Shown: piece after piece, positions 1 through 33,286 of the stretch
Position numbering within the stretch: the first letter of the stretch is position 1
Layout of the letters: every line of letters starts with the position of its first letter
Origin: Chromatiaceae bacterium
GTDB taxonomy: Bacteria; Pseudomonadota; Gammaproteobacteria; Chromatiales; Chromatiaceae
Direction: 5' to 3'
Assembly (NCBI GenBank): GCA_028277465.1
Contig: JANQGF010000333.1
Span: forward strand, 1-33,286
Length of the DNA: 33,286 bases
The notes under the pieces: generated by a model
Told to the model about the DNA's origin: nothing
The model's database searches: none
What the model saw: only the letters and a program-made list of their open reading frames with translations
Position numbers and translations under genes: made by a program

Positions 1-152
1 CCCCGGAGCATGGAACAAGAGCCGCAGCAGTTTGCGGGCTCGTCGCGGCGAGGCGCCGCTCCCACCAAATCGAGCGGCTGGGGTGCTGTTCCACGGTAAA
101 CCCCGTCTCCACTGAGGCCGAAGAAATCCGCACGGCCAAACACGGAGTGAAA

Positions 153-1655
153 ATGACGCATTTCACTCTGGACGCGGTTCAATGCAGCACCGAGATCCAG
201 GCCGAGACCATGGCATCAGCCTCGCACAAAGGACCAGCTCCAACGCTCGATCGCCCGCCCCAAGGGGGCAGCGCGGAGCACCCGGGGTCCGAGCTGTCGG
301 ACCCACCTATCAACCCGAACCGCATCTACAGCCATCGTGGAACCCGCGCGATCCAGAGGCTGGTCGAGTTCGCCCCAGCCACCGGTGGCCTGGCGCTCTG
401 GGTGCGCCACCAGGACATGGATGCGGCCGAGGGGCCGCTGATCGCGGCCAACGATGGCGCCACCATCTACTATGGCCCGGCCTTCGAGGGGCTCCCACTC
501 GCGGTCCAAACGGGCCTGGTCGCGCATCAGGTCCTGCATGTGGCGCTGCGTCACCCCCAACGTCTGCCGGAACTGCGACGTCTCATCGGCGATGTCGATC
601 CCCTGCTGTACAACGTCTGTGCCGATGCCATCGTCAACAGCAGCCTGAGCCACCTGAGCTGGCTCGAGCTGCCGGCCGGCTCGGTGCTTCTGGAGGAGCT
701 GCTGGCCGCCGCGCTGGACATCCACCAGGGCGTCGACCGATCCTTGCTCGAATGGGACCTGGAGCGGCTCTACCGTGCCATCGACGACCGCAGACCTGCC
801 GGCCCCTCGAGCGGACAGCGTCGTGGCGCGGGACGGCGACGCGAGCAACAGGACGCGGGTGGCGACGGCGGTGATCGGGAATCGCGGGAGGGACAGACGA
901 CCCCGCGGGACGATGGTGAGCGCGCCGCGCGAGTCCGGTATCTGGGCGCAAACTGCATCCGCGACCTCCTCCCGGCCGCGGGCACCGAGCATCCCGAGCG
1001 TGAGCCCGAGCAGTCCAGGGAATGGCGCGAGCGCATCCTGCGCGCCCATGCCGGCGACGGCCCACACTCCATCCTGCGCGAATTGCTCGCCGACCTGCCG
1101 AGGGTGCGCACTCCCTGGGAACAGATCCTGCGCACCCAGCTCGCGCGCGGGCTCTCCCTCAAGCCGGACCTCTCCTGGTCGCGACCCTCGCGCTCCTACA
1201 TCGCCAACCGCGGACGGGCCGGGCGGCGTCTACGCATGCCCTGGGAACCCGGCTCCTCATCGGCCAAATCGGTCGCCCGGCTCGTCGTCATGGTGGATGT
1301 CTCCGGCTCGATCGACGAGCGGCTGCTGGACCGCTTTTCCCGCGAGATCCAGGCCATCAGCCGCCGGCTGGAGGCCAGGGTCGTGATCATCCTCGGCGAC
1401 GACCGGGTGAGAGAGGTGAAGGTCTTCGAGCCCGGCCACTCGGACCTGCGCGGCCTCCAGATCGAGGGCGGCGGCGGAACCGACTTCACACCACTGTTGA
1501 AAGCCGCCGAAGGCTACCGGCCGGACATCGCCGTCTTTCTGACCGACCTGGAGGGACGGGCCGACTATGTGCCGAGCTACCCGCTGCTCTGGGTCGTACC
1601 CCCGGTCCAGGCGCAGATGCCGCAGCCATTCGGACGCAAGCTGGTACTCGAGTGA
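153..1655 (+). CDS. VWA-domain protein, DUF2201-type putative metallopeptidase
   Basis: About 500 residues. The N-terminal half (about 55-175) resembles the DUF2201 putative metallopeptidase domain, with a His-Gln-Val-Leu-His motif at about 125-129 and another His at 134. The middle (about 205-270) is low-complexity Arg/Gly/Asp/Glu. The C-terminal third is a von Willebrand A-like domain with a full MIDAS set: DVSGS, a Thr in GGGTDF, and an Asp in FLTDLEG. Proteins of this type are normally encoded next to a MoxR-type AAA+ ATPase; none is visible here, but the window begins just upstream. The start chosen is the ATG at 153, preceded by GGAG at 144-147; a GTG at 147 is the in-frame alternative and the frame stays open to the window edge. 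The usual HExxH glutamate is Gln here, so peptidase activity is doubtful. Family assignment is by motif; cellular function is unknown. Confidence 0.8.
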   Translation: MTHFTLDAVQCSTEIQAETMASASHKGPAPTLDRPPQGGSAEHPGSELSDPPINPNRIYSHRGTRAIQRLVEFAPATGGLALWVRHQDMDAAEGPLIAANDGATIYYGPAFEGLPLAVQTGLVAHQVLHVALRHPQRLPELRRLIGDVDPLLYNVCADAIVNSSLSHLSWLELPAGSVLLEELLAAALDIHQGVDRSLLEWDLERLYRAIDDRRPAGPSSGQRRGAGRRREQQDAGGDGGDRESREGQTTPRDDGERAARVRYLGANCIRDLLPAAGTEHPEREPEQSREWRERILRAHAGDGPHSILRELLADLPRVRTPWEQILRTQLARGLSLKPDLSWSRPSRSYIANRGRAGRRLRMPWEPGSSSAKSVARLVVMVDVSGSIDERLLDRFSREIQAISRRLEARVVIILGDDRVREVKVFEPGHSDLRGLQIEGGGGTDFTPLLKAAEGYRPDIAVFLTDLEGRADYVPSYPLLWVVPPVQAQMPQPFGRKLVLE

Positions 1656-1969
1656 GACGCTTGCCCGAAGGGGACTGTAACGAGCCGGCGAAGGATTGAC
1701 GTCTTGGTCTGCGCGTGCGGCCAGGTGCACCTGTTCACGAAACACTGACCCCCATGTCCACCGAACCCTGCAGCGACCCGATCCGATTCAGCGAGCCCGT
1801 GCCAGCGGCCGCGGTACCCGCGCTGCTCCGGAAGCTGTTGTGAATTGGTCGCTTCGACCGCCGTTTCCCGGTTAAATAGGCCCGCGGTCGCCGGACAGGC
1901 GCGGCTGTGACCGCGGAACGGCGCGCTGACAGCACGCTCCATTACAATCAAGCGCTTCCTGGAGGACAC
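1656..1969. promoter_or_regulatory. Intergenic region upstream of dctP with an inverted repeat
   Basis: These 314 bases hold no convincing gene. An 8-bp inverted repeat, CCGCGGTC at 1882-1889 and GACCGCGG at 1909-1916, lies about 55 bases before the dctP start and could be an operator or an mRNA hairpin. TTAAAT at 1872-1877 and TACAAT at 1943-1948 resemble -10 boxes, but neither has a well-spaced -35. A strong Shine-Dalgarno, GGAGGA, is at 1961-1966. The promoter function is inferred from position only. Confidence 0.35.
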
Positions 1970-3055
1970 ATGCACAGAAGAAGCTTTCTGACATCCGCGG
2001 GCGCAGGCGCCCTGGCGGCCGGTCTCACCCTGCCCGCCCGAGCGGAGTCACCCACGATCAAGTGGCGGCTGGCCTCGAGCTTCCCCAAGAGCCTGGATAC
2101 CATCTACGGCGGTGCCGAGACACTCTCCAGACGGGTGGCGGAACTCACGGACGGCCGTTTCGAGATCCGGGTCTTCGCGGGCGGCGAGATCGTCCCTTCC
2201 TTCGGTGTCTTGGACGCTGTGCAGCAGAACACGGTGGAGTGCGGTCACACCGCCTCTTATTACTACTATGGCAAGAACAAGGCCCTGGCCCTGGAGACCA
2301 CCATCCCGTTCGGCTTCAATTCACGCCAGCTCACCGCCTGGGTCCTGGATGGAGGCGGCCTCGAGCTCCAACGCGAGCTGTTCGCCCAGTATGACATCGT
2401 CAACTTCCCGGGCGGCAGCACGGGTGCCCAGATGGGGGGCTGGTTCCGCAAAGAGATCGAGTCGCTCGAGGACCTCCAGGGGCTCAAGATCCGCATCCCC
2501 GGGTTCGGGGCCGAGATCTTCGACCGCATGGGCGCCGTCCCCCAGTCCCTCCCCGGGGGCGAGATCTATCCGGCCCTCGAGCGGGGTGCCATCGACGCCG
2601 CCGAATGGACCGTCCCCTATGATGACGAGAAGCTCGGCTTCTACAAGGTCGCCAAGTACTACTACTACCCAGGCTGGTGGGAGCCGGGAACGCACCTGGT
2701 CTTCTATGTGAACAAGGGCCAATGGGAGGCCCTGCCACCGGCCTATCGGGCGGCCTTCGAGTCCGCGACCCGGGAGGCCCACCTGTCCATGCTCGCCGCC
2801 TACGACGCCAGGAATCCCCCGGCCCTGCAACGCCTCATGGCCGGCGGCGCCGAGCTGCGGCGTTTCCCGGACGACGTGCTGCTCAAGGCCTACGAAATTA
2901 CCCAAAAAGTGTATGAAGAGGAGTCTGCGAAGAACCCCGCCTTCAAGAGACTCTACGACTCCATGCGCGCCTTCCAGCGCAGCTCGGATGTCTGGTGGGG
3001 CGTGGCCGAGACCTCCATGTCCAACTTCAGACAGGCCGTGCGACGCATGAGATGA
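1970..3055 (+). CDS. dctP: TRAP transporter solute-binding protein, TakP/DctP family
   Basis: 361 residues. Periplasmic receptor of a tripartite ATP-independent transporter, which hands an organic acid to the DctQM membrane complex. The N-terminus carries a twin-arginine signal (HRRSFLTSAG) followed by an Ala-rich stretch and a likely cleavage after PARA (about residue 25). The mature start, with SSFPKSLDTIYGG, the Tyr-rich segment SYYYYGKNKA, the RIPGFGAE segment and WTVPYDDEKLGFYKVAKYYY, closely resembles the TakP alpha-keto-acid (pyruvate-type) receptors, so a 2-oxo acid is the likely substrate. The start is the ATG at 1970 with GGAGGA 3 bases upstream; a longer reading from 1907 would put extra residues before the Tat signal. 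The gene converges on dctM/dctQ instead of preceding them. Family is certain; ligand is inferred. Confidence 0.93.
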   Translation: MHRRSFLTSAGAGALAAGLTLPARAESPTIKWRLASSFPKSLDTIYGGAETLSRRVAELTDGRFEIRVFAGGEIVPSFGVLDAVQQNTVECGHTASYYYYGKNKALALETTIPFGFNSRQLTAWVLDGGGLELQRELFAQYDIVNFPGGSTGAQMGGWFRKEIESLEDLQGLKIRIPGFGAEIFDRMGAVPQSLPGGEIYPALERGAIDAAEWTVPYDDEKLGFYKVAKYYYYPGWWEPGTHLVFYVNKGQWEALPPAYRAAFESATREAHLSMLAAYDARNPPALQRLMAGGAELRRFPDDVLLKAYEITQKVYEEESAKNPAFKRLYDSMRAFQRSSDVWWGVAETSMSNFRQAVRRMR

Positions 3056-3056
3056 G

Positions 3057-3073
3057 GGACGCGCCGTGCGTCC
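3057..3073. terminator. Possible hairpin between convergent dctP and dctM
   Basis: GGACGC (3057-3062), a 5-base loop and GCGTCC (3068-3073) form a short stem directly after the dctP stop. No run of T follows on either strand, so it is at best a weak or Rho-assisted terminator for the convergent genes. Confidence 0.3.
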
Positions 3074-3166
3074 GTGACCTTGCTCGGCGGCCCCCGGCGA
3101 CCTCGCCCGGCAGGCCGCGACGAGCGCTCGGAGGCCCGCGCTCCCCGGGGACACCGCGAGAGCAGG

Positions 3167-4633
3167 CTATTGCCCTCCAGCGTCGGGCAACCCATCGAAC
3201 AAGCCGTTGAAGTCCTGGCTGTCCAGCAGACTCGACCCGCCCTGCTCGGGCAGGGTGATCTCGCTCGGGGTCTCATGGCTGGTCGGGCCATCCAGCCCCC
3301 AGCCGACCAGGTCGGGAAAGAGGATGATGAGGACCACCATCAGGAGTTGGATGCCCAGGAAGGGGACCGCCCCCCAATAGATGTCCGCCGTGCGGATCTG
3401 CGCCGGGGCGACCGAGCGCAGATAGAAGAGGGCGAAGCCGAATGGTGGATGCATGAAGCTGGTCTGCATGTTGACGCCCAGCAAGACCCCGAACCAGACC
3501 AGATCGATCCCGAGCTTCTCCGCGACCGGCGCCAGGAGCGGCAGAATGATGAAGGAGATCTCGAAGAAGTCGAGAAAGAAGGCGAGCAGGAAGACCAGCA
3601 AGTTCACGAAGATCAGGAACCCGATCACCCCGCCGGGCAGTGAGCTCAACAGATGCTCCACCCAAAGATCCCCGTCCACGCCGCGGAAGGTCAGGCTGAA
3701 GACGCTGGAGCCGATGAGGATGAAGATGACGAAGCTCGTGATCCTGGCCGTGGTCGTCATGGACTGGACCAGCATCTCCAGCCCCAGTCGACGCTTCACC
3801 GCGGCGAGCAGCAAGGCCCCGACCGCCCCCATGGCGCCGCCCTCGGTGGGGGTGGCCCAGCCGATGAAGATGGTGCCCAGAACCAAGAAGATGAGTGCCA
3901 GGGGCGGGATCAGGGCGATGATGACCCGCCCCACGAGGGCACGACCACGCAGGGTGCGGGCCTCGGGCGGCAAGGGCGGGGCCGCGTCCGGGCGAACCAG
4001 GGTGGTGCCGAAGACGAAGAGGGCATAGAGCCCGGTCAGGATCAGCCCGGGGAGCAGCGCCCCCTTGTACATGTCCCCGACGGAGCGCCCCAGCACGTCC
4101 GCCATGACGATGAGCACCAAGGAGGGCGGCACGATCTGCGCCAACGTCCCGCTGGCGGCAATGACCCCGGTCGCGAGCGGCTTGTGATAGCCATAGCGCA
4201 GCATGATGGGCAGCGAGATGAGCCCCATGGCGATGACCGAGGCGGCCACCACACCCGTGGTCGCGGCGAGCAGGGCACCCACGAAGACCACGGCGTAAGC
4301 GAGACCGCCGCGCACGCCCCCGAAGATCTGGCCGACCGTATCCAGGAGCTCCTCGGCCATACCACTGCGCTCCAGGATCAGCCCCATGAAGGTGAAGAAG
4401 GGGACGGCGAGCAGGATCTCGTTGTGCATGATCCCGAACACGCGGTCCGGCAGCGCCTGCAAGAGTGAGGGGGTCAGCATCCCGAGCTCGATCCCGATCC
4501 AGCCGAACAGCATGCCCACCGCGGCGAGCGAGAAGGCGACGGGGTAGCCGATCAGCAGAAAGAGCACCAGCGCCGCGAACATCACGGGTGCGATGTTGGC
4601 CGCGAGCCAGGCCTCCAACTCAGTGCACCCCAC
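3167..4633 (-). CDS. dctM: TRAP transporter large permease DctM
   Basis: 488 residues, slightly longer than the usual 425-470. This is the large membrane subunit of the TRAP transporter and forms the ion-coupled translocation path. It is almost entirely hydrophobic with about 12 membrane segments. It opens with the family hallmark LFLLIGYPVAFSLAAVG, then has PFFTFMG, ATTGVVAASVIAMG and a Gly-rich TPTEGGAMGAVGALL segment typical of DctM. The last 45 residues (after about 440) are polar and probably cytoplasmic; this tail accounts for the extra length. The GTG start at 4633 lies inside the end of dctQ, a 14-base overlap suggesting translational coupling; a TTG at 4618 is a less likely alternative. 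Substrate would follow the convergent TakP-like receptor if the three proteins work together. Confidence 0.93.
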   Translation of the reverse strand: MGCTELEAWLAANIAPVMFAALVLFLLIGYPVAFSLAAVGMLFGWIGIELGMLTPSLLQALPDRVFGIMHNEILLAVPFFTFMGLILERSGMAEELLDTVGQIFGGVRGGLAYAVVFVGALLAATTGVVAASVIAMGLISLPIMLRYGYHKPLATGVIAASGTLAQIVPPSLVLIVMADVLGRSVGDMYKGALLPGLILTGLYALFVFGTTLVRPDAAPPLPPEARTLRGRALVGRVIIALIPPLALIFLVLGTIFIGWATPTEGGAMGAVGALLLAAVKRRLGLEMLVQSMTTTARITSFVIFILIGSSVFSLTFRGVDGDLWVEHLLSSLPGGVIGFLIFVNLLVFLLAFFLDFFEISFIILPLLAPVAEKLGIDLVWFGVLLGVNMQTSFMHPPFGFALFYLRSVAPAQIRTADIYWGAVPFLGIQLLMVVLIILFPDLVGWGLDGPTSHETPSEITLPEQGGSSLLDSQDFNGLFDGLPDAGGQ

Positions 4634-5153
4634 GCCGGGTCGGCAGAGGCCGGTGCCCAGTGAGGGCGGCGATCCCCTTGATGACCTCGGAGACCCCCTG
4701 AGCGGCGAGCAGCGCGAAGGCGACCGGGATCGCGAGCTTCATGGGCCACCAGATGAGGCCACCTGGATTGATCGAGGACTCATTCTGGTGAAAGGAGATG
4801 AGGAAATAGTCCCAGGCGTCCACCAGGATCAAGAGACACACGGGCAGCAAGAAGAGGAGTCCGCCCAGGATGTCGATCACCAGCTGCCAGCGGACCGGCA
4901 GGCGGCCGTAGAGGATGTCCACCCGCACATGACCTCGCTCCTGCAGCGTCCAGGGAGCGCACAGCAGGAACACCAGCCCGAACATGAACCACTGGGCCTC
5001 GATCATGGCGTTGGAGCCCCAATCCAGGGCGTAACGGAGGGTTGCGGTGAGGGCGCTGAGCAGCACGCAGACCAGGATCAACCAGATGGCGGCCCGCCCG
5101 ATACGGCGATTGAGGCTATCGATGACCTTGGCGAGGCCGAGCAGCACATGCAT
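4620..5153 (-). CDS. dctQ: TRAP transporter small permease DctQ
   Basis: 177 residues, normal for the family. This is the small four-helix membrane subunit that accompanies DctM. Hydrophobic segments lie at about 18-40, 55-75, 95-120 and 135-160. The segment around W-F-M-F-G-L-V-F-L-L-C-A-P-W-T-L followed by RGHVRVDILYGRL is the characteristic DctQ signature. The ATG at 5153 is used. Upstream there is only a distant GGAG about 10 bases away and an ACGAGG touching the ATG, so initiation may be modest. dctQ is first and dctM second in a two-gene operon transcribed towards dctP. Confidence 0.9.
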   Translation of the reverse strand: MHVLLGLAKVIDSLNRRIGRAAIWLILVCVLLSALTATLRYALDWGSNAMIEAQWFMFGLVFLLCAPWTLQERGHVRVDILYGRLPVRWQLVIDILGGLLFLLPVCLLILVDAWDYFLISFHQNESSINPGGLIWWPMKLAIPVAFALLAAQGVSEVIKGIAALTGHRPLPTRRGVH

Positions 5154-5263
5154 CCTCGTTCGACTCCAGGGACCAGGGGGCCATGCTCACCCTACCAAAG
5201 GCCCGATCAAGAGCCAAGGATCCAGCTGGCAAGATGGGCGCGCGCACCACCACGCGGCCGAGA

Positions 5264-5298
5264 CAGCGAAGGGCATGCGCGCTTCGCCCATCCGCTGT
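5264..5298. repeat. Nested inverted repeat upstream of dctQ
   Basis: ACAGCGAAG (5264-5272 region) pairs with CTTCGC (5282-5287) and, further out, CGCTGT (5293-5298), giving an interrupted hairpin in the leader/promoter region of dctQM. It may be a regulatory site or a short palindromic repeat; no function can be read from it. Confidence 0.35.
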
Positions 5299-5339
5299 GG
5301 TCCAGCCAGCGATGAGACTCCCCCGGGTCTGCCTTAGGC

Positions 5340-5467
5340 GATTTCCTGGAAAGAATCTACCCAAGAGATCGACCGGTTGTTGGGCTGAGCCAGAGTGAAG
5401 CCCAACAGGCACCGCGTTGGGGTTCGTTCCTCACCCCAACCTACGGGTAGGATCTTTTCCGGAAATC
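5340..5467. repeat. Palindromic intergenic repeat element A (MITE-like)
   Basis: A 128-bp unit bounded by imperfect inverted repeats, 5340-5362 against 5445-5467, matching at 19 of 23 positions. Inside are two successive hairpins of the same design: GTTGGGCT (5379-5386) with AGCCCAAC (5399-5406), and GTTGGGGT (5416-5423) with ACCCCAAC (5433-5440). No open frame of note is inside. It ends 3 bases before the stop of the HdeD-like gene. A 12-mer from it (CCCAACCTACGG, 5435-5446) recurs inverted in element B at 6127-6138. The structure fits a non-autonomous palindromic repeat; the mobilising enzyme is not in the window. Confidence 0.65.
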
Positions 5468-5470
5468 CCC

Positions 5471-6049
5471 TTACCCCTCGGCCCGGCGAGCCGCGAGCGC
5501 CACGAAGACGTAGGCCCAGCCGTTGAAGATCAATTCGATGGCGACGAAGAGCCCGATCACCCACAGGCCAGAGGCAGGCCACTCCGCGAGGATCATCGCA
5601 CCCAGTGCGATGGAGATCAGACCCGCCACCAATGTCCAGAGCCAACCCTCGGTGGCCCGCAACTGAAAGGCCATGACGAGCCGCAGGACCCCGACCGCGA
5701 CGAGGATCCCAGCGATGATCAAGGTCAATGTCCCCGACGCGAGCGCCGGGTCGACGACGATCAGCAGACCGGCGGCGACATAGAGGAGCGCGATCAGGAT
5801 ATGCCAGAGGGTGCTCCGCCAACCGCGGCACTTGAAGGCGTCGACCAACTGGAGGGTCCCACCGACGATCAGCAGCACACCGAAGAAAAGGATGGTGGCG
5901 AGGGTGAGGGCGAAGGTCATCCCCAGACCGACGGTACCCAGAACGATGGACAGGACGCCCAGGGCGAGTAGCCAACCCCAGTTCTTCTTGAGCTCACCGA
6001 ACAACGGATGTTCACCGGTGGATAACAGTGTTTCAGGATTTGCAGGCAT
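5471..6049 (-). CDS. HdeD-family membrane protein (DUF308)
   Basis: 192 residues. Six hydrophobic segments are arranged as three similar helical hairpins, with repeated Gly-rich starts (WGWLLALGVLSIVLG, LWHILIALLYVAAGLL, GWLWTLVAGLISIALGAMIL). This is the layout of HdeD/DUF308 inner-membrane proteins, linked to acid resistance in E. coli. The start chosen is the ATG at 6049, backed by AGGAGGA about 8 bases upstream; the frame stays open much further 5', but that part crosses repeat element B and the end of the SEDS gene. The gene stands alone between two palindromic repeats in opposite orientation. The specific role here is unknown; a stress function would be inference from the family. Confidence 0.88.
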   Translation of the reverse strand: MPANPETLLSTGEHPLFGELKKNWGWLLALGVLSIVLGTVGLGMTFALTLATILFFGVLLIVGGTLQLVDAFKCRGWRSTLWHILIALLYVAAGLLIVVDPALASGTLTLIIAGILVAVGVLRLVMAFQLRATEGWLWTLVAGLISIALGAMILAEWPASGLWVIGLFVAIELIFNGWAYVFVALAARRAEG

Positions 6050-6102
6050 GCGACAGATCCTCCTCGGATTACAGATGCAGCGGGTGACATATGAACCTAA
6101 GT

Positions 6103-6197
6103 AATGATTCAGAAACAACCTATACACCGTAGGTTGGGCAAAGCAGAGCGTGCCCAACAAGGGCGTCTCAAGTTGCACCACTTGTTTCTGAATCGTT
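6103..6197. repeat. Palindromic intergenic repeat element B (MITE-like)
   Basis: A 95-bp unit whose ends are 16-bp inverted repeats (6103-6118 and 6182-6197) matching at 15 of 16 positions. Nested inside are AACCTA (6117-6122) with TAGGTT (6130-6135), and GTTGGGCA (6133-6140) with TGCCCAAC (6151-6158). The core shares a 12-mer with element A, in the opposite orientation. It lies 54 bases upstream of the HdeD-like start and may therefore sit in or near its promoter. The outer arms differ from those of element A, so the two are related by core, not by ends. Confidence 0.65.
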
Positions 6198-6320
6198 CCT
6201 AAACCGCGCCGGCTCCGGCAGTCGTCGAGTTTGCCAAGACCGATCCAAACCAGAAACAACGAGAGCGCGGCCCAGCATAGGACAAGCCGGAGACGATTCC
6301 CAACCCTGGACGAGCGCGAT

Positions 6321-7772
6321 TCAGCGGCTCGTCTCCTCAGGCTCCTCGGTCGGGCGGGCCTTGCTCCTTCTGCCCCGGCCCCGCCGGCTCGACGCCGGGC
6401 TCGGCGGGGCGTCCGGCTTTGGCCGCTTCGTCCCAGCCGCCGTCGGTCGCGCCCGCGGTTTGGGCGGAACACCCTCCGAGACCGCCAGCATGAGGCCCAG
6501 GCTGATGAAACCCGTGATGAGGCTGCTCCCACCGTGACTGATAAAGGGGAGAGTAATCCCGGTCAGGGGGATGAACTTGGTCACTCCACCCAGGTTCAGA
6601 AAGGTTTGCGTGGCGAGTACGCTGGTCAGCCCGACACAGAGCAGTCTCCCGAAGGGCGAGCGGGTCTGGTCCGCGATCCCCAGACCGCGGCTGAAGAAGA
6701 CGAGAAAGAAGACGACCAGGAGCGAGCAGCCGACGAAGCCTAGCTCCTCGCCGATCACGGCATAGATGAAGTCGGACTGGGCGATGGGGGTGTATTCGGG
6801 ATTGCCCTGACCGAATCCCTCCCCCCACAGACCGCCCGAGTACATCCCGGAGAGACCCTGAAGGATCTGCCAGCTGTTGCCGGTCGGGTCTTGGAAGGGC
6901 GACAACCAGGCCTTGATGCGGTTCTGTCCGTGCGCAAAGAGCGCCAAGACCAGATAGCCCAGACCCGTCGCGGCCAGGGCGCCGAGGACGAGATAGGCGC
7001 GGCGGCCAGTACCTGCGACCAGCATGAGGAGCATGGTCAGGCTCAGGATGATGAACATACCCAGATCGCGCTGCACCAGGAGCAGACCGGTGAGCGCCAG
7101 CCAGAAGCCCGCGAGTGGCATCAAATCGCGGACCGGCGGCTTGGGGAGACCCTTGCCCCAGTTGCCGAGTCGCTTCGCATGGCGGGCGATGAAGCTGGCC
7201 AGGAAGAGCACCACCATGACCTTCAGGAGCTCGGTCGGCGTGACGAGTCCGGCGCCATAGACGGCGCCGCGGTAGCGCTCCCCCAGGATGAGCAGTCCCG
7301 CTACCAGGGCCAGCGAGGCGCCGGCCCAGATCCAGAGACCCCCGGCGAGCCGCTCGTAGCGTCCCCGCATCAGGGCGACACAGATCGCGAGCATCAGAAG
7401 GACGCCGGCGGGAAAGAGATACAGACCGGGATCCGTGAGATCCGCCGCATCGAGCGAGCCCATGCGGTATTGCGCCAGCATCCCGAAACCCATGAGGAAG
7501 GCGAGGCTGCTCAGCAGGATCTGATCGCCCTGAAACCTGGCCGCCACCAGGGTCAGGTGCATGAGGACCAGAGAGACCGCATAGATGACCACCGGCAAGG
7601 AGTCCAGCGGGTGGAATGCGCGTCCCTCGGCATAGCCGGCGACCAGCAGCATCAGGAATCCCAGCAGCATACAGAGCAGACACCAGAGGAGCAGTTGCCG
7701 CTCCGGCCACCTGAGATCCCAGGTCGCGCGAAGGCTCAAGGGGGCATTGCGAGGTTTGCGCGCAGGGCTCAT
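6321..7772 (-). CDS. SEDS-family peptidoglycan glycosyltransferase (FtsW/RodA/SpoVE type)
   Basis: 483 residues with about 10 membrane helices. SEDS proteins polymerise lipid II into glycan strands and work with a class B penicillin-binding protein. Visible hallmarks are LLLVQRDLGMFII, with the Asp equivalent to the essential one in QPDLG of RodA, the SDFIYAVIGEELGFVG segment, and ITLPFISHGGSS, which matches the FtsW/RodA LPFxSxGGSS signature. The last 60 residues are a Pro/Arg/Lys-rich cytoplasmic tail. The ATG at 7772 follows the upstream PBP stop by 14 bases, so the pair is cotranscribed, as with rodA-pbpA in actinobacteria. Motifs do not settle whether this copy serves elongation, division or a specialised role, so no symbol is given. 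It is the last gene of the men-containing run. Confidence 0.92.
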   Translation of the reverse strand: MSPARKPRNAPLSLRATWDLRWPERQLLLWCLLCMLLGFLMLLVAGYAEGRAFHPLDSLPVVIYAVSLVLMHLTLVAARFQGDQILLSSLAFLMGFGMLAQYRMGSLDAADLTDPGLYLFPAGVLLMLAICVALMRGRYERLAGGLWIWAGASLALVAGLLILGERYRGAVYGAGLVTPTELLKVMVVLFLASFIARHAKRLGNWGKGLPKPPVRDLMPLAGFWLALTGLLLVQRDLGMFIILSLTMLLMLVAGTGRRAYLVLGALAATGLGYLVLALFAHGQNRIKAWLSPFQDPTGNSWQILQGLSGMYSGGLWGEGFGQGNPEYTPIAQSDFIYAVIGEELGFVGCSLLVVFFLVFFSRGLGIADQTRSPFGRLLCVGLTSVLATQTFLNLGGVTKFIPLTGITLPFISHGGSSLITGFISLGLMLAVSEGVPPKPRARPTAAGTKRPKPDAPPSPASSRRGRGRRSKARPTEEPEETSR

Positions 7773-7786
7773 GGGTCGCCGTATCC

Positions 7787-9367
7787 TCAGTGGATCAGAC
7801 CCGAGGCCTGGGCCTGGAGCAGCAGGTCGCGCGCGATGGGGGCGGCGACGGCCGAGCCGTAACCGCCCTGCTCCACCAGCACGGCGACCGCCAGCTGCGG
7901 ACGCTCGGCGGGCGCGAAGCCGACGAACCAGCTATGAGGGGCGCCCCTTGGGTTCTGTGCGGTACCTGTCTTGCCGGCAATGCTCAGCGCCGGGTCATCG
8001 ATGCCGCGCGCGGTTCCCGCCGTCACCACCTTGCGCAGCATGGGCGCAAGCCGCCCGGCACTGGCCGCGCTCATGAATCTGCCCAATGGCTCGGGCGGCT
8101 CCTGCGCGATCAGTCGGGGCCGCATCGCCAGACCCTGGTTGGCCACCGCAGCGGCCACCAAGGCCATGTAGGCCGGCGTGACCAGCAGGCGCCCCTGGCC
8201 GATGGACATCTGCGCCAGACCATAGCGATCGGACCGCGCGATCCGTCGCAGCTTCCCGGTGTGCAGCGCCAGGTTGCCGTAGGGGCTTTGGTGGAGCAGG
8301 ATCCGGCGATCGAGGTGGAGCTGGTCGGCCATGGCGTAGAAGGCGTCATGGCCGTAGCGGACCCCGAGCTGGGCGAAGAAGACGTTCGACGACTTGGCCA
8401 GTGCAGTGGTGAGATCGAGCGGCCCATGACCACCCCAGACCCGGCCGCTGTTGCGCGCGCTGTAATACTCGTGATCGCGGATCTTGCGATAGCCCGCAGA
8501 GGTGGTGAAGCCATCCGCCGGACAATCGAGCCGGCCGGTGAATCCGCGCTCGAGCGCCAGGGCGGCGAGGGCGATCTTGAAGGTCGAGCCCGGCGGATAG
8601 AGTCCCTGGGTGGCGCGATTGAGCAGGGGTGCGGCCGGGTCGAGGCCTTCGAAAAGCGCAGAGTCGATACGGTTGGGATCGTACGAGGGCACGCTCGCCA
8701 GTACCCGCACCGCACCGTCGCTCGGGTGCAGCAGGACCAGGGCACCAGGGCGTCCATCGAGCCGCTCGACCGCCAGACGCTGCAGCTCGGCATCGAGCGT
8801 GAGGACCAGGTCCTGACCGCGTGATCGCTTGTCCTGGGTCACCAGTTGGCGTCCCAGCTCACCCCAACTCGTCAGGCTCCCAGCGGCGGCACCATTGAGA
8901 TGGGCGGTCGCCACCGCCTCCATCCCGGCCGAGCCGAACCTGGGATGGCTATAACCCACGACGGGCGCGAAGACGGGTCCGTCGGGGTAGAGCCGATACA
9001 CCTGGCCCTGGATCTCCTCGCTGTAGGCCAACACCTCGCCTCGCCGGTCGAGGATGCGGCCGCGTCGGATCCAATGCACGGGATTGAAGGCGCGCCGGTC
9101 GTGCAACTGCATGAAGCTGACGAACTCCGGACGGAAGACCCCGGTCAGCTGCCAGGTCGCCTGATGGACCAGGAGGCCGAGGAAGAGGAGGGTCACGAGC
9201 AGGATGGGAACCCGGAAGCCCCCTTTGGGCTTGGCCAGATGGCGCAGCCGGGCGAAGGCACGCAGCTCGAACAGCTGCTTCAGGAGATAGAAGACGGCCA
9301 GGAAGAAGGCGACATGGAGTGCCAGTCGCACCATCGACCAGATCTCGGGTTCTGAGGGCACCCTCAT
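7787..9367 (-). CDS. Class B penicillin-binding protein (transpeptidase)
   Basis: 526 residues from the ATG at 9367. D,D-transpeptidase that crosslinks peptidoglycan at the outer face of the inner membrane. All three active-site motifs are intact: STFK at about 261-264 (nucleophile Ser261), SSN at about 326-328, and KTGT at about 465. The dimerisation domain contains RRGRILDRRGEVLA at about 101-114, the usual class B signature. Unusually, two hydrophobic segments are seen at the N-terminus (about 13-31 and 53-70) where the family normally has one. The frame is open up to 9493, but an earlier start would read through the hairpin at 9400-9425, so 9367 is preferred; an ATG at 9337 is also possible. 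It lies 79 bases after menC and 14 bases before its SEDS partner. Confidence 0.92.
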   Translation of the reverse strand: MRVPSEPEIWSMVRLALHVAFFLAVFYLLKQLFELRAFARLRHLAKPKGGFRVPILLVTLLFLGLLVHQATWQLTGVFRPEFVSFMQLHDRRAFNPVHWIRRGRILDRRGEVLAYSEEIQGQVYRLYPDGPVFAPVVGYSHPRFGSAGMEAVATAHLNGAAAGSLTSWGELGRQLVTQDKRSRGQDLVLTLDAELQRLAVERLDGRPGALVLLHPSDGAVRVLASVPSYDPNRIDSALFEGLDPAAPLLNRATQGLYPPGSTFKIALAALALERGFTGRLDCPADGFTTSAGYRKIRDHEYYSARNSGRVWGGHGPLDLTTALAKSSNVFFAQLGVRYGHDAFYAMADQLHLDRRILLHQSPYGNLALHTGKLRRIARSDRYGLAQMSIGQGRLLVTPAYMALVAAAVANQGLAMRPRLIAQEPPEPLGRFMSAASAGRLAPMLRKVVTAGTARGIDDPALSIAGKTGTAQNPRGAPHSWFVGFAPAERPQLAVAVLVEQGGYGSAVAAPIARDLLLQAQASGLIH

Positions 9368-9399
9368 GCGCTCGGTCGTCGCGGGTCGTGGCGTGGCCG

Positions 9400-9425
9400 C
9401 CGCACCGCGAGGCAAGGCGGTGCGG
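9400..9425 (-). promoter_or_regulatory. Strong GC hairpin between menC and the PBP gene
   Basis: CCGCACCGC (9400-9408) and GCGGTGCGG (9417-9425) form a perfect 9-bp stem with an 8-base loop in the 79-base menC-PBP gap. No T run follows in the direction of transcription, so it is not a classical terminator. It could stabilise the upstream men mRNA or reduce read-through into the PBP/SEDS genes. Confidence 0.5.
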
Positions 9426-9446
9426 ACAGCTGATCGGTCTTTCCAA

Positions 9447-10493
9447 TCATGGTGAGGGGAGGAACCCGGAGCCCGCCGCCGAGGGCAGAGCAATGCGGCC
9501 GAGCTGCGGCCGTGGTGCCGGGCCGAGGTCTCGGGTCAGCCAGACCGCGGTCGCGAGTCCGTGCGGGATTCGGCTGCCCGTGGCGGCAGCGAGCTGAGTC
9601 GTCGGCCAGAGTCCGGCCGCACTCTCGACCAGACTGGTGATCGCGACCTCGACGCCCGCCGCCATGGCGCGCGTGGCGAGCGTCAGGGTGCGCCCGAGCC
9701 CACCGATCACGGCCGGCTTCAAGACGATTCGCCGCACCCCGAGCGCGCTGAGGTCGAGCCTCTCTCCGAGTCGCTGCACGGACTCGTCGCGCGCCAGCGG
9801 AAAGGGCACCGCCGCCTGAAGGGCCGCAAGGGTCTCGGGATCGGGCGAGCGCAGAGGCTCCTCGATCGACTCGATGGGAAGCGCGGCGAGCGCCTCCATC
9901 ATGTCGGCGGCCTCCTCCGGCCCCCAGGCGCCGTTGGCATCCAGCCTCAGCCCGACGCCGGGCGGAAGCGCTCTGGCCAGCTCATCGAGGCGCGTATGCT
10001 CCTGGGCCGGTGCATCGCGCCCCACCTTGATCTTCAACACCTTGAAACCCTCTTCGCAGGCTGCCCGCAGCCGTGTCGCCGACACGAGCGCGAGCGAACC
10101 CAGCATGACATTGACTGGCACCTGATCCAATGCCTCGGCCGAGAGCCAATGTCGCAGCGCCAGACCCTGCCGACGGGAGGCCAAATCGGCGAGGGCGCAC
10201 TCCAGTGCGAAACGTGCGACTGGAGTCGCTTCCAGTTCCCCCTCCAGGGTCGTCATCAAGTCGTCGGCGGTGCGGCCCAGGGCCTGGAAGCGGGCCCGCA
10301 GCAGGGCCTCCCAGGCGGCCTCGGCGGTCTCGGTGCCGGCGGCCGGCAAGGGCGCACAGTCCCCGAAGCCCTTCAGGCCCTCTGCGGCGACCTCCACCAA
10401 CCACCCGCGGCGCCGATCGAAGCCGCCCTTGGCAGTCTCCCAGGCGCAGCGTAGCGGCAACTCATAGGGTTGAATCCGAAGCTGCTCGATCAC
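9447..10493 (-). CDS. menC: o-Succinylbenzoate synthase MenC
   Basis: 348 residues. Enolase-superfamily enzyme that dehydrates SHCHC to o-succinylbenzoate in menaquinone synthesis. The catalytic and metal-binding set is complete: KIK at 154-156 (acid/base Lys), Asp185 in RLDANGAW, Glu211 in SIEEPL, Asp236 in ARDES, and Lys259 in VLKPAVIGG. The N-terminal capping domain covers about 1-110. The start is the GTG at 10493, five bases after the menA stop; the frame is open 91 codons further upstream, but that part lies inside menA and shows no family similarity. Position after menA supports the men-pathway role over other enolase-superfamily reactions such as dipeptide epimerisation. Confidence 0.92.
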   Translation of the reverse strand: MIEQLRIQPYELPLRCAWETAKGGFDRRRGWLVEVAAEGLKGFGDCAPLPAAGTETAEAAWEALLRARFQALGRTADDLMTTLEGELEATPVARFALECALADLASRRQGLALRHWLSAEALDQVPVNVMLGSLALVSATRLRAACEEGFKVLKIKVGRDAPAQEHTRLDELARALPPGVGLRLDANGAWGPEEAADMMEALAALPIESIEEPLRSPDPETLAALQAAVPFPLARDESVQRLGERLDLSALGVRRIVLKPAVIGGLGRTLTLATRAMAAGVEVAITSLVESAAGLWPTTQLAAATGSRIPHGLATAVWLTRDLGPAPRPQLGRIALPSAAGSGFLPSP

Positions 10494-10498
10494 CCAGC

Positions 10499-11431
10499 TC
10501 AAGGGAGGAACAGACCCAGGACCAAGAGCCCCGCCACGGCGGCTTGATAGAGCGCCGTGTGGGCAAGCTGGACATTGAGCGACTCGCCCTCGAGCGCCCC
10601 ACTGGCGGCGCGAAACAGCCGGAGACCCAGGAGCGCCGCCAAGGGCAAGGCGGCGATCAGCGGCCAGGTCGCCCCAGGGAGCCCGGCCGATGCCAGAATC
10701 GCGACCGGCACCAGGAGCATCAGGAGATAGAGGACGCGTGCGCGTGGCCGGCCGAGATAGTGACAAAGGGTCCGCCGACCGGCGGCACGGTCGGTCTCAA
10801 GGTCACGATAGTTGTTGATCAGCAAGACCGCGGCGGCCGGCAGTCCGAGTGCCAGTCCCGCAAGCAGCGGGGGCCAGGCGAAGGCGAGTGTCTGGAGATA
10901 ATAGCTCCCGCCGACCGCCCCCAGCCCGAAGAAGAGCAGGACGAAGAGCTCGCCAAAGGGGCTGTAGGCGATCGGCCGAGGGCCGCTCGTGTAGGCATAG
11001 CCGGCCGCGATCGAGGCGAGACCCAAGAGCAGGATCGGCCAGCCGCCCCGCAGGAGCAAGAACAATCCGAGCAGAAAGGCCAGCCCGAACATCAGATGAG
11101 CGGCGGCCCTGACCTGACGCGCGGTGAACCAGCCTTGGGCGGTGGCGCGCGGGGGGCCGATCCGTTCGGCGGTATCCGCGCCCCGCTCGAAGTCAGCCGC
11201 GTCATTGTGGAGGTTGGTCCCGATCTGGATCGCCATCGCCGCGATCAGGGTGATGAGTGCCGTGACACCGGCCAGCTGGCCGGTCTCCGCGAAGGCGAGC
11301 GCGACACCCGCGATCACCGGCGTGACGGTCAAAGGAAGTGTCTTGGGGCGCGCCGCCGCGATCCAGCGTGAGAGCCGCGAAGGGGCCTCGGGCAAGGGTG
11401 CGGACCTGGAGGGCTGCTGGGGGTCGGGCAT
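10499..11431 (-). CDS. menA: 1,4-Dihydroxy-2-naphthoate polyprenyltransferase MenA
   Basis: 310 residues. UbiA-superfamily membrane enzyme that attaches a polyprenyl chain to DHNA to give demethylmenaquinone. The first Asp-rich motif is in the region NLHNDAADFERGAD (about residues 73-86), and the second in NNYRDLETDRAAGRRTL. The latter Asn-Asn-x-Arg-Asp-x-Glu-x-Asp motif is typical of MenA. About nine membrane helices follow a basic N-terminus. The ATG at 11431 is the best start although no clear Shine-Dalgarno precedes it; the only upstream in-frame option is a TTG at 11485. A 191-base gap full of short repeats separates it from menB. menC follows after five bases. Confidence 0.93.
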   Translation of the reverse strand: MPDPQQPSRSAPLPEAPSRLSRWIAAARPKTLPLTVTPVIAGVALAFAETGQLAGVTALITLIAAMAIQIGTNLHNDAADFERGADTAERIGPPRATAQGWFTARQVRAAAHLMFGLAFLLGLFLLLRGGWPILLLGLASIAAGYAYTSGPRPIAYSPFGELFVLLFFGLGAVGGSYYLQTLAFAWPPLLAGLALGLPAAAVLLINNYRDLETDRAAGRRTLCHYLGRPRARVLYLLMLLVPVAILASAGLPGATWPLIAALPLAALLGLRLFRAASGALEGESLNVQLAHTALYQAAVAGLLVLGLFLP

Positions 11432-11434
11432 GAT

Positions 11435-11469
11435 GAAGACAGAAGACTGAGGACGGAAGACAGATGACT
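11435..11469 (+). repeat. Tandem 7-bp repeat array 1
   Basis: Five consecutive heptamers read GAAGACA, GAAGACT, GAGGACG, GAAGACA, GATGACT. The array ends immediately before the menA start on the upstream side of its mRNA. It resembles the heptameric short tandem repeats described in cyanobacteria. A second array in opposite sense lies at 11568-11609. Confidence 0.65.
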
Positions 11470-11491
11470 GAACGAGCGTAAACAAAAGACG

Positions 11492-11521
11492 GAGGTCTGG
11501 TTATCAGAGGTCTGGTTATCA
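11492..11521 (+). repeat. Perfect 15-bp tandem duplication
   Basis: GAGGTCTGGTTATCA occurs twice in direct succession (11492-11506 and 11507-11521), between the two heptamer arrays in the menB-menA gap. A perfect duplication suggests a recent slippage event or paired binding sites. Confidence 0.75.
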
Positions 11522-11567
11522 GTGGTTACCCCTGCATCAAGCCGGGCCGATCAGACCCCGGCGATTC

Positions 11568-11609
11568 GACATCAGACATCCGTTCTCTGTCTCCTGTCCT
11601 CCGTTCTCC
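11568..11609 (-). repeat. Tandem 7-bp repeat array 2, opposed to array 1
   Basis: On the plus strand six heptamers follow one another: GACATCA, GACATCC, GTTCTCT, GTCTCCT, GTCCTCC, GTTCTCC. On the minus strand these become purine-rich units such as GGAGAAC and GGAGGAC, similar to array 1. The two arrays are therefore imperfect inverted arms and could pair in the menB-menA mRNA. Confidence 0.6.
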
Positions 11610-11622
11610 GCCACTGAAACCC

Positions 11623-12498
11623 TCACGGCCGCCGCGGGAACTTGCGAAAATCGGGTGGCCGCTTCTCGAGGAAGGCATTGCGGCCCTCCTGTCCCTCCGC
11701 GGTGGTGTAGAAGAGCGCGGTGGCGTTGCCCGCCAGCTCCTGGATCCCGGCAAGCCCGTCGGTGTCGGCGTTGAAGCCGGACTTGAGGAGCCGCAAGGCG
11801 GTGGGCGAGAGCCGGTTCATCTCGCGGCACCAATCGACCGTCACCGCCTCCAGGTCGCGCACGGGCACCACCGTATTGACCAACCCCATGGCGAGGGCCT
11901 CCTGGGCGTCGTACTGGCGGCACAGAAACCAGATCTCTTTGGCCTTCTTGAGACCGATGGTCCGAGCCATGAGGCCGGCCCCGAACCCACCGTCGAAGCT
12001 CCCGACCCGCGGGCCCGTTTGACCGAAGCGGGCGTTGTCGGCGGCGATGGTGAGGTCGCAGATGAGATGCAGCACATGGCCGCCCCCGATCGCATAGCCA
12101 GCGACCATCGCGACCACAGGCTTGGGCAGGGTGCGGATCTGGCGCTGCAGCTCCAGGACGTTGAGGTGCTCCACCCCGGCCTCGTCCCGGTAACCCTCAT
12201 GGCCCCGGATCCGCTGATCGCCACCGGAGCAGAAGGCGAGCTCACCTGCACCGGTCAGGATGATGACCCCGACCTCCGGGTCCAGGTGCGCGCGATGAAA
12301 AGCATCCATGAGCTCGCGCACCGTCTGCGGCCGAAAGGCGTTGCGCACCTCCGGACGGTTGATGGTGATCTTGGCGATCTGCTCGGCCCGATGGTAGAGG
12401 ACGTCCTGATAGCGGCAGTCGGCAAGTGCCTCCCAGAGGATCGGCTCCCGCTCGACGCCCTGACTGTCGCCGCTTTGCTGCATCTCACCAGACTCCAT
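11623..12498 (-). CDS. menB: 1,4-Dihydroxy-2-naphthoyl-CoA synthase MenB
   Basis: 291 residues from the ATG at 12498. Crotonase-family enzyme that closes the naphthoquinone ring of o-succinylbenzoyl-CoA. Nearly every MenB hallmark is present: FCSGGDQR at 89-96, [40 protein letters not shown], the GFNADTDG loop and the C-terminal FRKFPR. The Gly in QTGP (about 162) matches the bicarbonate-dependent class of MenB typified by E. coli. The ATG at 12498 has GAGG 8 bases upstream. A GTG at 12516 with GAGGG, or a TTG at 12525 overlapping the menD stop, are possible earlier starts. Cotranscribed after menD. Confidence 0.95.
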
Positions 12499-12521
12499 CG
12501 ATTCAACCTCGATCACTGATT

Positions 12522-14351
12522 TCAACCCTCGAAACCGACCGGCTCCTCCCGGATGGCCTGCCAGAACCCCTGGTGCACCGCACGGCTGACCTCGGCGTCC
12601 AGACGCACCTCGATCACGCCACCGCGACCGAGCGCCTCGTCGAGGGCCTCCCTGAACCCGGCCCCGTCGCTCACCTCCCGGTGGTCGATCCCGAAGGGTC
12701 CCGCCAGGGCACCGAGATCGATCGCAAGCGGCGTGCGCCAGAACCGCTCGAGACCCGGGAGCCCCCGTTGGGGGAGATAGTCGAAGATCCTGCCCCCGCC
12801 ATTATTCAGGACAACGCAGGGCCGGTCGAGTCGTTGGATCAGAAACAGACCGCTCAGGTCATGGAGGAAGGAGAGATCACCGAGCAGCCCGGTGGTGGGC
12901 ACCCCGCCCGCATTCAATCCGGCGAGCGTGGATGACTGGCCGTCGATCCCGCTCGCCCCGCGATTGCCGAAGACCCTGAGCCCGGTGGCCCGGGTGCCGG
13001 ACCAGGTATCCAACTGGCGGATGGGCAGCGAGTTCGCGCAGAGCAGACCCTCGTCGGCCGGCAGTGCAGTAAGCAGCTCCCCCAACAGATGGGCCTCGCA
13101 CCAGGGTGCCTGGTCCAGGTACTCCGCAGCCAGCCGATCCAGACGGCGTTCGGCGGCGATCCACCCCTCAAGCCAGTCCGGATCGGCGACGGCCTGCTCC
13201 GCGGGGGCCCATTCGCTGGATCTCAGCCAGGCGCAGAAGCCGGCGGGGTCGGCGTCGACCCGCAGGCGCACGTCGTGGTTCGGATCGCTCCAGCCTCGAC
13301 CGGGTGCGACCAGGATGGTCGGCACCCCTTCCAGCCAGCCGAGCAGGGTCTTGGACACGGGCGCTCGGCCGAAGCGCAGCACCCAATCCGGGCGCAGCGC
13401 CGCGGCGGCCCGGTCATTGCGCAAGAGGCTGTCATAACGGCTGATGCGCGGCCCGACGGCTGGCCCGAAGCGCAGCCCGGACAGGGGGTCGCACAAGACG
13501 GGGACGGCCAGCCGCTCGGCACAGGCCCATAGATGGGTGACGGACTCGGGCCGCCACTCACTCGGCCCACAGCAGATGAGACCCCGCCCAACCAACATGG
13601 CGTCGAGCTCAGGTGGTGGAGGCCCGCAGATCAGCCAGGGCCGCGATCCCTGACCGGTCGCGAAGCCCCGGTCGAGAACGCCCGCCGGGGCGCCTCGACC
13701 GCCCGCTCCGGCACCGGCGGCCGGCGTCTCGCCGACCGCGATCCTGGCGGTATCCGTCTCCCGCGCGGAACCCGCCGCCAGACACCCGGGCGCAGGAACC
13801 AGAGGCTCGCGAAACGGCAGATTGAGATGCACTGGCCCAGGACGCCGCCCCAGACTCACGGTTGCGGCGCGCAGACCGAGCGCTCGCATCATCTTGAACC
13901 CCGCCGGCCCATCCTCGGCCGGCCCAGGGTCATGGAACTCGCGTACGAAAGGGCCGAAGAGCCGGGTCTGGTCGAGCGTCTGATTCGCGCCCCAGCCACG
14001 CAGCTCCGGTGGACGATCGGCAGAGAGTAGGATCAGCGGCAGGTCCGACTCCGAGGCCTCCATGACCGCTGGGAACCAGTGCCCGAGAGCGCTCCCCGAG
14101 GTGCACACCAAGCCGACGGGGCGCCCCGAGGCCCGGGCCAGACCCAATGCGTAGAAGGCCGCGCTACGCTCGTCCAGGACGGGCGTCAGAGTGAGCTCCG
14201 GGCGCTGCTGAGCCGCCAGCACCAGCGGCGTGGAGCGCGAACCGGGCGAGAGCACCAAGCGTTGCATCCCGCCCCTGATCAGCCCCTCGAGCAGGGCAAG
14301 CGCCCAGCGAAGGCTTCGGCAGGCCTCAGCCTGGATCTCGGGCTCCTTCAT
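12522..14351 (-). CDS. menD: SEPHCHC synthase MenD (thiamine diphosphate enzyme)
   Basis: 609 residues. Adds a succinic semialdehyde unit from 2-oxoglutarate to isochorismate, the first committed menaquinone step. Seen are [12 protein letters not shown] at about 32-43, [17 protein letters not shown] with the ThDP-activating Glu61, [16 protein letters not shown], and the ThDP/metal motif GDLSFLHD followed by [12 protein letters not shown]. The length exceeds E. coli MenD (556) by about 50 residues, mostly in a Gly/Ala/Arg-rich insertion at about 205-230 in the linker between the first two domains. The ATG at 14351 follows the menF stop by four bases; an upstream in-frame ATG would lie inside menF. 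Confidence 0.95.
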
Positions 14352-14355
14352 CGAT

Positions 14356-15783
14356 TCAAGCGAACTGGAGCGCGGTCGACATGGCCGCAAGCTTGTGCTC
14401 GGTCTCGTGCCACTCGCTCATGGGATCGGAGCCGGCCACGATGCCGGCCCCGGCATAGAGCTCGGCGATCCGATCGCTGATCTGCGCGCAGCGCAGCAGC
14501 ACCCAGAGCTCGCCGGTCAGGTCCGGCTCGACGATGCCGGCGGCACCCGTGTACCAGCCGCGCTCGAAGGGCTCGGTCCGGCGCAGCCAATTGCGGGCGG
14601 CTTGGCGGGGCTGACCATTGGTCGCAGGCGTGGGGTGGAGCAGCTCGGCGAGCCGGAAGACATCCACGTCGGGATGCAGCTCGCCCCGCAGGACGCTCCA
14701 CAGATGCTGAGCGTTATTGAGTTGCAGGATGCGGGGGCCGTCCGGTGGATCCAACCGGTGGCTGCATTGACTCAGGGCGTCGGTCACTGCCTCCACCACC
14801 ACCCGGTGCTCGCGCAGGTTCTTCTCGCAGGTCCTCAGACCTCGGGTGATCTCGGCATCGCGATCGGCATCCTCGGCCCGGCGGGCCGTCCCGGCGATGG
14901 CATCCGCCTCGACCCGATTGTGACGCTGGGTGAAGAGTCGTTCCGGAGTCGCGGCCACGAAGTTCGCCCGCTCCCGGCGGATGCTCACGACTTGGCAAGA
15001 AGGAAAGAGATAGCTCAGGGCCGCATTGAGCCGGGTCAGATCGAAGCGTCGCTGCCCCCTCAGGCTGAGCCGGCGACAGACGACGACCTTCTGGAAGCGT
15101 GCCCGATCGATCTCCTCGAGCGCCGCCGCGACCAGATGACACCAGGTCCGAGCGTCGGGCTCACTGTCCCCGGGCTCCAGATGGGCGGGCGTCAAGGGGT
15201 CCAGGGCGGGCAGACCCAGGAGGGGCAGGAGCTGATCCAGGCGCGCCTCCCAACGTGCCAGGAGTCCATCCGCCCTTGCGGGCAGTGCCGTCGTCAACAC
15301 CAGAGCTGCCTGGCCGCCGTGCGAACAGAGCCCGAGCTCGGGTAGCCAGAAGAGCGCATTCGGCAAGGCGGCGGGATCGGTGCCGCACGACTCGTTCGGC
15401 GCGGCGGCGAGCCCCAACATCGCGAAGCCGGAGAAACCCGTCTCGTCTGGATCCACCTGATGCCAACGTGCGGCGACCGCCCGCGCGACCGCGCGCAGTC
15501 GCTGCAGCCGCCCGGGCCCTTGGGCGATCCATTCACCCGCGACGCCGTATCCGGCTCGCAGGTCGCCGCGATGGCTGTGCGCGAAATGGAACCTGGGGCC
15601 CGGCAGATCCGGGGCCAGCCCGAACCCACAGGGGAGCTCGAGGATCAGCGAGCCGAATCCCTCCGCCTCCCCCAGCGGTAGGATCCCGAGGGTCTCGCGG
15701 AGACGAGCCTTGATCTGCTCCAGGATCTTGAGCGGTGCCAGCATGAATGGATCGTACAACAGGGACATGGGGTGCTGGGACAT
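14356..15783 (-). CDS. menF: Isochorismate synthase MenF
   Basis: 475 residues. Chorismate-binding family enzyme that converts chorismate to isochorismate, the entry to menaquinone synthesis. The C-terminal catalytic domain (about 210-475) shows FQKVVVCRR, ATPERLF, AIAGTARRAED, HPTPATNGQPRQAA, RGWYTGAAGIV, and AGAGIVAGSDPMSEWHETEHK with the conserved metal-binding Glu residues. HPTPAT followed by GWYTGAAG is typical of isochorismate rather than anthranilate synthases. The ATG at 15783 begins the frame, but ATGs at 15768 and 15744 are also possible and none has a strong Shine-Dalgarno. It heads the contiguous menFDBAC block, 63 bases after the hydrolase gene. Confidence 0.94.
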   Translation of the reverse strand: MSQHPMSLLYDPFMLAPLKILEQIKARLRETLGILPLGEAEGFGSLILELPCGFGLAPDLPGPRFHFAHSHRGDLRAGYGVAGEWIAQGPGRLQRLRAVARAVAARWHQVDPDETGFSGFAMLGLAAAPNESCGTDPAALPNALFWLPELGLCSHGGQAALVLTTALPARADGLLARWEARLDQLLPLLGLPALDPLTPAHLEPGDSEPDARTWCHLVAAALEEIDRARFQKVVVCRRLSLRGQRRFDLTRLNAALSYLFPSCQVVSIRRERANFVAATPERLFTQRHNRVEADAIAGTARRAEDADRDAEITRGLRTCEKNLREHRVVVEAVTDALSQCSHRLDPPDGPRILQLNNAQHLWSVLRGELHPDVDVFRLAELLHPTPATNGQPRQAARNWLRRTEPFERGWYTGAAGIVEPDLTGELWVLLRCAQISDRIAELYAGAGIVAGSDPMSEWHETEHKLAAMSTALQFA

Positions 15784-15846
15784 GGGCGCAGACTCGTCGG
15801 TGACGCCATGCCCATGCCGGAGTCCTGAGGAGACAGTCGCCGGTCC

Positions 15847-16749
15847 CTATTGCTGGGAGCTCCAGAAGCGATCTATCGCCTCGCCCGTCTCGGCGGGCTT
15901 CTCCCACTGCGGCAGCCCTCGTGTCGGCGCCACTCGCGCGGCGCGCCAGTTGGGATGGCGACTCAGAAAATCCGGAAGCTCGTGGAAATTGATATTCGGG
16001 TCCTGATCATAGAGCACCAGAACGGGTTGTGTGAGCCTCCCGTAGAGGGTATCGCCCGCCTTCTCGGTGAAGAGCTGGCCGGAGAGGAAATAGAGGGGTG
16101 CGTACTTGGCGCCAGGCTGATGCGAGGTCGCGTAGGCATAGTCGATGATCTCGGGTGGGGTGGGGCCGACGAATGCCTGACGGAAGAAGAACTTGATGCT
16201 GGGGCGCGTGGTCAGCAGGCCGAACAGCCCGTCATTGAGAAAGGGCACACTCAGGAACCTGTAGGCGCGCTCGGCCGCCTTGCCGGTCGGAAGTCCGCGA
16301 GCGTTGAAGCCAGTGGGTGAGAGCAGGGCCAGTGTCTCGACCAGATCGGGCTTCATCAAGGCCGCACGGGTGGCGAACTCACAGCCGAGCGAGAAGGCGA
16401 CCAGGTCGGCGGGTGTCTTGACCACCTGCTGCAGAAAATCGGCGATGGCCGAGGCGAAGAGCTCCGGCGAGTAGCGACGCTTGCTGCGGTCGGAGTGCCC
16501 GAAGCCGGGGAGATCCAAGGCGAACACCGGCCGCTGCGACCGGTAGCGTTCGAACAGCGGCTTCATCTCGAAGGCGCTTGGCGCCGCATTGACACTATGG
16601 ATCAAGACCAGCGGGCGGCCGGACGCGGACGCCTCGGAATAATAGTGAATGCGTCCACCATGCGCCGTGACGAAGTCGTCGCGCGCCGCGTCGATGGCGG
16701 CGGGGAGCGAGTTGCTGGGGTCCATCTTCTTGCTAGCGGCTTGCGTCAT
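15847..16749 (-). CDS. Alpha/beta-hydrolase fold protein with degenerate active site
   Basis: 300 residues. The fold is shown by LVLIHSVNAAPSAFE (strand 3 and oxyanion loop, His51), FALDLPGFGHSD, VAFSLGCEF at the nucleophile elbow (Ser120) and VLVLYDQDP (acid, Asp248 or Asp250). Two positions are unusual. The elbow is AFSLG instead of GxSxG. Where the catalytic His is expected (G-H-x-P-x-x-E), the protein reads RGLPQWEKP at about 277-285, with no His. It could be a non-canonical hydrolase or a binding protein. Position before menF suggests MenH (SHCHC synthase), but sequence does not support that. The ATG at 16749 has GGAG 6 bases upstream; the ATG at 16761 is the alternative. It lies about 30 bases after the preceding oxidoreductase gene. 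Confidence 0.8.
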   Translation of the reverse strand: MTQAASKKMDPSNSLPAAIDAARDDFVTAHGGRIHYYSEASASGRPLVLIHSVNAAPSAFEMKPLFERYRSQRPVFALDLPGFGHSDRSKRRYSPELFASAIADFLQQVVKTPADLVAFSLGCEFATRAALMKPDLVETLALLSPTGFNARGLPTGKAAERAYRFLSVPFLNDGLFGLLTTRPSIKFFFRQAFVGPTPPEIIDYAYATSHQPGAKYAPLYFLSGQLFTEKAGDTLYGRLTQPVLVLYDQDPNINFHELPDFLSRHPNWRAARVAPTRGLPQWEKPAETGEAIDRFWSSQQ

Positions 16750-16779
16750 TGCAGACTCCATGTGCAGGTTACCTCGTCT

Positions 16780-18282
16780 TTAAGTGCTTTTCGATTGCGT
16801 TCCATTCTGACGCCCGAGCACTGGGTGCCGATCCTGTTCGGCGCGGCGACAGATCTCGCGCGTCAGCCCTTTGAATAGGATAAGGTGCAAGGGTTCCAGC
16901 GAATACCAATAAAGCAGTCCCCAGACCCCTGCCGGATGCCAATAGGCGGTCGCGGTGAGGCGGGTGCCTCCGGCGGCGAGCGGATCGAGCTCGAACTCGA
17001 GCATGCCGGCCCCCGGTGCACGCATCCCGAAGGCGAGGCTCAGGCGTCGCTCGGGCTCGACGCCCATCACGGTCCAGGAGTCGATCTGGTCCCCGACACG
17101 CACCGCCTGTGCGTGACGGCGACCGCGCTTGAGACCTGGACCACCGATCGCCCAGTCCATCCATTCGCGGATCGACCAGAGCGTGTTCAAATAATAATAG
17201 CGATTGTCCCCGCCGATGGCCGCCACCAGCCGCCACACGGCCGCGGGCTCGGCCTTGGTCTCGGCGCTGCCGGATGCCTGCTTGGCATAGAAGCCGTAGT
17301 CGATGTGTCGGTTGCGCACGGCAAAGGCCCCTTCGGTCCAACGGGTGACGCCGCCGCCGCGGCGCTCGATGTCGAACGCGGCCTGCACCGCCTCGCGAAA
17401 TCCCAGTAGGCGCTGGGGTACCAGGCGGCGCAGCTCGGCATCGTCGGCCTCGAAGTCGTGCCGCAGCCCCTCGATGAGCGCGCGGGCGATCCTGGTTGGT
17501 ACTGAGGTCACCAAACGCAGCCAGTAGGACGAAAGACGCGGCGACAAGAGGGGCACGGGGATGATCCAGGGGGGCCTTCGACCAGCGGTCTCGGCGAGGA
17601 TCCGCATCATCTCCCCATAGGTCAGCGTCTCTGGTCCCGCGGCATCGAAACGGCGTGCGGCGGTCTCCTCCAGCCAGGGCACACGGGCAAGATAGGTCAG
17701 GAGATTCTCGAGCGCGATGGGGGGCGATCTGGCTTGGACCCAGCGCGGCGTGACCATGACCGGAAGATGGAACACCAGATCACGCATGACCTCGAACGCC
17801 GCCGAGCCGGGCCCCACGATGATCCCGGCCCGCACCTCCGTGACTGGCACCGACCCGCGGCGCAGGACCTCGCCCGTGTCGCGCCGCGACACGATATGCT
17901 CGCTCGCCGCATCTTCAGGGACCAACCCGCCTAGGTAGAGGACGCGCCGGACACCGGCCGCAGCGGCCGCGCTCGCGAAATAGCGGGCCGCCTCCAGGTC
18001 GAGCCGCCCGAAATCGCGCCCCGCGGCCATGGAGTGGACCAGATAATAGGCGACCTCCACTTGCTCGAGCGCCGGCGGCAGGGTCTGGGGTACCAGGGCA
18101 TCCGCGGCGACGATCTCGACACCGGACCAGCCCCGTGCGGCGAGGACCCGGGGGTCGCGGGAAGTAGCGCGCACCTGAACGCCTTCCGCAACCAATCGCG
18201 GCACCAGATGACTGCCGATATAGCCGCTGGCGCCGAAGACCAGACAGAGACCACGCCGGTGTTCGGCCCCTTGTGGTGGCAT
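16780..18282 (-). CDS. Atypical SDR-family NAD(P)-binding protein with C-terminal DUF2867-like domain
   Basis: 500 residues. Residues 12-300 are an extended/atypical short-chain dehydrogenase-like domain: the Rossmann motif is VFGASGYIG (15-23), followed by ATSRDP, YYLVHSMA and RRVLYLGGLVP. No Tyr-x3-Lys catalytic pair is obvious, as in other atypical NmrA-like members. Residues 320-485 (AVRNRHIDYGFYAKQ, YYYLNTLWSIREWMDWAIGG, DSWTVMGVEPERRLSLAFGMRAPG, ATAYWHPAGVWGLLYWY) match the DUF2867 pattern, an SRPBCC-like lipid/ligand-binding fold. The reaction is unknown. The start is the ATG at 18282; the frame is open far upstream, but that part overlaps the divergent lipoprotein gene. It is first in the run that leads into the men genes. 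Confidence 0.83.
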   Translation of the reverse strand: MPPQGAEHRRGLCLVFGASGYIGSHLVPRLVAEGVQVRATSRDPRVLAARGWSGVEIVAADALVPQTLPPALEQVEVAYYLVHSMAAGRDFGRLDLEAARYFASAAAAAGVRRVLYLGGLVPEDAASEHIVSRRDTGEVLRRGSVPVTEVRAGIIVGPGSAAFEVMRDLVFHLPVMVTPRWVQARSPPIALENLLTYLARVPWLEETAARRFDAAGPETLTYGEMMRILAETAGRRPPWIIPVPLLSPRLSSYWLRLVTSVPTRIARALIEGLRHDFEADDAELRRLVPQRLLGFREAVQAAFDIERRGGGVTRWTEGAFAVRNRHIDYGFYAKQASGSAETKAEPAAVWRLVAAIGGDNRYYYLNTLWSIREWMDWAIGGPGLKRGRRHAQAVRVGDQIDSWTVMGVEPERRLSLAFGMRAPGAGMLEFELDPLAAGGTRLTATAYWHPAGVWGLLYWYSLEPLHLILFKGLTREICRRAEQDRHPVLGRQNGTQSKST

Positions 18283-18408
18283 AGGTCCCGCGGCTTGAGA
18301 TGCTGGTTGCTCCACGGCACTTGGATCTGATAACAGAGAGATCCTGCACAACCCGAAGGGTGGACGGGATCCCCCGATCGCCACCCGGCAGCACGATCGC
18401 TCGCTTGA
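18283..18408. promoter_or_regulatory. Divergent promoter region
   Basis: 126 bases lie between the divergent oxidoreductase gene (-) and lipoprotein hydrolase gene (+). It should hold the promoter of the long men/PBP/SEDS run, but I see no hexamer pair good enough to name for either direction. Confidence 0.35.
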
Positions 18409-19281
18409 ATGAAACCGAAGGACTGTCAATCCATCTTGACAAATGCCCGTCAGCCCAAGTTTACATCGCTCCTGGCGGCTTGTCTGATTATCGCTGGCTG
18501 CGCTGGCCCTGTCCTCCGTGAGCCGCCCGAGGCGCGACGACCGGGGGCAAGGCCGACCACGCCAGGTCAACCGGCCACGCCAGATCAGGGCGTGGTGTCG
18601 GGCCTGGCGGTCGAGCGCGGCGTGCTGATCTCCAAGACAGGCTGCACACTGAGCTTCGAGCGCCACCTTCCGGCACAGGTGCATACCTCCGATCTGGTGA
18701 TCCTGGGGCACGGATTCCTGCGCCGGAAGGAACACCTGCGGGGACTGGCCCTGGCGATCGCCGCGACCGGAGTGACGACCTTGAGCCTGGACTTCTGCAG
18801 GGACCGACCCTGGGAGACGAACCACTTTCGCAAGGCGCTCGACATGATGCGGTTGGCGGATACGCAAGGCGCGCGGGGTGTCGTCTATGCTGGTTTCTCG
18901 GCGGGTGCCCTCGCCGCCCTGATCGCCGGGCGCAACGACCCTCGGACGATCGGGGTGGTGGCACTGGATCTCGTCGACGCTCAGGGTCTGGGAGTCATGA
19001 TGGCCAGGGGCCTGGATCGCCCCTTGATCGGCCTGGTCGGCGAGCCCTCCTCCTGCAATGCCTATAACAATGGCTTGGCCGTCTTCGCCGCCAGCACTCG
19101 GTCGCGGGTCCAGAGGTTTCACGGCGCAGACCATTGCGACTTCGAGTCGCCCACCGATTGGCGCTGCCGGCTGGTGTGCCAAGAGGCCAGCGCATCCCGG
19201 CAGGCATCCACCCGCCGCGACATCGTCCGCGCGACCACGGCCGCCGTCAGGTCACTCACCATGGCGAATGATGGTCATTAG
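18409..19281 (+). CDS. Lipoprotein alpha/beta hydrolase
   Basis: 290 residues. The N-terminus has a basic stretch, a hydrophobic core LLAACLIIAG and a lipobox IAGC ending in Cys31, so the mature protein is probably a membrane-anchored lipoprotein. A Pro-rich linker (35-60) follows. The hydrolase domain has VILGHGF (oxyanion loop, His101), AGFSAGA with nucleophile Ser164, an acid candidate at Asp187 or Asp190, and HGADHCDFE with catalytic His242. Six cysteines in the mature part could form disulfides in the periplasm. Resemblance is to dienelactone-hydrolase/chlorophyllase-like esterases; the substrate is unknown. The ATG at 18409 lacks a good Shine-Dalgarno; a TTG at 18436 would still keep the signal. 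It converges with rlmJ, 34 bases away. Confidence 0.8.
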   Translation: MKPKDCQSILTNARQPKFTSLLAACLIIAGCAGPVLREPPEARRPGARPTTPGQPATPDQGVVSGLAVERGVLISKTGCTLSFERHLPAQVHTSDLVILGHGFLRRKEHLRGLALAIAATGVTTLSLDFCRDRPWETNHFRKALDMMRLADTQGARGVVYAGFSAGALAALIAGRNDPRTIGVVALDLVDAQGLGVMMARGLDRPLIGLVGEPSSCNAYNNGLAVFAASTRSRVQRFHGADHCDFESPTDWRCRLVCQEASASRQASTRRDIVRATTAAVRSLTMANDGH

Positions 19282-19315
19282 AGGGACGAGCGACCCTCCA
19301 AGTGGGGTCAGCGGC

Positions 19316-20239
19316 TCAGCTCGCCCGCCGGCGCCACTCCACACGCCACCCGGTGCCTGGATCCTGGCCTCCTGCTGCGTGCACCTCGCCCGTCCGAACA
19401 CCCGCAGGCGGACCTGCACCCGGGGGTCCAGTCGCCGACCGGAGGACCCTGAGCAGTCGCGGCAAGAGCCCTTTCAGTCGCCGATCGAACCCGGAGGGCG
19501 GATTCATCAAGGCGACTCCGGCGCCCTGAAGGCCGGAGTCTGCCGCGGCTTGAAGCCCGGCAAGCTCGGCGACCAACAGCTCCCCGAAGGTCTGCTGCAG
19601 GCCTCGCAAGAGGCGATCGGACTCGCTGTACCGTCCCGCCAGACGCGGGTACCAGACGGCGTAGACCCCAGCTGGCCAGCGCTGGTGGGCGGTGGCGAGA
19701 CAGCTCGGGACCCGCATGAAGTCGGTGGCGGAGACATAGGGCGGGTCGATCAGTACCAGTCCCTGCGCTGGACTGGGCGGCAGCAACTCCGGCACACCCG
19801 CGAAGCCGTCACCCAGGTGGATGCTGACCCGCGGGTCGACACCCAGTTCCATTTGCAGGGTCGAGGCCTCCGCCTCCTGCAGCTCGAAGAGGACCAGCCG
19901 GTCGCAGACACGCAGACGGTGTCGCGCCAGCTGCGGTGAGCCCGGATAACGCGCGACTCGGCCATCCGGATTCAGTGCCGCGATGGCACCCAGATAGGAG
20001 CCGAGCTCCGGGAGGGCCTCGCTGAGCGTCCAGAGTCGCCCGATCCCCCGCGCTTGCTCGGCGCTCGCGAACGCTCGGCCATGGGTCAGATCGTAGACCC
20101 CGGCACCCGCATGCGATTCCAGATAGACCAGCGGCTCGGATCTCGTCGCCAAGAGCGCATCGAGCAGCAGCGTCAAGACGGCATGCTTGAAGACGTCCGC
20201 CTGATTTCCGGCGTGCAGGGCGTGGCGATAAGGCCGCAT
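19316..20239 (-). CDS. rlmJ: 23S rRNA (adenine-2030-N6)-methyltransferase RlmJ
   Basis: 307 residues, against 280 in E. coli. Methylates A2030 of 23S rRNA using S-adenosylmethionine. The signature N-terminus RHALHAGNQADVFKH (5-19) is present, as are YLESHAGAGVYDL (SAM-binding), FELQEAEASTL and the catalytic LIDPPY with Asp165-Pro-Pro-Tyr168. The C-terminal 35 residues are Gly/Pro/Arg-rich and extend beyond the usual end. The start is the ATG at 20239 with GGCGAG 6 bases upstream; the open frame before it overlaps uvrA and is not family-like. It follows uvrA by 37 bases and is probably cotranscribed with it. Confidence 0.94.
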   Translation of the reverse strand: MRPYRHALHAGNQADVFKHAVLTLLLDALLATRSEPLVYLESHAGAGVYDLTHGRAFASAEQARGIGRLWTLSEALPELGSYLGAIAALNPDGRVARYPGSPQLARHRLRVCDRLVLFELQEAEASTLQMELGVDPRVSIHLGDGFAGVPELLPPSPAQGLVLIDPPYVSATDFMRVPSCLATAHQRWPAGVYAVWYPRLAGRYSESDRLLRGLQQTFGELLVAELAGLQAAADSGLQGAGVALMNPPSGFDRRLKGLLPRLLRVLRSATGPPGAGPPAGVRTGEVHAAGGQDPGTGWRVEWRRRAS

Positions 20240-20276
20240 CCTGAGCTCGCCACCGGTCACGGGTGCGACGCGACAA

Positions 20277-23102
20277 CTACCATCCCCGCTCCAACAGACG
20301 GCGGAGGAAATGTCCGGTATGGGACCTCGGATCGGCGGCGATGGTCTCGGGCGTCCCAACGGCAACGATCTCGCCACCCTTGTCCCCTCCCTCGGGACCC
20401 AGATCGATGATCCAGTCGGCGGTCTTGATGACGTCCAGGTTGTGCTCGATGACCACGACCGTGTTGCCCTGATCGCGCAGCCGGTGCAGCACCTGCAGCA
20501 GCTGCTTCACGTCATGGAAATGGAGACCCGTGGTTGGTTCGTCCAAGAGATAGAGGGTGCGCCCGGTCTCGCGCTTGCTCAATTCGCGGCTGAGCTTGAC
20601 CCTCTGGGCCTCGCCGCCGGAGAGGGTGGTCGCGCTCTGGCCGAGCCGCACATAGGCGAGCCCGACATCGACCAGTGTCGTGAGCTTGCGCCGGATGACG
20701 GGAACCGGGCTGAAGAACTCCAAGGCGTCCTCGACCGTGAGATCGAGCACCTCGTCGATGCTGTGACCCTTGTAGCGGATCTCCAGGGTCTCGCGGTTGT
20801 AGCGCCGGCCCCTGCAGGTGTCGCACTGCACATAGATGTCGGGCAGGAAATGCATCTCGACTCGGATCAGGCCATCGCCCTTGCAGGCCTCGCAGCGACC
20901 ACCTTTGACATTGAAGCTGAAGCGCCCGGCCGTGTAGCCGCGCGAGCGTGCCTCCGGCACCGCCGCGAAGAGATCGCGCACCAGGTTGAACAACCCTGTG
21001 TAGGTGGCCGGATTCGAGCGCGGGGTACGACCGATGGGGCTCTGGTCGATGTCGACGACCTTGTCGAAATGCCCTAGCCCCTCGACGCAACTGTGCGGCG
21101 CCGGCCGCAGGCTGGCCCCATTGAGATGTCTGGCAGCGACCGGGTAGAGGGTGTCGTTGATCAGGGTCGACTTGCCCGAGCCCGAGACGCCCGTGATACA
21201 ACAGAAGGTCCCGACCGGGATGGAGACATCGAGGACCCGCAGATTGTTGCCCCGGGCGCCCAAGATGCGCAACTGGCGCTCCGGGTGATTGGGGGTACGG
21301 CTGACCGGCAGCTCGATCCGCGTCTCTCCAGCCAGATAACGACCCGTCAAGGACCGGCGATTGGCGGCGATCTCCTCGGCGGTCCCCTGGGCCACGACCT
21401 CGCCGCCGTGTGCCCCCGCACCTGGACCCAGGTCCACCACCAGATCGGCGGCCCGGATCGCCTCTTCGTCGTGCTCGACCACGATCACCGTGTTGCCGAT
21501 GTCGCGCAGCTGGGTGAGTGTCTTGAGCAGACGGGCATTGTCGCGCTGGTGCAACCCGATAGAGGGTTCGTCCAGGATGTACATGACCCCGACCAGACCG
21601 GCCCCGATCTGGCTGGCGAGCCGAATCCGCTGGGCCTCGCCGCCGGAGAGGGTCTCGGCACTGCGCTCCAGGGTGAGATAATCGAGCCCCACGTCGACGA
21701 GAAAGCGCAGCCGGGCGGCGATCTCCTTGACCACCTTGGCACCGATCTCGCCGCGTTTGCCGGGCAGCTCGAGGGTCTCGAAGAAGCGCAGCGACTCGCC
21801 GACCGGCATCCTGGAGACCGCAGGCAGATTATGGTCGCCGACGAAGACGTGACGCGCCGCTTCGTTCAGGCGCGAGCCTTGGCACGCCGGGCAAGGCTGA
21901 TGCGAGATGTAGCGTGCCAGCTCCTCGCGCACCGTGCTCGACTCGGTCTCGCGGTAGCGCCGTTCCATGTTGCGCACGATTCCCTCGAAGGGCTGCACCC
22001 TGGCCCCTCGGCGCTCATGTGGCAGTTTGAGCGCGATCTTCTCCTCCCCACTGCCGAACAGGATGACCGTGCGGACCCGCTCGGGGAGCGCCTGCCAGGG
22101 GGTCTCCACGTCGAATCCGTAATGCTCTCCGAGCGAGCGGATCATCTGAAAGTAATAGGCGTTGCGCCGATCCCAGCCACGAACGGCGCCGCCGGCGAGA
22201 CTCAGCTCGGGATGCACCACGACCTTGGTCGGGTCGAAGAACTGCTCCACGCCCAGTCCGTCGCAGACGGGACAGGCGCCGGCCGGATTGTTGAAGGAGA
22301 AGAGGCGCGGCTCCAGCTCGGGAATGCTGTAGCCACAAAGTGGACAGGCGAAAAGCGCGGAGAAGATCAGCTCGGGACGCCCCGGCTCGTCGATCCAAGC
22401 GATCCGAGCGCTGCCGCCGGAGAGGGCGAGTGCGGTCTCGAATGACTCGGCCAGGCGTAGTGCAAGATCCGGACGGACCCGGAAACGGTCGATGACGACC
22501 TCGATGTCGTGTTTCTTCTTGACATCGAGCTGTGGCACCGTCTCCAGCTCGTAGAGGCGACCATCGATACGAACGCGCACGAAGCCCTGCGCGTGCAGCT
22601 CCCGGAGCAGACGCTGATACTCGCCCCTGCGCGAAGAGACCAGGGGGGCGAGCAGCATCAGCTTCTCCCCCTCCGGCTGCGCCAAGACCTGGTCCAGCAT
22701 CTGACTGACGGTCTGGGCCTCGAGCGGCTCGCCATGACTCGGACATCTGGGTCGACCGACGCGGGCGTAGAGGAGCCGCAGATAGTCGTAGATCTCGGTG
22801 ATGGTACCCACGGTCGAGCGCGGGTTGTGCGAGGTCGTCTTCTGTTCGATCGAGATGGCCGGCGACAACCCCTCGATATGGTCCAGGTCCGGTTTTTCCA
22901 TCACCGAGAGGAATTGGCGGGCGTAAGCCGACAGTGACTCGACATAGCGGCGCTGACCCTCGGCATAGATGGTATCGAAGGCGAGCGAGGACTTGCCGGA
23001 TCCAGACAGACCGGTGAAGAGGATCAGCCGGTCGCGCGGCAGATCCAGGTCGAGGTTCTTGAGATTGTGGGTGCGGGCGCCGCGGATGCGGATGGTGTCC
23101 AT
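20277..23102 (-). CDS. uvrA: Excinuclease ABC subunit A (UvrA)
   Basis: 941 residues, matching the family. ATP-dependent DNA damage sensor of nucleotide excision repair that loads UvrB. Two ABC modules are seen: [29 protein letters not shown] at 31 onward and [13 protein letters not shown] at about 640, each with an ABC signature (LSGGEAQR in both) and Walker B ([14 protein letters not shown] and [14 protein letters not shown]). Zinc-binding cysteines appear in CPLCGYS with CPVCDG, and in CEACKGDG with CDTCRG. The UvrB-binding region has [20 protein letters not shown]. The start is the ATG at 23102, which gives the standard [16 protein letters not shown] opening; 54 upstream in-frame codons lack similarity. 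No LexA-type box is recognisable upstream. Confidence 0.98.
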
Positions 23103-23374
23103 GAGCTCTGCCGGGGATGAGATGGCTGGTTGGCACGCGGGGTATCGATCATCTTCGAAAGGGCAAGTGGGCGGCCTCCGACGAGAGGATCGAGACCGAG
23201 CGCCCTCCAGCGCACCTGCGCGGCCCCCGCACCACAGGTCCCCTGCCCTCCGTGGCTCCCGCACGCGACCGGGGTCCAGCGACGGTCTCGGACAAGCGCG
23301 TGCGGTCGGCGAGGTCGGTCTGCGGCCGAGTCGGCCAAGCTGCTATTATGCGAACCTTCGCCCCCGGGAAGCAA
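23103..23374 (-). promoter_or_regulatory. uvrA leader and candidate uvrA promoter
   Basis: The uvrA-MFS gap holds about 245 bases with no gene. On the minus strand TTGCTT (23369-23374) and CATAAT (23345-23350) are spaced by 18 bases and could drive uvrA with a leader of over 200 bases. The same AT-rich spot reads TATTAT on the plus strand (23344-23349), so it might instead serve the transporter. No CTGT-N8-ACAG SOS box is seen. Confidence 0.3.
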
Positions 23375-24784
23375 AAGCCCTTGACCGTGCCGCCATCCGA
23401 CCGACCCGACCCCGAGATCACCCAGGTTCCACTCTCCGCTACCGAGCGCCGTGCCACCACCGGGTTGGCCGCCATCTTTTCGCTGCGCATGCTGGGCCTC
23501 TTCATGGTGCTCCCGGTGCTCGCGCTCTATGCCCGGGATCTGCAAGGCGCGACACCACTCCTGGTCGGGCTGGCGATCGGGGCCTACGGGCTGACCCAGG
23601 CCATCTTTCAGATCCCGCTGGGCCTGCTGTCCGACCGGATCGGGCGCAAGCCGGTGATCTATGGCGGCCTGGCCTTATTCGCCATCGGCAGCCTGGTCGC
23701 CGCCCTCGCGGACAGCATCCAAGGGGTCATCCTGGGCCGGGCGCTCCAAGGGAGCGGTGCCATCGCCGCCGCCGTCATCGCCCTGACCGCGGACCTGACA
23801 CGCGAAGAGGTCCGAACCAAGGGTATGGCGATCATCGGGATCAGTGTGGCACTGGCCTTTGCCGCGGCACTGGTGATCGGTCCACCCCTGGCGCGATGGC
23901 TCGGGATGGCCGGCATCTTCTGGCTGACCGGGGCCCTTGCGGTCGCCGGTATGCTGGTGCTGGCCCGTGCGGTGCCTGACCCGGATCGTTCGCAGGTACA
24001 TCGAGACGCCCAACCTGTGCCGGATCAACTCCTGGGTGTGCTGGCCGACCGCACCCTGTTGCAGCTCGACCTCTCCATCTTCCTGCTGCATCTGACCATG
24101 GTGAGCCTCTTCGTGGTGCTGCCACTGTCGGTGGAGTCGGCCGGGTTGGCGCCGCCGGACCACTGGATGCTCTATCTGCCCGTGGTCTTGCTCGCCATCC
24201 CCGCCATGTTGCCCTTCCTGGTGCTCGCCGAGCGCCGGGGTCGCGTCCGGCCCGTCCTGATCGGCACGGTGATCAGCTTGGGCCTGGCCATGCTCGGGTT
24301 CCAGCACTTCCACCAATCGGTCTGGGTCATGGGGGCGCTCTTGTTCGTCGTCTTCACCATCTTCAACCTGCTGGAGTCGGTCCTCCCCTCTCTGGTCTCC
24401 AAAGCGGCCCGCGCAGGTGCCAAAGGCACCGCGATGGGGGTATTCTCGAGCGCTCAGTTCGTGGGTGCCTTTCTCGGCGGTCTGCTCGGCGGCTGGGCCC
24501 ACGGGACCTTCGGTGCCGAGGCGGTCTATCTGCTGGGCGCACTGACGTCGCTGGTGTGGATCGGTCTGGTGGTCACCACCAAGATGCCGGAGAATCTGAC
24601 CCGCCATGTTCTGCCGCTCGCCACGCCGCTGGTCGGCGATGGACCGGGTCTGGAGCAACGTCTCCTGGCAGTGCCTGGGGTGAAGGAGGCGGTGATCGCG
24701 CTCGATGAAGGCGTCGTCTATCTCAAGGTGGACAGTCGCCAGCTCGATTGGGCAAGATTGAAGGCCTTTTCGGCCGGTGCCTGA
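23348..24784 (+). CDS. MFS transporter, YajR-like with C-terminal ferredoxin-like domain
   Basis: 478 residues. Major facilitator superfamily efflux-type permease with 12 predicted membrane helices between about 40 and 395. MFS motif A is clear in the first cytoplasmic loop ([16 protein letters not shown]), and [21 protein letters not shown]-like sequence marks helices 4-5. After the last helix comes a soluble domain of about 70 residues ([23 protein letters not shown] to the end) that resembles the YAM domain of E. coli YajR, a small beta-alpha fold. The substrate is unknown. Its place between uvrA and ssb is the same as in Pseudomonas. The ATG at 23348 overlaps a possible -10 box and lacks a Shine-Dalgarno; initiation at TTG 23381 or GTG 23387 is possible. 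Confidence 0.88.
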
Positions 24785-24861
24785 CGCGCAAGGGATGCCG
24801 GCGGCGGGTTTCTTGCGAGATGACAATCGCCCCTGCTCGGCGCGGGGGGCGGGAGGGTGAA

Positions 24862-25386
24862 ATGGCGGGACGTGGCGTCAACAAGGTGATCCTCATCGGC
24901 AATCTTGGGGCCGACCCGGAGGTCCGCTACATGCCGAGCGGCGACGCCGTGGCCAATATCAGGGTCGCGACCGGAGAGACCTGGAAGGACCGCAACACCG
25001 GCGAGACGCAGGAGCGAACCGAATGGCATAACGTGGTCTTCTTCGGGCGGCTCGCCGAGATCGTCAAGCAATACCTTCGCAAGGGCTCGAAGGTCTATAT
25101 CGAAGGCAAGCTGCGGACACGCAAGTGGCAGGGCCAAGACGGTCAGGATCGTTATACGACCGAGGTCGTGGTCGACATCAGTGGAACCATGCAGATGCTC
25201 GACAGCCGCCAAGGCCCGGCCGGCGGCTCCGCGGTGCCTTTCGGCGACGAGCCGCTCCACCCCGCTCGCGGCAGTGGCCCAAGCCAGCCTTCCGGACCCG
25301 CCCCGGCCGGTCCCGCCCCAGCCAGCGGCGCCCCGTCCGGAGACCAGGGCGGAACCGCGGACTTCGATGACGATATCCCCTTTTGA
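24862..25386 (+). CDS. ssb: Single-stranded DNA-binding protein SSB
   Basis: 174 residues. Tetrameric ssDNA-binding protein for replication, recombination and repair. The OB-fold core (1-115) opens with [20 protein letters not shown] and contains [37 protein letters not shown], all standard. A Pro/Ala/Gly/Ser-rich linker of about 50 residues leads to the acidic tip DFDDDIPF, the site that recruits partner proteins. The ATG at 24862 has GGAGG five bases upstream; in-frame sequence before it is not SSB-like. It follows the transporter by 77 bases and precedes rfbB by 16. Confidence 0.97.
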
Positions 25387-25402
25387 TGCGTCGAGGGATG
25401 CG

Positions 25403-26500
<1,098 letters not shown>

Positions 26501-26547
26501 GCCCCGCTCCTCTCGAGGCGACCGAGCAGGCCGGTCGAAAGCTTGCT

Positions 26548-26562
26548 GGAGCGCGTCGCTCC
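26548..26562. repeat. Short hairpin in the rfbB-rfbA gap
   Basis: GGAGCG (26548-26553) and CGCTCC (26557-26562) form a 6-bp stem with a 3-base loop, extendable by two pairs. It lies in the 96-base gap, the only real gap in the rfb group. There is no T run, so it is probably not a terminator. Confidence 0.4.
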
Positions 26563-26596
26563 GGCCAGGTCTTGAATCTTCGATGGACCCTCTAGC

Positions 26597-27478
26597 GTGA
26601 ATCGAAAAGGCATCATACTGGCCGGCGGCTCTGGTACCCGGCTCTATCCATTGACGCGGGCGATCAGCAAGCAGCTACTTCCCGTGTACGACAAGCCGAT
26701 GATCTATTATCCGCTCTCCACCCTCATGCTGGCGGGGATTCGCGAGATTCTGGTCATCACCACGCCGCACGACCGACCCATGTTCGAGTCGCTGCTGGGT
26801 GATGGTGCACAGTGGGGCATTCGTTTGGGCTACGCCGAACAGCCCCGCCCCGGTGGGCTGGCTCAGGCCTTCCTGATCGGCAAGGACTTCGTCGGCGACG
26901 CGCCGTCCTGTCTGATCCTGGGCGACAACATCTTCTACGGTCACGGCCTGGTCGAGCAGTTGGACGCCGCGAGTGCGCGCGAGTCGGGCGCAACCGTGTT
27001 CGGCTACTTCGTCTCGGACCCCGAACGCTATGGTGTCGCCGAGTTCGACGATGCCGGTCAGGTGTTGCGGCTGGAAGAAAAGCCGCGAGAACCCAAATCG
27101 AACTGGGCGGTGACCGGGATCTACTTCTATGATGGGAAGGTCTGCGAGTTGGCCGAGACGCTCGTGCCCTCGCCACGCGGCGAGTTGGAGATCACGGACC
27201 TCAACAACTGCTATCTGGAACACGGAGAGCTCTCGCTGATCCGGATCGGGCGAGGGACCGCCTGGCTCGACACGGGAACACATGATTCGCTCATGCAGGC
27301 CGGTCAGTACATCGAGACCATCGAGAAACGTCAGGGGCTCAAGATCTGCTGCCCGGAAGAGGTCGCCTATTTCAATGGCTGGATCGATGATCACCAATTG
27401 CGCACCATGGGCGAAGACCTGCGCAAGAGCGGCTATGGCGAATATCTCTTGGGTCTGCTGCACCGGGGTCGGATATGA
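26597..27478 (+). CDS. rfbA: Glucose-1-phosphate thymidylyltransferase RfbA (RmlA)
   Basis: 293 residues, normal length. First enzyme of dTDP-rhamnose synthesis: joins glucose-1-phosphate and dTTP. Seen are the nucleotide-binding [11 protein letters not shown] (10-20), [74 protein letters not shown] and [15 protein letters not shown]. All are typical of the RmlA/RffH group. The start is a GTG at 26597 with only a weak upstream GGA. Its stop overlaps the rfbC start by four bases (ATGA), implying coupled translation. Confidence 0.97.
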
Positions 27479-28041
27479 AGGTTACGGAGACCGCCCTGCC
27501 CGGAGTGCTCATCATCGAGCCTCAGGTCTGGGGTGATGAACGCGGCTTCTTCCAGGAGGTCTATCGCGCCAACCGCTATACCGAATACGGCATCCCTCAA
27601 CCCATGGTCCAGGACAATCAGTCCTTCTCCCGCCAGGGTGTCTTGCGCGGCCTGCATGTGCAGCACCCGAATGCGCAAGGCAAGCTGATCCAGGTCTATC
27701 GGGGCGAGGTGTTCGACGTGGCGGTCGATATTCGCCGCGGGTCCCCGACATTCGGACAATGGGTGGGAGCGACCCTATCCGAGGAGAACAAGCGCCAGTT
27801 CTGGATCCCGCCCGGTTTTGCCCATGGCTTCCTGGTCACTGGCGAGAACGCGCTTTTTACTTATAAGAACACCGACTATTACAGCCCCGAGACCGAGTTC
27901 GGTGTCCGTTGGGACGATCCGGATATCGGTATCCAGTGGCCGCTGGACGGCAAACCCGAGCTCTCGCGCAAAGACCTCACCGCGCCCTTGTTGCGAGACA
28001 TTCCACCGGATCGGCTTCCGGGCTATGAGGATTACACATGA
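27475..28041 (+). CDS. rfbC: dTDP-4-dehydrorhamnose 3,5-epimerase RfbC (RmlC)
   Basis: 188 residues, normal for this cupin enzyme. Epimerises C3 and C5 of dTDP-4-keto-6-deoxyglucose. The catalytic His61 lies in GVLRGLHVQ, Lys71 in QGKLIQV, the conserved PPGFAHGF segment is at 112-119, and the active-site Tyr is in [10 protein letters not shown] (130-139). The start and stop form ATGA overlaps with rfbA and rfbD, so the three are translationally coupled. Confidence 0.97.
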
Positions 28042-28949
28042 CCCTGCAAACCCTGGCCGGGAACCGGCCCCGTCTCCTCTTGATTGGCGCCAATGGTCAG
28101 GTGGGCTGGGAACTGCGCCGAACCCTGGCCGGCCTGGGAGACGTCGTCGCCGCATCCCTGGAGGGTGAATACGGCCCCGCGATCGATCTCATGGACGCCG
28201 GCGCACTACAACGTCTGGTCCACGACACCCAACCCGACGCCGTCGTCAATGCCGCCGCTTATACCGCCGTCGACCGGGCCGAGACCGAGCGGGCGGACGC
28301 GCAGCGCGTCAATGCCGAGGCCGTCGGCGAGCTGGGTGAGCTGCTGGCCCCTCGCGGGACCCCGATCGTCCATTATTCGACCGATTTCGTCTTCTCGGGC
28401 ACCTGCGACCGCCCCTACGTGGAAGAGGACTCGCCCGCTCCACTGAACGTCTATGGCGAGACCAAGCTCGGCGGCGAGCGCGCCCTGTTGGAGTCGGGCG
28501 CCAAGGCGCTGGTCTTCCGCACCAGCTGGGTCTATGGCGCCCGCGGGGCCAACTTTCTCCGGACCATGCTCCGGTTGTTCAAGGAACGAGAAGAGCTTCG
28601 GGTGGTCGACGATCAGATCGGCTCACCGACCTGGAGCCGGATGCTCGCCGAGATGACGGCGCTGGTCCTCTATCGGGTGATCCACGACGGGCTGGATCTG
28701 GATCAGGTCGGCGGTCTCTACCACCTCACCGGATCCGGACAGGCGAGCTGGTATGGCTTTGCCGGGGCCATTTTGGAGGCGAGCGGCCTGGAGAGCAATC
28801 TCATCCCCATCCCAACCTCCGAGTATCCAGCCCCAGCCAAGCGGCCCATGTACTCGGTATTGGACAATCGTCGCTTCCAGCGAACCTTCGGGCTGGCCAT
28901 GCCAGACTGGCGTGTCTCGCTCACCCAATGTCTCGAAGAATTGAGATGA
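28038..28949 (+). CDS. rfbD: dTDP-4-dehydrorhamnose reductase RfbD (RmlD)
   Basis: 303 residues. Last step to dTDP-L-rhamnose, reducing the 4-keto group with NAD(P)H. The motif GANGQVG is at 17-23, NAAAYTAVDRAE at 71-82, and STDFVFSGT at about 114-122. The YGETK catalytic pair is Tyr139/Lys143, followed by RTSWVYG. STDFVF matches RmlD (STDYVF) and not RmlB (STDEVY). It is the last gene of the rfb group and converges on the diguanylate cyclase gene across 286 bases. Confidence 0.97.
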   Translation: MTLQTLAGNRPRLLLIGANGQVGWELRRTLAGLGDVVAASLEGEYGPAIDLMDAGALQRLVHDTQPDAVVNAAAYTAVDRAETERADAQRVNAEAVGELGELLAPRGTPIVHYSTDFVFSGTCDRPYVEEDSPAPLNVYGETKLGGERALLESGAKALVFRTSWVYGARGANFLRTMLRLFKEREELRVVDDQIGSPTWSRMLAEMTALVLYRVIHDGLDLDQVGGLYHLTGSGQASWYGFAGAILEASGLESNLIPIPTSEYPAPAKRPMYSVLDNRRFQRTFGLAMPDWRVSLTQCLEELR

Positions 28950-29020
28950 GAGACGCCGGCCTGACGGTCATGGCGGTTGACCCCCCGGAGGATGAAACCA
29001 GTACCACTGCAAAGGGCGGG

Positions 29021-29038
29021 CTCTCCCCCAGGGGAGAG
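29021..29038. terminator. Hairpin downstream of rfbD, possible bidirectional terminator
   Basis: CTCTCCCC (29021-29028) and GGGGAGAG (29031-29038) are perfectly complementary around CA, giving a stable stem about 70 bases after the rfbD stop. No T run follows, so it may be a Rho-assisted terminator or a degenerate palindromic repeat. Confidence 0.4.
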
Positions 29039-29149
29039 GGCGAGTCGGAGCGCCCCGGCGAACGGCGGTGAATCTTCAGGCGATTGCCGGAAATTCTTAT
29101 GCCAGATGGCGACGGATTGAGGCTCGCCTTCAAGGAGCGCCGGCAGGCG

Positions 29150-29164
29150 CATCGCCGGGCGATG
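29150..29164. repeat. Short palindrome CATCGCC-G-GGCGATG
   Basis: A 7-bp perfect inverted repeat around one base in the rfbD/cyclase convergent gap. It could be the second half of a bidirectional termination zone with 29021-29038. The rest of 28950-29235 shows no gene. Confidence 0.4.
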
Positions 29165-29235
29165 TGACGGCTGGCGCGACGCAGAAGGCGGGCGTCAAGA
29201 CCAGCCAGGTGGGATGAGAATCGACAGAAATCGCC

Positions 29236-31947
29236 TCAGCTCGCGCTCTGATGCAACCGTGTCACGCTCGCCTGGCGTTGGTAAAAGACGAAGCGGTTCT
29301 TTCCGCCACGCTTGGCACGATACATGGCGCCGTCGGCGAGGTTCATCAGCTCCTCGGCATTCACCCCGTCGCGAGGGTACAGGGCGATGCCGATGCTGGC
29401 GCTGACACGGGCGGTCTGTCCGTCGAGGAGATAGGGCGCTGAAAGCCGTGAGCAGATCTTCTCAGCGACCTCGGCCAACCCCTTTTCGTGCTTGAAGTCG
29501 GGCAGCACGACGACGAACTCGTCGCCCCCCAGACGCCCGACGCTGTCGCTGCCGCGTACCAAGTCGCGCAGACGAGCAGCCACCTCGCGCAGCAAGACAT
29601 CCCCGACATCGTGGCCCATGGTGTCGTTCACCTGCTTGAACTCGTCGAGGTCGATGAACATCAGCGCGACCTCGTTTCCGTCACGCTCGGCTCGCACCAG
29701 CGCCTGGCCCAAGCGGTCGACCAACAAGGTACGATTGGGGAGCCCGGTCAGAGGATCCCGATAGGCCATCTGTGACAACCGCTCTTCACGCGCCTTGTGT
29801 TCGCTGATGTCGCTCAGGATCGCCACGAAATTGAGGATCTTGTCGCCCTCGTCTCGGATCGCGCGGATGCTAACCATGCATGGCAGGAGATCGCCCGCCT
29901 TGTGCCGATTCCACACTTCACCACGCCACTGTGACTCCAAGAGCAACGACTGCCACATGTCACGATAGAAGTTGCCATCGTGGTGATTGGACTTGAGCAA
30001 CCGAGCATTGTGGCCCACCACCTCGTCCGCCGAATAGCCGGTCACCTCCGTAAAGGCGGGATTCACTTGGGTGATGGTCCCCTCGCTGTCAGTCACCAGG
30101 ATGGCGTCCAGGACATGCTCCGCCACCGCCGCCGCCATGCGCAATTCACGCTCGGCGAGCTTGTTGGAGGTCACGTCGCGACCATAGAGGTAGAGGAAAT
30201 CGGCACCTTCGATCACCGCGGGCTCGAAGGTGTAGAAGCGTCCCGCTGCCTTCACCTCCAGCGGGAGTAACTGTTCATGTGTCATCCCCGCGTCGATCTG
30301 TTCGAGCCAGGAGGCAGGCATCCGCTTGCCCACCTTGCAGCTGCAGCCCTCCAAGATCTCGCGGCTCGCATCGTTCGCGTAGCGAATCACACCATCGTGG
30401 ACACCGATGCGCAGCACCGGGTTGGGATTGCGGGCCGGAAAGCTGGTGAAGAGCCGACGTTCTTCTTTCAATTGACGCTCTTCCGTGACCTCACGCACGA
30501 GCAGCGCCTCGTCCTCGTCGACACTGTAGCGGGTAATGGTGAAGACCCGCTCGCCGCCTCCATCGCACTTCAGAACACGCTCCACTTCCCGCTCATCCGC
30601 GGCCAGCAAGAAATGGCGCATCCCGCCGCACTCGGCGATATAGCGCTCCATCAAGGGATTAAAAGGCGCTGGCCCCTTGACGCGTGTCACCACGATCCCG
30701 ACGCCAAGACTCTCGGTGAGCCTTTGCAGACGTGACAGCTCGGCTTCGTGCTGCTCCCCCAGAAGGGCGAGGCGACTGAGCTCGATCCGCTCCCGCACCT
30801 CGATCTGAAGACGCTCCCGATAGTCGACGACGGCACTGCCGAGGGCGTGAAACTGACGCTCCAGCACCCATATCTCGTCGCCTTGCTCGGCACTCTCCGG
30901 GAGTGTACCAAGCCTGTCCCGACCCAAGACCACCACCTCGCGACTCAAGACACGAATCCGCGCTGCCAACCAGGTTGTGAGCAAGGCGAAGGCCCCGACC
31001 ATCAACGCCACTAACAGGAGGCGCTGTTGATGGTTCTTCTTGAGGATGGTGCTCGACAGCCGCTCCCCCTCGTCGGTCGCGATAAAGGAAGCAAACTGCA
31101 GGTTGAGGTCCGAAGCACCATAGTCGAAGAAGGACTTCCCCATCATCAGGAAGCGCTTCACCAGTCCTTGCACCTTGACGCCACTCGGGATCCGATCAGG
31201 GGCACTGCTCGCGATGACTTTACCGCTGTCGGGCTCGACGAGCGCCATGATGCTGCCGTGCTTTCCGTAACCAGCGGCAGCGAACAGGAACTCGTCGTCG
31301 AGGGGTGCCTCCAGCATCAGGGTGGCCAGCGGACGGCCGTCGGGGGCCTCGATAAGGTGGGCGGCGATGACGTAGGGATGGCCATCGAAGCTGGTCATAT
31401 AGGCCTGATTGTGGCTCAGCTTCCGCAGCAAGACCGATGGTGCCCGCAGGGCGGCGGGCAGATCGAAGTCATTGCGATGGGGAATATGGTGATACACCTC
31501 TCGCACCCGACCCTCTGCATCGAGCAGAACGGCGTGTCGGGCATAGAAAAAGGCGCGCATCACAGAAGCGCTCGGCATCCACTCAGGCGCGTTCTGATAA
31601 TGCCAGACTCCGTCCTTGAAGTACCCCTCTCCCTCGGCGACGGCGCCGCCGGTCCCGAAACGTCCCTGCTCTACATAATCTAGAAACTGCTTCTGCGAAG
31701 CGACGATCTTGGCCGCGTGGTGGATCCACTGAACCTGCTCATCGAAGCGATGCCGATCCTCCGCCGCTCGATGCTCCAGCTCGCGACGCAACTCGTCGCG
31801 AAAGAGCCCTCGCAGCTCCCGCTCCTGCCACTCCGCCAGCAAGATCCAGATCCCCATCCCCAACCCGAGGGTGAACAGCAGCATCTGCACCGCCAAGGGG
31901 ACATGGCGGAAGACCTTGAAGCTGGGATAAGGGAATCGGCTCTTCAT
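29236..31947 (-). CDS. Membrane diguanylate cyclase with periplasmic sensor and PAS domains
   Basis: 903 residues. Makes c-di-GMP in response to a periplasmic signal. A first membrane helix (about 20-38) is followed by a large periplasmic domain of about 290 residues, a second helix (about 330-350), and a HAMP-like/coiled linker rich in Arg/Glu/Leu. Then come two or three PAS-like domains; the clearest is AILVTDSEGTITQVNPAF-TEVTGY. The C-terminal GGDEF domain begins at DPLTGLPNR; RLGGDEF is intact and RGSD five residues before it is an RxxD inhibitory site, so it should be active and product-inhibited. No EAL domain is present. The ATG at 31947 is chosen; a TTG at 31980 is in frame. It lies 36 bases after the binding-protein gene, its probable ligand partner. 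Confidence 0.93.
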   Translation of the reverse strand: MKSRFPYPSFKVFRHVPLAVQMLLFTLGLGMGIWILLAEWQERELRGLFRDELRRELEHRAAEDRHRFDEQVQWIHHAAKIVASQKQFLDYVEQGRFGTGGAVAEGEGYFKDGVWHYQNAPEWMPSASVMRAFFYARHAVLLDAEGRVREVYHHIPHRNDFDLPAALRAPSVLLRKLSHNQAYMTSFDGHPYVIAAHLIEAPDGRPLATLMLEAPLDDEFLFAAAGYGKHGSIMALVEPDSGKVIASSAPDRIPSGVKVQGLVKRFLMMGKSFFDYGASDLNLQFASFIATDEGERLSSTILKKNHQQRLLLVALMVGAFALLTTWLAARIRVLSREVVVLGRDRLGTLPESAEQGDEIWVLERQFHALGSAVVDYRERLQIEVRERIELSRLALLGEQHEAELSRLQRLTESLGVGIVVTRVKGPAPFNPLMERYIAECGGMRHFLLAADEREVERVLKCDGGGERVFTITRYSVDEDEALLVREVTEERQLKEERRLFTSFPARNPNPVLRIGVHDGVIRYANDASREILEGCSCKVGKRMPASWLEQIDAGMTHEQLLPLEVKAAGRFYTFEPAVIEGADFLYLYGRDVTSNKLAERELRMAAAVAEHVLDAILVTDSEGTITQVNPAFTEVTGYSADEVVGHNARLLKSNHHDGNFYRDMWQSLLLESQWRGEVWNRHKAGDLLPCMVSIRAIRDEGDKILNFVAILSDISEHKAREERLSQMAYRDPLTGLPNRTLLVDRLGQALVRAERDGNEVALMFIDLDEFKQVNDTMGHDVGDVLLREVAARLRDLVRGSDSVGRLGGDEFVVVLPDFKHEKGLAEVAEKICSRLSAPYLLDGQTARVSASIGIALYPRDGVNAEELMNLADGAMYRAKRGGKNRFVFYQRQASVTRLHQSAS

Positions 31948-31983
31948 CCTTTCGCTCAGTCCCGCTGGAACCCAGGACAAGTA

Positions 31984-33024
31984 TCAGCCGCGCTCGAGCT
32001 CCTCCAGGCGCACCTGCCCCTCAGAACTAAGGGGGACCATACCGCCTCCGGGCGATTCTCCCGGTTCTCCGATCAACTCCTGGTCCCGGAACAGCCAACC
32101 CGCCTCTCGCAACCGGGTCGCCGGGATGATCCCGAAGCGAGGGTCGACCCGATCTGAATTCTCCATCAACCAGGCAACCAGTTTGCTCGCGTGGGGGTTG
32201 GCGGCAACCCCCTCCCAGGTGGTGAGGTTGTAGGTCCGATAGAGAGGGTAGTCCCCTCGCACCAATTGGCCGTCGCTCTCCGGCATCACACCGTCGATCT
32301 TGAGGGTCCGGACCCGACCTGTCCCGCCATTGTGTTCAACCATCCAAAGGGTCTCGTAGCCGATCGCCCCCTTGGACGAGGCAACGCCCGAGATCATGTC
32401 TGGGATAGTGCTCACCTCGCGCAGGCGCGGGCTGAAACGATCTTGGTCACTCAGCAGGAGTCGCCAGTGACCGGGACGTGCCTTGCAGTGGAGACGGGCA
32501 ATGGGGCGCACCCGCTCCGCCCTGCCCCCGGAGCCGCTCAACACCTTCACCGCGTCCCAGTGGGAGACATGCCCTTGGAAAAGGCGCCGAGCCTCACGCA
32601 GAGAAACGCTCTCCACCGGGTTCTCGGCATGGGTCAGCAGCGCCAGAGAGGCGATGCCGAGGGTGTGGAACCTCAGTCCCGGAAGGCGATCGCTGTACCC
32701 CGCCGGGCAGCAGAAACCGCCGATGTCGGCGTGTTTGCCTTCCAGCTTTCCTGCGGAGATGCCACAAGTCCCCTCCTGAACCGCGATGCGGATACCCCGC
32801 TCCCGGGCGTACTCCTGAATCAGAGGGAGAAGCGCCGGATAGAGATGCTGATCGAGAGTCACGGCCAGATCTGCTCCCGCGGCCCACCTCTCGTAGACCA
32901 CGGGAGCCTCACCCCACTCGGGGGGCATGGGAACGATGCCCTCCGGGTCGGTGAAGGCCGGCCCGCCAGGAGCACTTCCAGCCAAGGCCGCACCGACCCA
33001 GGACGACAACACGAGAACCCTCAT
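31984..33024 (-). CDS. PstS-like periplasmic substrate-binding protein
   Basis: 346 residues. A hydrophobic signal peptide (MRVLVLSSWVGAALAG) is followed by a PBP-like domain of the PstS/phosphate-binding superfamily. Typical pieces are SLREARRLFQGHVSHWDAV (about 141-159), matching the family pattern around F-x-G-x-I-x-x-W, and SSKGAIGYETLW (217-227). Four cysteines (87, 105, 106, 180) could form disulfides. No ABC transporter genes are nearby. Instead a membrane diguanylate cyclase follows after 36 bases, so a sensory, not transport, role is likely. The ATG at 33024 is chosen because the promoter at 33089-33117 would make the upstream in-frame extension untranscribed. The ligand is unknown; phosphate or another anion is a guess. 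Confidence 0.85.
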   Translation of the reverse strand: MRVLVLSSWVGAALAGSAPGGPAFTDPEGIVPMPPEWGEAPVVYERWAAGADLAVTLDQHLYPALLPLIQEYARERGIRIAVQEGTCGISAGKLEGKHADIGGFCCPAGYSDRLPGLRFHTLGIASLALLTHAENPVESVSLREARRLFQGHVSHWDAVKVLSGSGGRAERVRPIARLHCKARPGHWRLLLSDQDRFSPRLREVSTIPDMISGVASSKGAIGYETLWMVEHNGGTGRVRTLKIDGVMPESDGQLVRGDYPLYRTYNLTTWEGVAANPHASKLVAWLMENSDRVDPRFGIIPATRLREAGWLFRDQELIGEPGESPGGGMVPLSSEGQVRLEELERG

Positions 33025-33088
33025 AAGCGAAAGATGTCTCGTCGTAAGCACTCCTAGATCACCAGAAGCTGAGTAGATCGGTTTGAAA

Positions 33089-33117
33089 TCAATAGTCGAT
33101 GACAAGGCACATGTCAA
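33089..33117 (-). promoter_or_regulatory. Sigma-70-type promoter for the binding protein/cyclase operon
   Basis: On the minus strand a perfect -35 TTGACA (33112-33117) is followed by 17 bases and TATTGA (33089-33094), a partial -10. Transcription would begin near 33082, giving a leader of about 58 bases to the ATG at 33024. Hexamers are seen directly; activity is inferred. Confidence 0.55.
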
Positions 33118-33137
33118 AGAGAACTGTAGAAGCGGCG

Positions 33138-33286
33138 ATGGTCTCCGATGCGAACCCGAACTGCCGCCAACGGCCTAGCGAGGCCCTGCCTCAGACCGAC
33201 GAGTCGTGGGGGTGGTGGCCCCGGTTGATCGAACGAAGCGTCTAAGCTTCGGAGATAACCGCCTGAGCGGTGGGAGGACGGTAAGT
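33138..33286 (+). other. Hairpin-rich window end; 35-codon open frame of unknown meaning
   Basis: A frame at 33138-33245 (ATG to TAA) encodes 35 residues containing SWGWWPRLIERSV. The same stretch holds consecutive short stems: GGCC-N6-GGCC near 33172-33185, CGAAGC (33234-33239) with GCTTCG (33246-33251), and ACCGC (33258-33262) with GCGGT (33267-33271). Dense hairpins suggest a structured RNA, such as the start of a group II intron, cut by the window edge. Identity is not established. Confidence 0.2.

Follow-up and report, generated by a model that had tools for sequence, protein, structure and literature searches.

Two genes on the minus strand form the locus analysed here, within a 33,286-nucleotide stretch of Chromatiaceae DNA (the window, which is an entire contig):

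33089-33117, minus strand: possible weak promoter, TTGACA-N17-TATTGA, seen in the sequence
31984-33024, minus strand: binding-protein gene, an ORF of 346 amino acids with ATG at 33024 and a Sec signal peptide
31948-31983, minus strand: intergenic gap of 36 bp, from the ORF limits
29236-31947, minus strand: receptor (diguanylate cyclase) gene, an ORF of 903 amino acids encoding a membrane protein

The ORFs confirm the earlier observation that the receptor gene follows the binding-protein gene by 36 bases, and, again as first described, no transporter genes were found near the pair within the window, where the view ends at 33286. The other flank is occupied by dTDP-rhamnose synthesis genes. The promoter attributed to the pair in the preliminary description exists as a sequence (TTGACA at 33117-33112, TATTGA at 33094-33089) but is weak: its -10 element shares only three of six positions with TATAAT, and a promoter scan by consensus gave it no score.

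The receptor comprises a periplasmic domain and two cytoplasmic ones:

31048-31827, minus strand: periplasmic LuxQ-like tandem-PAS ectodomain, about residues 41-300 (AF2, VIA), common to the partners of relatives
29800-30135, minus strand: cytoplasmic PAS domain, residues 605-716 (PF13426, E 2.2e-19)
29293-29766, minus strand: GGDEF domain with RxxD inhibitory site, residues 728-885 (PF00990, E 7e-51); RGSDSVGRLGGDEF

In the AF2 model, two long membrane-crossing helices flank the ectodomain. Together with the Pfam domains, they bear out the two-helix membrane PAS-GGDEF protein originally reported. The output is likewise GGDEF-only with an intact RxxD site, as claimed: the Pfam search found no EAL domain in the window's receptor, and the motif RGSD-SVGRL-GGDEF holds the I-site at the correct spacing to GGDEF. 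Compared as a predicted model (pLDDT 80), the ectodomain had LuxQ structures for all five of its best VIA matches (Z 14.2-14.5, rmsd 3.0-3.4, 195-207 residues), and the next-best structure reached only Z 11.7; LuxP-LuxQ complexes were among the best matches. Unlike LuxQ, the receptor has no Pfam LuxQ-periplasm match up to E 10.

The binding protein was identified by a Pfam profile search as a member of PF12849 (PBP_like_2; 31.2 bits against a cut-off of 27). This was its sole match, with no hit to the SBP_bac families of PotD-type polyamine-binding proteins. Inspection by eye gave a plausible Sec-type signal peptide that lacks a lipobox. The AF2 model (pLDDT 87.5) is predicted to share the fold of PstS (4exl_C; VIA Z 24.0, 250 residues, 2.7 A); AioX does not figure among the top structural matches listed. 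Unlike PstS itself, the protein scores only 34.3 bits with the curated PstS model TIGR02136, far under the cut-off of 206.6, and the homologues L034, L039, and L041 also fall under that cut-off. The mature part contains four cysteines (87, 105, 106, and 180), so that the secreted, PstS-like protein with four cysteines of the preliminary description stands:

32764-32766, minus strand: codon of Cys87 in the GTCG loop, invariant in 43/43 paired homologues and aligned to the Ser of the GGSGTG loop of PstS 4exl
32707-32712, minus strand: codons of the vicinal Cys105-Cys106 (DIGGFCCP), invariant in 43/43; Cys105 is aligned to the Asp of DIGNSD in PstS 4exl
32485-32487, minus strand: codon of Cys180 (RLHCKxRPGHW), invariant in 43/43 and aligned to the first Ser of SGSR in PstS 4exl

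Cysteine would thus occupy three of the Ser/Asp anion-site positions of PstS, an assignment made by distant alignment at about 20% identity. Arg113, His179, and Arg183 are, like the four cysteines, invariant across the 43 paired copies.

Relatives of the binding protein come from Gammaproteobacteria and Nitrospirota. In 43 of 50, the next gene on the same strand encodes a receptor whose periplasmic domain is the same, and most of these gene pairs overlap or are at most 50 bp apart (in most relatives the genes overlap or lie a few tens of bp apart); the other seven copies are orphans whose receptor is encoded elsewhere in the same genome. Among 369 gammaproteobacterial and 198 Nitrospirota genomes, every carrier of the binding protein also had the ectodomain (11/11, Fisher 9e-17, and 12/12, Fisher 2e-17, respectively). 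The adjacency is conserved, so the objection that the two genes might not be neighbours in relatives fails, and chance adjacency is ruled out by the 43 neighbouring pairs together with co-occurrence at Fisher values below 1e-16. The distances of the binding protein correlated with those of the ectodomain (r 0.77, n=43; within-genome paralogue permutation, 85/5000). A small gene upstream of some binding-protein copies gave no family match.

Five genomes (G007, G300, G377, G410, and G452) encode family receptors without any binding protein, as does a sixth, G359, though that genome is incomplete. The ectodomain therefore need not always use a binding protein. In the same genome as the window, a second receptor (C328; kinase plus FixJ-like regulator) has no adjoining binding protein.

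The cytoplasmic outputs of the partner receptors vary and include GGDEF, GGDEF-EAL (EAL is present in nine relatives), several histidine kinase types, and SpoIIE; in most relatives a histidine kinase is joined to the same ectodomain. Because the output varies, the conserved unit, judged from sequence, is the binding protein plus the receptor ectodomain, with c-di-GMP as one output among several. The stand-alone c-di-GMP sensory unit proposed initially survives as a conserved, transporter-independent pair, but not as a c-di-GMP unit as such.

It is quite probable that the products of the two genes make up a single two-part receptor, an estimate that leaves the identity of the ligand aside. The proposed mechanism is as follows: the secreted binding protein would close on a small ligand at a cysteine-lined site; it would dock on the LuxQ-like ectodomain; and docking would make the PAS-GGDEF part in the cytoplasm more or less active and thereby set the level of c-di-GMP. 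Binding protein and ectodomain would together serve as a conserved input module, the same ectodomain having apparently been joined in the course of evolution to diguanylate cyclase, cyclase/phosphodiesterase, histidine kinase, and SpoIIE-phosphatase outputs. With many outputs served by one input, the search for the ligand could use the partner most amenable to assay. For the majority of c-di-GMP enzymes no input is known, and few are known to receive theirs from a binding protein.

The pair is a further case alongside NspS/MbaA, AioX/AioS, and LuxP/LuxQ; we found no description of it in the open-access full texts searched, an absence that is not proof. As in NspS/MbaA of Vibrio cholerae, where NspS contacts the periplasmic domain of MbaA, the binding-protein gene lies immediately upstream of the gene for a membrane c-di-GMP enzyme (PMC8079147). 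However, NspS is a polyamine-binding protein and MbaA has SGDEF and EVL domains, whereas here a PstS-fold protein with a cysteine site is paired with a GGDEF-only output, so that the NspS/MbaA-like logic suggested earlier, with a binding protein of another family, is upheld. ArtI/STM1987 of Salmonella also joins a periplasmic binding protein to a diguanylate cyclase that requires it for its response (reviewed in PMC8846402), but with arginine as ligand, a dCache_1 ectodomain, and a different binding-protein family. LuxQ, like the receptor here, has two helices, and its ectodomain is the closest predicted fold (Z 14.5). LuxP docks on that ectodomain, and by analogy the same arrangement may apply here, although LuxP belongs to another binding-protein family and binds AI-2, and LuxQ is a hybrid kinase. 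In AioX/AioS (also ArxX, ArrX), a binding protein of the type II anion class has been turned to sensing; it carries a ligand-site cysteine and has a kinase as partner (PMC5908839). The present protein appears similar in placing cysteine at the putative site of a type II anion-binding protein, but AioX is PhnD-like with one ligand cysteine, whereas here four cysteines are invariant in a PBP_like_2 protein and the outputs are of several kinds.

A clue to the ligand comes from the sulfur-metabolism gene dsrA, found in 22 of 23 pair-carrying genomes (G222 being a carrier without it) as against about a third of genomes overall, an association confounded by ancestry. The figures were 10/11 carriers against 112/369 overall in Gammaproteobacteria (Fisher 4e-5) and 12/12 against 84/198 in Nitrospirota (Fisher 2e-5). 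SoxB was rejected as the common denominator, and with it a Sox-linked trait, since it exceeded its cut-off in only 11 of 34 carriers and in none from Nitrospirota. Because dsrA occurs in almost all pair genomes, we tentatively favour a thiol-reactive ligand, perhaps a reduced or intermediate sulfur compound. The pair may then represent a new sensor family, a suggestion we offer with some reserve. In this family, a PstS fold would have had its phosphate site rebuilt with cysteines and would report a sulfur-derived or otherwise thiol-reactive ligand through a LuxQ-like ectodomain to c-di-GMP, phosphorelay, or phosphatase outputs, in sulfur bacteria of the Dsr type from two phyla. Were the ligand a sulfur intermediate, sulfur bacteria would possess in the pair a widespread sensor of external sulfur that can couple to the decision between sessile and motile life.

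The alternative inputs are As(III) or a soft metal, and redox state. Sensing of arsenite, antimonite, or a soft metal through the cysteines, with outputs beyond arsenic metabolism, is unlikely. It has a precedent in AioX, which binds As(III) through one cysteine (AioX Cys106; PMC5908839), and a type II binding protein with cysteines at its anion site would suit it. However, AioX is of the PhnD-like group and the binding protein has no match to Phosphonate-bd, no arsenic genes were recognized next to the loci inspected, whose annotation was only partial, and it is dsrA that links the carriers. The cysteines might instead be mere disulfides. That they act as a thiol/disulfide switch, reporting periplasmic redox state or oxidants with no bound small molecule, would agree with four invariant cysteines, including a vicinal pair, in a periplasmic protein, but seems rather doubtful: the venus-flytrap fold, the alignment of cysteines to the ligand site, and the invariant Arg and His around them suggest a ligand, and no thiol oxidoreductase was consistently linked to the pair among inspected loci.

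We consider it similarly doubtful that the ectodomain binds its own small ligand, in dCache/tandem-PAS fashion, with the binding protein modulating or dispensable. The receptors lacking a binding protein fit such direct binding, and DctB and amino-acid receptors, which bind their ligands directly, also have the tandem-PAS fold, but all sampled genomes that encode the binding protein keep the ectodomain, and LuxQ, its closest fold, depends on LuxP for its signal. Phosphate or sulfate, the ligands first put forward for testing, appear unlikely, since all four cysteines are invariant with three aligned to PstS phosphate-site positions and since each of the three pst loci of the genome has a PF12849 PstS of its own. 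For the same reasons ordinary phosphate uptake was rejected. Despite the PstS fold, the PF12849 score over cut-off, and the weak TIGR02136 match, a phosphate or sulfate protein for a transporter encoded elsewhere, beside the cyclase by chance or for regulation, is very improbable, given also a TIGR02136 score far under cut-off, no pstCAB or other transporter genes recognized beside the binding protein or its relatives, carriers with no convincing pstC (G239, G233, G515), and a receptor partner kept across two phyla.

The gene pair lies at the end of the window, which is the entire contig (C15) and ends at 33286:

31984-33024, minus strand, secreted binding protein of 346 residues (PF12849 PBP_like_2, 31.2 bits against a cut-off of 27)
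29236-31947, minus strand, receptor of 903 residues with PAS and GGDEF domains (Pfam)

PF12849 was the only Pfam match of the binding protein. A gap of 36 bp separates its gene from that of the receptor, and dTDP-rhamnose synthesis genes are the neighbours on the pair's far side. The preliminary description had assigned the receptor a GGDEF-only output with an intact RxxD site, and both points hold: EAL was absent by Pfam, and in RGSDSVGRLGGDEF the GGDEF motif is intact and an RxxD inhibitory site is present. The promoter proposed there, TTGACA-N17-TATTGA, is present as a string, but only three of its six -10 positions agree with the consensus, and scanning for consensus promoters returned none there.

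That description had also called for a survey of the adjacency in other genomes. Relatives were gathered by the binding protein alone, hence selection was blind to the partner; the next gene after 43 of 50 distinct binding-protein copies encoded a same-strand receptor with the same periplasmic domain (the ectodomain). In most pairs the two genes overlap or lie no more than a few tens of bp apart; in six the overlap is 4 bp. Among the carriers of the binding protein were Nitrospirota (e.g. Magnetominusculus) and, in the Gammaproteobacteria, Chromatiaceae as well as symbiont and Beggiatoa types. For six of the unpaired copies (L034-L037, L077, L083) a receptor with this ectodomain was encoded elsewhere in each genome; for the seventh (L079), the genome's receptor adjoins its other binding-protein copy.

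The two proteins also co-occur. In a sample of 369 gammaproteobacterial genomes, all 11 with the binding protein (strong matches, E < 1e-80) were among the 18 with the ectodomain; in 198 Nitrospirota genomes, the 12 were nested in the 14 (Fisher exact, 9e-17 and 2e-17, respectively; descriptive values, as genomes are not independent). Pairwise distances of binding protein and ectodomain were correlated across 43 pairs (r 0.77; 0 of 2000 permutations as high). With permutation confined to within-genome paralogues of four genomes, r was 0.51, a value reached by 85 of 5000 permutations. These correlations are modest evidence for co-evolution of cognate pairs. Some Nitrospirota (G515, G518, G520; loci L110-L119) encode three to six paralogous pairs per genome, two of them with extra unpaired receptors, and offer a good natural set for cognate specificity.

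By Pfam, 26 of the 43 adjacent receptors were kinases (HisKA, hybrid, or HisKA_2/HWE), nine were GGDEF-EAL proteins (the downstream receptor of L086 being placed by likeness to L084) and three, those of the window, L040 and L080, had GGDEF alone; output class was left blank for five (two unscanned, two cut by contig ends, one PAS only). Among unlinked receptors, L177 and L180 were kinases and L178 was a SpoIIE phosphatase. The c-di-GMP unit originally proposed thus describes the window's own output but not the defining output of the pair, and represents a single case of a broader input module.

In the AF2 model of the window receptor, two long helices flank a domain of about residues 41-300. 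This ectodomain (pLDDT 80.2) has a tandem-PAS/Cache architecture, and re-alignment of 997 solved chains put periplasmic domains of LuxQ in all five top places (Z 14.2-14.5 over 195-207 residues at 3.0-3.4 A; next-best match, Z 11.7), two of them from LuxP-LuxQ complexes. The Pfam LuxQ-periplasm family did not match the window receptor, so the receptor resembles LuxQ in fold without belonging to that family by sequence. For the binding protein, the model (pLDDT 87.5) shows the PstS fold (Z 24.0 to 4exl_C). Shared fold is no proof that the binding protein would dock on the ectodomain.

Cys87, Cys105, Cys106 and Cys180 were invariant in all 43 paired copies, as were Asp112, Arg113, His179 and Arg183; the invariance extends to Beggiatoa-type copies (alignment A1). 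In a profile alignment to PstS 4exl, which is distant but consistent in motif placement, Cys87 corresponds to the Ser of GGSGTG, Cys105 to the Asp of DIGNSD and Cys180 to the first Ser of SGSR, motifs that bind phosphate in PstS. A role in phosphate transport is unlikely, because three of the cysteines align with anion-site positions, the window's genome has three pst loci, each with its own PstS, and no convincing pstC was found in carriers G233, G239 and G515. The ligand may be thiol-reactive, perhaps a sulfur intermediate, a reading we offer tentatively.

The gene soxB was no common trait of carriers (11 of 34). dsrA (TIGR02064 over cut-off) was found in 10 of 11 gammaproteobacterial carriers versus 112 of 369 genomes overall, and in 12 of 12 Nitrospirota carriers versus 84 of 198; among genomes with the ectodomain the counts were 17 of 18 and 14 of 14 (Fisher, 4e-5 to 9e-9 across binding-protein and ectodomain tests). 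The association is suggestive only, because sulfur lineages cluster on the tree.

Some receptors lack an adjacent binding protein. A second receptor in the window's genome (L171:4442-7660, contig C328) joins the same ectodomain to PAS-HisKA-HATPase and is followed by a FixJ-like response regulator, with no binding-protein gene beside it; G007 and G377 share this arrangement (FixJ label by eye). One binding protein might serve two receptors in the window's genome. Receptors without a binding protein adjoin an apparent purB (label by eye) in G300, G359 and G452, and in G340 just an in-frame fragment of the binding-protein gene adjoins the receptor. Given such receptors, the ectodomain may act alone or may use a different or a shared binding protein. 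In G201 (L086:3040-9624) the binding-protein gene is flanked by two same-ectodomain receptors, all on one strand, which suggests one binding protein for two receptors. G359 (77% complete; L201:3260-8269) has its receptor at the same locus as G239 (L081:387-6404) but, unlike G239, lacks the binding-protein gene between receptor and upstream gene.

The proposed logic of the pair is that of NspS/MbaA (PMC8079147), as the preliminary description had recognized, and of AioX/AioS (PMC5908839) and ArtI/STM1987 (PMC8846402); receptors that are activated by binding proteins are considered widespread (PMC9602780). According to a census review, SBP_bac_3 alone of 27 PBP-clan families has been studied in c-di-GMP networks, as domains inside enzymes. 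The novelty lies in the family, in which a PstS-fold protein with a cysteine site is putatively coupled to a LuxQ-like ectodomain whose outputs are exchangeable.

In three genomes the binding-protein gene has as its neighbour the gene of a small protein with a membrane anchor and conserved cysteines (NC..C and SVCSK..M.W), which matches nothing in Pfam or NCBIfam (L048:3294-3836, L049:5399-5899, L079:8004-8492). A separate, widespread stand-alone PstS-like family (L005, L007, L008, L012, L016, L018, L022, L026), a distant relative of the window's binding protein (hhalign 99%), also has Cys in its anion-site loops (WAGCGITKKAFM ... GGGATKGI ... DIGGSCRP) and in some genomes lies near TlpA-like (L012, L026) or SCO-like (L018) genes.
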